Assembly (NCBI GenBank): GCA_017410245.1 | Contig: JAFQRE010000002.1 | Span: 1 to 64,000 of the forward strand | Length of the DNA: 64,000 bases | Origin: Bacteroidaceae bacterium | GTDB taxonomy: Bacteria; Bacteroidota; Bacteroidia; Bacteroidales; Barnesiellaceae_A | Direction of reading: 5' to 3' | Shown: one piece after another, positions 1 to 64,000 of the stretch | Layout of the letters: the number at the start of each line of letters is the position of its first letter | How positions within the stretch are numbered: position 1 is the first letter of the stretch | Notes under the pieces: model-generated | Seen by the model: the letters and a program-made list of their open reading frames with translations, nothing else | The model's database searches: none | Told to the model about the DNA's origin: nothing | Translations under genes and position numbers: made by a program

Positions 1-1732
1 GAAAGAGAAAGAGAAAGAGAAGGAGAATGATGAAGAAAATGAAACTATACCACCAACAGATAATGATGAGGATAACGAAAATCCCATTGACACAGCAACT
101 ATTGATGACAACAAGGACACTATCATTATAGACGAAACACCTACTACATTGTCTAACGAAGGAGAGCCTTCGTTTACCGTAAGCACCGGTACAAAAGAGG
201 AGATGTATGACGAGGTACTCAAGGACTACGACCCCACACTCGACTTGCCTCGCTACAAGAAGCCAACCCTCGACCTCTTGGCCGAAATTAACGACAATAC
301 AGGCTCGGTGGATCGTAACGAGCTCAACGAAAATAAGCAGCGCATTACCGACACGTTGATGACATATGGCATCGAGATAAGCTCGATACAAGCAACCGTA
401 GGCCCTACTGTGACACTATACGAGATAGTACCAGCTCCGGGTGTGCGCATTGCCCGCATTAAGAACCTTGAAGACGACATTGCCCTTAGCCTTGCAGCAT
501 TGGGTATTCGTATCATTGCCCCCATACCGGGTAAAGGTACCATCGGTATTGAAGTACCTAATAACGATCCGCAAATAGTGTCGATGCGTTCAATCATTGC
601 ATCACGCAAGTTCCAAGAGAGCAAATACGAACTTCCCATTGCACTGGGCAAAACTATAACCAACGAAATATTTATTGCCGACCTCACCAAGATGCCTCAC
701 GTACTCGTTGCCGGTGCAACAGGACAAGGTAAATCGGTAGGTCTCAACGCTATTATTACTTCGTTACTATACAAAAAGCACCCGGCCGAACTGAAGTTTG
801 TACTTGTAGATCCCAAGAAAGTAGAGTTTAGCATCTACTCGGCCATTGAACGTCACTTCTTGGCCAAACTGCCCGATGCTAATGAACCTATCATTACCGA
901 TACAACCCAAGTAGTGCAAACACTGCAATCGGTCACTCGAGAGATGGATACCCGCTACGAATTGCTGAGATCGGCACGTGTGCGTACAATTAAGGAGTAC
1001 AATGCCAAGTTCAAGTCGCGCCATCTTTTGCCCTCAAAGGGTCACCGTTTCTTACCTTACATTGTAGTTATCATCGATGAGTTCAGCGATCTTATCATGA
1101 CAGCCGGCAAGGAGGTTGAGAGTCCCATTATTCGTATCGCCCAGTTGGCACGTGCAGTAGGTATTCACATGATTATCGCTACCCAACGTCCTTCTACCAA
1201 TGTCATCACAGGTATTATCAAGGCCAACTTCCCCGCTCGTGTAGCCTTCCGTGTACAATCAATGATAGACTCACGCACTATTCTCGATTGCCCCGGTGCC
1301 AACCAATTGATAGGTAGAGGAGATATGCTCATATCGCAAGGTGGCGAAATGGTGCGTGTACAATGTGCCTTTGTAGATACCCCCGAGGTAGAAGAAGTGT
1401 GCCACTATATAAGCGAGCAACAGAGCTACCCCGATGCCTTCCTATTGCCCGAGTATGTTCCCGACGAGAGCGATGGTGGCGGTTCGGCTACCTTTGATAC
1501 GAAAGACAAAGACTCATTATTTGAAGAAGCAGCCCGCCTGATAGTATCGTCGCAACAAGCATCTACCTCTTCGCTGCAACGACGCTACTCGATAGGCTAC
1601 AACCGAGCCGGTCGCTTGATGGACCAACTCGAAGCTGCCGGTATCGTAGGTCCGGCTGTTGGTGGTCGTCCTCGTGAGGTACTCATAATGGACGTAATGC
1701 AACTCGAAAACAAACTTGAACAAATGAAATAA
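1..1732 (+). CDS. ftsK: DNA translocase FtsK, 5' end outside window
   Basis: The reading frame is already open at base 2, so the N-terminal membrane part lies upstream. What is visible starts with an acidic and lysine-rich linker (alternating Lys-Glu, then Asp/Glu/Asn-rich), followed by the FtsK alpha and beta motor domains and the C-terminal winged-helix gamma domain. The Walker A motif GATGQGKS lies near bases 713-736 and Walker B (VVIIDEFSDL) near 1066-1095. The gamma domain after about base 1505 (SLQRRYSIGYNRAGRLMDQLE) is the part that reads KOPS-type polar sequences in the family. FtsK pumps chromosome DNA through the closing septum and activates XerCD at dif. The TTG at 149 should not be taken as a start, because coding continues upstream of it. 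The stop is 3 bases before the lolA-like gene, so the two are probably co-transcribed. Confidence 0.97.
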   Translation, partial: KEKEKEKENDEENETIPPTDNDEDNENPIDTATIDDNKDTIIIDETPTTLSNEGEPSFTVSTGTKEEMYDEVLKDYDPTLDLPRYKKPTLDLLAEINDNTGSVDRNELNENKQRITDTLMTYGIEISSIQATVGPTVTLYEIVPAPGVRIARIKNLEDDIALSLAALGIRIIAPIPGKGTIGIEVPNNDPQIVSMRSIIASRKFQESKYELPIALGKTITNEIFIADLTKMPHVLVAGATGQGKSVGLNAIITSLLYKKHPAELKFVLVDPKKVEFSIYSAIERHFLAKLPDANEPIITDTTQVVQTLQSVTREMDTRYELLRSARVRTIKEYNAKFKSRHLLPSKGHRFLPYIVVIIDEFSDLIMTAGKEVESPIIRIAQLARAVGIHMIIATQRPSTNVITGIIKANFPARVAFRVQSMIDSRTILDCPGANQLIGRGDMLISQGGEMVRVQCAFVDTPEVEEVCHYISEQQSYPDAFLLPEYVPDESDGGGSATFDTKDKDSLFEEAARLIVSSQQASTSSLQRRYSIGYNRAGRLMDQLEAAGIVGPAVGGRPREVLIMDVMQLENKLEQMK

Positions 1733-1735
1733 GCC

Positions 1736-2365
1736 ATGAATAAGAGTTTTATTGCATTTTTATCAATAATAATATGTACATTTGTACAATCATCGGCACA
1801 AACGACTACTGTTGATGGATATTTGGATAAAGTCATAGAAAACATCATCAAATCAAAAGGTATTACAGCCGAATTTACGATGCAAGGAAGTACAAACAGC
1901 GGATTATACATGCAAGGTACAATGAAAATGCAAGGCAAAAAGTTCTACCTCAGCACCAACGACCTTACTACATGGTACGATGGCAAGACCTTGTGGTCGT
2001 ATGCTCCGAGCATTGGCGAAGTGAATATAACAACCCCTACCCGACAAGAGCTTGCCGAGATAAATCCCTACTTGCTACTCGACAACTACAAGCAATCGTT
2101 CACTGCACAAGAGTTGCAAAGCAAGCATAAGGGCGAGCGCGTTTTCCGCCTTACTCCCACCAAACGCAATACGCCCTATGCACACATTACAGTATGCGTA
2201 GCTACTGAGAGCATGTCACCAATTACATTTGAAATCACCGACAATAACAACCAAACAACCCTCGTAGCTATTACAAACTATAACAACAAGGCAACCCTCT
2301 CAGCGCAAACTTTTGCTTTTGATGCATCACAATATCCCAATGTTGCAATTATAGACTTAAGATAA
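1736..2365 (+). CDS. lolA: LolA-like outer-membrane lipoprotein carrier protein
   Basis: The 209-residue product begins with a clear signal peptide (hydrophobic residues 4-16, cleavage near SSAQ at 19-22). The rest fits the LolA fold: an early ITAEFTMQG strand, then YLSTNDLTTWYDGKTLWSY, the usual site of the concave beta sheet. LolA proteins carry lipoproteins across the periplasm to the outer membrane. Bacteroidota lack a close LolB, so the receiving step is not known from this sequence. The gene starts 3 bases after ftsK and is followed 26 bases later by trxB. The ftsK-lolA-trxB order is common in Bacteroidales. Confidence 0.88.
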   Translation: MNKSFIAFLSIIICTFVQSSAQTTTVDGYLDKVIENIIKSKGITAEFTMQGSTNSGLYMQGTMKMQGKKFYLSTNDLTTWYDGKTLWSYAPSIGEVNITTPTRQELAEINPYLLLDNYKQSFTAQELQSKHKGERVFRLTPTKRNTPYAHITVCVATESMSPITFEITDNNNQTTLVAITNYNNKATLSAQTFAFDASQYPNVAIIDLR

Positions 2366-2391
2366 ATTATTAACCTCTAAAATTTAATAAT

Positions 2392-3339
2392 ATGGAAACT
2401 ACAGAAAGAACAAAATGTCTTATCATCGGTTCAGGACCTGCCGGTTTTACTGCAGCTATCTATGCTTCACGCGCCGACTTGGCTCCCATCTTGTATGAGG
2501 GTATGGTTCCCGGTGGTCAGCTCACCATTACAACCGAAATCGAGAACTTCCCCGGCTATCCCGAAGGTATCACAGGTACAGCCATGATGGAAGACCTCCG
2601 CAAACAAGCAGCTCGCTTTGGTACCGATATTCGCAATGGAGAAGTAACAGCAATCGATGCTTCGGTACGACCCTTTCGCGTTACAATTGATGGCAACAAA
2701 GTGATTGAAACAGATACACTCATCTATGCTACAGGTGCATCGGCCAAGTATCTCGGTCTTCCTGATGAAACAAAATATGCCGGTATGGGCGTATCGGCTT
2801 GCGCTACCTGCGATGGTTTCTTCTACCGCAAGAAAGTTGTTGCTGTAGTAGGTGGTGGTGATACTGCTTGCGAAGAGGCAATCTATCTTTCACACCTTGC
2901 CAAACACGTTTACTTGCTCATTCGTCGCGATGTATTGCGTGCATCAAACATCATGCAAGAGCGCGTAAGAAATACCGAGAACATTACAATTCTCTACAAC
3001 ACACAAGCCGAAGGTCTATACGGCGAAAACGGTGTTGAGGGTGCATATATCGTTAAGAACAAAGGTACTGAGCAAGAGACTCACGAGCAATTGCCCATCG
3101 ATGGATTCTTCCTCGCTATTGGTCACAAACCCAATGCCGACCTCCTCGCCGGTCAAGTAGAACTCGACGAACACGGTTATATTGTTACCAAACCCTATAC
3201 AGCAGAGACCAACATTCCCGGTCTTTTTGCAGCCGGTGACGTTGCCGATCCTCGCTACCGTCAAGCTATTACTGCAGCTGCTTCGGGTTGCCGCGCCGCT
3301 ATCGATGCCAAGAACTATATCTTGATGAACAATTTGTAA
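2392..3339 (+). CDS. trxB: Thioredoxin-disulfide reductase
   Basis: The 315-residue length is normal for low-molecular-weight thioredoxin reductase. An N-terminal FAD-binding GSGPAGFTAAIYASR motif is at about residues 13-27. The redox-active CATC disulfide is at residues 137-140, and the NADPH-binding motif VVGGGDTACEEA follows at about 152-163. The C-terminal FAD motif (GLFAAGDVADPRYRQ) is present. The enzyme uses NADPH to reduce thioredoxin in the cytoplasm. It is probably the last gene of the ftsK-lolA transcript, because a strong hairpin follows within 36 bases of the stop. Confidence 0.97.
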   Translation: METTERTKCLIIGSGPAGFTAAIYASRADLAPILYEGMVPGGQLTITTEIENFPGYPEGITGTAMMEDLRKQAARFGTDIRNGEVTAIDASVRPFRVTIDGNKVIETDTLIYATGASAKYLGLPDETKYAGMGVSACATCDGFFYRKKVVAVVGGGDTACEEAIYLSHLAKHVYLLIRRDVLRASNIMQERVRNTENITILYNTQAEGLYGENGVEGAYIVKNKGTEQETHEQLPIDGFFLAIGHKPNADLLAGQVELDEHGYIVTKPYTAETNIPGLFAAGDVADPRYRQAITAAASGCRAAIDAKNYILMNNL

Positions 3340-3374
3340 TAGTTTATTGCAATACACATTGCATAATTTAAATA

Positions 3375-3407
3375 AGCCGATATGTATCAAGTTGTTACAT
3401 ATCGGCT
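3375..3407 (+). terminator. Intrinsic terminator after trxB
   Basis: A perfect 12-bp stem (3375-3386 with 3396-3407) with a 9-nt loop is followed by ATTTTATTATT. It ends the ftsK-lolA-trxB transcript. Confidence 0.85.
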
Positions 3408-3496
3408 ATTTTATTATTATTCGTTTTTGACACAATAAAAGAGAAGTGCTAAAATATGCTTAAAAATCATGTTAAAGAACATTTTTTGACATAGAC

Positions 3497-3531
3497 TTTT
3501 GCATTATGTATCAATTTTTTACTTACATTTG
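3497..3531 (+). promoter_or_regulatory. Promoter of the Crp/Fnr gene
   Basis: The Bacteroidota -7 box TACATTTG is at 3524-3531, with TTTTG at 3497-3501 as a loosely spaced -33 element (22-base spacer). TTTGAC at 3485-3490 could be half of an FNR-like site centred about 35 bases upstream of the -7 box. That would suit autoregulation, but the second half is poor. Confidence 0.6.
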
Positions 3532-3557
3532 CGCTCGAAAGTTACATACACTTAGAA

Positions 3558-4259
3558 ATGGTAAAGAAGAGTACGTTAGAATCTATCTTACAAAATGAAA
3601 TGTCCGACTTCTGGGCACTTCTTGATAGTGAAGAAAAACGCATAATTTCCGATAACTTCAAGATTACGAATTACAAGAAAAATGAAGTAATCTATAACGA
3701 AGGCGATCGCCCCTTGCAACTGATGTATCTACTAAAAGGTAAAGTCAAAGTTTACAAAAAGGGTAATGGCGACCGTAACCAGATTATACGTTTAGTCCGT
3801 CCGGGACAATACTTTGGTTATCGTGCCTACTTTGCCAATGAAGCGTATGTAACATCGGGCGCAGCTATTGAGAGCACTCAAGTAGGATTTCTGCCCATGT
3901 CGTTGGTTGAGGAACACATACGTCGCAATAACGACTTGGCGTTTTTCTTCATTCGCGCTCTTGCCAACAACCTTGGACAATCGGACACTCGCACAGTCAA
4001 TCTTACACAAAAACACATTAGAGGTCGCTTGGCCGAGTCGTTGATGGTTCTGTATGACAATTATGGTTATGAGCCAGATAGTACTACTCTTAACATATAT
4101 CTGTCGCGCGAAGATCTTGCCAACTTGTCCAATATGACAACATCTAATGCAATACGCACTCTCACTGCATTTGCATCGGAACAACTCATAACTGTTGATG
4201 GTAGAAAAATAAAAATCCTCAACGAACAAGAACTACGTCATATAAGCAAATACGGATAA
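3558..4259 (+). CDS. Crp/Fnr-family transcriptional regulator
   Basis: This is a 233-residue cyclic-nucleotide-binding-domain regulator. The N-terminal beta roll (about residues 40-125) contains VIYNEGDRPLQLMYLLKGKV and the PGQYFGY turn. A long dimerisation helix (about 125-160) and a C-terminal winged helix (about 165-233) with helix-turn-helix LSREDLANLSNMTTSNAIRT follow. The protein contains no cysteine, so it cannot hold an FNR-type iron-sulfur cluster. The usual cAMP-contacting Arg-Ser pair is not evident, so the ligand is unknown. Arginine is kept at the position of FNR Arg213 in the recognition helix, but the Glu and Ser partners differ. A decayed copy of this gene lies at 6715-6837, and FNR-like palindromes flank that copy, so the neighbouring protease and BspA genes are candidate targets. 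That last link is inference. Confidence 0.93.
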   Translation: MVKKSTLESILQNEMSDFWALLDSEEKRIISDNFKITNYKKNEVIYNEGDRPLQLMYLLKGKVKVYKKGNGDRNQIIRLVRPGQYFGYRAYFANEAYVTSGAAIESTQVGFLPMSLVEEHIRRNNDLAFFFIRALANNLGQSDTRTVNLTQKHIRGRLAESLMVLYDNYGYEPDSTTLNIYLSREDLANLSNMTTSNAIRTLTAFASEQLITVDGRKIKILNEQELRHISKYG

Positions 4260-4331
4260 TATTGAGTAGTCATAGTGTTTGATTATGAGCTTATTTTAGA
4301 GGCTCACTCCATCTGCATTTTGTTTGTTCAC

Positions 4332-4357
4332 TATCAATATAACTCTATATATTGATA
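4332..4357 (-). terminator. AT-rich inverted repeat after the S8 protease gene
   Basis: Arms TATCAATATA (4332-4341) and TATATTGATA (4348-4357) pair over 10 bp, ten bases beyond the protease stop codon. The stem is almost all A-T and lacks a clear T-run, so it is only a weak candidate terminator between the convergent crp and protease genes. Confidence 0.35.
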
Positions 4358-4366
4358 ATGACACAC

Positions 4367-6562
4367 TTACAATCTTATAAGAGTAGAGCCTGAAGTAGCT
4401 GTATCACCGGTGTTGAGTTGTATTGCATATATACCACCAGATAGCTGCGATACATCTACTGTACAACCTCTCGCTTCAGCAACCTTTATTCCATTCATTG
4501 AGTATATCGATATTGACACTGTGCTATCTTCCGGTGTTACGTCATCGGCGAAAAAAACCCTCAATGTTGAACCATCAATTTTAAAATAAGCCTTAAAAGG
4601 CTGATGCTCGTAGAGTTCCGGAATATTGGCCTTCATTTCGAGCACATACAACAAACCCTTGTATGCATCTATCTCACCATACCCATAAGTATTGTTGGGA
4701 TATTCCATTGTATCGTCGGGTTGCTCGGCACAATAGGCTATAATTTTCAAGATATCTTGAGGTGTGAGTGTTGGATCGGCCTCCAGCCACAAAGCTATCG
4801 TTCCGGCTACTACCGGCGATGCCATAGAAGTACCTGATTGTGCCATATAATAATAGTCTTTACCATTATATTTCACTCTATCGGTGAGCGATTTTCTATC
4901 AACATCGGGTGTAGCAGAGAAACTATTATATGCAGCATTGATATTCATTCCTGGAGCCACAACATCGGGCTTTATCAATCCATCAAATGTAGGACCTAAC
5001 GAAGAAAACTTTGCTATGCAACCGGGTGCATCGGGTCGGAATATATCAACATCTGTGTTTTCATTACCATCAATGTTGGTAAAAGTAGATGTGTATCCTG
5101 TAGCTCCTACCGCAATGACAGAAGGTAAAGTTGCCGGCCATGATACAGAATATCCGGGTTGCACACATTCATACTCAGGAATACCTTCTATATTGGCAAA
5201 CGGAGAGTAAAACAAATCGCTATACAGCCAAGCCGGTCCGTTACCAGAAAGTAAGCATGTTGCACCATATAGCATCAAATAGGCCATATTAGGAAAACTA
5301 CCATCTATATGAAAAACATCTCCGCGGGCATCTTCATAGTCACTTTTATATACTCGCAGTTCTATATCGCCGGCACTTACCGTTGCATTCAATACACACG
5401 TATCCTTACCAAGTTTTTTTATACTATCGGTGTTGAAAATAATTGTACCCTCAATATACTGATCGACCAACTTGATACTTAAGAAATCGAAGCGAACCGA
5501 CTGATTGACAGGTGTTACAATATCCATATCTATGATATTTCCACCTCCAATGCCATTGGTAATAGCGACACCGGCTTGTGGCATATCGGTAGGTTTCTCC
5601 ATATAAGGCACCTGATGCCCCATATTGCCACATGCCGCTACAATGATTCGTCCAGGACCTACCAACTGGGCAATAGCCTCGCCTTCAAGAATACGCTGGC
5701 GCGACAATGTTATGCTTTCACAACTACTGAAATTGATGACACAAGGCTTTTGTTCCTTTGCGGCTTTATCAAATAGGTACTTAAATCCTAATACTGCAGT
5801 GGCAGATGTGTGCATACCGGGATTTTCAAAATCGGCTCTGTCCGAATTGAAATCGGCCAAGTATATGTCGCTTTCATAAGCTATACCACCATATTTACCA
5901 TCGACACTCGAACCTGCCATAGTGCTTGCCACATGCGTACCATGAGTAACATTATATGTATATTTTGAGTGTTGGTGTTGCGATATCTCCTTGGGATTAT
6001 CTATTTCACGCCCCTTTGTACCATCACTATTGGGCCAACAGAAGTCATAATAATACTTTATACGGCAATTGCCTTCTTCGTCATAAAATGCAGGGTGGGT
6101 TAAGTCATAATAACAATCGAATATACCCGCTACCACACCTTTACCAGTGAATGCTTGAGGTAGATTAACACCTCTATATATATCGGTAGCATTTATATAT
6201 TCCTTGGTATCATCTACAGCTATACGAGGCATACGCTCGGCCTCAATTCTCTCAATACGGGAATCAGTAGAGAGCGGCAAAATGCTATCTATAGGTATAT
6301 TTACAATGTATATGCGGCCTATACTATCTACCAATTGGCAAGCATATTCTTCAAAGACCGATACATCTCGGTTGCTATCGGTTAGAGCAACAAGAGCCAG
6401 CACATACGATTGAGATGCTGTACCCAAAACACGCTTGGGTAAATCATTGTTCTTCGAGCGCAACATAGTAGCCAAATGTGATGAGAGTTTACTATAATCG
6501 ACCTGCGCCATCGATACTGAATAAAAGGCAAACATTGCCACAACGAATAACAGCTTTTTCAT
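4367..6562 (-). CDS. Secreted S8 (subtilisin-like) serine peptidase with T9SS-type C-terminal domain
   Basis: The 731-residue product has an N-terminal signal peptide (residues 1-19, ending SVSMAQ). The subtilase domain spans about residues 138-640. The catalytic residues are visible: Asp149 in GIFDCYYDLTHPAF, His207 in THGTHVAST and Ser579 in SGTSMASPVVAG, with oxyanion-hole Asn313 in AACGNMG. A long insertion separates Asn313 from Ser579, as in other Bacteroidales subtilases, and may be a PA-like or beta domain. The last 70 residues form a sorting-type module (VSISIYSMNGIKVAEA, GGIYAIQL), which suggests export by the type IX system and attachment at the surface. It is transcribed away from the BspA gene. 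Its promoter region holds an FNR-like palindrome. The substrate is unknown. Confidence 0.92.
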   Translation of the reverse strand: MKKLLFVVAMFAFYSVSMAQVDYSKLSSHLATMLRSKNNDLPKRVLGTASQSYVLALVALTDSNRDVSVFEEYACQLVDSIGRIYIVNIPIDSILPLSTDSRIERIEAERMPRIAVDDTKEYINATDIYRGVNLPQAFTGKGVVAGIFDCYYDLTHPAFYDEEGNCRIKYYYDFCWPNSDGTKGREIDNPKEISQHQHSKYTYNVTHGTHVASTMAGSSVDGKYGGIAYESDIYLADFNSDRADFENPGMHTSATAVLGFKYLFDKAAKEQKPCVINFSSCESITLSRQRILEGEAIAQLVGPGRIIVAACGNMGHQVPYMEKPTDMPQAGVAITNGIGGGNIIDMDIVTPVNQSVRFDFLSIKLVDQYIEGTIIFNTDSIKKLGKDTCVLNATVSAGDIELRVYKSDYEDARGDVFHIDGSFPNMAYLMLYGATCLLSGNGPAWLYSDLFYSPFANIEGIPEYECVQPGYSVSWPATLPSVIAVGATGYTSTFTNIDGNENTDVDIFRPDAPGCIAKFSSLGPTFDGLIKPDVVAPGMNINAAYNSFSATPDVDRKSLTDRVKYNGKDYYYMAQSGTSMASPVVAGTIALWLEADPTLTPQDILKIIAYCAEQPDDTMEYPNNTYGYGEIDAYKGLLYVLEMKANIPELYEHQPFKAYFKIDGSTLRVFFADDVTPEDSTVSISIYSMNGIKVAEARGCTVDVSQLSGGIYAIQLNTGDTATSGSTLIRL

Positions 6563-6593
6563 TTTAAATTTACCATTTTACTATTAATTTTTG

Positions 6594-6601
6594 CAAATAT
6601 A
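6594..6601 (-). promoter_or_regulatory. -7 box of the S8 protease promoter
   Basis: On the minus strand the bases read TATATTTG, an exact TAnnTTTG box, 32 bases before the protease start. No good TTTG -33 element is seen, as would suit an activator-dependent promoter. Confidence 0.6.
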
Positions 6602-6639
6602 TAGAACATATCAAAATATACCAACACTTTATTATTTTT

Positions 6640-6655
6640 TTTGACATATATCAAA
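6640..6655. promoter_or_regulatory. FNR-like palindrome upstream of the S8 protease
   Basis: TTTGACATATATCAAA is a 16-bp dyad with one mismatched pair. It differs from the classic FNR consensus TTGAT-N4-ATCAA at one of ten positions. Its centre is 50 bases upstream of the centre of the protease -7 box, near -57. Binding by the local Crp/Fnr protein is inferred. Confidence 0.5.
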
Positions 6656-6714
6656 TTTCAATAATTGCAACAACATCAAGCATAAATATCTGTCGTTAAT
6701 ATTTTACATGTCAC

Positions 6715-6837
6715 TCGGAAACTCGTATAGTCAATCTTACCCAAGATGCATTCGGGATAGCTTGACCGAGTCCTTGACAGTAGAATAATAAAATACTCAA
6801 CGAACAATAACTGCGCCACATAAGCAAGTACTGATAA
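6715..6837 (+). pseudogene. Decayed 3' copy of the Crp/Fnr gene
   Basis: The stretch aligns in two collinear blocks with the intact crp-type gene: 6715-6781 with 3981-4048, and 6782-6837 with 4203-4259, ending at the same stop codon. By eye about 80 percent of the bases match. The join falls exactly where the intact gene has two copies of GTTGATGGT (4040-4048 and 4194-4202). The copy therefore lost 154 bp between these short repeats, and 154 is not a multiple of three. The first two-thirds of the gene is absent. It cannot encode a regulator. Confidence 0.85.
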
Positions 6838-6889
6838 AGGGAAATTCGCCACACAACCATAATCAAAAAGTAATCTCAAAGCGTGTTTT

Positions 6890-6905
6890 TTTGACCAATG
6901 TCAAA
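6890..6905. promoter_or_regulatory. Perfect FNR-like palindrome upstream of the BspA gene
   Basis: TTTGAC-CAAT-GTCAAA has perfect 6-bp arms around a 4-base spacer. Its centre is 55 bases upstream of the centre of the TATCTTTG -7 box, so about -62 from the predicted start. That is where class I activators of the Crp/Fnr family sit. The match to this family and to the neighbouring regulator is inference. Confidence 0.55.
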
Positions 6906-6948
6906 TAAATACTAACAAATAAATGCATCAAATAAGTTTTATACGATA

Positions 6949-6956
6949 TATCTTTG
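6949..6956 (+). promoter_or_regulatory. -7 box of the BspA-gene promoter
   Basis: TATCTTTG is an exact TAnnTTTG box, 56 bases before the start codon. No matching TTTG is seen at -33, which would fit a promoter needing an activator. Confidence 0.65.
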
Positions 6957-7012
6957 CATCGCGTATTAAATCACAACCAAAAACCAATTAACAATAACAA
7001 GTTTGAAGATTT

Positions 7013-10000
7013 ATGACACATCTAACAAAATTTCTTAGAGCAACACTCTGTCTCATTGCTATGCTGGGTGTAAACGTTGCATTTGCGCAATCGGAAAGTA
7101 TCACAATTTGTGATGGAACAGATGAGAACAGGTACGTTCCATTTTATTTCTATTATTTGGATAATGCTTCAGCCACATCTCAGGTTATTTATCCGGCCTC
7201 TGAGTTGGAGAGTCTGAAAGGCAAACAAATAACAGGTTTAAAATTTTACAATGCAGGATATTCAAGTGCATGGAATAGCAACATGGCTGTTTCACTTGCC
7301 GAAGTCGAATATCAATACCTCTCCGACACCAATGCCAGCTATATTGAGGCCGATTTTACAGAGGTATTTGCAGGAAGTGTATCGGGTGATGAAACCATGA
7401 ATACTCTTGAATTTACATTTACTACGCCCTATGTGTATGGAGGTGAAAATCTTGTTGTAGAAATTAAGAATACAACAGCAGGTAGCACATACATGCAAAT
7501 TCCTTTCTACGGACAACTAGTAGCAGACCACGTCAATGCAACATACGGTTTTGACTCGGTTTTCAAGTACAATCAGAGCTTCCTTCCCAAGGCAACAATA
7601 TCGTATGAAAATGTGGCCGAATATGGTGCAAGAGTATCTACCGACCAATTGAATTTCTCAACAACATTTACCAATTCTACTATTGTCAAGGAGTTCTCTA
7701 TAAGCAATACAGGCTCAAACGATTTGACAGCTCAGATTGCAGGCGTTTCAGCACCTTTCACTATTGAGCATACCGAGTTGAGCATACCTTCGCTCACTAC
7801 AGTGACTATTCCTGTCACTTTTGCTCCCACTGCCGATGGCGAATACAACCAAACAGCCACAATAGCACTTGGAGAAGCCGGAACATTTGAAGTAAAACTG
7901 ACAGGCAACTCAATGTCGGCACCTACCGGATATACACAAGCATTTGATGTAACAGATAAAACCCTACCCGAGGATTGGGCCGGTTGGAATATCAAGGGTA
8001 CCTATGACTATGATATCTATGACTATGTATTTGAGTCGGCTGAACGTCATACCGAATATTTTGTAGGCAAAGAGATAGACGGTGTGAAAGCTGTATCGAT
8101 ATACGAAGATGCCAACCCTCGTCGCGAATATCCCAGTCAGTACACCATATACATGATTTCGCCCGAAGTAAGCGGCAATATAATGATAACTGCGCGTGGC
8201 ACTTACTCGGAATATACCTCGGGCGAGATTAAGTTATTCAAGGCCATAGAGAATGCAGATAGTACTTTCACTATCGAGGAAGAGCCTTTGGAAGTAACTT
8301 GGCTACCCGAATTTAACAATCAAGAGTGGAGCAATGGTGTCTTGACACTTAACGAAAGCAGCCGCATTGCCATCTTTATGTCGTATGGTGCAGTTTCTAT
8401 GTTTGCTGCAGACCAACTCGCCTCAGCCCCTACCGTTGAACTTGCTATAGGCGAAAAATTCACTCAAGAAGGTATCACTTATATTGTAAAAGAAAACCGC
8501 ACGTTGGGTGTAACAAGTGTATCGAACGAAGTAACAAATTGTATTATACCCGAAATAGTAACTGAGAATAGAGTTGATTATACCGTAGTATCGATAGAAG
8601 AAGAGGCATTCTACTGGAGCAACGTGGAGACAGTCACTCTACCCAATACTATTATAGAAATAGGTTATGGTGCATTCAGGGTATCACCTTTGAGGTCTAT
8701 AAACTTACCCCAAGGTCTGCAAAAGATAGGTGAATACGCCTTCTATAAAACTCAATTGAGTACTATCACTATTCCCGAAGGTATCACAGCCATAGAAGCA
8801 TCAACATTTGCTCAATGCGAATCGCTGACCGAAATAACACTGCCCTCGACATTGGAGAAAATAGGTCAAGGTGCTTTCTACAAATGTAGTATAAACAACA
8901 TTGATATACCCGCCAACTGCTCAACCATCGGTATGTATGCTTTTGAAAGCTGTTCACAACTCAACAGCATTACGTTGCCCACAGCTATGACAGAAATACC
9001 CATGGGACTCTTCCAAGACTGTACATCACTTACTGAGATAACAATACCCGAGAATGTAACTACAATAAAAACAGCTGCATTCCAAAACGTAGGAATTACA
9101 GCCATACACTTCCCTATGAATGTGAATGCTATTGAAGCAAATACATTCAACCACACTAACATTACAACCATCACCGCAGATGCAAACAACAATACATTCA
9201 CTGTTATTGATGGAGCACTTTATACAACCGACAAACGCTTTATCTATCTCTATCCTCGCACTACCGAGAGCAAGCGTTATGATATCATAGAGGGTTGTGT
9301 TGCCGTATGGGGCGGTGCATTCTATGGTTGTGATGTCACAGAGGTAACATTCCCCGAAGGTTTTATTGGTATTGATGCGTATGCGTTCTGTTTATCACAA
9401 CTTCAAACGGTTGAACTCCCCCACTCTATTGAGGCCATTTGGGAACAAGCCTTTGCCGGTACTAAACTTACAACTATTGTTGTACCCGATGGTGTAACAC
9501 AACTATATGAGGCCGTATTTGCATCATGCGAAAATCTCACTACTGTAACATTGCCCGCCGGCCTTACCGATGTTGGTAACAGAGCATTCTACCAATGTAC
9601 AGCCCTCAAAGAAATCAATTGCTTGGGTACAACACCTGCCGAGTTTGATGCATGGGAAACTTATACCGATCCCTTCTTTGGAGTAGATTGCAGTCAAGTT
9701 ACCATCAAATGTCCTTATGACGCAGTTGAAGATTACAAACTGAGTGAGTGGGGCGATTTCTTTACTAACATAGAGGCTGCCGATGGTAGTGGTATCACAC
9801 ATACTGCCCATGATAACTTCATTATAACATCAAGTAATGGTACAATATGTGTAGATGCAAACAGCCATGAGCCATACAACATTGTCATATCGACAATAAG
9901 TGGCAGCATCGTTTGTAACGCAACCAACCATCAAGGCATCTTTGTCACACACAACCTGGCTCAAGGTGTTTATATAGTAGTTGTAGAAGATAAAAACTCA

Positions 10001-10027
10001 AAAGAGGTTGCAAAGATAATCCTATAA
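7013..10027 (+). CDS. Large BspA-type leucine-rich-repeat secreted protein with T9SS-type tag
   Basis: The 1004-residue product starts with a signal peptide (about residues 1-25, ending NVAFAQ). An N-terminal beta-rich region (about 26-203) is followed by an Ig-like choice-of-anchor D/ASPM-type domain (about 204-300, LNFSTTF ... FSISNTGSNDLTAQI ... VTFAPTADGEY). A jelly-roll-like region (about 305-475) comes next. From about residue 505 to 890 there are many BspA-type repeats (LRR_5; pattern ITIPEGITAIEASTFAQCESL). The C-terminus (about 930-1004, ending LAQGVYIVVVEDKN) is a sorting-type module. Such proteins are surface or secreted adhesins in other Bacteroidales; the ligand here is unknown. 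The promoter carries a perfect FNR-like palindrome. No frameshift is seen across the repeats. Confidence 0.9.
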   Translation: MTHLTKFLRATLCLIAMLGVNVAFAQSESITICDGTDENRYVPFYFYYLDNASATSQVIYPASELESLKGKQITGLKFYNAGYSSAWNSNMAVSLAEVEYQYLSDTNASYIEADFTEVFAGSVSGDETMNTLEFTFTTPYVYGGENLVVEIKNTTAGSTYMQIPFYGQLVADHVNATYGFDSVFKYNQSFLPKATISYENVAEYGARVSTDQLNFSTTFTNSTIVKEFSISNTGSNDLTAQIAGVSAPFTIEHTELSIPSLTTVTIPVTFAPTADGEYNQTATIALGEAGTFEVKLTGNSMSAPTGYTQAFDVTDKTLPEDWAGWNIKGTYDYDIYDYVFESAERHTEYFVGKEIDGVKAVSIYEDANPRREYPSQYTIYMISPEVSGNIMITARGTYSEYTSGEIKLFKAIENADSTFTIEEEPLEVTWLPEFNNQEWSNGVLTLNESSRIAIFMSYGAVSMFAADQLASAPTVELAIGEKFTQEGITYIVKENRTLGVTSVSNEVTNCIIPEIVTENRVDYTVVSIEEEAFYWSNVETVTLPNTIIEIGYGAFRVSPLRSINLPQGLQKIGEYAFYKTQLSTITIPEGITAIEASTFAQCESLTEITLPSTLEKIGQGAFYKCSINNIDIPANCSTIGMYAFESCSQLNSITLPTAMTEIPMGLFQDCTSLTEITIPENVTTIKTAAFQNVGITAIHFPMNVNAIEANTFNHTNITTITADANNNTFTVIDGALYTTDKRFIYLYPRTTESKRYDIIEGCVAVWGGAFYGCDVTEVTFPEGFIGIDAYAFCLSQLQTVELPHSIEAIWEQAFAGTKLTTIVVPDGVTQLYEAVFASCENLTTVTLPAGLTDVGNRAFYQCTALKEINCLGTTPAEFDAWETYTDPFFGVDCSQVTIKCPYDAVEDYKLSEWGDFFTNIEAADGSGITHTAHDNFIITSSNGTICVDANSHEPYNIVISTISGSIVCNATNHQGIFVTHNLAQGVYIVVVEDKNSKEVAKIIL

Positions 10028-10053
10028 GGACTCATTTATAGACTTATATATAT

Positions 10054-10089
10054 GTAGGCTATACCGTTGCAAAAGGCGGTATAGCCTAC
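10054..10089 (+). terminator. Hairpin after the BspA gene
   Basis: Arms GTAGGCTATACC (10054-10065) and GGTATAGCCTAC (10078-10089) pair over 12 bp with a 12-nt loop, 26 bases after the stop. The T-run is short (GTTG), so termination is likely but not textbook. Confidence 0.65.
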
Positions 10090-10110
10090 GTTGCATTGAT
10101 ATAAATAGTG

Positions 10111-10343
10111 GAGAGGACACATCTCAGATATAATGATGTGTCCTCTCGCGTTCAGACTAATACAACATTCATTATCAATAATTATATGTACCGGCAACGA
10201 AGTTCCACTGACTTGCCACCATGCGTAGGTTGGTATCGCCTTCGGTGCTGAAATCGGATATCTGATTGTAACGACAATCTTCATACTGCCGGTGCAATTG
10301 AGTATCTTGAGATGTGATGTAGAGGTAATAGAACGTTAGGTGA
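10111..10343 (-). pseudogene. Truncated copy of the 3' end of the LRR gene, with its terminator hairpin
   Basis: On the minus strand this repeats the end of the LRR gene at 12495-13571. Bases 10148 to about 10276 match 12469 to about 12597 almost exactly, including the last codons, the stop and the downstream sequence. Bases 10285-10343 then match 13089-13147, so the middle of the gene is missing. The C-terminal residues TNLRMVASQWNFVAGTYNY are kept in frame. The hairpin after the stop (10111-10122 with 10136-10147) parallels that at 12432-12468. The junction GATTGTAACGACAAT resembles another repeat unit (12962-12976), so recombination between LRR repeats may have made the deletion. Confidence 0.85.
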
Positions 10344-10415
10344 GGCAATGAGGAGAATATCACCACAGCGAAAGAAGTGTTACAGCTTATATTATAGATG
10401 TGTTTGTAAGTATTA

Positions 10416-10467
10416 AAAATCAGGCGTATGCAGGGTTATGTATAACCCATTGCATACGCCTGATTTT
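10416..10467 (-). terminator. Strong terminator of the beta-helix gene
   Basis: A 17-bp perfect stem (10416-10432 with 10451-10467) encloses an inner GGGTTA/TAACCC pair. The minus strand continues with a T-rich tail. It lies 127 bases beyond the stop codon. Confidence 0.85.
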
Positions 10468-10593
10468 AATTCTCGATGCATCTTCAAAAAGTCAAAACTG
10501 ATAATCAATTAGTTAGAAAATAAAATACATATCGAGTGAGACCGCCCTCTGTTTTCCTAAAAAATTATCTGTTATAAATCTTTTGTTGCTGGC

Positions 10594-12075
10594 TTATATT
10601 ACGACTTTAATGCATGAAGAGTTGTTGATACGAACGATATAAACACCTTGAGTTAGTTCACTAAGATTGGCTACACCTCCTTCAACTGCTACCTGATTAA
10701 CCAAGGATCCATTTAGAGAATAGACTCTTACTACGCAACAATCATTCAAACCACTAAGTTGCTTGCTTGCAGAGTTGAAAGTATATGAATCAATAAGGTT
10801 ACTCTCTAAGCCATTACTTTCGTCCATAAATATTACTTCACCGAGAGCATTATTGTCGGCCTTATGAGTGATAACCGTCTCTATCTCTTCTGCAGTTTGA
10901 TTGGCGACATTCCACGTATTACCTTGAGCATAAACTGTATTAGTACCATTGTTATAGAGGTCATATAGTTGACCACCATTGCCATTATCTACAAATACAT
11001 TGCGACCGGGATTATAATCAGATGCAGATTTATCAACCTCAGTCTTACCCACATTTACATTTTTACCGCCGATGATAGTAATACCCCACAGGCTATTTTC
11101 GATGTAATTACCTTCAATATATACATCTTGCGCATAGTTAGTATCGTAGATGCTTATACCACTACCACCATTCATTGCGTTGGTTTCATGATTGTTATTA
11201 ACCATGTGATTGTTTATAATACGCACGTTCAATGCACCAAGTGTAGTTATACCATAACGATGTTCAGTCAATGTGTTACCCTCTATAAGAACGTTATTAG
11301 TACCTGCAATATCCATCATATTAGATACTGAAATACCACCTACTTTATCACGTTGTGCGCCTTCAAAAGTAGAGTTTTTGATAACTATATCATTGTTTCC
11401 ACCTGCAGTAAGATTGACTTGTGGTTTGTTACGATTTTCGGTATTATTATCACGGAATAAGCAATTTTCTATAGTTAGAGCAACCGCCACATTGGCTCCA
11501 GTACCTACAGCCGGTACAATATTTTCTATGAAATCACAATCGCTAATAACATAAGAACCATCAGACAAGTTGATAGCTAAAGCACCAGATGAGCTTGATG
11601 CACCATTGTTGTAAACAAACTGACAATTTTTCATTTCCATTGAAGCTGTCATAAAAGCGCGAAGACCTGCATATTCAAAGCGTATGTTAGTAAGCTTATA
11701 TGTAAAGTCTGTCAATTCGGTATTGATATAAAAACCCTTGGGTTCATCTGTTTCGGCATTTTTTGTAATAGTGGTGAGATCAGTACAATCAAAGTTAGCC
11801 TCTCCTGCAATAGTCAGTTGTGCATTATTACCCATCTTTAAAGTAACACCATTGTCTAAAGTAAATGAGTCACCGGCCTCAATGGTTATATCACCATCTA
11901 ACACATATACACCATCACTTTCGAGCGACACTCCACTACCTGATGTTTCAGCAAGGAGTTGCAATGTATAATTGGTACCATCTCCAAGTGTGGTATAACT
12001 TTCAGCAACAGCAGCTACAGTAACAGATGCCAATACTGAAATGCACAAAAATTTAGTAAAGTTTTTCATAAGCAT
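10594..12075 (-). CDS. Secreted parallel beta-helix protein with T9SS-type tag
   Basis: The 493-residue product has a signal peptide (hydrophobic stretch around residues 7-24). A right-handed parallel beta-helix fills about residues 60-400. Its short repeating strands end in asparagine-rich turns, for example NNDIVIKNSTFEGA, TNNVLIEGNTLTEHRYGI and LNVRIINNHMVNNN, the PbH1 pattern of pectate-lyase-like and NosD-like folds. No lyase active-site cluster was recognised, so an enzymatic role is not claimed. The C-terminus (ending ELTQGVYIVRINNSS) matches the sorting module of the other secreted proteins here. ATG codons at 12075 and 12069 are both possible starts. The gene lies between the intact LRR gene and its truncated copy. 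Function is unknown. Confidence 0.85.
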   Translation of the reverse strand: MLMKNFTKFLCISVLASVTVAAVAESYTTLGDGTNYTLQLLAETSGSGVSLESDGVYVLDGDITIEAGDSFTLDNGVTLKMGNNAQLTIAGEANFDCTDLTTITKNAETDEPKGFYINTELTDFTYKLTNIRFEYAGLRAFMTASMEMKNCQFVYNNGASSSSGALAINLSDGSYVISDCDFIENIVPAVGTGANVAVALTIENCLFRDNNTENRNKPQVNLTAGGNNDIVIKNSTFEGAQRDKVGGISVSNMMDIAGTNNVLIEGNTLTEHRYGITTLGALNVRIINNHMVNNNHETNAMNGGSGISIYDTNYAQDVYIEGNYIENSLWGITIIGGKNVNVGKTEVDKSASDYNPGRNVFVDNGNGGQLYDLYNNGTNTVYAQGNTWNVANQTAEEIETVITHKADNNALGEVIFMDESNGLESNLIDSYTFNSASKQLSGLNDCCVVRVYSLNGSLVNQVAVEGGVANLSELTQGVYIVRINNSSCIKVVI

Positions 12076-12494
12076 AAAATTTTAATTATTAGAGGTTCTA
12101 TTAATATTAATATCAGCAATTAGCCAGAACCTCATTAAGTCTAATGCTAATAATTGGGCCGTAAAGATAAAAAAAATACAACACTTGTTCAATATTTTAC
12201 ATATAATTAACAATACCACATTAAAAAAGAAAAAAGTTATAAATTCTCGGAAAATTCAACAAACAAGCAAATTATTAAATATTTATAATAAGCCCTTAAT
12301 AGCGAGATACTGCTTAGATTAGTTATGTACACATTGCAGGCTAAATTTCGGTCTTGTATAAATCTATTAAGTTCAAACAATGATTGGTTGCACAGAAATT
12401 CCTATTTTATATATTTTAGTTGTATTATAATGCGAGGAGACATCTTCGATTGAATAATGTCTCCTCGCAGTTCAGACTAATACAACATTCATTA
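12076..12494. other. 419-bp gap between the LRR and beta-helix genes
   Basis: The right end carries the LRR terminator hairpin (12432-12468). The left end is the leader of the beta-helix gene, with an 8-bp inverted repeat (GAGGTTCT at 12092-12099, AGAACCTC at 12126-12133). A minus-strand TATCTTTA near 12164-12171 may be its -7 box. Bases 12180-12430 are A+T-rich and hold nothing recognisable. Confidence 0.6.
12432..12468 (-). terminator. Hairpin after the LRR gene
   Basis: Arms GCGAGGAGACAT (12432-12443) and ATGTCTCCTCGC (12457-12468) pair over 12 bp with a 13-nt loop, 26 bases beyond the stop. A related hairpin follows the truncated copy at 10111-10147. Confidence 0.7.
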
Positions 12495-13571
12495 TCAATA
12501 ATTATATGTACCTGCAACGAAGTTCCACTGACTTGCCACCATGCGTAGGTTGGTATCGCCTTCGGTGCGGAAATCGGATATCTGATTATACCTACAATTG
12601 ACATACATGAGATTGGGACAATGCGAAACATCAAGTGTCATAAGCTGATTATTGTTGCAAACAACGCGCTCGAGCATAAGCAGACCGCTAAGATTGAGGC
12701 TTGACAAGTCGTTGTACGAACAATCGATAAACGACAATTTGTTTGTACCCTCAAGGTCTATGGCTGTAAGGTCATTGTATGAACAGACCAAATCGAGCAA
12801 AGCAGTGCAATTGACCAGCGCCAATTGTGTCATATTGTTTTCGCTACAAGCAAGTGTTACCAATGATGCCAAGTCTTGTATATAGAGTTTCTCGATATTG
12901 TTATTATCGATATTGAGATGTTTGAGAGCATCGGTACCTACCAGCGTGAGCGAAGTGAGTCGATTGTAACCACAATATAGCGTCTTGAGGCTGGCACAGC
13001 TATCTACATCGAGATGTTCGAGATGACAATTCTGCACATATAATGTCTCGAGCATAGGAGCTCCACTTGCACTGAACGACACAAATAGATTGCCTGTACA
13101 ATTGAGCATCTTGAGACGAGGTGTAGAGGTAATAGAAAGTTCGGTGAGTCGGTTCCGATAACAGTTCAATGCTACAAGCATGGGGCAATTGTCCAGATCC
13201 AACTCTGCGAGATGATTATGACTGACATCGACCGACTGCAAAGAAGTACAACCCGACACATCGAGCATAGTTATCTCATTATGAGCGACATTGAGTGTTT
13301 GTAGTGCTACAAAACCGGCCAGATTGAGTTGTCCCGACAACTTATGGTCATGCCAATCTATCGCTGTGACACGCCCATCTCCGTTCCACGTCACGCCCCT
13401 CCATGCCGCCGGATTATCAAGCGGAACACTCAAGAGCATATAGTTAGGTTTACCATGCGCCGATTGCGACTGGAGAAACGCTTTAAGTTGAGTCACTTCC
13501 TTTTTGTTTGGCGCTGCATTGATAGCCAATGAGAATAGAATGACGGTTGCAGCAAGCAAAATTCTTTTCAT
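12495..13571 (-). CDS. Secreted leucine-rich-repeat protein
   Basis: The 358-residue product has a signal peptide (MKRILLAATVILFSLAINAA, cleavage near residue 20). After a short helical stretch it consists of about 10 leucine-rich repeats of roughly 21 residues (LDVSGCTSLQSVDVSHNHLA type, with conserved Cys and Asn), ending NFVAGTYNY. It lacks the C-terminal sorting module seen in four other secreted genes of this region. LRR solenoids bind proteins or glycans; the partner is unknown. A truncated copy of its 3' end lies downstream, beyond the beta-helix gene. Confidence 0.87.
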   Translation of the reverse strand: MKRILLAATVILFSLAINAAPNKKEVTQLKAFLQSQSAHGKPNYMLLSVPLDNPAAWRGVTWNGDGRVTAIDWHDHKLSGQLNLAGFVALQTLNVAHNEITMLDVSGCTSLQSVDVSHNHLAELDLDNCPMLVALNCYRNRLTELSITSTPRLKMLNCTGNLFVSFSASGAPMLETLYVQNCHLEHLDVDSCASLKTLYCGYNRLTSLTLVGTDALKHLNIDNNNIEKLYIQDLASLVTLACSENNMTQLALVNCTALLDLVCSYNDLTAIDLEGTNKLSFIDCSYNDLSSLNLSGLLMLERVVCNNNQLMTLDVSHCPNLMYVNCRYNQISDFRTEGDTNLRMVASQWNFVAGTYNY

Positions 13572-13661
13572 AAGTCATTGTTTTATTGTATTATACTACA
13601 GTAGCCGTATATCGACAATAAAACAACTCGATGTTACAAATTGTTTAATGACATAAAAAAA

Positions 13662-13683
13662 CCGACCGGGAATTCCGGGTCGG
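13662..13683 (-). terminator. Terminator of the CvfB-amidase-acyltransferase operon
   Basis: CCGACC (13662-13667) pairs with GGTCGG (13678-13683), with further GG/CC pairing inside after one mismatch. On the minus strand a T-run (from 13661 downward) follows. It lies 29 bases after the CvfB-like stop. Confidence 0.8.
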
Positions 13684-13711
13684 CAGTAATATCAAAAAAA
13701 AATATAGTTGC

Positions 13712-14557
13712 TTACTTAACAAGTCTGATTCCTTGCGGCTCCAATTCTATTTTCCGAGCTTTATATAAGGCTCCGAGTGCCTTCTTGAAGTTCTTCTTGC
13801 TACAACCAAATACTCGCACTATAGTGTCGGCATCAGTCTTATCGCCATAAGGCAAGTATCCACCGGCATTGGTAAGTTCGGTAAGTATCTTTTCACTTAT
13901 AGCACCATCACCTACTGCCTGACGATAGCCTGTAGGTTGCAATGAAATATCCAGTTTCTCGTCCTCACGCACCTTCTTTACATAGCCTGTAAGGAAATCG
14001 CCGGGTTCGATGGTTGTAAAAACTTCGTTTTTATACACCATACCCCAATGTTTATTCTCGACAATTACCTTATAACCCAGCTCCGTTTCCTGTACAACAA
14101 GAAGTTCAACAGCATCATTGACAGCATATTGGGGAGGTGTGTTATCGAGAAACTTATCGACTTTCGACGAGGCCACTATGCGCCCTGTCATATCATCGAG
14201 ATAGGCATAAACGAGATATACGCCACCCTCGCGCATGGTAGCACGTTGCTCGGCATAGGGAACAAGCAAATCTTTGGCTGTAATACCCCAGTCGAGAAAA
14301 GCACCTATGCGATTGACCATCTTTGTCTCCAAGAAGGCAAACTCGCCCACCATAATATAGGGTTCTTCGGTCGTTGCTATAATACGATCTTCGCTATCAT
14401 GATAGATAAACACCTCTATTTCATCGTCGATTTTTGTTCCATCAGGTACATACTTGATAGGCAACAAAATCTCTCCGGCTTCACCACCATCAAGATAGAT
14501 GCCAAACTCTACCTCCTTGACAACACGCAGTGTGTTATATTGTCCTACTTGTATCAT
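13712..14557 (-). CDS. CvfB-like S1 RNA-binding protein
   Basis: The product (281 residues from the chosen ATG) resembles the CvfB family. It has tandem S1-like OB folds (about residues 1-60 and 60-125: EFGIYLDGGEAGEILLP, IGAFLDWGITAKDLLVP), a third at about 140-205, and a C-terminal winged helix (about 215-281, ending KIELEPQGIRLVK). The family binds RNA and affects virulence-gene regulation in Staphylococcus; its role in Bacteroidales is not known. I chose the ATG at 14557. The frame also has a TTG at 14563 that would overlap the upstream gene's stop. It is the last gene of a four-gene leftward operon, 2 bases after the amidase stop. Confidence 0.85.
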   Translation of the reverse strand: MIQVGQYNTLRVVKEVEFGIYLDGGEAGEILLPIKYVPDGTKIDDEIEVFIYHDSEDRIIATTEEPYIMVGEFAFLETKMVNRIGAFLDWGITAKDLLVPYAEQRATMREGGVYLVYAYLDDMTGRIVASSKVDKFLDNTPPQYAVNDAVELLVVQETELGYKVIVENKHWGMVYKNEVFTTIEPGDFLTGYVKKVREDEKLDISLQPTGYRQAVGDGAISEKILTELTNAGGYLPYGDKTDADTIVRVFGCSKKNFKKALGALYKARKIELEPQGIRLVK

Positions 14558-14559
14558 TT

Positions 14560-15342
14560 TCAATATTCTATAGTAAAATTATCGGCATCGCGCCATGTAG
14601 GGAATTTGGTGCGGAAAGATTGCAATTTATCGCCATCAAGCTCTACTATTGCTACACCTTGCTCACCATCGGGAACTTTAGCCACTACCGCCCCCTTAAA
14701 GTCGATAGCCATTGTATCGCCTATATAGTCGAGATTGAGTCCGTCTTTTCCTACACGATTTACGCCACACACATAACTTGCATTTTCCAACGCTCGAGCC
14801 ACCAACAACGATCGCCACACCTGACCTCGCACTTGAGGCCATGAGGCTACATACAGAGCCAAGTCGTACTCATTGGCTACATTACGACTCCATACCGGGA
14901 AGCGCAAGTCGTAGCATATAAATAGTGCGATGTGCCAACCACGATACTCCACTATAGCACGACTGTTTCCGGCAGTAAATACCTGCCCTTCATCGCCCAT
15001 GCGAAAGAGGTGACGCTTGTCGTAGAATGTAACATCGCCATCGGGCTTGACAAAAAAGCCACGATTGTAATTGCAACCACCATCGGCAACTATATAGCTA
15101 CCTGCAATAGCAACATCATATTGGGCCGCCCATTTTTTAATGGTCGATAGTGTTTTTCCCTCGCCCTCCTCGGCATATTTTACCGCCGACATAGAAAATC
15201 CGGTTGTAAACATCTCGGGCAATACAACAATATGTACACCCTCGTCAAGTTGCGACAAGATATCTCCACAGGCCTGAAGATTAGCATCTACATTCTCCCA
15301 CGCTATATCGTTCTGTAACAATGCAACACGTAGCTTTTCCAT
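14560..15342 (-). CDS. Nitrilase-superfamily amidase (omega-amidase-like)
   Basis: The 260-residue length is normal for the carbon-nitrogen hydrolase fold. The catalytic triad is visible: Glu43 in VVLPEMFTTGFS, Lys109 in FYDKRHLF and Cys143 in FICYDLRFPVW. The TTGFSM and YDLRFPVWSRN motifs are those of YafV/Nit2-type omega-amidases. These hydrolyse alpha-ketoglutaramate or alpha-ketosuccinamate, products of glutamine and methionine-salvage transamination. Substrate assignment is by family resemblance. It sits 7 bases after the acyltransferase gene and 2 bases before the CvfB-like gene. Confidence 0.9.
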   Translation of the reverse strand: MEKLRVALLQNDIAWENVDANLQACGDILSQLDEGVHIVVLPEMFTTGFSMSAVKYAEEGEGKTLSTIKKWAAQYDVAIAGSYIVADGGCNYNRGFFVKPDGDVTFYDKRHLFRMGDEGQVFTAGNSRAIVEYRGWHIALFICYDLRFPVWSRNVANEYDLALYVASWPQVRGQVWRSLLVARALENASYVCGVNRVGKDGLNLDYIGDTMAIDFKGAVVAKVPDGEQGVAIVELDGDKLQSFRTKFPTWRDADNFTIEY

Positions 15343-15349
15343 ATCTTAT

Positions 15350-15907
15350 TTACTCAAGTCCGGTTATAAATTTATCTTTATACTTCGCATTGAAGCGCAT
15401 ATAATACCTCTTTATCTCTTCCATATCGGCCACAACATTGCCTGTGGGGGTAAATGTGCGTTCTATTCCTACTTCTCGCTTATCATAGTCAAGGTAAGCC
15501 AAAACAATAGGTACATTGGCACCCATAGCTATCCTATAGAACCCTGTTTTCCAGTTGGCATTGGCCTTGCGTGTAGCTTCGGGAGTGACAGCAATAGTAA
15601 GTCGATCGTGCGACTTGAATTGTTCGACAATCTGTTCTACCAAGTCGGTACGGCGACTACGATCTACCGGCACACCGCCAATGGCACGAAAGAAGTATCC
15701 TAACGGAAAGAAAAACCAATCCTTCTTCATCAAGAAACCAGCCTTACGCCCCAATGAAGTATATGCCAATTCACAAATAATAAAATCCCAATTGCTGGTA
15801 TGAGGAGCAACACAAATGACACATTTATCGAAATCGGGCAACCCGACATTTACTGTCCAGCCGCCCCATTTCAATAATTTACTTGCTAAATATTTACCCA
15901 AGCCCAT
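15350..15907 (-). CDS. Small lysophospholipid acyltransferase-family protein
   Basis: The 185-residue product carries the acyltransferase HX4D motif (His36 and Asp41 in APHTSNWDF), a FFPLGYFFRAIGGVPVDRS segment (motif II/III) and ITVTPEATR-like motif (AVTPEATRK). It is shorter than PlsC and belongs to a compact LPLAT group common in Bacteroidota. It probably transfers an acyl chain to a lysolipid at the membrane; the exact substrate is not clear. The start is 4 bases after the upstream small gene, so co-transcription is likely. Confidence 0.87.
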   Translation of the reverse strand: MGLGKYLASKLLKWGGWTVNVGLPDFDKCVICVAPHTSNWDFIICELAYTSLGRKAGFLMKKDWFFFPLGYFFRAIGGVPVDRSRRTDLVEQIVEQFKSHDRLTIAVTPEATRKANANWKTGFYRIAMGANVPIVLAYLDYDKREVGIERTFTPTGNVVADMEEIKRYYMRFNAKYKDKFITGLE

Positions 15908-15911
15908 ACGC

Positions 15912-16193
15912 TTATTTTGTTAGGGCTTCGAAATCTGTTATTATTTCATCAACTTTGGCATCAAAATCGGCACGTAATTTTCTATAGTATGCTTTAACTT
16001 GCTTGCTATCATTGCCACCATTGGCACCAACACGTGCCAAAAATTCTTTGCGCATGTCAAACACTTTACCAAGTACTACATTGGCACTTGCAATATCGAC
16101 ACCGGGAATAAACTCGCGTGTGAGCAGATATTCACCAACCAATGTAGATGCGATTGCATTAATTTCTTTTTTGAGTGTTCTTTTACTTGCCAT
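15912..16193 (-). CDS. Conserved 93-residue hypothetical protein
   Basis: A small, charged, helical protein (MASKRTLKKEINAIASTL...), with no signal peptide, membrane segment or recognised motif. Its codon use matches its neighbours and it sits 4 bases before the acyltransferase gene at the head of the operon, so I take it as real. I do not recognise a function. Confidence 0.75.
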   Translation of the reverse strand: MASKRTLKKEINAIASTLVGEYLLTREFIPGVDIASANVVLGKVFDMRKEFLARVGANGGNDSKQVKAYYRKLRADFDAKVDEIITDFEALTK

Positions 16194-16296
16194 GATTGTC
16201 TATTTTTATAGAGTTTTACAATATTACAATACCAAGATGTATATCATAAGAACAATTATTAGTAGTTTCTCACTCACCACACCTTACTATATAATG

Positions 16297-16304
16297 CAAA
16301 TATA
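16297..16304 (-). promoter_or_regulatory. -7 box of the leftward operon
   Basis: Minus-strand TATATTTG is an exact TAnnTTTG box, 104 bases before the first start codon. No clear -33 element is present. Confidence 0.5.
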
Positions 16305-16453
16305 ACTATATTTTTTCAATTGAGTAAATATATAGCAAGAAAATGCAATAGAACAATGTGATTTATGTAACCATTTGTTACAATGATAACGATTGCACAA
16401 TTACAACATCAAAAAAATTGGTTCGAAATTTATTATAAAACAGAAAATTGTTG

Positions 16454-16461
16454 TAAATTTG
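16454..16461 (+). promoter_or_regulatory. -7 box of the glycogen synthase promoter
   Basis: TAAATTTG is an exact match, 36 bases before the ATG at 16498. It rules out the in-frame TTG at 16393 as a start, because that lies upstream of the predicted transcript. Confidence 0.6.
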
Positions 16462-16497
16462 CAATTTAAAATTCAGAAACAGATTATACAATACGGT

Positions 16498-18156
16498 ATG
16501 ACCGATAGTCAAATCAGACCAGACTATATATTTGAGGTAAGCTGGGAAGTTTGTAACCTTGTTGGAGGTATATACACCGTACTTTCGACCAAGGCTAAGA
16601 CACTCCAGAAATGTCACAAAGACAAGGTGGTTTTCGTAGGTCCCGATGTATGGCAAGAGAAACCTTCGCCCTACTTTATCGAGGATAATAAGGTAACAAA
16701 AGGCTGGATAGAGCAAGTAGAATTGCCCTATGGCCTGAAAGTGCGTGCCGGACGTTGGGATATTCCCGGAAAACCAATTGTTATTCTTGTCGATTTTACC
16801 CCGCTATATGCTCATAAAAATGAGCTATATAAATTGATGTGGGATCTATATGGAGTCGATTCTATGCCTGCTTATGGCGATTACGATGAAGCATCGGCCT
16901 TTGCATGGGCTTCGGCACTTGTCATAGAGAACTACTATTTATACATCAATGGCAAAGATAAAAAGGTGATAGCACACTTCAACGAGTGGACAACCGGTAT
17001 GGGACTGCTATATCTCAAGCACTTCCAGCCTGCTATAGCTACACTCTTTACCACTCATGCTACTTCGATGGGACGTTCTATCGCGGGTAACAACAAGCCT
17101 CTGTACGACTACTTAGCCGGATACAATGGCGATCAAATGGCCTATGAGTTGAATATGGTATCGAAGCACTCGGTAGAAAAGCGTGCTGCTCTGCAAGCCG
17201 ATTGTTTTACAACAGTGAGTGATATTACAGCGCGTGAGTGCACTCAACTGCTTGAACGTAAACCCGATGTAGTAACTCCCAACGGTTTTGAACGCAACTT
17301 TGTTCCTACACAAAAAGAGAAACCTGCCAAGCGCGAAACTGCGCGACGCAAGCTGCTCGACATCGTTGCCAATCTCATGGGCTATCAGCCATCTGAAGAT
17401 GCCTTCTTGATAGCAACATCGGGCCGATATGAATATCGCAACAAGGGTATAGATATGTTTGTTGATGCAGTGGGACGTATGGCTCAACGTCGCGACCTCA
17501 ATCGCGAAATTATAGCCTTCGTGCTTACTCCCGGCTGGACCGATGCGCCCCGCCCCGATTTGCTACAACGCATAGCTCAAGGCGGTGAATACAACACTCC
17601 ACTACACGATCCCTTTATCACACATCATTTGCACAACTACGATAGCGATAATATCGTCAATCAAATACGTTGGTTGGGATTGAACAATCACCCCGACAGT
17701 CGTGTAAAGATTGTATTCATACCGTCATATCTAACCGGAGAAGACGGATTGCTCAATATGCCCTACTATGATGTATTGATAGGTATGGACGCAACAGCAT
17801 TCCCCAGCTACTATGAGCCATGGGGTTATACACCACTCGAGAGTGTAGCTTTTGGCATTCCCACCATTACGACTCAGCTATCGGGTTTTGGTCAATGGGT
17901 GATAGGCCACGACGCCAGTACACTCAAGGCTACGGGTGTAGAGGTATTGCGTCGCTACGACGACAACTTTATAGGCGTGTCGCAACAACTATGCGATACA
18001 ATTGTAGAGTTGAGCAAAATGGATATCAAAGAAAAGACAGCGATAGACCGCGCTGCTTCGCGAATAGCATCAGAAGCCGAGTGGAAAAACTTTATCGTCT
18101 ATTACCAACAAGCATTTGACATAGCAATACGCAATGCTCAAGAAAGAATACAATAA
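16498..18156 (+). CDS. Glycogen synthase, GT3-like glycosyltransferase
   Basis: The product is 552 residues from the chosen ATG. It begins DYIFEVSWEVCNLVGGIYTVLSTKA, the glycogen-synthase N-terminal signature with the nucleotide-sugar-binding VGGIYTV loop. The C-terminal Rossmann domain carries FPSYYEPWGYTPLESVAFGIPT, the E-X7-E type GT-B motif. The form is closer to eukaryotic-type GT3 than to bacterial GlgA (GT5), as is usual in Bacteroidota. It elongates alpha-1,4-glucan. The alpha-glucan phosphorylase gene follows 27 bases later, making a glycogen build-and-break pair. Confidence 0.93.
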   Translation: MTDSQIRPDYIFEVSWEVCNLVGGIYTVLSTKAKTLQKCHKDKVVFVGPDVWQEKPSPYFIEDNKVTKGWIEQVELPYGLKVRAGRWDIPGKPIVILVDFTPLYAHKNELYKLMWDLYGVDSMPAYGDYDEASAFAWASALVIENYYLYINGKDKKVIAHFNEWTTGMGLLYLKHFQPAIATLFTTHATSMGRSIAGNNKPLYDYLAGYNGDQMAYELNMVSKHSVEKRAALQADCFTTVSDITARECTQLLERKPDVVTPNGFERNFVPTQKEKPAKRETARRKLLDIVANLMGYQPSEDAFLIATSGRYEYRNKGIDMFVDAVGRMAQRRDLNREIIAFVLTPGWTDAPRPDLLQRIAQGGEYNTPLHDPFITHHLHNYDSDNIVNQIRWLGLNNHPDSRVKIVFIPSYLTGEDGLLNMPYYDVLIGMDATAFPSYYEPWGYTPLESVAFGIPTITTQLSGFGQWVIGHDASTLKATGVEVLRRYDDNFIGVSQQLCDTIVELSKMDIKEKTAIDRAASRIASEAEWKNFIVYYQQAFDIAIRNAQERIQ

Positions 18157-18183
18157 TACAAATAATAAAAATCGAAGAAAACT

Positions 18184-20748
18184 ATGACAGTAAAAGCAAG
18201 TAATACGAACGCCCCTATATGGCGTGACGTTACCGTGAAAGCGAGCCTTCCTGCCGAGTTGTCCAATCTCGAAACGTTGTCACGCAACCTCTGGTGGGTG
18301 TGGAACACTTCGGCTAAGAGACTTTTCAATGACATTGACAGCGAGTTGTGGCGTGCCACAAACGAGAATCCGGTAATGTTGCTTCAAAGTTTGAGCTACG
18401 AAAAAATAGACTCAATACTCGCCGACAAAAACATGATGCGCCGTATCGCAGATGTATATGACGAGTTTCAAGCATATATGAATGTGGAGAAACGTACCGA
18501 TGTACCTTCTGTTTCGTACTTCTCTATGGAGTATGGTCTTGCCAATGCCCTCAAGATATTCTCGGGAGGTCTTGGTGTATTGGCCGGTGACTACATGAAA
18601 GAGGCCAGCGACAGCCGTGTCAATATGACAGGTGTAGGTTTCCTCTATCGCTATGGCTACTTCTCGCAAACATTGTCGATGGACGGACAACAAATTGCCA
18701 ACTATGAGGCTCAAAAATTCAACCAACTTCCTATCGAGCAAGTATGTGAGCCCGACGGCCGTCCTATGATACTCGAAGTACCCTTCCCCGGTCGTATCAT
18801 CTACTCACACATTTGGAGAGTAAACATTGGTCGCATCGCATTGTATTTGATGGATACAGACCTTGATCTCAATAGCGAGTTTGACCGTCCTATCACATAC
18901 CAACTCTATGGTGGCGATTGGGAAAACCGCATGAAACAAGAGTATATGTTGGGTATTGGTGGTGTATTGATGTTGCACAAACTTGGTATCGAAAGCCAAG
19001 TATATCACTGTAACGAGGGTCATGCTGCGTTGCTCAACGTTCAACGTCTTGTTGACTATGTAGGCAAGGGCTTGAGCTTTGCCGAGGCACTCGAGGTAGT
19101 GCGTGCATCGTCACTCTACACCGTACACACTCCCGTACCTGCAGGTCACGACTACTTCGATGAGTCGCTCTTTGGCAAATACATGGGCGAATATCCCGCC
19201 AAACTCGGTATCTCGTGGAGCGACTTTATAAACATGGGTCGTGAAAATCCCGATACTAACGAGAAATTCTCAATGAGTGTATTTGCTTGCAACACTTGCC
19301 AAGAGGTAAATGGTGTGAGCTGGTTGCACGGAAAAGTTTCTCAAAAGATGTTCCAACCCATTTGGAAAGGTTATGCACCCGACGAATTGCACGTAAGCTA
19401 CGTAACAAATGGTGTACACATGCCCACATGGGCTGCATCGGAGTGGAAAGCCTTCTACAAAGAGAAACTTGGCGAGGAGTATATGGCCGACCAATCTAAC
19501 TGCGATATATGGAGTCGTATCTATGAGGTAGATGACCAAGAGATATGGAACATGCGCCAGACCTTGAAGAACAAGTTCATCAAGTTTGTTAAAGACGACT
19601 TCCGCGAGACTTGGCTCAAGAATCAAGGCGACCCCTCACGCATCGTATCTATCCTCGATCGCATCAACCCCAATGCTCTGCTCATTGGTTTTGCACGTCG
19701 CTTTGCCACCTACAAGCGTGCGCACCTCTTGTTTACCGACCTGGAGCGCCTCTCTAAGATTGTAAACAACCCCGACCGCCCTGTACAATTTATCTTTGCT
19801 GGTAAGGCACACCCCGCCGATGGTGCCGGTCAAGGCCTCATCAAGCGCATCGTTGAGATTTCGCGTATGCCCGAGTTCCTCGGCAAGATTATCTTCCTCG
19901 AGAACTACGACATGAAGATTTCAAAACGCCTCATCTCGGGTGTCGATATCTGGATGAATACTCCTACCCGCCCCTTGGAGGCATCTGGTACTTCGGGCGA
20001 GAAAGCCGAGATGAATGGTGTACTCAACTTCTCGGTACTCGATGGCTGGTGGTATGAGGGTTATCGCGAAGGTGCCGGTTGGGCATTGACCGACAAACGT
20101 ACCTATCAAGATCAATCGCAACAAGACAAACTCGATGCTGCTACTATCTACACTATGCTCGAGAATGAGATTATACCTTTGTACTTCGCCAAGAACAGCA
20201 AGGGCTACTCACCCGAGTGGATACAATACATCAAGAAGTCTATTGCCGAGATTGCTCCCGTTTACACTATGAAACGTCAGCTCGACGATTACATCGACCG
20301 TTTCTACCGCAAAGAGGGTGAGCGTTCGGCTCTCTTACAAGCCAACGACTTTGCCAAAGCCAAAGAGATAGCTGCATGGAAGGCCGGTGTTGCTGCCAAA
20401 TGGGACGAAATAGAGGTATGCGAAGTGAAAATACCCGATGCAATGCTCTATACACCTCAAGCTGGTAACAACTATCCTATTGAGGTAACTATCGATAACA
20501 AGGGCTTAGGCAACTGCATCGGTGTAGAATTGGTGGCTATACCTGCCGACAGTGCTACAAACAGCAACGAAATGAAGTTGCACAGTGTACAAGAGCTTGA
20601 GGTTGTGAAGATTGAAGGCAACCGCATCACTTACCGCCTCAACAACACAATTGATAAGGCCGGTGCATTCCGCTATTCATTCCGTATGTATCCCAAGAAT
20701 GCCGATCTTCCCCACCGTCAAGACTTCGCATACGTGCGTTGGTTCTAA
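18184..20748 (+). CDS. glgP: Alpha-glucan (glycogen) phosphorylase
   Basis: The 854-residue length fits the shorter bacterial alpha-glucan phosphorylase family (TIGR02094) with an N-terminal DUF3417-type segment (about residues 15-125, [12 protein letters not shown]). The PLP-binding lysine lies in [17 protein letters not shown], and the glucan-site [11 protein letters not shown] and [11 protein letters not shown] motifs are present. It releases glucose-1-phosphate from glycogen. It probably shares a transcript with the synthase and ends at a strong terminator. Confidence 0.95.
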
Positions 20749-20775
20749 GACCGAGGTGACAAATAAACATTGCAA

Positions 20776-20809
20776 AGCGACCTGCTACTATAGTGGGTCG
20801 CTTTTTTTG
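20776..20809 (+). terminator. Intrinsic terminator after glgP
   Basis: AGCGACC (20776-20782) pairs with GGTCGCT (20796-20802), followed by seven further Ts. Confidence 0.88.
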
Positions 20810-20863
20810 TTGACAATGGGCTGAATGATAAAAAAGAGTAGCCACGAACAAACTACAAAAGAA

Positions 20864-20894
20864 AAGGTGGCTACCCTGTAGGGGCAACCACCTT
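20864..20894 (-). terminator. Terminator of fabD
   Basis: AAGGTGG (20864-20870) pairs with CCACCTT (20888-20894). On the minus strand the stem is followed by TTTTC. It begins 22 bases after the fabD stop. Confidence 0.75.
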
Positions 20895-20915
20895 ATAGAA
20901 ATTCTTATTATAATA

Positions 20916-21800
20916 TTACTGACGGCCTTGAATAGTTACTTCTCGGCTTATTTTCTTTATCATACCTTGCAATGCCTTACCGGGACCAACCTCGGTAAAC
21001 TCACCTGCACCATCGGCTATCATATTATTCACTGCATAACTCCAACGCACAGCAGCGGTAAGTTGAGCTATGAGATTTTGCTTTATCTCCTCGGGGTTGG
21101 TATGAGGTAGCGCATCGACATTCTGATATACTGGACAAGATGGAGTCATAAAAGGTGTGGCTGCTATGGCCTCGGCCAACTCGGCACGAGCCGACTCCAT
21201 AAGAGGAGAGTGGAAAGCGCCACCTACTTTGAGACGAATAGCCATCTTGGCACCGGCTGCGGTCAATTTCTCACAAGCTGCATCTACACCTTCTATTGTA
21301 CCCGAAATAACAAGTTGTCCGGGGTTGTTATAGTTAGCACCCACAACAATACCTTCAGTTACTTCCGAGCAGATTTGTTCGACTGTCTCATCAGGCAAGC
21401 CAATAATAGCAGCCATTGTAGAGGGTTGAGCCTCACAAGCCTTCTGCATAGCCATGGCACGAGCCGAAACAAGACGCAAACCATCTTCAAATGACATGGC
21501 CCCTACAGCAACCAATGCCGAGAGCTCGCCCAAAGAGTGACCGGCCACCATATCGGGACAGAACTCCTCACCCATAGTCTTGGCTAAGATAACCGAGTGT
21601 AGGAAAACTGCTGGTTGTGTAACTTTAGTTTGTTTCAAATCCTCTTCAGTACCCTCAAACATGAGGTCGGTAATACGAAAGCCCAATATCTCATTGGCTT
21701 TCTCAAACATATCTTTAGCAATAGGGTAATTCTCATAAAGGTCTTTGCCCATACCTACGTATTGCGAGCCTTGACCGGGAAATACAAATGCTTTCTTCAT
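20916..21800 (-). CDS. fabD: Malonyl-CoA:ACP transacylase
   Basis: The 294-residue product has the FPGQGSQYVGMG N-terminus, the nucleophile Ser89 in AGHSLGELSAL, and the catalytic His in GGAFHSPLMESA (about residue 196), all as in FabD. It loads malonyl groups onto acyl-carrier protein for fatty-acid synthesis in the cytoplasm. It is transcribed alone from a TATCTTTG promoter. Confidence 0.97.
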   Translation of the reverse strand: MKKAFVFPGQGSQYVGMGKDLYENYPIAKDMFEKANEILGFRITDLMFEGTEEDLKQTKVTQPAVFLHSVILAKTMGEEFCPDMVAGHSLGELSALVAVGAMSFEDGLRLVSARAMAMQKACEAQPSTMAAIIGLPDETVEQICSEVTEGIVVGANYNNPGQLVISGTIEGVDAACEKLTAAGAKMAIRLKVGGAFHSPLMESARAELAEAIAATPFMTPSCPVYQNVDALPHTNPEEIKQNLIAQLTAAVRWSYAVNNMIADGAGEFTEVGPGKALQGMIKKISREVTIQGRQ

Positions 21801-22128
21801 AATCGGTTCATTTAAAATTCGGGTACAAAGATAGATATTTTTACATTAACCACCTTACATTTTATAACTATTTACAAACAAATTAATATGCATAAGCGCA
21901 CAAAAACACATTATACAACTAAATATCAACCATATACAAAAAATAAAAATATATAAGGACATAAAAATTATTTATAGATATGTGACTAAATAGGAATAAC
22001 TTTTCTATCACTTTTAGTAACTTTTTCGTTCATTATATCTAATTTTTTTGTTTACTTTGCAAGAAATAGTGGATTTAGAATTGGATAGATATACAAATTT
22101 TAATTATTAATCTATAAATCAATTATTT
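21801..22128. other. 328-bp divergent gap upstream of fabD and the CHB-domain gene
   Basis: It holds the fabD -7 box on the minus strand (21826-21833) and a near-consensus plus-strand box TTACTTTG (22052-22059). The sequence between is very A+T-rich with no visible gene, repeat or hairpin. Confidence 0.6.
21826..21833 (-). promoter_or_regulatory. -7 box of the fabD promoter
   Basis: Minus-strand TATCTTTG, 25 bases before the start codon, is an exact TAnnTTTG match. No clear -33 element is seen. Confidence 0.65.
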
Positions 22129-23613
22129 ATGAAGAAAATTACTCTTTTCATTCTCACATTGTTCGCAACAATGGCAGTATATGCCAATCAAGTGAACATT
22201 AGTTGGAATAGCCCCAGCGATTGGAGTGGCGTTGATGATGCAGAGAAAGTAATCTCATACACATCAAACGGTATTTCAATTACAGTAGATCAAGCCGGAG
22301 GTGGAACAAAACCCACAGTAAACGCAAATGCAAATGACTGTCGTGCCTATGCCAATAATACAGTGCGCATGATAAGCTCTATCGGCAATATGTCGAAGAT
22401 TGTGTTTAACATCTCGGCTCAAGGTCTCAGACGTCTCCCCGATGTTACTCCTTCGGTTGGTAGCATTGCCATAGACGCATCGGCAGCAACTATCACATGG
22501 ACAGGTGATGCAAACGACATCACATTGACCGTTGGTGAAAAAGCTGTTCATGGTACAGATGGTGCAAGTAAAGCCGGTCAATTTGATTTTACCAGCATTG
22601 ATGTAACCATCAGTGGTAGCGCTCCCTCAGTGAGCATGCCTATGTTCTCGGTAAATAGCGGTACATACTACGAGCCTATCGAAGTAGAAATTTCTTGCTC
22701 TACCGAAGGTGCTGACATTTACTACACTGTAGATGGAACTACTCCCGATGCAAGTAAGCAACTCTATAGCGAGGCTATCACTATCGGTGAGACAACTACC
22801 GTTAAAGCTATTGCAGTAAAAGGCAACGATGTATCGAGCATCAATGAAGCTACATACACAATCAATGCAATACCTGAGGTAGCCGACATTGCTGCATTCT
22901 TGGCTACTAATACTACCGAAGCTGCCAAAACCGACCTCTATCGCATTGCTTGCCCCGTAACAGTGATATATCAATACGATCGCTATATGTACATTACCGA
23001 CGGAACATCTTCATTGCAAGTATATGGCTCACTCAACAAGGAGTATGCAAATGGTGACGTATTGGAAGGTGTTTGCGGTAGCGTAGGTTACTACAATGGT
23101 ACATATCAAATGACACCCTACGTTTCGTCGTTTGGCGAAGCTACACCCGGTGCACCCGTATATCCCAAAGAGGTTGCTATTGCCGATATCACAGCCGATA
23201 TGGTAAGCCAATATGTGAAATTGGATAATGTAATGGTGAAAACTGAGAAGATATTTACCGACGAAACCGGTAGCATCGATGCATACAAACGCTTTGATGT
23301 TGAACTTCCCGCTGTTGGTAATGACAGCTACTCGATCGAAGGTTTTGTTAGTATTTATAAAACAACAATTCAAATCTTCCCCACCAAAGTTACAGTAACA
23401 ACAGCACTCAACAATGTACAATCTACAGCCAATCGTGTGTTTGCAGCAAATGGTTATATCAAGACCTCTGGTAACAACGAGACTGTAAGTGTATATAATG
23501 TAACAGGCAAGTTGGTTGCAACAGGTATTGCCGGTCGCGACATTAAAGTCGATAGCAAGGGTATCTACATCGTTAAAGTTGGCAACAAAGCTACCAAGGT
23601 AGTTGTTCGCTAA
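22129..23613 (+). CDS. Secreted multidomain protein with chitobiase C-terminal-like module and T9SS-type tag
   Basis: The 494-residue product has a signal peptide (residues 1-19). An N-terminal beta domain (about 20-165) is followed by a chitobiase/beta-hexosaminidase C-terminal-type module (about 168-248, IYYTVDGTTPDASKQLYSEA), an Ig-like fold used as a spacer or binding module. Next is an OB-fold-like region (about 255-345, YMYITDGTSSLQVYG ... GDVLEGVCGSV), related to domains often found in Bacteroidales secreted proteins. The C-terminal module (about 425-494, SVYNVTGKLVATGI, SKGIYIVKVG) is the T9SS-type sorting tag. No catalytic motif was found and the function is unknown. Confidence 0.85.
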   Translation: MKKITLFILTLFATMAVYANQVNISWNSPSDWSGVDDAEKVISYTSNGISITVDQAGGGTKPTVNANANDCRAYANNTVRMISSIGNMSKIVFNISAQGLRRLPDVTPSVGSIAIDASAATITWTGDANDITLTVGEKAVHGTDGASKAGQFDFTSIDVTISGSAPSVSMPMFSVNSGTYYEPIEVEISCSTEGADIYYTVDGTTPDASKQLYSEAITIGETTTVKAIAVKGNDVSSINEATYTINAIPEVADIAAFLATNTTEAAKTDLYRIACPVTVIYQYDRYMYITDGTSSLQVYGSLNKEYANGDVLEGVCGSVGYYNGTYQMTPYVSSFGEATPGAPVYPKEVAIADITADMVSQYVKLDNVMVKTEKIFTDETGSIDAYKRFDVELPAVGNDSYSIEGFVSIYKTTIQIFPTKVTVTTALNNVQSTANRVFAANGYIKTSGNNETVSVYNVTGKLVATGIAGRDIKVDSKGIYIVKVGNKATKVVVR

Positions 23614-23636
23614 TATATACCCCGACAGCATATATG

Positions 23637-23673
23637 AGTACGTCATCTTGTAAAAGGTGACGTACTTTTTTTA
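23637..23673 (+). terminator. Intrinsic terminator after the CHB-domain gene
   Basis: AGTACGTCA (23637-23645) pairs with TGACGTACT (23658-23666) and a T-run follows. Confidence 0.88.
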
Positions 23674-23703
23674 TTATTAGCAGCCATACTCATGAGGCAA
23701 ATG

Positions 23704-23733
23704 TTTGCATTTCGACATAAAATAGTATCTTTG
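23704..23733 (+). promoter_or_regulatory. Promoter of the trypsin-like protease gene
   Basis: TTTG (23704-23707), an 18-base spacer and TATCTTTG (23726-23733) form a near-ideal Bacteroidota promoter, 32 bases before the ATG. Confidence 0.7.
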
Positions 23734-23765
23734 TTGTCGTAGTACATATCCCAATTGGCACAACT

Positions 23766-25562
23766 ATGAAACCGCATAACACAACACTACTAATATTTCT
23801 ACTACTCTTGCTTTGCAGCTCGGCAATGGCACACGAGCGATTTATCATACCGCAATGGTATGAAGGCAAGAGCGACTTCAGAGAAGCATATATAGACAAG
23901 GACGGTTACCTTGTAGATAGCTATACCCTCATGAACAGCGATACGGTGAACGTAATTGATACCAAGGCTCAAGGAGATTATGGACTGGAAATAGTGCTGG
24001 ATATAACCAATCTTCATGATGCATCGCAAACTTCATATCCACAATACTACTACGATGAGAACGGTGTAAAAAGGCGCGGCAAATCGGTAAAATATCCTGT
24101 ATATGGCTGGGTGATAGGCATGAAAGATATGCAACACTATAGTGCTGTCTTGATGCGACCTTGCGAAAAAGATGATATACTGTACGAATCGCCCGATATT
24201 GAGTATAGCATTGTGACAATAAATGGCAACGATACAACCATACACACCGACTGGAAGGTGTGTCGATTTAACAATTATATAAATAAGTACAGCCAATACA
24301 AATTATGGATACAATACAACAACAATACGTTGTGGCTGGGTGGCGGTTGGAATGACGAAATTCCTTGGGAGATTGTCTATAATGTACCATCGTATGGTAG
24401 TTATACCGGCCTATACCTTACGGCCGGTTCTAAAATAAGAGTTAAAGACGTGTACATGATAGTAAAGGAGAAAAATAGACTACCACGCACATCATGGAAT
24501 ACCCAAAAACTCCAACAATATTTTAAAAACACCAAAGGCGAAATCATAGAAGATTTCTGGGAAATCCATATAAATGATAGCTATAGCAAATGGATAAAAG
24601 ATAATAACGGACTGGTAAGAATGGGTGGTGACTACAAGATGGCCATCGTAGCCAATGAAGAACTTGATTGCTACGACCTACTCTATCTTGAGGGTGCCAA
24701 AATATACCCCGGAAGATGGAACGAGGGCGACATAAAGGCAAGATTGTACCCGACAATCAGCAACCGATATGATGTAGAATGGTATGATGCCGAAGGTGAT
24801 AAAGTAGATAATATCATAGCTACCCTGCAAGGCGAAGTATTGAAAATAGATTTTATAGACGATGAATATGTAATAACGCTCAGACGTTATACACAGATTT
24901 CACCTAAAAGCAATAATAAGAACTTTGCTGGCAGTGGTACCGGATTTGCCATCACCACCGATGGATACTTAGTAACCAATCACCATGTCATAGACAATGC
25001 CACCACTATCACCGCTTCACAAACCAGCAATAACCAAATTGTCAAAAAGTACAATGCTGTCGTTGTAGCAAGCGACCCTATCAATGACCTTGCTATCATT
25101 CGCATTGACGACCCATCTTTCAAGCCATTTGATGAGCTTCCCTATTGCATAGACAATCGCATCGCTCGCAAAGGTGAAACGGTGTTCTACTTAGGCTATC
25201 CCAAGACTAATTTACTCAACAAAGAGATAAAGGTCTCTAACGGTACTATAAATGCAATTAACGGATTACTTCCATCGCATTATATGGTATCGATAGATAT
25301 TGATAATGGTAGCAGTGGCAGCCCTATGTTTGATAATGATGGCAATGTGCTGGGAGTAATGTCGTTAAGAATCAATGAGAATTTGACTGTCATAACAGCC
25401 AACTATGCAGTGAAAGCATTGTACCTCACTGCGCTCATAGAGCAAGTAAAAGAGGTGAAACTAACAAACAAGAATAAAATAAAAGGGCTATCGTACCCCG
25501 ATAAAATAGAGACGATAGCACCCTATGTTTTCTTACTTAACGTAGAAGGTCAGGAAGAGTAA
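23766..25562 (+). CDS. Secreted trypsin-like serine protease with long N-terminal extension
   Basis: The 598-residue product has a signal peptide (about residues 1-22). The protease domain is at about residues 385-575. The triad is visible: His in TNHHVIDNATTI, Asp in INDLAIIRIDD and Ser in NGSSGSPMFDNDG, with the HtrA-like GSGTGFAITTDGYLVTNHHV entry. No PDZ domain follows, which separates it from DegP. The first 360 residues hold beta-rich, Tyr/Trp-rich sequence that I do not recognise, perhaps two jelly-roll-like units. There is no C-terminal sorting module, so a periplasmic or outer-membrane location is likely. The gene ends 6 bases before the convergent metY stop. Confidence 0.87.
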   Translation: MKPHNTTLLIFLLLLLCSSAMAHERFIIPQWYEGKSDFREAYIDKDGYLVDSYTLMNSDTVNVIDTKAQGDYGLEIVLDITNLHDASQTSYPQYYYDENGVKRRGKSVKYPVYGWVIGMKDMQHYSAVLMRPCEKDDILYESPDIEYSIVTINGNDTTIHTDWKVCRFNNYINKYSQYKLWIQYNNNTLWLGGGWNDEIPWEIVYNVPSYGSYTGLYLTAGSKIRVKDVYMIVKEKNRLPRTSWNTQKLQQYFKNTKGEIIEDFWEIHINDSYSKWIKDNNGLVRMGGDYKMAIVANEELDCYDLLYLEGAKIYPGRWNEGDIKARLYPTISNRYDVEWYDAEGDKVDNIIATLQGEVLKIDFIDDEYVITLRRYTQISPKSNNKNFAGSGTGFAITTDGYLVTNHHVIDNATTITASQTSNNQIVKKYNAVVVASDPINDLAIIRIDDPSFKPFDELPYCIDNRIARKGETVFYLGYPKTNLLNKEIKVSNGTINAINGLLPSHYMVSIDIDNGSSGSPMFDNDGNVLGVMSLRINENLTVITANYAVKALYLTALIEQVKEVKLTNKNKIKGLSYPDKIETIAPYVFLLNVEGQEE

Positions 25563-25568
25563 TTATTA

Positions 25569-26849
25569 TCAAGCGTCCATGGCCTGTTGCAAGTCGGCAA
25601 TTATATCATCGACATCTTCGATACCAACCGACAGACGTATCAAGTCGGGTTCAACACCGGCATCGCGCAACTGCTCGTCACTGAGCTGACGATGTGTATG
25701 ACTGGCTGGGTGCAGCACACATGTGCGTGCATCGGCTACATGCGTAACGATAGCTGCCAACTTGAGGTTGTCCATAAAGCGGATAGAGACATCGCGACCG
25801 CCCTTCAACCCGAAAGCTATCACACCGCACGAGCCATTGGGCAAGTATTTTTGTCCTAAGTCGTAATACTTATCACCGGGAAGTCCACTATAACGCACCC
25901 AAGCCACACGCTCGTTATGGCATAGATACTCGGCTACTCGCTGTGCATTGTAGCAGTGGCGCTCCATACGCAAGTGCAAAGTTTCTAAGCCAATATTGAG
26001 CAAGAAAGCATTTTGAGGCGATTGTATAGAGCCAAGGTCACGCATCACCTGACTGGTGGCCTTAGTGATATAGGCCAACTTACCGAAGCGTTGGGTATAG
26101 ACCAATCCATGATACGACTCATCGGGCTCGGTAAGGCAAGCAAAACGGTCATGATAGGCTTCCCAATCGAAGTTGCCACTATCAACAATAGCACCACCCA
26201 CAGCAGTGGCATGTCCGTCCATATACTTGGTGGTAGAGTGTGTAATAATGTCACACCCCCACTCAAACGGGCGGCAATTGATAGGTGTGGCAAAAGTATT
26301 ATCAATAATGAGAGGTACACCCTGACTATGTGCCAAACGTGCCATACGCTCAATATCGAGTACACTGCAACCGGGATTGGCTATAGTCTCTCCAAAAAGC
26401 AACTTAGTATTGGGTTGGAAGGCTGCTAATATAGTTGCATCATCGGCATCTTGATCGACAAATGTAACCTCTATGCCCAACTTGCGCATTGTAACGGCAA
26501 AGAGATTGTATGTACCGCCATAGATGCTCGAAGTGCTCACAAAATGGTCGCCGGCCTGACATATATTGAATATTGCATAAAAGTTGGCAGCTTGTCCCGA
26601 AGATGTGAGCATGGCAGCTACACCTCCTTCAAGGGCTGCAATCTTTGCCGCTACAGCATCATTAGTAGGATTTTGCAAACGTGTATAGAAATAGCCTTCG
26701 GCCTCAAGGTCGAAGAGTTGTGCCATCTGTTCACTGGTATCGTACTTGAATGTTGTACTTTGAATGATAGGTAAAACACGAGGTTCACCTTTGGTTGGAG
26801 TCCAACCGCCTTGTACACAAAGTGTAGCGGGTGATAGTTTTTTCGTCAT
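25569..26849 (-). CDS. metY: O-acetylhomoserine sulfhydrylase
   Basis: The 426-residue PLP enzyme belongs to the Cys/Met-metabolism family. The Schiff-base lysine is in [12 protein letters not shown] (about residue 209), and the phosphate-binding [12 protein letters not shown] motif is near residue 81. The length and [20 protein letters not shown] start match MetY rather than cystathionine gamma-synthase. It makes homocysteine from O-acetylhomoserine and sulfide. It lies 18 bases after the TPR gene, so the two may share a transcript. No SAM or other riboswitch is seen upstream. Confidence 0.93.
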
Positions 26850-26867
26850 AGAAATATCGTTTGTAGA

Positions 26868-28262
26868 TTAGAGTTTCTTATCTAAATATACACTGAGAAT
26901 ATTGCGTAACTTGTCAATTTGGTCTTTTATTGTCTGCCATGCTTGACGGGAGTCGGCATCGAGTTTGCTCATGACAACAGCATCATCAGCTATCTCTTCG
27001 GCTCTTGCAACCCATTTGACGGCAGTATCATAATCGCCCATCTGCATATAACAGAGAATGACATCGAAATAATAATGAGGCTCGAAAAGATCTTGCTTTA
27101 TAAGCAACATCAGTACCTCAGCAGCCTCATCGTAGCGTTCGAGTTGAATACATACATCGGCCAACGCGGCAGCAGGGACAGTATCGACAAGGGGATTGAG
27201 TTGCAATCGTGACAAATGCTTATATGACTCTTCATACTCTTGCTTCTGCAATAACAACTCTCCCAAAAGCATGTGAGCCTCATCGTCGCTATCATCACAT
27301 GCTACAGCTTTGCGCAAGTAGTACACTGCATCATCAATATGCCCCATATAGTAATGGTTGATAGCTAATTGATAATACAAGTCGTGATTACGGTCGTTTA
27401 TAGCCACTGCTTTTAACAGATATTCTATAGCCTCTTCATGCTTTTCCATTCGGCCATAGGCTTCGGCTATAAGTTCGTATGCAACAGCTTTATCGGACGT
27501 GCATTGTAGAAACAACTTGAACTGCTCGACAGCATCATTAAATTGATTATTATCATAATAACAATAACCCTTGAAAGCAATGATACTCTCGTCATTGGGA
27601 GCAATAGCCAATGCAAAATCACAAGCTTCAAGTGCTTGAGTATAATCTTTGGTACGGGCATATAATTTGGCCAATGAGAACCAATCATCGACCGAGTATG
27701 GATTGACATCGAGCACTTTGTTGTACAACTCGGCAGCTATAGTGTTATTATCTTTTTCTTCATATAAGATGGCTACTTCGCGCCAGTAGGCTGATACATC
27801 ATCAAAGCGACTCTCTACAACCGGGGTAATATGTGGGAGCAATTCTACCTTGTCATAGTCGGCACACATATCGAGCACATCTATACAATCTTCGATGGTG
27901 CACTCCGATGAACGAATGATATCCAAAAAGTCATGCAATGTGGCTTCGTTGTCTTGGCGTACCAAGTTCAACTCGGCACAAGTAAAATAGTACTCAAGAT
28001 TGTGCTCGGTGACTGCACTCAATGCTTGTGAAGCATCTTCTACCCTACCCAACATGAGTAGGCATATAGCTTTACGCAACAGAAGCATCTCGCTGGTAGG
28101 GTATAATTCAAGACCATACAATACGGCTTTGAGAGCTTTGCGGTACGACATATCTTGCTCATACGATTCGGATATCAGTACAAGTTCATCAGGCTCAAAG
28201 TATCCATGCGTCCCTTCTTCTAAGTATTTTTCATACCTTTTGCGTAGTTCTTTTATATCCAT
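26868..28262 (-). CDS. Tetratricopeptide-repeat protein
   Basis: The 464-residue product is almost wholly helical TPR repeats (about 10 units, for example DWFSLAKLYARTKDYTQALEACDFALAIAPN). It has no signal peptide or membrane segment, so it is probably a cytoplasmic scaffold. Bacteroidales genomes carry close relatives, but no function is known. It is the first gene of the pair with metY. Confidence 0.88.
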   Translation of the reverse strand: MDIKELRKRYEKYLEEGTHGYFEPDELVLISESYEQDMSYRKALKAVLYGLELYPTSEMLLLRKAICLLMLGRVEDASQALSAVTEHNLEYYFTCAELNLVRQDNEATLHDFLDIIRSSECTIEDCIDVLDMCADYDKVELLPHITPVVESRFDDVSAYWREVAILYEEKDNNTIAAELYNKVLDVNPYSVDDWFSLAKLYARTKDYTQALEACDFALAIAPNDESIIAFKGYCYYDNNQFNDAVEQFKLFLQCTSDKAVAYELIAEAYGRMEKHEEAIEYLLKAVAINDRNHDLYYQLAINHYYMGHIDDAVYYLRKAVACDDSDDEAHMLLGELLLQKQEYEESYKHLSRLQLNPLVDTVPAAALADVCIQLERYDEAAEVLMLLIKQDLFEPHYYFDVILCYMQMGDYDTAVKWVARAEEIADDAVVMSKLDADSRQAWQTIKDQIDKLRNILSVYLDKKL

Positions 28263-28285
28263 ACCTCTCTTGAGCTATATCAACC

Positions 28286-28320
28286 TATAAGGGTGCACTG
28301 CAAAGTAGCGCACCCTTATA
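28286..28320. terminator. Inverted repeat after glnS
   Basis: TATAAGGGTGC (28286-28296) pairs perfectly with GCACCCTTATA (28310-28320), 22 bases beyond the glnS stop. The T-run expected on the minus strand is missing, so it may be a weak terminator or a transcript end-protecting hairpin. Confidence 0.55.
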
Positions 28321-28341
28321 GATTATATTCAATACAATAGA

Positions 28342-30093
28342 TTATTTTGTCTTGGCTTTTTCCCAACTATCCTTGAGCAAAACGGTGCGGTTGAAAATAA
28401 GTTTCTCGGGAGTTGAGTCTTTATCGACATTGAAATAGCCAATGCGACGGAATTGCAAGTGATCGAGCGGACGAGCATCGGCCAAATAACGCTCTACATA
28501 ACATTCGGTAAGAACCTTCACAGAATCGGGATTGATAACCTCCTTCATAGCAGTCAAGGCATCACAGCCCTTCTCGTCACGTATGTTTTGTATCTCGAGA
28601 CGGGGATTCTCTACCTTCCACAAGCGGTCATACAGACGCACCTCGGCTTTGATACAATGATTGCAACTTACCCAGTGCAGTGTACCTTTCACCTTACGAT
28701 TGGCTCCAGGCATACCGCTACGAGTCTCGGGATCATACTCGGCATATACCTCTACTATATTGCCATCAGCATCTTTCTTGCAACCGGTGCATTTCACTAT
28801 GTATGCATTCATCAAGCGCACTTCTTGTCCGGGAGTCATGCGGAAATACTTCTTGGGAGCATCTTCCATAAAGTCGTCACGCTCCATCCACAATTCGCGA
28901 CTAAACTCTATGGTATGTGTACCTGCATTGGGATCTTCTGGATTGTTGATACTCTCCATTACTTCAACTTTACCTTCGGGATAGTTGGTAATAATGAGTT
29001 TCACAGGATTGATAACAGCCGATACACGAGTGGCGCGTGCATTCAAATCTTCACGAACTACACTCTCGAGCAACGCAAAGTCATTAACAGCCTCGTAGGT
29101 GGTATATCCGATTTTATCGACAAACTTACGGATAGACTCGGGCGAGTATCCACGACGACGGAAACCGCAAAGCGTAGGCATACGAGGGTCGTCCCAACCA
29201 TTTACCAAACCTTCATTGACAAGTATGAGCAGATTGCGCTTACTCATGAGTGTATAGCTAAGGTTGAGTTTATTGAACTCATATTGGTGAGGACGATTAT
29301 CATCAAGATCTTTACCACCTTTCACCCAATCTACAAAGAGGTCGTACAATGGGCGATGAGGCACAAACTCGAGAGTACACAACGAGTGAGTTACACCCTC
29401 AAAGTAATCGCTCTGACCATGTGCAAAGTCGTACATGGGATAAACATTCCATGTAGTACCGGTGCGGTGGTGAGGGTGCTTGAGAATGCGATACATAATA
29501 GGATCGCGGAAGTGCATATTGGGCGATGCCATATCAATCTTGGCACGCAGTGTGAGTGTTCCTTCGTCAAACTCACCGGCATTCATACGCATGAAGAGGT
29601 CGAGACTCTCCTCTATGGGACGGTTGCGGAAAGGACTCTCCTGACCGGGGGTTGTTGGTGTTCCCTTTTGAGCAGCTATCTCGTCTGATGTTTGCTCCTC
29701 AACATAGGCTTTACCCTCCTTGATAAGACGAATGGCCAAGTCGAACAATTGGGGGAAGTAGTCTGACGCATAGTATAGACGATCGCCCCAATCGAAGCCA
29801 AGCCAATGAATGTCTTCCATTATAGAATCTACATACTCAACGTCTTCTTTTACGGGATTTGTATCGTCAAATCGCAAGTTACAAGTACCGCCATAACGCT
29901 CGGCAATACCAAAGTCCATACAGATAGCTTTGGCGTGGCCAATATGCAGATAACCATTGGGCTCGGGTGGGAAACGGGTATTCAATCTACCTCCGTTTTT
30001 ACCGGCCTCAAGGTCTTTTTTTACTATTTCTTCAATAAAGTTAAGGCTACGGCCTTCTTCGTTGTTGTTTTCAATCTTTTCAACCTCTGTCAT
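28342..30093 (-). CDS. glnS: Glutaminyl-tRNA synthetase
   Basis: The 583-residue product has the class I HIGH motif (PPEPNGYLHIGHAKAI, about residues 43-58) and an MSKR version of KMSKS (YTLMSKRNLL). The C-terminal anticodon-binding beta barrels follow. It charges tRNA-Gln with glutamine, so this organism need not rely on the amidotransferase route for tRNA-Gln. The neighbours are also linked to glutamine. Translation begins with MTEVEKIENNNEEGRS, a normal short leader. Confidence 0.97.
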   Translation of the reverse strand: MTEVEKIENNNEEGRSLNFIEEIVKKDLEAGKNGGRLNTRFPPEPNGYLHIGHAKAICMDFGIAERYGGTCNLRFDDTNPVKEDVEYVDSIMEDIHWLGFDWGDRLYYASDYFPQLFDLAIRLIKEGKAYVEEQTSDEIAAQKGTPTTPGQESPFRNRPIEESLDLFMRMNAGEFDEGTLTLRAKIDMASPNMHFRDPIMYRILKHPHHRTGTTWNVYPMYDFAHGQSDYFEGVTHSLCTLEFVPHRPLYDLFVDWVKGGKDLDDNRPHQYEFNKLNLSYTLMSKRNLLILVNEGLVNGWDDPRMPTLCGFRRRGYSPESIRKFVDKIGYTTYEAVNDFALLESVVREDLNARATRVSAVINPVKLIITNYPEGKVEVMESINNPEDPNAGTHTIEFSRELWMERDDFMEDAPKKYFRMTPGQEVRLMNAYIVKCTGCKKDADGNIVEVYAEYDPETRSGMPGANRKVKGTLHWVSCNHCIKAEVRLYDRLWKVENPRLEIQNIRDEKGCDALTAMKEVINPDSVKVLTECYVERYLADARPLDHLQFRRIGYFNVDKDSTPEKLIFNRTVLLKDSWEKAKTK

Positions 30094-30238
30094 AATAGAT
30101 AGGTCTTAGTTGTTAAAAATATTAAGTTGCGAATTTAGTAAAATTTGGACGTATTGCAAAGTGAATAACACATTTTTTTACAGCCATACTAAATTCTATT
30201 CACTTTCCTGTTTGCATATTTACCGGCTATAACAACGA

Positions 30239-30263
30239 GAGCTTTCCATCAGTAGGAAAGCTC
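30239..30263 (-). terminator. Hairpin overlapping the stop of the DUF2461 gene
   Basis: GAGCTTTCC (30239-30247) pairs with GGAAAGCTC (30255-30263). The arms overlap the last codons. The minus-strand tail is TCGTTGTT rather than a pure T-run. Confidence 0.6.
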
Positions 30264-30917
30264 ATCGACTGTATAGTTTAGAAAATCGTTCATGGGTTTA
30301 ATGAGGAGCAGCTTTTGTGCGGCAACTTCTACCCAATCGGGGTTGTCTATGAAGTTATCGCCGACATTACCCCATACAGTATAATCTTTGCGCTTGAGCC
30401 ACTCTACATGACTGCCTTCACGCGGAAATCCTCGTGGTACGGTTTTGAGAGTGTCGCCAACAAACTGTGGATATTGTTTCAGAAATACGGGGTTTTCTAC
30501 TATCGACTGCCACTCATCGAGGTTGTCATAGATAGCCTGACGCAATGCCTTAATGAGCCGAGAGTCGGGACACCATATACCACCGCTCAATGCTACATTG
30601 CCCGGCTCAACATGTACATAGTAGCCGGCACGAGGACTCTTACGTCCACCACGTGCAATGTAGGCCGAAAAGTAGGTTTTATAGGGTGTTTTATCGGCCG
30701 AGAAACGTATATCGCGATATATGCGATAGATACAATCTTGCACATGTACACCTCGCAACTCGTCATCTTGACAAGCTAATAGTGAGATAAGTCGCTCTAC
30801 ATCGGCCACAAACACTTCGCGAAGGGCATCGTAACGATGTTTGTTGTCACGAAACCACTCGCGATTGTTGTGTTCCCGTAGCTCAGACAAGAATTGTATC
30901 AGTCCTTTTCGCTCCAC
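30249..30917 (-). CDS. DUF2461-family protein
   Basis: The 222-residue product matches the DUF2461/TIGR02453 family: LSELREHNNREWFRDNKHRY at the start and RDIRFSADKTPYKTYFSAYI in the middle. The function of the family is unknown. It starts with GTG and lies 5 bases after the PurF-like gene, so it is probably cotranscribed with it. Confidence 0.9.
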   Translation of the reverse strand: MERKGLIQFLSELREHNNREWFRDNKHRYDALREVFVADVERLISLLACQDDELRGVHVQDCIYRIYRDIRFSADKTPYKTYFSAYIARGGRKSPRAGYYVHVEPGNVALSGGIWCPDSRLIKALRQAIYDNLDEWQSIVENPVFLKQYPQFVGDTLKTVPRGFPREGSHVEWLKRKDYTVWGNVGDNFIDNPDWVEVAAQKLLLIKPMNDFLNYTVDELSY

Positions 30918-30922
30918 AATTA

Positions 30923-32800
30923 TTACTTTTTATGACACTTCTCGTAGTAACGAATGTATGCTTCGTTTACCAAACGATTGCCTCCGGCTGTGGGATAGTT
31001 GCCCGAGAAATACCAATCACCGGGATTGTTGGGAATGGCACGATGCATGCCTTCGAGCGATTGATATACTATCTCAACAGGACACTCTACACCATCGGTA
31101 AGCATATCCGAAATTTTCTTAGAAATCTCTTCCATTGAGAAGGGTGCGTATATCTCTTTGACATAGTTTACAATCTCTTCCTTAGGCAGATTGCGTTGTG
31201 CAATAGACTTTTCATATACCTCATCGAGCAACGACTCCATGCCTCTTTCACGCAACAATTCAACAGTTGCTCTGAAGGCTATAAATTCGTCCATATTCGA
31301 CATATCTATACCATAGAAGTCGGGATACTTGACTTGAGGCGATGATGAAACAATAACAATTTTCTTGGGGTGCAAGCGGCTCAAGATTTTCAAGATACTC
31401 TGCTTGAGTGTTGTACCACGTACAATACTATCATCAATTACAACCAAGTTATCGACATAGGGAACTATTGTTCCGTAGGTAATATCGTACACGTGCGCTG
31501 CAAGGTCGTTGCGGGTATCGGTCTCCGAAATAAAAGTACGCAACTTGATATCTTTGATAGCAACTTTCTCGGTACGTACGTGGCGGGACAAGATACGATA
31601 CAATTCTTTCTCCGACAGTTTATCACGACCACTTGTTATCTGCTTTATCTTTTGTGAGATAAGGTATTCGGTCATACCTTGCACCATTCCATAGTAGGCT
31701 ACTTCCGAAGTATTGGGTATGAATGAGAATACAGTGTGATCCAGGTCGTAATCAACACTTTTGAGAATAGACTCGGTAAGTTGTTTACCCAACATCTTAC
31801 GCTCATTGTAAATATCACAATCGCTACCACGCGAGAAGTATATACGTTCAAACGAGCAAGCCTGATTTTCAAGCGGTTCGAGTATTTTCTCAAAGTTTAC
31901 CTCTCCGTTCTTCTTGATGATGATACTCTCTCCGGGGCTGAGTTCATACACCTCTTCAGCTCCAAGATTCATTGTTGTTTGTATAACGGGTCGCTCCGAA
32001 GCTACTACAACAATTTCATCATTGCGGTAGTAGAAAGCCGGACGAATGCCTTTGGGGTCACGTACAGCAAACATATCGCCACTACCGGTCTGTCCGCACA
32101 TTACATAGCCACCGTCCCAAATGGGTGCTTCGCGACGCAATATACCGGCAATATCGAGGTTTTCTTCTATCAGGTCGTTGAGCAGTCCGGTATGTCCTTC
32201 CTCGCGGAACTTTCTACTGAGGCGATAATTCTCGGCATCTAATGCCGAGCCCAATTGCTCTAATATCACAAAAGTATCGGCAAGGTATCGTGGGTGTTGT
32301 CCTTGGGCTACGACATAGTTAAATATTTCATCAACATTGGTCATTGTAAAGTTACCACACAACAATAAGTTTTGAGAACGCCAATTGCTGCGACGCAAAA
32401 ACGGGTGAACATACGACAAGCCTTTCTTATCGGTGGTGCTGTAGCGCAAGTGCCCCATATAAACTTCACCAACAAAGGGAAGATGCTTTTCAACCCACTC
32501 GGCATCTTTATCGGCATAAGGTGTCTGCATAATGGTTTTCTGCACCTTGCCAAATATCTCTTGGATTGCACTGGTTCCCAATGCTCTCTCACGATAAATA
32601 AACTCCTCGGCAGGCTGTGCATGAAGTTTCACGCAAGACAATCCGGCTCCTTCTTGGCCACGATTGTGTTGCTTCTCCATAAGGAGCATCAGTTTGTTGA
32701 GACCGTATAAATATGTTCCGTACTTCTCTTTATAATAAGATAATGGTTTGAGTAGTCTTACCATTGCTACTCCGCATTCGTGTTTGAGAGGCTCTAACAT
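30923..32800 (-). CDS. Amidophosphoribosyltransferase-family protein (PurF-like)
   Basis: The 625-residue product joins an N-terminal class II glutamine amidotransferase domain to a C-terminal phosphoribosyltransferase domain. The nucleophile would be Cys9 (HECGVAM) after removal of a short propeptide, as in PurF. The PRPP-binding motif NLVVIDDSIVRGTT is at about residues 450-463. It is over 100 residues longer than typical PurF, with insertions and an extra tail. This is the larger PurF form of Bacteroidales, so it may be the sole PurF or a second, divergent one. It is the first gene of a pair with DUF2461. Confidence 0.88.
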   Translation of the reverse strand: MLEPLKHECGVAMVRLLKPLSYYKEKYGTYLYGLNKLMLLMEKQHNRGQEGAGLSCVKLHAQPAEEFIYRERALGTSAIQEIFGKVQKTIMQTPYADKDAEWVEKHLPFVGEVYMGHLRYSTTDKKGLSYVHPFLRRSNWRSQNLLLCGNFTMTNVDEIFNYVVAQGQHPRYLADTFVILEQLGSALDAENYRLSRKFREEGHTGLLNDLIEENLDIAGILRREAPIWDGGYVMCGQTGSGDMFAVRDPKGIRPAFYYRNDEIVVVASERPVIQTTMNLGAEEVYELSPGESIIIKKNGEVNFEKILEPLENQACSFERIYFSRGSDCDIYNERKMLGKQLTESILKSVDYDLDHTVFSFIPNTSEVAYYGMVQGMTEYLISQKIKQITSGRDKLSEKELYRILSRHVRTEKVAIKDIKLRTFISETDTRNDLAAHVYDITYGTIVPYVDNLVVIDDSIVRGTTLKQSILKILSRLHPKKIVIVSSSPQVKYPDFYGIDMSNMDEFIAFRATVELLRERGMESLLDEVYEKSIAQRNLPKEEIVNYVKEIYAPFSMEEISKKISDMLTDGVECPVEIVYQSLEGMHRAIPNNPGDWYFSGNYPTAGGNRLVNEAYIRYYEKCHKK

Positions 32801-32838
32801 GATGTTCTTTGTATTTACAGTATATATTTAGTGTTTTG

Positions 32839-32846
32839 CAAAAATA
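32839..32846 (-). promoter_or_regulatory. -7 box of the PurF-like gene
   Basis: Minus-strand TATTTTTG, 38 bases before the start codon, is an exact TAnnTTTG match. The -33 element is unclear. Confidence 0.5.
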
Positions 32847-32956
32847 ATATTTTTATTCTGCTTACAATGTATATGCAATAACTTTTTTTCAACGTCATTA
32901 ACACAATAGCTATAACTCGCTAAAAATTAGAAACAATGGCGTTGAGCTATCAAAAA

Positions 32957-35140
32957 TTATTTCAAGAAAAGTAACTCTCTATACTTGGGCAAAGGCCATA
33001 TTTCGTTATCGACCATCAGTTCCAGCTTATCTACATGGTATCGTATCTGTTCCATGTAAGGCTCTACAGTGCGATGATATGCAATAGCTTTCTCACGCTC
33101 GTTGGCAATACGATTGGCTACTTTGCGCGCCTCAATCATTGCTCCGGCTTGCTCTTTGATGGCATGCATATGCAGGGCTATTTTCTCTATCTCTTCCATA
33201 TCTTGTGCAGCTATAGCCTCAACTTTATCGGCAGCAAATAGTGTTTTGATTTTGAACACATTGTCTATAAGTATCGACTGATAACGAGTTGCAACGGGAA
33301 TGACATGATTCATGACCAAATCACCTAAAACACGAGCTTCTATCTGTATTTTCTTGGTATATAACTCCCATTTTACTTCGTTGCGCGCCAATAGTTCCGA
33401 TTGCGATAGTACACCTGTTTTACTAAACATATCGATGGTGCGAGGTGTAAGATAATTGTCATACATGAGCGGTGCCGATGTCTCGCAGTCAAGTCCTCGG
33501 CGGGCAGCTTCTACTTTCCACTCTTCGCTATACCCATTACCATCGAAGTGTATAGGACTGCATTCGATGAGCAGTTTTTGCACCTCGGCAAATATTGCTT
33601 CCTCTTTGTTCATGCCTTGGGCAATGCGTTCATCAACATGTTCTTTGAACTCCATCAATTGACATGCAACTGCTGCATTGATAACGATCATCGATGATGC
33701 ACTATTGGCCGAAGATCCCAACGCACGGAACTCAAATCTATTACCGGTAAATGCAAAAGGTGATGTGCGGTTACGGTCGGTATTGTCGAGCAACAGCTCG
33801 GGCACTTGAAATACATGCAAATCCAATTCGCTTTTTGAAGCCATGTTGAGTGCCTCGATAGAAGGCGATTGTATAATTTTATCGACCAACTCTCCAACTT
33901 GTCGGCCCAAGAAGATAGATATGATAGCAGGAGGAGCTTCATTGGCACCCAAGCGGTGCTGATTGGTGGCCGATATGATAGAGGCTTTGAGCAGGCCATT
34001 GTGCTTGTGCACTGCAGCCATGACATTGGCAACAAATGTGATGAATTGCAAATTGGCCAAAGGTGTTTTTCCGGGAGCAAATAGTTGCACTCCTGTATCG
34101 GTACCCAATGACCAATTGTTGTGCTTGCCCGAACCATTGACCCCTTTAAAGGGTTTCTCATGCAACAACACACGAAATTTGTGTCGTCTTGCTACATTGT
34201 TCATTATGGTCATCAGCTGCAGGTTGTGGTCATTAGCCAAGTTTACCTCTTCGTATATAGGAGCAACCTCAAACTGATTGGGGGCAACTTCATTGTGACG
34301 TGTCTTGCAGGGAATGCCAAGTCTATGGCACTCAATCTCAAAGTCGCGCATAAAGGCCTCAACTCTTAGAGGTATCGAGCCAAAATAGTGATCCTCAAGC
34401 TGTTGATTTTTGGCACTCTCATGGCCCATCAAGGTGCGACCTGTAAGCATCAAATCGGCTCGACAATTATATAGAGCCTCATCAACTAAGAAATATTCTT
34501 GTTCCCAACCTAAATATGCCGTTACACGATTGACATTCTCGTCGAAGTAACGACACACAGCAGTGGCAGCTTTATTGATGCTATTGAGTGCCTTGAGCAA
34601 GGGTGTCTTATAATCGAGTGACTCGCCGGTGTATGAAATGAAAATAGTGGGAATGCACAATGTCTTGTTGAGAATGAATGCCGGTGAAGATATATCCCAA
34701 GCCGAGTAACCACGCGCTTCAAATGTACTGCGAATGCCTCCACTGGGGAAACTCGATGCATCGGGTTCTTGTTGAATGAGTAACTTTCCACTGAACTCCT
34801 CAACGACACCTCCCTTGCCATCATATTCAATGAAGCTGTCGTGCTTTTCGGCAGTACCATCGGTAAGCGGTTGAAACCAGTGTGAATAATGTGTAACCCC
34901 CATATCAAGTGCCCATTGCTTCATACCGGCCGCTACTCCATCTGCAACCTCTCTACTCAGAGCCTTCTGATTATCTATGGCATCTACCAAGGCATCATAA
35001 GTGTGCTTGGGTAGATACTTAAACATCTTCTCACGATTAAATACCAACTCTCCATAATAATCGGAGGGACGGCCACTTGGTTCTATTACCTCTATGGGTT
35101 CACGTCCAAGTGTCTCTTCTACAGCTTTAAATCTTAACAT
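32957..35140 (-). CDS. glnN: Glutamine synthetase type III
   Basis: The 727-residue length is that of GS-III, not GS-I (about 450). The ATP/glutamate-site motif FKGVNGSGKHNNWSLGTDTG and the early GGVVEEFSGKLLIQQEPDASSFP are diagnostic. The enzyme condenses ammonia and glutamate. It is the main ammonia-assimilating glutamine synthetase in Bacteroides. It has its own near-ideal promoter and a 108-nt leader (start codon to -7 box). Confidence 0.97.
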   Translation of the reverse strand: MLRFKAVEETLGREPIEVIEPSGRPSDYYGELVFNREKMFKYLPKHTYDALVDAIDNQKALSREVADGVAAGMKQWALDMGVTHYSHWFQPLTDGTAEKHDSFIEYDGKGGVVEEFSGKLLIQQEPDASSFPSGGIRSTFEARGYSAWDISSPAFILNKTLCIPTIFISYTGESLDYKTPLLKALNSINKAATAVCRYFDENVNRVTAYLGWEQEYFLVDEALYNCRADLMLTGRTLMGHESAKNQQLEDHYFGSIPLRVEAFMRDFEIECHRLGIPCKTRHNEVAPNQFEVAPIYEEVNLANDHNLQLMTIMNNVARRHKFRVLLHEKPFKGVNGSGKHNNWSLGTDTGVQLFAPGKTPLANLQFITFVANVMAAVHKHNGLLKASIISATNQHRLGANEAPPAIISIFLGRQVGELVDKIIQSPSIEALNMASKSELDLHVFQVPELLLDNTDRNRTSPFAFTGNRFEFRALGSSANSASSMIVINAAVACQLMEFKEHVDERIAQGMNKEEAIFAEVQKLLIECSPIHFDGNGYSEEWKVEAARRGLDCETSAPLMYDNYLTPRTIDMFSKTGVLSQSELLARNEVKWELYTKKIQIEARVLGDLVMNHVIPVATRYQSILIDNVFKIKTLFAADKVEAIAAQDMEEIEKIALHMHAIKEQAGAMIEARKVANRIANEREKAIAYHRTVEPYMEQIRYHVDKLELMVDNEIWPLPKYRELLFLK

Positions 35141-35247
35141 GTTCTATAAGATATAATTTTATACTTTTTCACCTTAGCACCTGCCTAAAGATAAATTTCA
35201 AAGAAAAATCCATCAAGGCACAATAGTTTATCTAAAATTCGACTGCA

Positions 35248-35278
35248 AAAGTAAACGAAAAATAGTATTTGACAAAAG
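35248..35278 (-). promoter_or_regulatory. Consensus promoter of glnN
   Basis: On the minus strand TTTG (35275-35278), a 19-base spacer and TACTTTTG (35248-35255) match the Bacteroidota promoter exactly. Confidence 0.8.
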
Positions 35279-35291
35279 GTAGATAAAACAA

Positions 35292-35323
35292 TTTCGTTAT
35301 ATGGCAAATTATTTTTACTTTTG
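35292..35323 (+). promoter_or_regulatory. Promoter of lgt
   Basis: TTTCG (35292-35296), a 19-base spacer and TACTTTTG (35316-35323), 36 bases before the ATG. The -33 element deviates from TTTG by one inserted C. Confidence 0.7.
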
Positions 35324-35359
35324 CGATATAAAATATTAACCACAAAATAAGAAACAAAA

Positions 35360-36205
35360 ATGCTTTGCGCAATTGAATGGAACCCCTCTCCCGAATTGAT
35401 AAGTATCGGCAGTTTTTCGGTAAGGTATTACTCTATGTGGTGGCTGATAGGTCTTGCTGCTGCATACGTTATTTTGCAACGTCTATATAAGCAACAAGGT
35501 CTTGGCGAAAAGAACTTCGACAAACTCATAATATATGCCTTCATAGGTATATTTGTGGGTGCTCGCGTAGGACATTTTCTCTTCTACGACCCCATATACT
35601 TCATAACCCGCCCACTTGAGATTATCTTACCTATAGCGCGCGATGCAGCGGGTCACTACCACTTTGTAGGTTACGCCGGATTGGCAAGCCATGGTGGAAC
35701 ATTGGGATTGATGTTGGCCTTGTGGCTATATGCCAAGAAAACCGGGGTGAACCTATGGCAAACACTCGATAACATAGCTGTAGCTACACCTATAACTGCA
35801 TTTTGTATACGCATGGGTAACTTCTGGAACTCAGAGATTATAGGCAACCCAACAGGAAGCGACTGGGGTATCATCTTTACTCAAGTCGATAATGTTGCAC
35901 GTCACCCGTCACAGCTATACGAAGCTGTAGCATACATTATAATATTTGTTATAGGTATAGCCCTATACGCCACTCTACACAAGAAATTGCATCGTGGATT
36001 TTTCTTTGGCTACTGCCTCACTACCATCTTTGTAGCTCGCTTCTTCATTGAGTTCTCGAAGGTAAATAATGGTATTTTTGAGGGATTTGCTCTCAACACC
36101 GGACATTACTTGAGTATTCCTTTTGTAGCATTAGGCTTGTTCTGTATGCTCTACAAACAAGTAGATCGCTACACACTCGGCACTACTAAGTTGGGCAAGA
36201 AGTAA
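35360..36205 (+). CDS. lgt: Prolipoprotein diacylglyceryl transferase
   Basis: The 281-residue inner-membrane enzyme shows about seven hydrophobic segments. The conserved HGGTLGLMLALW block and the Lgt signature RMGNFWNSEIIG are present. It transfers diacylglycerol to the lipobox cysteine of prolipoproteins. Such substrates occur nearby (the GH53 protein and the 292-residue lipoprotein). The NlpC/P60 gene starts 11 bases later and is likely in the same transcript. Confidence 0.96.
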   Translation: MLCAIEWNPSPELISIGSFSVRYYSMWWLIGLAAAYVILQRLYKQQGLGEKNFDKLIIYAFIGIFVGARVGHFLFYDPIYFITRPLEIILPIARDAAGHYHFVGYAGLASHGGTLGLMLALWLYAKKTGVNLWQTLDNIAVATPITAFCIRMGNFWNSEIIGNPTGSDWGIIFTQVDNVARHPSQLYEAVAYIIIFVIGIALYATLHKKLHRGFFFGYCLTTIFVARFFIEFSKVNNGIFEGFALNTGHYLSIPFVALGLFCMLYKQVDRYTLGTTKLGKK

Positions 36206-36216
36206 TAAACTATGCC

Positions 36217-37152
36217 ATGAAGCGCTTACTTACGACAACCACCCTATTTGTATCGGCACTATGCGCCCTTGGCAATGTTGCACCCCATGGCACTTGGGGC
36301 ATTGTATCGCTATGTTGCGCCCACCTACGTGCCGAAGCTCGTCACGGGTCGGAAATGGTAACGCAAGCCATTATGGGCACTCCCGTAAAGGTTATAGGAG
36401 CTGAAAACGAATGGTACAACATAGAGACTCCCGAAGGATACAAGGCATGGATACACCCACAATCACTGTCAATCAAGAGTAGCGAGGAGATGGAATTGTG
36501 GCGAGGCAGCACACGATATATATACACAGCTATGCAGGGATATATATACGAGAAGGCTCAACGCAAATCAATGCCCATCAGCGACATGGTAATGGGTTGT
36601 ATTGTAGAAGCAACCGGCAAAAATTTGCGCGGATTTATTGAGGTAAAAATGCCCGATGGTCGTATAGGATATGTACACAACAAAGAGGTGCAGCAACTCG
36701 ACAAGTGGGCCAATCAGCAACCCGATATGGCTCGTCTTGAGCATGAAGCTCGCATGATGATGGGTACGACCTACCTCTGGGGTGGCATGTCGGTAAAAGG
36801 AGCCGACTGCTCGGGATATAGCAAACTGCTATACTTTTCGCAAGGTATCATACTCCTACGCGATGCTTCGCAACAAGCTACTACAGGCGAAAAGATAGAC
36901 TATACCAACGTGTGCAACCTACGACGTGGCGATTTGCTATTCTTTGCCAACGACAAGGGTCGTATCAACCATGTGGCTATATACATCGACAAGGGTATGT
37001 ACATACACAGTTCGGGAAGAGTAAAAGTGAATAGTATGCTACCCGATAATGCCCTATACAACCCTCAAGCTGTAGTGGCAGCACAACGCATAATCACAGC
37101 TATCGATACCGATGGTATAGTGCCGGTAAGACATCACAAGTGGTACTTTTAA
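36217..37152 (+). CDS. NlpC/P60 (C40) peptidoglycan hydrolase with SH3-like domains
   Basis: The 311-residue product has a signal-like N-terminus (about 1-20, MKRLLTTTTLFVSALCALG). Two SH3b-like segments (about 30-90 and 100-165, the first with VIGAENEWYNIETPEGYKAW) precede the NlpC/P60 domain (about 175-290). The catalytic Cys198 (GADCSGYSK) is visible, with His in INHVAIYI and a further His in YIHSSGRV. The family cleaves the D-Glu-to-diamino-acid bond of murein peptides. Its tie to lgt is only by position. Confidence 0.92.
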   Translation: MKRLLTTTTLFVSALCALGNVAPHGTWGIVSLCCAHLRAEARHGSEMVTQAIMGTPVKVIGAENEWYNIETPEGYKAWIHPQSLSIKSSEEMELWRGSTRYIYTAMQGYIYEKAQRKSMPISDMVMGCIVEATGKNLRGFIEVKMPDGRIGYVHNKEVQQLDKWANQQPDMARLEHEARMMMGTTYLWGGMSVKGADCSGYSKLLYFSQGIILLRDASQQATTGEKIDYTNVCNLRRGDLLFFANDKGRINHVAIYIDKGMYIHSSGRVKVNSMLPDNALYNPQAVVAAQRIITAIDTDGIVPVRHHKWYF

Positions 37153-37317
37153 AAAACGACTTGTTTAACACCATAAACTATATGATTGAAGTTTTTAGCA
37201 ATTTCGATGTTGCTGCAATTTTTGTATAGCCATCATGTATGCAATGAGCCAATATACAGGATTGAGATACGGAACAATAAGTCTTTAACAACATATTAAT
37301 ATTATAAACAACGCTTT

Positions 37318-38490
37318 ATGAAATGGTATAATATATTATTGGCAATCGCCATCGTGTGCTGTGTGGGTTGTAACAAAAATGAGCCCAATAACAACGAAAA
37401 CAATGAGAACAACGGAGGTGGCGAAAATAACACTGAGAAGCCTGAAGAAGTTGTAACCCCTACCCTATATGCCGGAGCCGACCTTTCTCAGTGGCTTGCC
37501 TATAAAAACGACAATGCCGAATGGTACTGCAATGGCTCGTCTATAAACAATGTGCCGGCCTTCTTTGCCGACAATGGATACAATGTAGCACGCCTACGCC
37601 TCTTTGTCAATCCCGACTTGAATAGCACTGCTTGTCAAGACCTTTCATACATCATTGAGAGTGCTCAAGCCATGCGCGATGCCGGTATGGAGATATGCCT
37701 CGACTTTCATTATTCCGACACATGGGCCGACCCCGGCAAGCAATATAAGCCATCGGCATGGGTATCGCTCGATGCTGTGGACTTGGCATCAAAAGTATAT
37801 AGCTACACCCAAGAGACACTGCAAGCCCTTGCTGCCGAAAATATTACGCCCTCTCTTATACAGATAGGTAATGAGATTACGGCAGGTATGCTATGGGATA
37901 CCGGTCGCGTGAGTGTATGGGAAGATAGCTACAACACCCCGACGCAATGGAACAACTTCACATTGTTGCTCAACAATGCTGCTAAAGCATGTCGCGAAGT
38001 GTGCCCCAAAGCCAAAATCATTGTTCACATCGACCGCGGCGGTGATGCCAATACTGCAACACGCTTTTACAATGCCATAACAGCCATAGACTACGATGTG
38101 ATAGGACTCAGCTACTATCCCTATTGGCATGGAAGATTAGCTCAACTCGAATCGACTATACGACTTCTTGCAGCCGACCACCCCAAGAAAGAGATAATGA
38201 TAGTCGAGACAGGATTTGGCTACAATGATTGGAGCGATGACACAGCCTCGGCCGACTATGGCAACTACGCATCAACGCCTGCCGGTCAAAAGCAAATGAT
38301 GAACGACCTTGTTACAACACTTCAAAAATATGAAAGTGTAACCGGTGTTTTCTATTGGTTCCCCGAAGAGACAAAAATAGATTGGCGTAGCTCATATCGC
38401 ATAGACCTCAATCGCGGATTGTTTGATAAAGAAACAGGCGAAGTACTACCAGCATTTTATTGCATACCCCAATTCGCAAGTAATAAGTAG
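37318..38490 (+). CDS. GH53 endo-beta-1,4-galactanase lipoprotein
   Basis: The 390-residue product has a lipobox ending at Cys18 (VCCVGCNK), followed by a long Asn/Glu-rich linker typical of surface-exposed Bacteroidota lipoproteins. The GH53 barrel fills residues about 45-385. The acid/base Glu186 is in QIGNEITAGMLW and the nucleophile Glu297 in MIVETGFGY. Such enzymes cleave beta-1,4-galactan side chains of pectin. No SusC/SusD pair or other glycan-utilisation gene is beside it, which is unusual. The 165-bp leader holds no consensus promoter. Confidence 0.93.
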   Translation: MKWYNILLAIAIVCCVGCNKNEPNNNENNENNGGGENNTEKPEEVVTPTLYAGADLSQWLAYKNDNAEWYCNGSSINNVPAFFADNGYNVARLRLFVNPDLNSTACQDLSYIIESAQAMRDAGMEICLDFHYSDTWADPGKQYKPSAWVSLDAVDLASKVYSYTQETLQALAAENITPSLIQIGNEITAGMLWDTGRVSVWEDSYNTPTQWNNFTLLLNNAAKACREVCPKAKIIVHIDRGGDANTATRFYNAITAIDYDVIGLSYYPYWHGRLAQLESTIRLLAADHPKKEIMIVETGFGYNDWSDDTASADYGNYASTPAGQKQMMNDLVTTLQKYESVTGVFYWFPEETKIDWRSSYRIDLNRGLFDKETGEVLPAFYCIPQFASNK

Positions 38491-38516
38491 CAAAAACTTG
38501 ATTTTTAACAATTTAA

Positions 38517-38553
38517 AAATGAGGGATATACCGCAATGGCATATCCCTCATTT
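38517..38553. terminator. Bidirectional terminator between GH53 and mutL
   Basis: AAATGAGGGATAT (38517-38529) pairs perfectly with ATATCCCTCATTT (38541-38553). A-rich and T-rich flanks suit both convergent transcripts. Confidence 0.85.
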
Positions 38554-38577
38554 ATGTTTATAGGATTTTCAGATAAA

Positions 38578-40464
38578 CTACATTCTCTTACATATCTCAT
38601 CGGTGGTAAATAGCGTAAATACAGGCTTTCCATCGGGAGTATAGTTGGGTGTTGTAAGGGCAAAAAGATCGCCTATAAGCTGTTCCATCTCGGCCGGTGT
38701 AAGTACCTGCCCGATGGGTATAGCAGCCTCTTGAGCCAATCGCAAAGCGACACACGAAAAGAGATCGTCGGCAACAGAGTGGTCATTACTTTCGGCTGCA
38801 AGGAACATCTGCTCAACGAGATTGTTTATGTCAATTCCTTCGATACCGGCAGGCACTCCACATACTGAATATGTTCCACCACCCATATCGGAAAAGTCAA
38901 AGCCAAGTTGCGACAAGGCCGGCTCAACCTCTGCAAAAAGGGCTACTCTTGACGGCGACAGTTGTATAAGCTGCGGGTAAAGGATTTGCTGTGAGGGTAT
39001 GGAGCTTTGTTCGGCACGGCGCTGTATATATTGTTCATAAAGGACACGAGTGTGCGCCCGATGCTGATCAACAAGCAACAGTCCGTTCTTTGACGGTGTG
39101 ACAATATATCGTCCTTTGAATTGCATATACAACGATGGAGCTTGAGCGGTCTTTGTTTCAATATTCAGGCTCGATTGTATATACTCCTCGCAACCACAAT
39201 TATGTGTGCTATTATCAAAGTTGGTTACAGGTAATGTAGTCTTTTCTAATGCCGAGTCGGTATTGTCGCAGGTAGGCATATCGTTGCGCGACGAAGTAAA
39301 TCCATCATACAATTTCGGCCAATCATAGTCGGGACGTTTAGTGGTGCTACGTGTCGGTTGGAAAGGATTGTATAAAGGATTGAATCCCTTTGACGGAGGC
39401 GCAAGATGCGCACCGGGTGTATAGGCCGGTATATCGGGAGCATCTTCCATATCGAAATCTATCGAGGGAGCTGCACAGAATTTACCCAACGCCTCTTTGA
39501 CGGCAGCAAGTACGATAGGCCATATAGCTTGCTCATTCTCAAACTTTATCTCGGTCTTAGTGGGGTGTATATTGACATCGATTGTGTCGGGTGCAACATC
39601 GAAGTATAGGAAATAATTGGGTTGCTCGTTTTGCGGTATGAGTTCTTCATAGGCTTTCATCACAGCCTTATGGAAACCTGCGTGACGCATATACCGACCA
39701 TTGACAAAGAGATATTGTAACGCACCTCTTTTGCGTGCAGCCTCGGGCTTGCCGACATAGCCGGTAAGGGTAACTATCGATGTCTGAGCCTCAATGGGCA
39801 ATAGTTGCTGATTGAGACTCTTACCAAAGAGCAAAACGATGCGTTGTCGCAAAGAGCCGGCAGGCAAACGATGCAGCTCATTATCGTTGTGTATAAGCGT
39901 AAACTCCACTTCGGTATTGACCAAAGCCATGCGCTCAAACTCGTTGATGATATTGCTCAGCTCTACCTGATTGCTTTTGAGAAACTTACGACGAGCCGGC
40001 ACATTGAAAAAGATGTTCTTAATAGAGAAGTTGCTACCTACAGGAGCTGAAATAACCTCTTGCGACTCGCATTGTGAGGCAGCAATACGCAAGCAAGTGC
40101 CCACCTCATCTTGGGCACGACGAGTGCGCAACTCCACTTGTGCAATAGCAGCTATTGAGGCCAAGGCTTCGCCTCTGAAACCCATAGTGCGCAAAGAGAA
40201 GAGGTCTTCGGCTTGACGTATCTTTGATGTCGAGTGGCGTTCAAAAGCCAATCGGGCATCGGTTGCAGACATACCACAACCGTTGTCTATAACTTGAATG
40301 AGAGTACGCCCTGCATCTTTGAGTATAATCTGTATAGATGTAGCCCCGGCATCAACGGCATTCTCCACCAATTCTTTGATGACCGAAGCCGGACGCTGTA
40401 TAACCTCTCCGGCGGCTATTTGATTGGCAACCGAATCGGGTAATAGGTGTATTATGTCGCTCAT
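38578..40464 (-). CDS. mutL: DNA mismatch repair protein MutL
   Basis: The 628-residue product has the GHKL ATPase motifs (NQIAAGEVIQRPASVIKELVEN, DNGCGM, TMGFRGEAL). The C-terminal dimerisation domain follows a proline/serine-rich linker (about 345-435). No DQHA(X)2E(X)4E endonuclease motif was seen in full: the C-terminus has LLVDQHRAHTRVLYEQY, in which DQHRAHTRVLYE is a near-match. MutL couples MutS mismatch recognition to strand removal. It is the last gene of the guaB series, 12 bases after the OstA-like stop. Confidence 0.95.
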   Translation of the reverse strand: MSDIIHLLPDSVANQIAAGEVIQRPASVIKELVENAVDAGATSIQIILKDAGRTLIQVIDNGCGMSATDARLAFERHSTSKIRQAEDLFSLRTMGFRGEALASIAAIAQVELRTRRAQDEVGTCLRIAASQCESQEVISAPVGSNFSIKNIFFNVPARRKFLKSNQVELSNIINEFERMALVNTEVEFTLIHNDNELHRLPAGSLRQRIVLLFGKSLNQQLLPIEAQTSIVTLTGYVGKPEAARKRGALQYLFVNGRYMRHAGFHKAVMKAYEELIPQNEQPNYFLYFDVAPDTIDVNIHPTKTEIKFENEQAIWPIVLAAVKEALGKFCAAPSIDFDMEDAPDIPAYTPGAHLAPPSKGFNPLYNPFQPTRSTTKRPDYDWPKLYDGFTSSRNDMPTCDNTDSALEKTTLPVTNFDNSTHNCGCEEYIQSSLNIETKTAQAPSLYMQFKGRYIVTPSKNGLLLVDQHRAHTRVLYEQYIQRRAEQSSIPSQQILYPQLIQLSPSRVALFAEVEPALSQLGFDFSDMGGGTYSVCGVPAGIEGIDINNLVEQMFLAAESNDHSVADDLFSCVALRLAQEAAIPIGQVLTPAEMEQLIGDLFALTTPNYTPDGKPVFTLFTTDEICKRM

Positions 40465-40476
40465 GTAGGTGTAGTA

Positions 40477-42075
40477 TTACAAATTAAACTGATGTCGTGT
40501 AGTGCGACGCTGTTCTTCATCACTCACTGCCGACTGATTATCGGGACGACGGAATATATCATCTTTATCGGTAGGACGACGTTCGCCATACCATACGTAA
40601 CGAGAGAGAAACATAGTTTCTTTATTGAGTTGCTCCAACGGATACATTTTACCTTTAACCGATGGCCACATAACCATCTTCTTCATCTCATTCTTTTCCA
40701 AAAAGATATTGAGAAAACTTGCATCGGAATTAAACATACCAGTGATGGTAGAGTCACTCTCCTGCGGATAGAATATCGTTATCACATTGCCCGAAGTCTC
40801 TATGAGGCGCATCTCATTGCCTTCAAAATAGGCTTTTATTTCATTACCTTCTATCTGGTCATAGAAATCTTCACCCTTGTGCTGTGCAGCAAATGTCGAA
40901 TTGATAACGTGCGCTCTATCGATTGTAGAGTCATTGAAAAAGAGACGTATAGTATCGCCAAATATCTGCTGTTCGCCACTCCACATAACGGGTTTTGTGT
41001 ACATCGTAAGGGTCGTATCACGCTCCAAATACTGCAAAGAGTCGCACACACCTTGGGCATCGACACGATAAAAACGCACTCCATAATAGGCTCGTAGCAC
41101 TCGAGTAGAATCGGTATCTACAAACGACATAAGTGTATCGGCATGCATATAAAGCGTATCTTTGCGAGAAAACTCCATAACACGAGCACTGTCGGTGGCA
41201 AAGGTATAGTCGGTAAGTTCGTTGTAAAATCCGTAGTTACCTTCCATGATTATGCTCTGTGCCGAGTCAATGAGAAACATATTACAATAGGCTTCACCAA
41301 ATCCTTTATTGCGGTCGTAATATAGCGTATCGCCGGTAAGCATTTTTTTATCACCCATCAGTCTCGATCGATCGAGGAGCATTGCCTGGTCGGTATTGGT
41401 ATCATACCAACCATTGGTTGTATATATGGTATTACTATCGGATACTATAGTAGATGGGCCAAACAAATAGCTGATTTTAATATCGGTATTGTAACGTAAA
41501 GTATCGGAATAGATTACATAATCTTCATTGGTAAGTACTACATCGAAATTGAAAACTGCATCTTTGGTCTCGGTAGAGTACTCTCCATACACCGACACAA
41601 GTTCGTTTTTATCATCGACAATAGAACCACCCACAAAGTAATACCCAATGTTCTCTACCATATCATAGTTGAGACTATCGGTATAAAGTGTTACATTGCG
41701 ATTGATCATACGCACATTGTTGCGCAATTGTGCCAGCTGATCTTTACCATCATAATACAACACATCGCCATAAATAAAGAGCGTATCGCCTTGTTCCATT
41801 CGCACATTGCCAAAGGCATCTAACGAGTTGTCTTTTTCGTAGAAGTATGCACTATCGCAATACATATACATACTATCCTTACGAAACTTCACGTTGCCAT
41901 GCAAGACACGATAGTCGGCACTACGGTCGGCATCGAAGGTAAGCGAGTCGGCATGCAACAGCAACACCTTCTCTTTTGTTCCGGGAGTAGGCTCTTGTTT
42001 CACTTGCGGAATACCCATAACGGTAAGTGCCACAAGGAAAAGTAATATAAATGGTATGAAACGAGTTTTTTTCAT
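40477..42075 (-). CDS. OstA/LptA-like periplasmic protein
   Basis: The product (532 residues from the ATG at 42075) has a signal peptide (about residues 1-25, FIPFILLFLVALTVMGIP). The rest is rows of OstA/LptA-type beta-jellyroll repeats (LHADSLTFDADRSADYRVLHG, ALDAFGNVRMEQGDTLFIYGD). LptA-like proteins bridge lipopolysaccharide across the periplasm. The larger size, about three times LptA, is common in Bacteroidota. In-frame TTG at 42081 is a less likely start. It sits next to SurA-type foldases and mutL. Confidence 0.87.
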   Translation of the reverse strand: MKKTRFIPFILLFLVALTVMGIPQVKQEPTPGTKEKVLLLHADSLTFDADRSADYRVLHGNVKFRKDSMYMYCDSAYFYEKDNSLDAFGNVRMEQGDTLFIYGDVLYYDGKDQLAQLRNNVRMINRNVTLYTDSLNYDMVENIGYYFVGGSIVDDKNELVSVYGEYSTETKDAVFNFDVVLTNEDYVIYSDTLRYNTDIKISYLFGPSTIVSDSNTIYTTNGWYDTNTDQAMLLDRSRLMGDKKMLTGDTLYYDRNKGFGEAYCNMFLIDSAQSIIMEGNYGFYNELTDYTFATDSARVMEFSRKDTLYMHADTLMSFVDTDSTRVLRAYYGVRFYRVDAQGVCDSLQYLERDTTLTMYTKPVMWSGEQQIFGDTIRLFFNDSTIDRAHVINSTFAAQHKGEDFYDQIEGNEIKAYFEGNEMRLIETSGNVITIFYPQESDSTITGMFNSDASFLNIFLEKNEMKKMVMWPSVKGKMYPLEQLNKETMFLSRYVWYGERRPTDKDDIFRRPDNQSAVSDEEQRRTTRHQFNL

Positions 42076-42095
42076 TCGCAACTACGTTGTTACTA

Positions 42096-43457
42096 TCAAC
42101 GTTCCTTTATCCAACCATCATATTTAAACTCGCAATTGCGCCAACCTTCTTTGATGCGCACAAAGGTATCACGACGCTTCTTATCGACCCATTCGTCCAA
42201 AATCTGGGCACGTTTTTTCGACTCAAGCATATTAGAAATAACTTGATAGTCATTAACAAGGTCGGCTTTATGTGCCGGACGACGCGAACGCAATTTGACC
42301 AACATCACTACCTCTTTGTTGTTTTTGACATCAATTGTCGAGATAGGTTTCGATATTTCACCCTCTTCAAGGAGAGCAACTGCCTTAGCAATATCTTGAG
42401 GCAATTCACTCATCTCGAAACGTGTAGAGCCGGTATTGGCATTGCTCATCAAACCCTCATTGTAGCGAGTGTCTTTGTCTTGCGAAATGTAAGGAGCTGC
42501 ATATTCAAAAGTGAAAGTACCGTTCTCAATATCATTGCGCACCGAATCGAGACGATGCACAGCGGCATCAATATCTTTCATTGACACGCGAGGTTTGAGC
42601 AAAATGTGACGGCAGTTGATTTGATCGCCTCGCTTTTCGATAAGCTGAATGATGTGATAACCAAACTCCGTTTCAACAATTTTCGACACCTTTTTGGGGT
42701 CGCTCAAGTTGAAAGCTACGGCAGCAAATTCGGGAGCCAATGTACCTTTACTTACAAATCCCAACTCACCACCACGCATGGCTGTACCGGGATCTTCGGA
42801 GTGAAGAATGGCCAACGTAGAGAATTCACGCTCGCCCGAGTTTACTTGCTCCGAAAATTCGCGCAATTGAGCTTTTACGTTATCAATCTCTTGTTGAGGC
42901 ACTTGCGGATATATAGCAATGACCTGCACCTCTACCTGCATGGGGATAGTAGGGAGGCTGTCTTTTGACAAAGTATTATAGAATTTGCGCACTTCGGCCG
43001 GTGTCACTTTAATATCACTTACCAATGTACGCTGTACCTCTTGAACGATATTGTTGTTGCGCACATACTCCATCAACTCCTCACGAATATCCTTAAGGGA
43101 CTTGCGGAAGTACTCTTCAACTTTCTCTTTCGACCCGAGTTGATCGACAAAGTAGTTGATACGCATATCAACCTCCTGTGCGACTTGACTATCGGCAACA
43201 AGAATAGTGTCGAGCTTGGCTTGATGTAAATACAACTTCTGTACAGCTATCATTTCGGGTATGACACAATAAGGGTCGCCATCGATTTTCTGACCATCAT
43301 ATTTCATCTGTTGTATCTGAGTTTCAACCTCCGAGCGATATATAGGCTCATCACCTACAACCCATACAACTTCTTCAATGATATTGTCCTTGGCTACTTG
43401 CGCAACGACAGTACTTGCCATAGCCAATATAGTCATTATTATAGCTATCTTTTTCAT
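42096..43457 (-). CDS. surA: SurA-like periplasmic peptidyl-prolyl isomerase
   Basis: The product (453 residues from the ATG at 43457) has a signal peptide (MKKIAIIMTILAMASTVVAQ). A SurA-type N-terminal helical chaperone domain is followed by a parvulin domain with EFSTLAILHSEDPGTAMRGGELGFV and FGYHIIQLIEKRGDQ. A second, partial parvulin-like block (INCRHILLKPRVSMKDI) follows. It aids outer-membrane protein folding. An upstream in-frame extension to 43481 would overlap the preceding gene and bury the signal peptide, so the shorter start was chosen. Confidence 0.9.
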   Translation of the reverse strand: MKKIAIIMTILAMASTVVAQVAKDNIIEEVVWVVGDEPIYRSEVETQIQQMKYDGQKIDGDPYCVIPEMIAVQKLYLHQAKLDTILVADSQVAQEVDMRINYFVDQLGSKEKVEEYFRKSLKDIREELMEYVRNNNIVQEVQRTLVSDIKVTPAEVRKFYNTLSKDSLPTIPMQVEVQVIAIYPQVPQQEIDNVKAQLREFSEQVNSGEREFSTLAILHSEDPGTAMRGGELGFVSKGTLAPEFAAVAFNLSDPKKVSKIVETEFGYHIIQLIEKRGDQINCRHILLKPRVSMKDIDAAVHRLDSVRNDIENGTFTFEYAAPYISQDKDTRYNEGLMSNANTGSTRFEMSELPQDIAKAVALLEEGEISKPISTIDVKNNKEVVMLVKLRSRRPAHKADLVNDYQVISNMLESKKRAQILDEWVDKKRRDTFVRIKEGWRNCEFKYDGWIKER

Positions 43458-43470
43458 ATTCAATACTACT

Positions 43471-44349
43471 CTATTTGTCAATATTTACATCAGCATTCAT
43501 ATCATATCGCTCAACTCGGCCATCGGAGACAGCTTCTTCATATAGAGCTTTCTCCAACTGTTTGTTAAATTCGACACGACGCTCATTGAGCATGATTTCC
43601 AAAATACGAGGACGCGCAAACACAAAAGGCATCACATCACCAACATATTTGCAACTATCAATATACAGCATATATATCATATCGTCGCTTTTATGTTCAA
43701 ATGTTTTGCGTGGCTGTATAACGCGATTATCACTACCAAATTCGTATGGTATATTGTCCTTAATATCGTCCAATGTCACCCAACGATCTAAAAAGTAGTC
43801 ATAACCAATGGCATTCTTAACAGCATATTTTTCGATATTCTCCACGCCCATGTCACCTGCTGTAGCCACCCACTTACGCAATGTGGCCAATTGAGGTGCA
43901 TTGGCAGGAACTTTTAGCAACAATCCTTTAGCAATATCCTTTTGTAACTTGAATTCGTCACGATGCAATTCATAAAAGAGCATCAAGCTATCATCGGGCA
44001 AGTCTGTCATCAAGCGTTCATCTGACAGACGCTTGCGATACTCATAGGCAAAGAGGTCTCGTCGGTAGGCCTCAACCAACTTATCAATGTGCTCATGATT
44101 GGGCAAGTTTTTGCGAGCTACCATATATATGAGCTGCGATGAAATCCATTCATCGACATACTGGTTGGCAAAAGCAACACGAGCCGAGTCACTCAACCCG
44201 GCTGGTATTTCGGCCTCTACCTCTTGGCTCGTAAGGTACTGATCGCCTACCCTCGCCAAGGCATTATGCCTATTTTCTTGTTTATCGTAACACCCCCATA
44301 CGGCAAGTATGAAGATACTACACAACGATATTGCTACAAATTTTTTCAC
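43471..44349 (-). CDS. SurA_N-like lipoprotein lacking a parvulin domain
   Basis: The 292-residue product starts with GTG and has a lipobox ending in WGC (Cys20). The N-terminal third (ARVGDQYLTSQEVEAEIP ... WISSQLIYMVARKNLP) resembles the helical chaperone domain of SurA/PpiC proteins, but no FGYHII-type parvulin signature is visible. It may be a membrane-anchored foldase helper. The flanking genes both encode parvulin proteins, and this middle member of the row appears to have kept only the chaperone part. Function is inferred. Confidence 0.82.
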   Translation of the reverse strand: MKKFVAISLCSIFILAVWGCYDKQENRHNALARVGDQYLTSQEVEAEIPAGLSDSARVAFANQYVDEWISSQLIYMVARKNLPNHEHIDKLVEAYRRDLFAYEYRKRLSDERLMTDLPDDSLMLFYELHRDEFKLQKDIAKGLLLKVPANAPQLATLRKWVATAGDMGVENIEKYAVKNAIGYDYFLDRWVTLDDIKDNIPYEFGSDNRVIQPRKTFEHKSDDMIYMLYIDSCKYVGDVMPFVFARPRILEIMLNERRVEFNKQLEKALYEEAVSDGRVERYDMNADVNIDK

Positions 44350-44401
44350 TGTAATACTTATTTCGCCAATAAATTTACGACGAAAAACGTGAAGTTGTAT
44401 G

Positions 44402-46330
44402 TTACTTAATAGTTTTTAATACATCTTCATTAATAACAACTTTGGCCTTTTTGTTAAGTTGCTCAACCCACAATTTCTCGAGATACTCTTGATAATCGGC
44501 TGTAACCTGACCACGAACATCAAGATAGCTTTCGGGCGACTTGAGAGTCTTACCCGAAATGAAAACTACGGGAAGTTCACTATTGCGTTCAACCTTTGCA
44601 CCGGCAAATGCCAACTCATCTACCAATTGGTTATCGCCTTCGATATACAATCCGCGCTCTAACGATACTCGAGTAGTAGAGTCGGTATTGAATGTCTCTT
44701 CTACAACAAGTGCCACTTCGTTATCTTTGGTTTTCTTGATTATTTTCTTCACTTGTTTAGCTACATCATCATCGGCACAGCTAACAACAAATCCCTTGAA
44801 ACGAGGACGATCCCATTTATAGTTTTTCTTGTTTTTCTTGAAGAATTTTTCGAGACCGGCTATGTCGGTAGAGGCTTTTTCCCATACCTCGCGATTGCTT
44901 ATCTCAAAGAGCAACATACCATCGCGATACTCATTAATCAGGTTGCGATACTCGGGATATTTGTCCGACAACAAAGATATTTCTACTTCTGTCAATCCGG
45001 CTTGAGCCAAACGCTCAATCTCGGCGTTGATGATGCGAGCTACATCTTGTACGGGAGGCATGCGACGAGTATTGATTGATGCGGCAATATCTTTGGCCGT
45101 AATCTGACGGTCGGCATAGGTAGCCAATACGATGTCTTGCTGCGAAAGTGTTGCAATTGCAGTAGAGTCTATTTTACCACCACACAATGCAACAACAGTA
45201 CCCACCATTACCTCATCAACTTTATAGTTATTCTCGGCCTTAAGCTTTTTCATAAAAATGTCATGAGCCATAGTACCACGTTCGTCACGAGTAAGGCGTT
45301 GCAACAACTCGTTGCGCATCTCATCAAAACTACGTACATCACGTTTGTCATTCAACTTGATAATATGATAGCCATACACCGAGCGAACAGGGGCAGAAAT
45401 CGCTCCTACTTCCATAGAGAAAGCAACATCTTCAAACTCTTTTACCAAGTCGCCCGATGCTACCCATGGCAACTCGCCACCACGCATAGCATTAGACTGG
45501 TCTTCCGATTTCTCACGAGCCATGTCGGCAAAATTGGCACCGGCCAACAAGTCGTTATAAATTGCATCGGCTTCGGCCTTTCTTTGAGCCTCTATTTCGG
45601 GAGTAGCATCACGAGGTACTTGCAAGAAGATGTGTGCACAGAGGCGTTCGCCACGATCGGCACGCACATTGTGTACTTTGATAATGTGATAACCAAAACG
45701 AGTCTCAACAGGGTCTGAAACTTCACCGGGATTCATTGCAAAAGCTACTTTCTCGAAGGGATAAATGAGACGACCGCCCTTGACATAGCCCAAATAACCG
45801 CCACGAGATTTTGAACCGGGATCCTCTGAGTAAATCTGAGCCAATTCCGCAAAATCTTCACCAGCCTTGGCCCTTGCAGCAACTTCTTGAGCTTTGGCAA
45901 GGGCAGCCACACGCATTGAGTCGTTGGCCAACTGACCGGCCGAAATAAGAATATGACTTATCTCAACATTCTTTGCAAAGTTGTTATACGCTTCTTGCAA
46001 CAATTTATCCTCGGTAGCACGATCGGTCAAGTATGGTTTAGCCAACTCTTTGCGATAACCATCTAACTCCTTGATGAAAGCCGATGTTGTATCTATACCA
46101 GCTTGTTCGGCAGCATCTACTTTCAGTTTATAATTGACAAATAGGGGCATATATTCATCAAGACCCTTGTTATCAACTTGTTGACGGTTGTTTTTGTGAT
46201 AGATATACTCAAACTCTTGCTTGGTAATATCTTTGCCATTGATATTCATCAATACAGGATTATTCTGAGCTGTTGCACCAAGACATATACCTGCGGCTAT
46301 AAACATCGAAAGGATTTTTCTGTTTCTCAT
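44402..46330 (-). CDS. Periplasmic PpiC/parvulin peptidyl-prolyl isomerase
   Basis: The product (642 residues from the ATG at 46330) has a signal peptide (SMFIAAGICLGATAQ). Two parvulin domains are visible: EISHILISAGQL to FGYHIIKVHNVRADRG, and LCAHIFLQVPRDATP to YGYHIIKLNDKRD. A long C-terminal segment (about 330-642) follows that I do not recognise. A TTG-started extension to 46357 is less likely. It works beside the SurA-like protein in folding envelope proteins. It is separated by 104 bases from guaB. Confidence 0.9.
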   Translation of the reverse strand: MRNRKILSMFIAAGICLGATAQNNPVLMNINGKDITKQEFEYIYHKNNRQQVDNKGLDEYMPLFVNYKLKVDAAEQAGIDTTSAFIKELDGYRKELAKPYLTDRATEDKLLQEAYNNFAKNVEISHILISAGQLANDSMRVAALAKAQEVAARAKAGEDFAELAQIYSEDPGSKSRGGYLGYVKGGRLIYPFEKVAFAMNPGEVSDPVETRFGYHIIKVHNVRADRGERLCAHIFLQVPRDATPEIEAQRKAEADAIYNDLLAGANFADMAREKSEDQSNAMRGGELPWVASGDLVKEFEDVAFSMEVGAISAPVRSVYGYHIIKLNDKRDVRSFDEMRNELLQRLTRDERGTMAHDIFMKKLKAENNYKVDEVMVGTVVALCGGKIDSTAIATLSQQDIVLATYADRQITAKDIAASINTRRMPPVQDVARIINAEIERLAQAGLTEVEISLLSDKYPEYRNLINEYRDGMLLFEISNREVWEKASTDIAGLEKFFKKNKKNYKWDRPRFKGFVVSCADDDVAKQVKKIIKKTKDNEVALVVEETFNTDSTTRVSLERGLYIEGDNQLVDELAFAGAKVERNSELPVVFISGKTLKSPESYLDVRGQVTADYQEYLEKLWVEQLNKKAKVVINEDVLKTIK

Positions 46331-46393
46331 ACTGTCACTTAATATGTATTTAAACAATTGTAAATCTAACTAATATTTTTTTACTTTTAATAA

Positions 46394-46431
46394 AACGAGG
46401 ACAACAAACAAAAATTGTCTGTCGCCCCGTT
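46394..46431 (-). terminator. Possible terminator after guaB
   Basis: On the minus strand AACGGGG and CCTCGTT can pair over 7 bp, one of them a G-T pair, around a T-rich loop. The stem is imperfect and read-through into the parvulin genes is quite possible. Confidence 0.4.
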
Positions 46432-46462
46432 AATATTACTTATTATATCTTTACAAATATCA

Positions 46463-47950
<1,488 letters not shown>

Positions 47951-47967
47951 TTAAATTTTATTGCATG

Positions 47968-47975
47968 CAAAGTTA
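47968..47975 (-). promoter_or_regulatory. -7 box of guaB
   Basis: Minus-strand TAACTTTG, an exact TAnnTTTG match 29 bases before the start codon. No clear -33 element. Confidence 0.5.
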
Positions 47976-48076
47976 CACATTTTCAATTAATAGACATAAT
48001 AGAATTGTATTTTTTTTGCAAAAAAATCATTAACATATTGCAATAGAAACAATAGCTACAAAAGGCAACAACCAAG

Positions 48077-48544
48077 TTACTCACCTTCCCACATATCCCA
48101 TATAGCTTTTATCTGACGGAAACCACGCTCAAGTCGTATCATATTATCGACCATAAAGAGGTAAAAATCATTCCATTGCTCTTGACGATGAATATCGAGA
48201 CCGGAGTGCATACAATAGATGCGCACCACCTCACTACCACACTCTTTTCTATAATGTGCGTCCCATATAAGCGGTGTGTCAAACTCGGCATCGAGCAATT
48301 CGCGATTTTCTACAAAATGATTATATAACTTAGCCTTGCGCTCATCATTACGATGATCTATCTCCAAGATTACAAAAGCACCTTCACGTGTGGCATCAAA
48401 TTTCATTGACACACCTTTGAGACGTGTATTGTGCAACATAAACTTATGCCGTCGGTCTCGCAGTTCTTCATAACTCTCGGCATAAGCACTCAATCCGTCC
48501 CAAAAACGTTTTTTCAAATCTCTTACTTCGTCCTTCGAATACAT
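48077..48544 (-). CDS. DUF4268-family protein
   Basis: The 155-residue product (start at the second ATG) matches the DUF4268 family: FDATREGAFVILEIDHRNDERKA and CMHSGLDIHRQEQWNDFYLF. The family is of unknown function and in other phyla is sometimes linked to nuclease-like folds. The alternative ATG at 48562 lies upstream of a TATCTTCG -7-like box (48549-48556), so the shorter start is favoured. Confidence 0.82.
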   Translation of the reverse strand: MYSKDEVRDLKKRFWDGLSAYAESYEELRDRRHKFMLHNTRLKGVSMKFDATREGAFVILEIDHRNDERKAKLYNHFVENRELLDAEFDTPLIWDAHYRKECGSEVVRIYCMHSGLDIHRQEQWNDFYLFMVDNMIRLERGFRQIKAIWDMWEGE

Positions 48545-48675
48545 GCCGCGAAGATACAACATTTTTTTGCTACAGACAACTACTTATTCAACCTTCAAAA
48601 AAACAATAAAACAACCGTATATTTATTCTTTTTTAATGAATATTTTGATAAAACATAAAATTTTTCCTCAAAAAA

Positions 48676-48706
48676 TTTGCAGATTATACATTTTATATTA
48701 ATTTTG
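48676..48706 (+). promoter_or_regulatory. Consensus promoter driving the candidate small RNA
   Basis: TTTG (48676-48679), a 19-base spacer and TAATTTTG (48699-48706) match the Bacteroidota consensus exactly. No start codon or gene follows before the terminator at 48746-48783. Confidence 0.75.
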
Positions 48707-48712
48707 CACATC

Positions 48713-48783
48713 GAAGAACCTTTTCATCATACTTGTTATATGTTCTGCCGACTGGTACGCGAGTATCGGTCGGCAATATTTTT
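48713..48783 (+). ncRNA. Candidate small RNA of about 70 nt ending in a GNRA-capped terminator
   Basis: An RNA beginning about 7 bases after the -7 box would be 70 nt long. Its 3' half (48746-48775) folds into a 13-bp stem, with one T-G and one G-T wobble pair, around a GCGA tetraloop, followed by ATATTTTTT. AGAAC (48715-48719) can pair with GTTCT (48742-48746) to form a small 5' hairpin, sharing a base with the long stem. There is no reading frame of useful size. The next gene has its own -7 box, 36 bases beyond the T-run. It is not a tRNA, and I do not recognise the family. Confidence 0.6.
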
Positions 48784-48818
48784 TGTTAAGACATATACCA
48801 CATGATACAAGAAATTTG

Positions 48819-48826
48819 TACTTTTG
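48819..48826 (+). promoter_or_regulatory. -7 box of the DUF486 gene
   Basis: TACTTTTG, an exact TAnnTTTG match, 36 bases before the ATG at 48863. It excludes an upstream in-frame start at 48824. Confidence 0.6.
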
Positions 48827-48862
48827 CACGCCGAAATAAAACTACCAACTAAATATAATAAT

Positions 48863-49231
48863 ATGCGAGCAGTTATTACTATAGTACTTCTTATTATATC
48901 AAATATCTTTATGACCTTTGCTTGGTATGGTCACTTGAAATTGCAAGATGCACGTATCACCAGTAACTGGCCTCTTTATGGTGTGATATTGCTTTCATGG
49001 GGTATTGCTCTCTTTGAGTATTGCTTTCAGGTACCAGCCAACCGCATCGGATTCCGAGAGAATGGGGGGCCGTTTTCTCTGATGCAACTCAAGATTATTC
49101 AAGAGGTTATCACACTGGTTGTTTTCACAATATTCTCTACCCTTATGTTTAAGGGCGAAAGCTTGCAATGGAATCATATAGCTGCATTCCTTTGTCTCAT
49201 TGGGGCTGTATATTTTGTATTTATGAAATAA
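48863..49231 (+). CDS. DMT-family (DUF486) membrane protein
   Basis: The 122-residue product has four hydrophobic segments (about residues 3-22, 37-55, 72-95 and 101-120) and the DUF486 motifs NIFMTFAWYGHLK and ALFEYCFQVPANRIG. It resembles the small multidrug-type drug/metabolite transporters. The substrate is unknown. Confidence 0.85.
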   Translation: MRAVITIVLLIISNIFMTFAWYGHLKLQDARITSNWPLYGVILLSWGIALFEYCFQVPANRIGFRENGGPFSLMQLKIIQEVITLVVFTIFSTLMFKGESLQWNHIAAFLCLIGAVYFVFMK

Positions 49232-49254
49232 TGAAAGCTACATAATATAAAAGC

Positions 49255-49284
49255 AAACGAGCCACGAAAATTCGTGGCTCGTTT
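49255..49284. terminator. Bidirectional terminator between DUF486 gene and prfC
   Basis: AAACGAGCCACGAA (49255-49268) pairs perfectly with TTCGTGGCTCGTTT (49271-49284) around a two-base loop. It serves the two convergent genes. Confidence 0.9.
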
Positions 49285-49313
49285 GTGTATAATCTTCTAC
49301 AAAACTGCTTCTA

Positions 49314-50894
49314 TCAGAACTCGCTTGTAAAGTGGAAACGTATCTTGGGAAAGTCGGTTTGAGCCATTTGCAGCACGTAACCACTATCGGCCATAAAGAC
49401 GTCACGACCATCTTTATCGACACACATGAATTGCGATTTACGGCGCTTAAAGTTCTCCAAGGCCTCTGCATCGTCACTCTCTATCCAACAAGCTTTATAC
49501 ATACTTATAGGCTCCCAACGACACTGAGCACCATACTCATGCAAGAGACGATACTCTATAACCTCAAATTGCAATTGACCTACTGTACCAATAATCTTGC
49601 GACCATTGAATTGGTTGGTAAACAACTGAGCAACACCCTCGTCCATAAGTTGGTCGATACCCTTTTGCAATTGCTTGGCTTTCATAGGGTCATTATTCTC
49701 GATATACTTAAACATCTCGGGAGAGAATGATGGCAACCCCTTGAAGTGCAACTCCTCGCCTTCGGTAAGTGTATCTCCAATTTTGAAGCTGCCCGTATCG
49801 GGCAAACCTATGATATCGCCGGGGTAGGCATCATCAACAACCGACTTTTTCTGCGCCATAAATGCGGTAGGACTGCTGAAACGCATCATCTTACCACTGC
49901 GTATGTGTTTGTAGTTGGCATTGCGTTCAAACTTACCCGAACATATCTTCACAAAGGCTATACAACTGCGGTGGTTGGGATCCATATTGGCATGTATCTT
50001 AAACACGAAACCTGTAAATTTCTCTTCCTCGGGTTTCACTTCACGCTCTATAGCCTGAATAGATTTGGGAGAGGGTGCTATCTTTACAAAACAATCGAGC
50101 AACTCTTTGACACCAAACATATTGAGGGCCGAGCCAAAGAATACAGGTGCTAATTGTCCTGAGAGATAATCTTCTACTTCAAACTCGGGATATACACCAT
50201 CGAGCAATTCAAGGTCGGTACGTAGTTTGTGAGCTTCATTAGAACCGATATAACCATCGAGCTCGGGACTATTCACATCGCTCAACTCGATGCGCTCGGT
50301 TACAACCTGTTTGTTTGGAGTAAACAGGTTGAGATTTTGCTCATACATATTATATACCCCCTTGAAGGTTGCACCTATACCTATGGGCCATGAAAGGGGG
50401 CGTACCGAGATTTTAAGTTCGCTCTCCAATTCGTCGAGAATATCGAATGCATCACGACCCTCACGGTCGAGCTTATTGACAAATACAATAACAGGCGTGT
50501 TGCGCATACGACACACCTCCATGAGTTTGCGTGTCTGTTGCTCCACACCCTTGGCCACATCGACAACAATAATAACACTATCGACCGCAGTGAGTGTACG
50601 ATAAGTATCTTCGGCAAAGTCTTGGTGACCCGGAGTATCAAGAATATTTATCTTGTAATCGCCATAGTTAAATCCCATAACCGATGTAGCAACCGAGATA
50701 CCACGCTGTTTCTCTATCTCCATCCAGTCACTGGTAGCAGTTTTCTTAATTTTGTTCGACTTCACAGCACCGGCAATGTGAATAGCACCACCAAAAAGCA
50801 GCAACTTCTCAGTGAGGGTTGTTTTACCGGCATCGGGGTGACTGATAATGGCAAATGTACGTCTTTTTGAAATTTCGTCGGTAAGTGTACTCAT
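49314..50894 (-). CDS. prfC: Peptide chain release factor 3
   Basis: The 526-residue GTPase shows G1 ([14 protein letters not shown]), G3 ([14 protein letters not shown]), G4 (NKLD) and the RF3-type C-terminal domains. RF3 recycles RF1/RF2 from the ribosome after stop-codon hydrolysis. The DUF4924 gene ends 28 bases upstream and may share its transcript. Confidence 0.97.
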
Positions 50895-50921
50895 AAATAT
50901 ATGTATAGTCTGTTCTTTTAA

Positions 50922-51467
50922 TTACAATTCAAGTTCGCCGGCCTTATCGAGGCGATATTTTTCAGAGAGCACTGTCATGAATGCAGTGATATCTTTCATA
51001 GCTTTGAGTGTATCATCTCCTATCTCACGTTTTTGCAAGCGCAACATGAGTATTCCATAAAGTGCATTGAAACAAGTCTCTATCTCGCCAACTTGACCAC
51101 CTTGCGACTTGGCACGCAGTTCAACTATATAAGGCAATGCTTTGTAAAATGCGGCGGTATAAAAAGGCTCACGAGGCGACTTAAGGAGTCGTAAATGCAA
51201 GTCGGTGAGATCAATAATGACATTTTTATTGATTTGCAAGTGTCCATGTTGGGCCACACCCTCACTATGCATCATATCTATAAGACTCTCATACCACTCG
51301 TACAAGCTCTTTCGTTGCTCATCGGTAATGCCTGTGTAGGCATCAATTATATGAGTAGAAATGCGGTCAATATCGAGGTTGTAGGCGCGTATCATGTCTT
51401 CTATCTGCCACATATATAGCAGATACTCGGCAATATTTTCTTTTTTCTTGGCACTTGCAGTAAACAT
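50922..51467 (-). CDS. DUF4924-family protein
   Basis: The 181-residue helical product (MFTASAKKKENIAEYLLYMWQ) matches a conserved Bacteroidota family of unknown function. It has no signal peptide. Its promoter mirrors that of the divergent chromate-type transporter. Confidence 0.8.
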   Translation of the reverse strand: MFTASAKKKENIAEYLLYMWQIEDMIRAYNLDIDRISTHIIDAYTGITDEQRKSLYEWYESLIDMMHSEGVAQHGHLQINKNVIIDLTDLHLRLLKSPREPFYTAAFYKALPYIVELRAKSQGGQVGEIETCFNALYGILMLRLQKREIGDDTLKAMKDITAFMTVLSEKYRLDKAGELEL

Positions 51468-51492
51468 AAAAAAGTTTCGTTTGAAAATATGG

Positions 51493-51528
51493 GTGCAAAG
51501 GTAATATAAATTTTCTTACCTTTGCACA
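51493..51528. promoter_or_regulatory. Mirrored divergent promoters in a 12-bp inverted repeat
   Basis: GTGCAAAGGTAA (51493-51504) is the reverse complement of TTACCTTTGCAC (51516-51527). Each arm holds a perfect -7 box: TACCTTTG on the minus strand (51496-51503) for the DUF4924 gene and on the plus strand (51517-51524) for the chromate-type transporter. The dyad could also be read by a dimeric regulator. Confidence 0.65.
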
Positions 51529-51549
51529 CAGCAAAAGAGATAAGAAGCA

Positions 51550-52116
51550 ATGAAAGACTTATATCTGCAACTTTTCATGACTTTTATGAAGATAGGCGCC
51601 TTCACTTTTGGTGGAGGTTGGGCTATGATACCCATCATAGAGCGAGAAGTGGTAGACAAACACCAATGGATAAGTCGCGAAGATTTTCTGGACGAACTTG
51701 CTGTGGCACAATCTTTACCAGGTATATTGGCTGTAAATATAGCCGTACTGGTAGGAAATAAATTGCGAGGGTTGCGAGGCAGCCTTGTAGCAGCTATTGG
51801 CACTATCCTACCCTCGTTTGTCTTAATACTACTCATCGCCATATTCTTTGTGCAGTTGTACGACAATCCTGTTGTTATCAGCATATTCAAGGGCATACGT
51901 CCTGCTGTTGTGGCATTGATAGTAGCACCGGTACTTACCACAGCCAAGAGTGCCCGCCTCAATAAATACACCTTTGCAATACCCATAATAGTAGCACTAT
52001 CGATATGGCTGTGTAAAGTTTCGCCTATATTCTGCATTATAGCAGGCGCACTGGGTGGATATATATATTATATCATCACGCAACATCGTCGCATTAAGAG
52101 AGGAGGTGATGCATGA
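51550..52116 (+). CDS. Chromate transporter (CHR) family subunit 1
   Basis: The 188-residue product has the CHR motif FGGGWAMIP in its N-terminal part (about residues 18-28) and several membrane segments. CHR proteins in two-gene form act as a pair of half-size units. They move anions, shown for chromate or sulfate in a few members; the substrate here is not established. The start of the second subunit overlaps its stop (ATGA). Confidence 0.9.
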   Translation: MKDLYLQLFMTFMKIGAFTFGGGWAMIPIIEREVVDKHQWISREDFLDELAVAQSLPGILAVNIAVLVGNKLRGLRGSLVAAIGTILPSFVLILLIAIFFVQLYDNPVVISIFKGIRPAVVALIVAPVLTTAKSARLNKYTFAIPIIVALSIWLCKVSPIFCIIAGALGGYIYYIITQHRRIKRGGDA

Positions 52117-52661
52117 TTATCTATCTGTCACTTTTTCTCACCTACCTCAAGATAGGACTGTTTGGCTTTGGCGGAGGATATGCCATGCTATCGCTTATAC
52201 AACACGAAACGGTAGAGGTAGTTCATTGGGGTTCAACAACACCTTGGCTCACCCAAGCCCAATTTACCGATATCGTAGCTATATCACAAATGACACCCGG
52301 CCCTATCGGTATCAATAGTGCTACATACATTGGCTATACTGTCACAGGTAGTATATGGGGCTCAATCATAGCTACATTGGCTGTGTGCCTACCCTCTTTC
52401 ATATTGGTATTGCTGGTAAGTCGTTTCATACTGCGCCACAAGGAAAATCCTATAATCAAAAGTATATTCAAAGGCTTGCGACCGGTAGTGGTGGGACTGA
52501 TAGCCTCGGCCGCATTGTTATTGATGAACGGCGAAAACTTTACCGACACAACCTACAGCGTAGCTATAGCAATAGTATCTTTTGCTCTCACCTATTTTGC
52601 TAAGTTACACCCCATATTAGTCATCATACTTGCCGGCTTGGCCGGATATATAATATATTGA
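52113..52661 (+). CDS. Chromate transporter (CHR) family subunit 2
   Basis: The 182-residue product carries FGGGYAMLSLIQHE and the proline-rich ISQMTPGPIGINSAT of the CHR family, with about five hydrophobic segments. It overlaps the first subunit by 4 bases, so the two are translationally coupled. folC begins 3 bases after it. Confidence 0.9.
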   Translation: MIIYLSLFLTYLKIGLFGFGGGYAMLSLIQHETVEVVHWGSTTPWLTQAQFTDIVAISQMTPGPIGINSATYIGYTVTGSIWGSIIATLAVCLPSFILVLLVSRFILRHKENPIIKSIFKGLRPVVVGLIASAALLLMNGENFTDTTYSVAIAIVSFALTYFAKLHPILVIILAGLAGYIIY

Positions 52662-52664
52662 GAT

Positions 52665-53951
52665 ATGAAAAATTACGAAGCACTTATCGAAGAACTATAC
52701 AATCGTTTCCCGGCATTTCAACAAGTAGGCGCAGGAGCATACAAACCGGGTCTTGAAAACGCGGAGGCATTAGATGCACACTTTGGACACCCTCACCGTT
52801 CATTTCACACCATTCACGTGGGTGGCACCAATGGTAAGGGTTCTACCTCACACACTTTGGCAGCTATATTGCAAGAGAGTGGCTACCGAGTGGGATTATA
52901 TACTTCGCCACACTTGGCCGATTTTCGTGAGCGCATTCGTATCAACGGAGAGATGATACCTCGCGAAGAGGTTGAACAATTTCTCACCGAACATAGTGAT
53001 GAAGCATTCACCTTCCGCCCTTCATTTTTCGAGCTTACCACATTCATGGCCTTTCGTTACTTTGCTTCACAACGAGTAGATGTAGCTATCATTGAGGTGG
53101 GACTGGGAGGCCGATTGGATACTACCAATGTTATTACCCCCGACCTTAGTATTATTACCAATATCAGCCTCGACCATGTTGCCCTATTGGGACACGACCA
53201 CCCCACTATTGCTCGTGAAAAGGCAGGAATTATCAAAGCCCACGTGCCTGCAGTGATTGGAGAGGCCGAAGGCGAAGTAAGAGCTGTATTCCAACAACGA
53301 GCCGACGAAGTAGGAGCACCTATCTTCTTTGCACAAGATACTCACACAATGAGTGCTGCAACACCCTTACAAGGTGGCTGGCAATATGATGGAACAATTG
53401 CCGGTGACATCTGGGGTGAACTGGGCGGACTATGCCAAGAAAAGAATGCGGCAACGATACTCACTGCTATCGAGCAATTGCGCCATATAGGCTACAACAT
53501 AAGCGACAATGCCATACGCGAGGGATTTGCTCATGTCACAACTCTCACCGGGCTACAAGGCCGTTGGCAACGAATATCGGAGCACCCGCTCACAATATGC
53601 GATACAGGCCACAACATAGGTGGTATGCAGTATATCGCACAACAACTTGCCGATACTCCATGCAAGACTCTACACATTGTATTGGGTATGGTAAACGATA
53701 AAGACATCTCGGGTGTATTGGCTATGTTACCTCGCAAAGCACAATATTACTTCACACAAGCCTCGGTAGCAAGAGCACTCACAGCCGATGAAGTTGCTCA
53801 AAAAGCCGCCCAACACGGGTTGCAAGGTAATAGCTTTAAAGATGTAGCTACAGCATACCAAGCAGCACGAGAAGCCGCTTGCGAAGAAGATGTGATATTT
53901 GTCGGAGGTAGTACATTCGTAGTTGCCGACTTACTTACTATGCTAAGTTAG
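52665..53951 (+). CDS. folC: Folylpolyglutamate synthase / dihydrofolate synthase
   Basis: The 428-residue product shows the Mur-ligase-type P-loop HVGGTNGKGSTSHTLAAIL (about residues 45-63), the EVGLGGRLDTTNVI block and the C-terminal CDTGHNIGGMQ motif. It adds glutamates to folates in the cytoplasm. It is likely the last gene of the chr-chr-folC unit; the substrate link is not evident. Confidence 0.95.
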   Translation: MKNYEALIEELYNRFPAFQQVGAGAYKPGLENAEALDAHFGHPHRSFHTIHVGGTNGKGSTSHTLAAILQESGYRVGLYTSPHLADFRERIRINGEMIPREEVEQFLTEHSDEAFTFRPSFFELTTFMAFRYFASQRVDVAIIEVGLGGRLDTTNVITPDLSIITNISLDHVALLGHDHPTIAREKAGIIKAHVPAVIGEAEGEVRAVFQQRADEVGAPIFFAQDTHTMSAATPLQGGWQYDGTIAGDIWGELGGLCQEKNAATILTAIEQLRHIGYNISDNAIREGFAHVTTLTGLQGRWQRISEHPLTICDTGHNIGGMQYIAQQLADTPCKTLHIVLGMVNDKDISGVLAMLPRKAQYYFTQASVARALTADEVAQKAAQHGLQGNSFKDVATAYQAAREAACEEDVIFVGGSTFVVADLLTMLS

Positions 53952-54000
53952 CAACAATAATATTGAAATTTCGGACAACAGATACAAGTAGAGATACGAA

Positions 54001-54357
54001 CTAATCTTCGGCCGAAACTCGGTCGAGCTCGTCAATCATACCCAATAATTCGCTACGAACAGCTTCGAGACGACTTATAACCTCTTGCTTACTCTGCTCG
54101 GTAGAGCGACGACGACGCAACAAGCGTTTTACACCATCTATGGTGTGCCCCTCCTCTTTGACAAGACGAAATACAAGACGTAACTCTTCGATGTCGGTAG
54201 CCGAGTATTTACGAGTACCACCTTGACTCTTGCGGGGAGATACTGTTGGGAGCTCTTTTTCCCAATATCGCAATGTTGATGCAGGAATACCCAACATCGT
54301 CGACACCTCGCTTATAGAGTAGTAGAGTTTATTGACAACTGTTTTGTTCTGGCTCAT
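54001..54357 (-). CDS. MerR-family transcriptional regulator
   Basis: The 118-residue product (start chosen at the ATG 54357) has the N-terminal winged HTH YYSISEVSTMLGIPASTLRYWEKELP, and a dimerisation helix with an IDELD tail. There is no metal- or drug-binding C-terminus, so the inducer is unknown. An in-frame TTG at 54381 would overlap the upstream M23 gene. The M23 gene is 10 bases upstream and probably cotranscribed. Confidence 0.88.
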   Translation of the reverse strand: MSQNKTVVNKLYYSISEVSTMLGIPASTLRYWEKELPTVSPRKSQGGTRKYSATDIEELRLVFRLVKEEGHTIDGVKRLLRRRRSTEQSKQEVISRLEAVRSELLGMIDELDRVSAED

Positions 54358-54367
54358 TTCAACTATA

Positions 54368-55321
54368 TTATTGATTGGCAACTTCTTGTATCATACGGTC
54401 GTACTCCTCGGGAGTGAGGTCGAGGAAGAAGTAATTGATAGGATCTATGTTATGACCACGATATTTCACCTCATAATGTAGGTGTGCTCCGGTACTTTTA
54501 CCGGTACTTCCCACTTGCCCTATGCGTTCGCCTCGGGTCACTTGTTGTCCTTTCTTCACCTCAATCTTATGCAAGTGAGCATATAACGTCACATAGCCAT
54601 AGCCATGATCAAGCTCAATAACCTTGCCGTAACCTTGCTTCCAACCGGTGAAAGTAACCACTGCATTACCCGGAGCAAAAACAGGCACACCTCGATTGGC
54701 ACTGAGGTCGATGCCATCATGATAGGTTCTACGACCTGTCATAGGATCTATACGCCAACCATACATAGATGCAATGCGCTTAACATCTTCATGACGAATA
54801 GGTTGTATGGCAGGGACGTGCTTGAGGCGGTCTTCTTGCTGATGTGCCAAATCGACAAGCTCATTGAACGAGTGATCTTGAACATAAAGGTTACGCGTAA
54901 ATCTATCTACTTCGCGAGTTACAGTAGCCACCAATCGACCATTCGACATGTTCATCAACTCGGCATATCGGGCAGCGTTATCTACACCGGCATCGCGCAC
55001 TTTGCGACCTATGGGATCGGCCTGCATAACAACACGATATAGGTTATCATCGCGTTGCTCTATATCTTCGAGTACCTTCATTGCATCATCGACACGATGC
55101 AACAAAATATTATATTGTGTCTGCAATCTATCATTCTCCAACTTAAGATACTCGTCATGAGGCGAACCAAAGAAAAAATAGACAACCGAAATGATGAGAG
55201 CACCCATAAAGAAGCTACCAAACAGCACCCAAAGAATGAACCCCCAACCACGCCGAGCCACTTTCACAGGTTCATACGCATTAGTCTGAGGATTAAATAT
55301 ATAGTACTGTTTTTTGCTCAT
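54368..55321 (-). CDS. M23-family (LytM-type) metallopeptidase
   Basis: The 317-residue product has one membrane segment near the N-terminus (about residues 27-49), a coiled coil (about 55-110), and a C-terminal M23 domain (about 195-290). The zinc-binding motifs are visible: HDGIDL, and THLHYEV preceded by YAHL. The enzyme may cleave peptidoglycan crosslinks, or act as a divisome-type activator if inactive. The gene heads a unit with merR and has a near-perfect promoter. Confidence 0.92.
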   Translation of the reverse strand: MSKKQYYIFNPQTNAYEPVKVARRGWGFILWVLFGSFFMGALIISVVYFFFGSPHDEYLKLENDRLQTQYNILLHRVDDAMKVLEDIEQRDDNLYRVVMQADPIGRKVRDAGVDNAARYAELMNMSNGRLVATVTREVDRFTRNLYVQDHSFNELVDLAHQQEDRLKHVPAIQPIRHEDVKRIASMYGWRIDPMTGRRTYHDGIDLSANRGVPVFAPGNAVVTFTGWKQGYGKVIELDHGYGYVTLYAHLHKIEVKKGQQVTRGERIGQVGSTGKSTGAHLHYEVKYRGHNIDPINYFFLDLTPEEYDRMIQEVANQ

Positions 55322-55408
55322 ATTTCATTGATAAATGAGGCGATGATGTCATTATAATAAAATAAAAAAACAACTCACCTACTACACTTTTTTATCGGTA
55401 TATAGGTG

Positions 55409-55439
55409 CAAAATTAATATTTTGGGTTATTTTTGCAAA
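55409..55439 (-). promoter_or_regulatory. Consensus promoter of the M23 gene
   Basis: Minus-strand TTTG (55436-55439), a 19-base spacer and TAATTTTG (55409-55416). It overlaps the alaS -7 box on the opposite strand, so the two promoters may interfere. Confidence 0.75.
55428..55435 (+). promoter_or_regulatory. -7 box of alaS
   Basis: Plus-strand TATTTTTG, an exact TAnnTTTG match 95 bases before the ATG. It lies inside the opposing M23 promoter. Confidence 0.5.
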
Positions 55440-55530
55440 CTGTTTTCAATAATATTAATTCTATCGCACTATATTTTGCGATTATAGAGAGTAAAAAAGG
55501 ATAAAAGAACAAACTTATTAAACCAAAGAT

Positions 55531-58155
55531 ATGCTGACAGCAAAAGAAATCAGAGATTCTTTTAAAGAATTTTTCCGCTCAAAAGAGCACCAAATTGTTC
55601 CATCGGCTCCTATGGTAATCAAAGATGACCCAACATTGATGTTTACCAATGCCGGTATGAATCAATTTAAAGACATAATATTGGGTAACGTACCCATCAA
55701 GTATCCTCGCGTTGCCGACTCGCAAAAGTGTCTGCGTGTGAGTGGTAAACACAACGACCTCGAAGAGGTAGGTCATGACACCTACCACCACACAATGTTC
55801 GAGATGTTGGGCAACTGGTCATTTGGCGACTACTTCAAGAAAGAGGCTATTGACTGGGCTTGGGAATACTTGGTAGATGTATTGAAACTCAGCCCCGACC
55901 GTTTGTATGCAACTGTGTTTGAAGGCTATGAACCCGAAGGTCTGGAGCGCGACAACGAAGCTGCCGGCTATTGGGAGAAACACCTTCCTGCCGACCACAT
56001 CATCAACGGAAATCGCAAAGACAACTTCTGGGAGATGGGCGATACAGGTCCTTGCGGTCCCTGCTCCGAGATACATATCGACCTTCGTAGCGATGCCGAA
56101 CGTGCTGCTGTAGATGGTCGTTCGCTTGTCAATCAAAGCAACCCTCAAGTGATAGAAATATGGAACCTAGTGTTTATGCAATACAACCGCAAAGCCGATG
56201 GCTCTTTGGAGGGTCTGCCTGCCAAAGTTATCGACACCGGTATGGGATTTGAGCGTCTCTGCATGGCATTGCAAGGCAAAACCTCAAACTACGACACAGA
56301 TGTATTCCAACCCATCATTGCCGTTATTGGCGAAATGTGCGGTAAGAAATATGGCGAAAATGAGCAAAACGACGTGGCCATGCGTGTTATTGCCGACCAC
56401 ATTCGTACCATTGCATTCTCTATTACCGATGGCCAGTTGCCCTCAAATGCCAAGGCCGGTTATGTAATACGTCGCATCTTGCGCCGTGCAGTTCGTTACG
56501 GATATACTTTCTTGGGACAACGACAAGCCTTCATGTATCGCCTCATCGATATTCTCATCGACACTATGGGCACTGCATATCCCGAACTTACAGCACAACG
56601 CGACCTCATTGCCAAGGTTATCAAGGAAGAAGAAGATGCCTTCTTGCGTACACTCGAGACCGGTATCCGTCTGCTCGACAAGGTAATGGCCGATACTAAG
56701 GCTGCCGGCAAGACCGAAATCAATGGTAAAGACGCATTCACTCTATACGACACATACGGATTCCCCCTCGACCTTACCGAGCTTATCCTCAAGGAGCACA
56801 ATATGACTGTGAATATCGATGAGTTCAATGCCGAGATGGAGCAACAAAAGAGTCGTGCCCGCAATGCCGCCGCCATAGAGGCCGGTGACTGGGTAACATT
56901 GCGCGAAGGCGAGCCCGAGTTTGTAGGCTACGACTTCACAGAGTGCGATGCCGAGATTTTGCGTTACCGCAAGGTGAAACAAAAAAATCAAGAGTTCTAT
57001 CAAATCGTTCTCGACCGTACTCCCTTCTATGCCGAGATGGGTGGTCAGGTAGGCGATTGCGGTACACTCACCAACGGAGAAGAAGTGATAACCATTGAAA
57101 ATACCAAACGCGAGAACAACCTTGCCATACACATCAGCAAGAAGTTGCCTCAAGATGTTACAGCCACATTCCGCGCCACTATCAACAAAGAGGCTCGCTT
57201 GGCCACATCATGCAACCACTCGGCTACTCACTTGTTGCACGAGGCTTTGCGCGAGGTATTGGGTACACACGTTGAGCAAAAAGGCTCGTATGTATCGCCC
57301 GACTCGTTGCGTTTCGACTTCTCTCACTTCCAAAAAGTTACCGACGAGGAATTGCGTCAAGTAGAGCGCATAGCCAATGCCAAGGTGCGCATGGCAATGC
57401 CTCTCGATGAACATCGCAATATGCCTATAGCCGAAGCACGCGCTATGGGTGCAATGGCCCTCTTTGGTGAGAAATATGGCGATGAAGTGCGCGTGGTACG
57501 TTTCGGCTCATCGGTTGAGTTGTGTGGTGGTACACACGTTGCCAACACCGGTAATATAGGTATGATACGCATTGTCAGCGAGAGTTCAATTGCGGCCGGT
57601 ATTCGTCGTATCGAGGCCATCACCGGTGCCAAAGTAGAAGATATGGTAAACGACTTGGAGGGTATGATAAAACACATCAAGATGCTCTTCAACAACGCTG
57701 CCAACATCATACAGACCATCGAGAAATCTATCAACGAAAATAGCGACTTGCGTCAGCAAGTTGATGAGTTCACCAAGGAACGCACACTTGCCATCAAAGA
57801 GATGCTCATCAAGAATATGGTAGAGGAGAATGGTGTGAAGTTGATAAGCTATGTAGGCCCTATGCTTCCCGAAGTAGCCAAAGACCTTGCCTTCATGCTT
57901 CGTGGCGAAATAAGCGAACACATGGCATTCATAGCCGCTACCAAGAAAGCCGGAGAAGAGAAGCCCCTCCTCACCGTTATGCTTAGCGACGACCTTGTTG
58001 CCGCAGGCAAGAACGCTTCGCAGATAGTACGCGAGGCAGCTCGCCTCATTCAAGGTGGCGGTGGCGGACAACCCCACTTCGCTCAAGCCGGTGGTAAAGA
58101 TGCATCGAAACTCAAAGACGCTCTTGACAAGATGAGAGAGTTGGTTACTGCATAA
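55531..58155 (+). CDS. alaS: Alanyl-tRNA synthetase
   Basis: The 874-residue length is normal for AlaRS. The class II catalytic core is at the N-terminus ([35 protein letters not shown]). The editing domain shows the zinc-site residues in [11 protein letters not shown] and CGGTHV. The C-terminal Gly-rich [14 protein letters not shown] is present. It charges tRNA-Ala and clears mischarged Ser/Gly. It lies beside a strong bidirectional terminator. Confidence 0.97.
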
Positions 58156-58169
58156 TATACCTACTAAAT

Positions 58170-58211
58170 AACAACGAACGCCACTCGCAAATGCGGGTGG
58201 CGTTCGTTGTT
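58170..58211. terminator. Long bidirectional terminator between alaS and the second BspA gene
   Basis: AACAACGAACGCCAC (58170-58184) pairs perfectly with GTGGCGTTCGTTGTT (58197-58211), and the stem extends inward by four more pairs to an AAAT loop. It separates two convergent genes. Confidence 0.9.
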
Positions 58212-58227
58212 ATATATCACACACTCA

Positions 58228-61068
58228 TTATATCGCAACTTTGCGTGATGTACCATTCGTTTGTACCAAATATACACCATGCTGTAGGGTAATTGTAGAG
58301 AGATTGCCGGCAGTAGTACTATATAACAATGTACCACTCATTGAGTATATATTTACTATGGCATCATCTACAATACCACTAATAGTGAGTGTACCATCGG
58401 CTATAGTCAGCTTCCAATCGTCGGTCTCCACCTTCTTGACACCCGAAAAGTCACCTACAATCGATGAGAAATCTTTCCAATAGAGTGTTTGGGCATAGAG
58501 ATCAGAGTAGCCTTTGGCAGTGTGGAGTGTAGCAACACTTGTAACAGCATCGGTAAATGTACTACTGCTGATTGTAGGAGGCACAAGAGGAGAGGCATAA
58601 ACATGGCGCAAAGAGGTACAATTCTCAAAACACCAATTACCCATCTCTTGCAACGCAGCAGGCAATGTTATAGAGGGCAAACTCGAACAACTCCAGAACA
58701 CCTCATCGCCCAATGTGGCAACACTCTCGCCCAAGGTTACCGAAGTAAGATTTTCGCAACGAGAGAAAGTATAGTTACCAATGCGTGTTACACCTTTACC
58801 AATAACAGCCGACTTGAGATTGGTACAACTCCAAAAAGCCTCATCGCCAAGCGACATTACACTATTGGGTATAACTACCGACTCCAAATTATAACAGCGA
58901 GAGAAAGCATAATCGCCTATCTCTTCGACGCTATCACCTATCGTTATCTGTTTCAGCTCCTCACAGCCCCAGAAAGCCGACATACCCAACTTGGTAACAC
59001 TTTTAGGAACCACCATCGACTGCAATCGTGTTGATGCAAAAGCGTAGTCGTCTATGATTTTCACCGTCTCAGGCAGGACTACCGAAGTGAGTTTATTCAT
59101 CATATTACACAATCCTACCGGTATATATTCTACCTTATCACCAAATAACACCTGCTCAACGTTTGACTCTGCACCATCTGTAAAATTAAAAGGAAGGTAT
59201 ATGCTACCATTCTCATCTTTATATGTACTGCAATTGATAGCGTCCCACTTTATAGATAATAGGCCGGTACAATTTTGGAAAGCATTACCTCCTATAGTAG
59301 TAACATTCTCAGGGATATTGACAGAAGTAAACGACTCACAGTTGAGAAAAGCACCCATACCTATGGAACGAAGCGATGTTGGTAGCACCACATCTTTGAG
59401 CGACATACAATCGGCAAAGGCAAAATCGCCAATGACATAAAGATTGGCCAACATATTCACCTCTTCAAGAGCCGTACAGTAAGAAAATGCCGAGCTACCT
59501 ATCGTTTGCACGGTGGCAGGTATTGTTACCGACTTCAAGTTGGTCATATTGGCACACAATGCAGTAGGTATAATCATAACCGATTCACCAAAAATCATTT
59601 CGCTAACACTGCATTTTCTGTCGGCATAGTTTAAGAAGGGCGGATACATATTCAGTATACCATCTACCACCTCGGTGTATGTATCGGCATATATAGCGTT
59701 CCACACCACTTTGGTGAGTGATGTACAACCATCAAAGGCATTGCGACCTACTTTCTTGATATAAGTAGGGATCGTCACAGCAGTGAGTTGATCGCTGTTG
59801 GCAAATGCATAGTCGGCAATACTATCGACAAAATATGTTTCGCCATCATATACAATGGTTTCGGGTATAACCACTTCACCGCTATAACTAAGGCCTGATG
59901 CACGAGCTACAACCTCTACACTGGGAGTCATACCAAAACCATTTTTCGATACCACTGTATAGGCAATATTATCAACCTCGATATTCAGGAAATTCTCAAA
60001 GTGCATTCCATTGGTAAAGGTAAGGTCGGCTGTTTGATTGCCAGCGCCACCGCTACCATTGTTGAATATAATCATTGGTTTTACAAAGTCGTAGGTAGTA
60101 GTAAAGCTATACTCCCACACACCATTTCCTAGCCTTTTCATCACTGTGCCGGGCCAACTACCCAAGATTTCTTTGTTATTTTGCCCCTCATCCCACATAT
60201 AAACATACATGTCGTCACCTGTAAAGGCTGTATTGTGGAATGTTGCCTTCCATCGGTACAATTGAGTACCATGCTCTACGATAGATGTAAACTCATTCCA
60301 GAACGGCGCACTCTTGTATGTGTCGACACTTCCGGCCGGAACATATATGGGTACACTTCTATCTACACCATAAAAAGAGCTTTCGTATATTGTAGGTGGA
60401 GTTACCGACTCCATAACAATAGCATTCAAGGCATTATTATAGAAAAACGCACTATAATCTATGGTCTTTACACTCGAGGGTATGGTTACCGAAACAAGCT
60501 CATTACAATCCTCAAATGTGCGACGGCCTATCGATACCACCGAATATGTTTCGTTGCGGTAAGCAATGGTCGAGGGTATCACCACGTCGCCACTATACTC
60601 ACCCATGTACTCATAGGCATTGCGACCCTTGAATGTCACCACGACGGTTTTGTCGACATCGTTCAACAAGGCATAATAGATACCATCTACAAGTATCTCT
60701 TCAATAATATATGTTTTGTTGTTTACAAATTCAAGGTCTATCGATTGATGGGTATCGCCATTGCTAAAGATAACCATTGGTGTCACCAAGTCGTAGTCGG
60801 TTGTGAAAGTATACTCCCACAAGCCATCGTCATTATGTGTCATAGGAGCACCGGGCCATGCCCCCATCAACTGCCCACCGATACCGGCATCCCACATATA
60901 TATATACATCTGGTCGCCATCAAACATCTTATTGTCAAAATAAGCTGTCCAAGTATACTCACCATTGGCACTCGATGTAGAGGAAACTCCACCATAGGCA
61001 AGCATAAAACTGAAGCTGCACAACAAACACATCATTGCGACAACTTTCGATAGTAGATTATTCTTCAT
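58228..61068 (-). CDS. BspA-type LRR secreted protein with two CBM26-like starch-binding modules and T9SS-type tag
   Basis: The 946-residue product has a signal peptide (about residues 1-25). Two similar beta-sandwich modules follow at about residues 37-120 and 270-365 (QMYIYMWDAGIGGQLMGAWP and DMYVYMWDEGQNNKEILGSW). They match the CBM26-type starch-binding pattern, with conserved Tyr and Trp. Between and after them lie many BspA-type repeats, giving a long LRR block from about residue 380 to 860. The last 70 residues (ending LQHGVYLVQTNGTSRK) form the T9SS-type tag. A surface protein that binds alpha-glucan is a fair guess, not shown. It has its own promoter. Confidence 0.88.
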   Translation of the reverse strand: MKNNLLSKVVAMMCLLCSFSFMLAYGGVSSTSSANGEYTWTAYFDNKMFDGDQMYIYMWDAGIGGQLMGAWPGAPMTHNDDGLWEYTFTTDYDLVTPMVIFSNGDTHQSIDLEFVNNKTYIIEEILVDGIYYALLNDVDKTVVVTFKGRNAYEYMGEYSGDVVIPSTIAYRNETYSVVSIGRRTFEDCNELVSVTIPSSVKTIDYSAFFYNNALNAIVMESVTPPTIYESSFYGVDRSVPIYVPAGSVDTYKSAPFWNEFTSIVEHGTQLYRWKATFHNTAFTGDDMYVYMWDEGQNNKEILGSWPGTVMKRLGNGVWEYSFTTTYDFVKPMIIFNNGSGGAGNQTADLTFTNGMHFENFLNIEVDNIAYTVVSKNGFGMTPSVEVVARASGLSYSGEVVIPETIVYDGETYFVDSIADYAFANSDQLTAVTIPTYIKKVGRNAFDGCTSLTKVVWNAIYADTYTEVVDGILNMYPPFLNYADRKCSVSEMIFGESVMIIPTALCANMTNLKSVTIPATVQTIGSSAFSYCTALEEVNMLANLYVIGDFAFADCMSLKDVVLPTSLRSIGMGAFLNCESFTSVNIPENVTTIGGNAFQNCTGLLSIKWDAINCSTYKDENGSIYLPFNFTDGAESNVEQVLFGDKVEYIPVGLCNMMNKLTSVVLPETVKIIDDYAFASTRLQSMVVPKSVTKLGMSAFWGCEELKQITIGDSVEEIGDYAFSRCYNLESVVIPNSVMSLGDEAFWSCTNLKSAVIGKGVTRIGNYTFSRCENLTSVTLGESVATLGDEVFWSCSSLPSITLPAALQEMGNWCFENCTSLRHVYASPLVPPTISSSTFTDAVTSVATLHTAKGYSDLYAQTLYWKDFSSIVGDFSGVKKVETDDWKLTIADGTLTISGIVDDAIVNIYSMSGTLLYSTTAGNLSTITLQHGVYLVQTNGTSRKVAI

Positions 61069-61115
61069 AGGTATATAGAATTAGTTATTATTGTATATTA
61101 TTTATCAAACTTGCA

Positions 61116-61148
61116 TCAAATTTATCACCTAATACACTATTTTGCAAA
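61116..61148 (-). promoter_or_regulatory. Promoter of the second BspA-type gene
   Basis: Minus-strand TTTG (61145-61148), a 21-base spacer and TAAATTTG (61116-61123), about 48 bases before the ATG. Confidence 0.65.
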
Positions 61149-61214
61149 TTAAGTAATATAATATCATTAATACAACATTTTCACAATAATTATACACGAT
61201 TCTATACAAAAAAA

Positions 61215-61239
61215 ATGGCGCACAAAAAATGTGCGCCAT
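61215..61239 (-). terminator. Terminator of the phosphohexomutase gene
   Basis: ATGGCGCACA (61215-61224) pairs with TGTGCGCCAT (61230-61239) around a short A-rich loop, and the minus-strand tail is a long T-run. Confidence 0.9.
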
Positions 61240-61266
61240 CGTTGATATCATACATATACTGTTTTA

Positions 61267-63015
61267 TCAGATACCCAAGTCTTTCTTCATAGCCTCAATC
61301 TTTTCGTCGGCAAGGCGGTTGGCATTGTCATAGTCGGCATAAGAAGCCATAGGAATGCCACGAACTTCGATATAGAACTTGATTTTAGGCTCAGTACCCG
61401 AAGGACGTACCGAAACTTTATCACCGGCAGCGGTGAAATATTGCAATACGTTAGAGGGACATGGCATATCGAGAACTGTCACATTACCATCGGCATCGGT
61501 AGCAGTGAGTGCTTGATAATCTTTCACCATAGTTACAGGCGAACCGGCAAGTGTTTTGACAGGATTTTCGCGGAATGATTTCATCATTGCTTGTATCTCC
61601 TCGGCACCTTGTTTGCCTTTACGCACTACCGATATACCTTTCTCCTTAGAGAAGCCGTACTTAATATATATATCTTGTATCATTTGGTACATTGTCATGC
61701 CACGATCTTTGGCCCATGCAGCAATCTCGGCCATCAACGACATGGCTGATACAGCATCTTTATCGCGAACAAAGTCTTGAGCCAAGAAACCGTAACTCTC
61801 CTCGCCTCCTCCAATGTAGCGTTCTTTACCTTCAAGGTCGCGAATGATAGCTGCAATCCACTTAAATCCGGTATAGCAATCATACATCTTAATATTATTG
61901 CGCTCGGCAATGGTTTTGATAGTCTCGGTTGTAACAATGGTTTTCACAATAAATTCATTGCCCTTGATGAGGCCACGCTCTTGATAGGTGGTCATGATGT
62001 AGTTGAGCATGAGCATCACTATCTGATTACCATTGACTAGTACCCACTCGCCTTTGTCATTTTTCACAGCAATACCTATGCGGTCGGCATCGGGGTCGCT
62101 GGCCATAACAAGCTCGGCATTGGTTGCAATAGCACGTTTCACAGCCATGTCAAGAGCCGCAGGCTCCTCGGGGTTGGGAGATACAACAGTGGGGAAATCG
62201 CCACTCACTACATCTTGCTCGGGAACGTGAATGATATTGGTAAAACCGAAGTTGGCCAAAGACGCAGGTATCAACTTAACACCGGTACCATGAATGGGAG
62301 TATAGACAATGGGAATATCGTGATGCTTGGCAATAATATCGGGACATAGAGAAAGTGTCTTAACTCTGTCGAGATAGATTTTGTCAATCTCTTCACCAAT
62401 GATTTGCACCAACTCGGGGTTGCGCTCAAACTTTATATCGGCAATACCGGCAATCTTGTTTACCTCATCGATGATACCTGTATCGTGAGGGGCTATGACT
62501 TGCGCACCATCGCTCCAATAGGCTTTGTATCCATTATACTCCTTGGGATTGTGCGAAGCTGTAAGGTTAATACCGGCTTGACAACCCAACTCGCGAATGG
62601 CAAAAGAGACCTCGGGAGTAGGACGTAACGACTCAAAAAGATATACCTTTATACCATTGGCAGAGAAGATATCGGCTGATATTTCGGCAAACTTGCGACT
62701 ATTATTGCGACAGTCGTGACCTATAGCAACCGAAATAAGAGGCATATCGGCAAAGTTTTTCTTCAAGTAGTTGGCAAGGCCTTGAGTCGCCGAGCCAACA
62801 GTATATATGTTCATGCGGTTTGTACCGGCACCCATTATGCCACGCAAACCACCGGTACCAAATTCGAGGTCGCGATAGAACGACTCTATCAACTCTGTTT
62901 TGTCGGGGTTATCGAGCATTGCTTGCACAGCCGCACGAGTCTCCTCGTCATAACCGGCACCGAGCCACACTTGCGCACGTGCTGTTACTTCTTTCAATAA
63001 GGTTTCGTTTTCCAT
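61267..63015 (-). CDS. Phosphoglucomutase / phosphomannomutase-type phosphohexomutase
   Basis: The 582-residue product is of the alpha-D-phosphohexomutase family. The active-site phosphoserine lies in TASHNPKEYNGYK, the metal-binding loop is ASDPDADRIGIA, and the sugar-binding loop is GGEESYGF. The length and order resemble PgcA-type glucomutases. It would link glucose-1-phosphate, released by the phosphorylase at 18.2 kb, to glucose-6-phosphate. Substrate range is not fixed by the sequence. Confidence 0.93.
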   Translation of the reverse strand: MENETLLKEVTARAQVWLGAGYDEETRAAVQAMLDNPDKTELIESFYRDLEFGTGGLRGIMGAGTNRMNIYTVGSATQGLANYLKKNFADMPLISVAIGHDCRNNSRKFAEISADIFSANGIKVYLFESLRPTPEVSFAIRELGCQAGINLTASHNPKEYNGYKAYWSDGAQVIAPHDTGIIDEVNKIAGIADIKFERNPELVQIIGEEIDKIYLDRVKTLSLCPDIIAKHHDIPIVYTPIHGTGVKLIPASLANFGFTNIIHVPEQDVVSGDFPTVVSPNPEEPAALDMAVKRAIATNAELVMASDPDADRIGIAVKNDKGEWVLVNGNQIVMLMLNYIMTTYQERGLIKGNEFIVKTIVTTETIKTIAERNNIKMYDCYTGFKWIAAIIRDLEGKERYIGGGEESYGFLAQDFVRDKDAVSAMSLMAEIAAWAKDRGMTMYQMIQDIYIKYGFSKEKGISVVRKGKQGAEEIQAMMKSFRENPVKTLAGSPVTMVKDYQALTATDADGNVTVLDMPCPSNVLQYFTAAGDKVSVRPSGTEPKIKFYIEVRGIPMASYADYDNANRLADEKIEAMKKDLGI

Positions 63016-63099
63016 ATGAGTAATTTGAAATGTATAATTAAACTATGCAAATGTATAAATAAAAACAATTATAACGCAACAATTATTATCATTTCTACA

Positions 63100-64000
63100 T
63101 TATTTTATCTCTTTTACCAAGAGATGTTTACCAGTCTTGCGTACAATCTCTTCGTAATACTCTTGTGAGTAACCGGGGAATTGTATCTTGTCGGGCAAGC
63201 CATATTCGTTGGTAACAAATGAGCCATCGGGATTTTGACTCTTCACATTACCATCGAGGAATTTTACCATCAAGAACTCACCAAGTCCTTTCCAAGTAGT
63301 AGTGCTATACTCAGCCGCATCGCAGCTGTAAGTAGTAAGCAGCTCACGAGCAGCATCTTCATTTACTACATAGAGAGCCTGAGCCAATTCGTCGATTGTA
63401 GCGATTTCTGTTTCAAATTGATCTTCAAGTTCATTTTGCACTTTGCGAATATCGCCAATCATGGGATTGTAACGATTGTAAGCCATGTTGGCTACCCAGT
63501 TGTGTACCCAGAAAGCCGATGTCCAAGAGAAGTTGTACATATCACCATTGTCTGGGCTGAAGCAATTGGGCACATCGTTGATGCTGCAATACATAGGCAC
63601 ATAAACGGCTGTGTTGGCATCATCGACACCAAACCATAGAATACCGCTGATTGCCTCGGGCAAGTTGGGACGAATTTGAGCTACGAGAGTAAAGGCTGTT
63701 TGTTGAGTAGCAATAGCACGCTCATTGAGATATTGTTTACCTTTTACCTCGAAGTACATGGGACGGAAACGATAGGGAGAACCGAACGGGCCACCACCAA
63801 CATCGTTGTGCATATCGTAGGGAGTACCATCGAAGTGGTCGCGCATTGCATCTTTCATGTCGCGAAGTGTTAGTTTACGATCGGGACGTACATAAAGAGG
63901 CATCACCTCGCCACCTTTGTTCTCGAGGTATGAGAGATACTTGCCCATGTCGCTGTTGAAACGATTGAAGAAGCTCCATACGCGAGCATCACAACCACGC
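63100..64000 (-). CDS. C69-family dipeptidase, 5' end outside window
   Basis: About 300 C-terminal residues are visible and the frame is still open at the window edge (RGCDARVWSFFNRFNSDMGKY). RVWSFFNRFNSD, GTPYDMHNDVG and FWVHNWVANMAYNRYN are typical of the peptidase C69 (PepD-like) family. The N-terminal catalytic Cys, expected near the mature N-terminus, lies outside. These enzymes split dipeptides in the periplasm or outside the cell. The start shown by an internal Met at 63948 is not real. Confidence 0.9.
   Translation of the reverse strand, partial: RGCDARVWSFFNRFNSDMGKYLSYLENKGGEVMPLYVRPDRKLTLRDMKDAMRDHFDGTPYDMHNDVGGGPFGSPYRFRPMYFEVKGKQYLNERAIATQQTAFTLVAQIRPNLPEAISGILWFGVDDANTAVYVPMYCSINDVPNCFSPDNGDMYNFSWTSAFWVHNWVANMAYNRYNPMIGDIRKVQNELEDQFETEIATIDELAQALYVVNEDAARELLTTYSCDAAEYSTTTWKGLGEFLMVKFLDGNVKSQNPDGSFVTNEYGLPDKIQFPGYSQEYYEEIVRKTGKHLLVKEIK

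Follow-up and report, generated by a model that had tools for sequence, protein, structure and literature searches.

The divergent intergenic region between a subtilase gene and a BspA-like gene in this Bacteroidaceae DNA (hereafter the window, the whole stretch of 64 kb) carries two FNR-like palindromes, which lie close to a Crp/Fnr-family gene (RegA) and to a decayed copy of that gene. This raises the question of which regulator reads the palindromes and how far the corresponding regulon extends. The sequence-only reading had proposed a small local regulon in which RegA controls two exported, T9SS-tagged surface proteins. The source genus is uncultured and close to Barnesiella; the closest named records are MAGs from ruminant guts that bear the label "Bacteroidaceae bacterium", followed by Barnesiella and Coprobacter. 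Nine genomes of the genus (G000 to G008) formed the comparison set, and a family-level search returned just those nine.

Palindromes and promoters at the protease/BspA locus

Both palindromes and both -7 boxes were found at the positions first noted for them (Table 1), and the centre-to-centre distances from palindrome to box, 50 bases for the protease and 55 bases for the BspA-like gene, are correct. The pattern TTTGAYNNNNRTCAAA has two matches in the 64 kb window, which are the two palindromes, against 0.06 expected, and two matches were reached in one of 100 dinucleotide shuffles of the window. With at most one mismatch to TTTGACNNNNGTCAAA, the 2.53 Mb genome holds four places, including the two palindromes, compared with one for the reversed motif, which served as the control in genome-wide site counts. 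Palindrome 1 has the top score of all positions in the 1.3 Mb of this genome that were scanned, a portion partly chosen for holding sites, with a PWM trained on other genomes only. No box close to the Crp-like TGTGA-N6-TCACA was identified at RegA or in the intergenic region. The TTGAY-N4-RTCAA dyad is present beyond chance, and the comparison of sequences supports the earlier view that the palindromes are Crp/Fnr-type sites at the promoters of two exported proteins. The lack of a -33 TTTG, which had been regarded as a distinctive trait of these two promoters, is shared by 14 of the 21 TAnnTTTG boxes in the window according to a simple test; a missing -33 was rejected as a mark of activator dependence because it is not distinctive.

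Both flanking proteins had been described as T9SS-tagged. This holds for the BspA-like protein, which scores 26.0 bits against TIGR04183 (cut-off 23), whereas the tail of the protease is weak, with a Por_Secre_tail score of 25.7 bits below the cut-off of 27. Full-length orthologues of the S8 protease occur in G000, G002, G003, G004 and G007, and all five carry the palindrome at the matching upstream position, including the G003 gene, which is 59% identical and unlinked. In four of the five, the site centre is 45-46 bases away from a TAnnTTTG box; the exact box is lost in the G004 copy. The BspA site is kept in G003, at the same 51 bases, and is thus seen in two genomes. In G004, the 235-base stretch that separates the palindromes is 97% identical and adjoins a 98% identical protease.

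Table 1. Coordinates of features at the locus and of the putative small RNA; positions without a locus prefix refer to the window.
Feature	Sequence	Position	Strand	Remarks
Palindrome 1	TTTGACATATATCAAA	6640-6655	.	Putative Crp/Fnr-type site, protease promoter; centre 46 bases before first T of -7 box
Palindrome 2	TTTGACCAATGTCAAA	6890-6905	.	Putative Crp/Fnr-type site, BspA-like promoter; centre 51 bases before -7 box
-7 box, protease promoter	TATATTTG	6594-6601	-	
-7 box, BspA-like promoter	TATCTTTG	6949-6956	+	
RegA		3558-4259	+	Crp/Fnr-family regulator, CrpPg orthologue (PG0396, PDB 2GAU)
S8 (subtilase) protease		4367-6562	-	731 aa, signal peptide, weak T9SS type A tail; Peptidase_S8 E 2.4e-35
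BspA-type leucine-rich-repeat surface protein		7013-10027	+	1004 aa, T9SS type A tail; LRR_5 E 6.5e-84
Decayed copy of RegA 3' part		6712-6837	+	RegA nt 421-487 and 638-702
Putative small RNA, ~115 nt		L302:2912-3028	-	
Putative small RNA, ~115 nt		L303:2872-2987	-	
Putative small RNA, ~115 nt		L047:3429-3541	+	
Putative small RNA, ~115 nt		L195:2803-2914	-	

The decayed Crp/Fnr copy that had been noted beside the protease is real and matches the 3' part of RegA at 78-83%, and the protease is flanked by this copy and by the intact RegA, whose copied part spans 3978-4259. Farther along the window, the 3' end of an LRR gene (12495-13571) is duplicated at 10113-10344, flanking a T9SS gene that encodes a 493-aa protein (10594-12075); in this duplication, 10113-10344 pairs with 12434-12606/13091-13148. 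In G003 both inserts are missing, and the gene order there is RegA-BspA-LRR. Each of the two T9SS-type genes, for the protease and for the 493-aa protein, is flanked by the duplicated 3' end of its neighbour, as if one type of recombination had inserted both. The decayed copy has the look of a recombination scar and not of a part of the circuit. In G004 (C47, L042:9486-10186; also L212 and L214), another RegA copy, interrupted by a frameshift, is located beside the 98% identical protease; next to this copy are a short ORF that may be a fragment of an integrase and a piece of trxB (L212).

Sites and target genes across the genus

The dyad TTGAY-N4-RTCAA has 28 matches in this genome, compared with one for the reversed control. 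Eleven PWM matches in the 1.3 Mb scanned score above 16 bits, all of them outside called genes of at least 120 aa, and ten of these face a TAnnTTTG -7 box at a distance of 29-68 bases; matches below 16 bits lie mostly within genes and have no box. Nine of the ten box-facing promoters precede genes with a signal peptide as called by a simple home-made rule, against a background of 34.5% (p 4.8e-4), and the exception is a nitroreductase gene. T9SS type A tails above the curated cut-off are present in BspA, in an adhesin encoded next to the Crp/Fnr paralogue RegB, in a 473-aa protein encoded next to a second paralogue, RegC, and in a 152-aa protein. The tails of the protease and of the 810-aa and 1069-aa target proteins score below the cut-off, and no type A tail was found in the 432-aa and 431-aa target proteins. 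A few site-bearing promoters precede genes for non-secreted proteins, namely nitroreductase, CoA-transferase and phosphotransacetylase.

Across the nine genomes, 47 sites with a -7 box in the near range were identified, compared with one for the reversed control, and 18 in the next, farther range, compared with three. Near-range matches reach a density of 2.65 per Mb in G000-G007; the figure for 146 other genomes of the order is 0.42 per Mb. The notion of a small local regulon is not supported, since the site recurs at about ten promoters in this genome and at orthologous promoters throughout the genus.

Measured between the centre of a site and the first T of its box, the distances form clusters at 29-30, 46, 56-57, 66-68 and 78 bases. 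If the start of the -7 box is taken as -12, as mapped in Flavobacterium (PMC9723704), a distance of 29 equals the class II position of -41.5; the 29-30 cluster is class II-like and overlaps the -33 position, and the series at 46, 56-57, 66-68 and 78 bases is class I-like. The steps of this upstream series are one DNA turn apart (Rayleigh p about 2e-4, or 2.5e-4 when maximised over the period), in distance groups that were chosen after seeing the data and partly by eye. For the regulon as a whole, the sites thus keep fixed distances upstream of the promoter that are in phase with the helix. Class I geometry fits the protease site, which occupies the nearest step of the series, but not the BspA site, which at 51 bases falls between steps and is shifted by half a turn relative to the series.

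Genomes G002, G005, G006 and G007 contain a site, 30 bases before a -7 box, that has no protein gene behind it. A putative small RNA (Table 1) follows this box; its 39-base core is identical in four of four genomes, its terminator hairpin shows compensatory changes at four pairs, and it has no Rfam match above a family's gathering score. Upstream of porP-porK-porL in G004 (C18, L301:3938), a -7 box with a site 46 bases ahead of it is followed by ~130 nt and a strong terminator, and this unit is possibly another small RNA. The T9SS machine itself was considered as a target and rejected: an intrinsic terminator separates the G004 site from the por genes, and porP of G000 is without a site.

Candidate readers of the sites

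RegB (191-195 aa) encodes the FNR-type recognition helix ISQETLSR (ETLSR), and RegC the helix ISQSHLSR (SHLSR). Both proteins end shortly after this helix, RegB about nine residues after SRI, and neither matches the full HTH_Crp_2 expected of a complete winged helix-turn-helix. RegB contains a cNMP-binding domain (PF00027, 54 bits) with a fold match to Crp proteins, which its predicted overall fold also matches; a helix-turn-helix is predicted at 166-188 with low confidence, in a part where the structure model is poor. Residues C56 and C112 are conserved in the alignment, and there is no N-terminal FNR cluster. A close parallel is 3DN7 of Cytophaga hutchinsonii, which matches RegB nearly end to end in sequence and in the fold of the effector domain.

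In eight of the nine genomes, RegB is divergent from a T9SS adhesin gene with a site between the two, and this site also precedes the -7 box of the RegB gene's own promoter, at 26-35 bases. In the six genomes in which TTTGATGTACATCAAA was found, RegC precedes its own T9SS cargo gene and this sequence lies between the two, at a distance of 46 bases to the box; in G001, RegC is absent and there is no site at 46. The contrasting genome is G008, which has RegA, lacks both RegB and RegC, and contains no near-range site-plus-box match and one farther-range match in a short, doubtful ORF. Judged by gene neighbourhood, by the residues of the helix and by this pattern of co-occurrence with its single contrasting genome, the likeliest reader of the sites appears to be RegB or RegC, two unlinked short Crp/Fnr paralogues.

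RegA is a full-length homologue of CrpPg (236 bits against 2GAU, aligned over 14-232, with SNMT-SNAIRTL common to both and the helix-turn-helix conserved) and occurs in nine of nine genomes. It has no cysteine, as had been noticed from its translation, and with no residues for an iron-sulfur cluster it is not an oxygen-sensing FNR. The initial proposal that RegA reads both palindromes, as a CrpPg-type regulator of adjacent surface proteins, is unlikely. RegA adjoins sites in G000, G002, G003 and G007, TGA/TCA cores are common to Crp-like and FNR-like boxes, and CrpPg affects the mfa fimbriae and rgpA, a T9SS cargo gene, in P. gingivalis (PMC12040651). However, the RegA helix TSNAIR is without the FNR-type E and S, and CrpPg, which reportedly prefers an E. 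coli-Crp-like box, uses it to bind its own and the mfa promoters (PMC12040651). RegA also persists in G008, has no site beside it in G001, G004 (main copy), G005, G006 or G008, and carries no such palindrome at its own promoter; in Barnesiella and Coprobacter it lies beside trxB with no palindrome nearby, and the G003 protease retains its site while unlinked to RegA. The palindromes are probably read by a protein other than RegA.

The other three of the six cNMP-domain proteins of this genome, RegE (L298), RegD (L045) and RegF (L304), also adjoin genes for secreted, partly T9SS-type, proteins, and no clear palindrome was found between each of them and its neighbouring secreted-protein gene.

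Overall, we consider it likely that the two palindromes belong to a regulon found across the genus, whose targets are mostly T9SS-type surface proteins with a signal peptide and which is activated by a Crp/Fnr-type dimer, with RegB or RegC as the likeliest reader. We infer binding, activation as opposed to repression, and which paralogue acts where. The dimer would bind the palindromes at the protease and BspA-like promoters and would most likely activate transcription of both genes, and the site would act in a class II-like manner at about -41.5 or in a class I-like manner in one-turn steps upstream. It is improbable that the sites are instead repression operators of a Crp/Fnr-type protein: although the site at the RegB promoter could mean autorepression and the BspA site is out of phase, clusters at about -41.5 and in one-turn steps are an activator pattern, and the class II-like sites overlap the -33 position. 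Despite the A+T-rich setting and the duplicated DNA nearby, it is very improbable that the palindromes are chance inverted repeats, terminators or mobile-DNA remnants, a reading rejected on conservation and phase, with 0.06 matches expected in the window, 47 site-plus-box matches against one control, and fixed-distance conservation in diverged orthologues, including the unlinked 59% identical protease.

Relation to known systems and significance

FNR, delta-proteobacterial HcpR and DNR recognize TTGAC-N4-GTCAA or TTGAT-N4-ATCAA dyads in class II or class I geometry (HcpR and DNR box consensus from PMC1274295), similar to the sites described here, and RegB likewise keeps their E-x-x-S-R helix. 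Unlike them, RegB and RegC are short and end just past the recognition helix, and most of the targets in this genus are secreted proteins of T9SS type, not hcp or denitrification genes. HcpR2 of Bacteroides is predicted to use GTAAC-N4-GTTAC (PMC1274295). CrpPg is a clear homologue of RegA, but RegA is conserved where the palindromes are absent. PorXY/SigP and ECF sigma control also coordinates T9SS genes in Bacteroidota (PMC9723704); it acts at ECF-type promoters of the secretion machine, whereas here a Crp/Fnr dyad is located at cargo promoters. Our literature search, which was limited to open-access papers, found no Crp/Fnr regulon of T9SS cargo and no described target site or regulon for the 3DN7-like short Bacteroidota Crp/Fnr subfamily.

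A broader proposal, to which we give slightly less than an even chance, is that a family of short wingless Crp/Fnr proteins, each beside its own T9SS cargo, recognizes one common FNR-like box and governs the secreted surface proteome in this genus, together with a conserved small RNA on the same box. With the present results, a widespread and little-characterised short subfamily of Bacteroidota Crp/Fnr proteins gains a candidate target site, a promoter geometry and a gene list. Class I and class II activation becomes testable on Bacteroidota promoters of the TAnnTTTG type, about which little is known in this respect. The findings further suggest that a one-component regulator may coordinate the expression of T9SS cargo, separately from PorXY/SigP, which controls the secretion machine.
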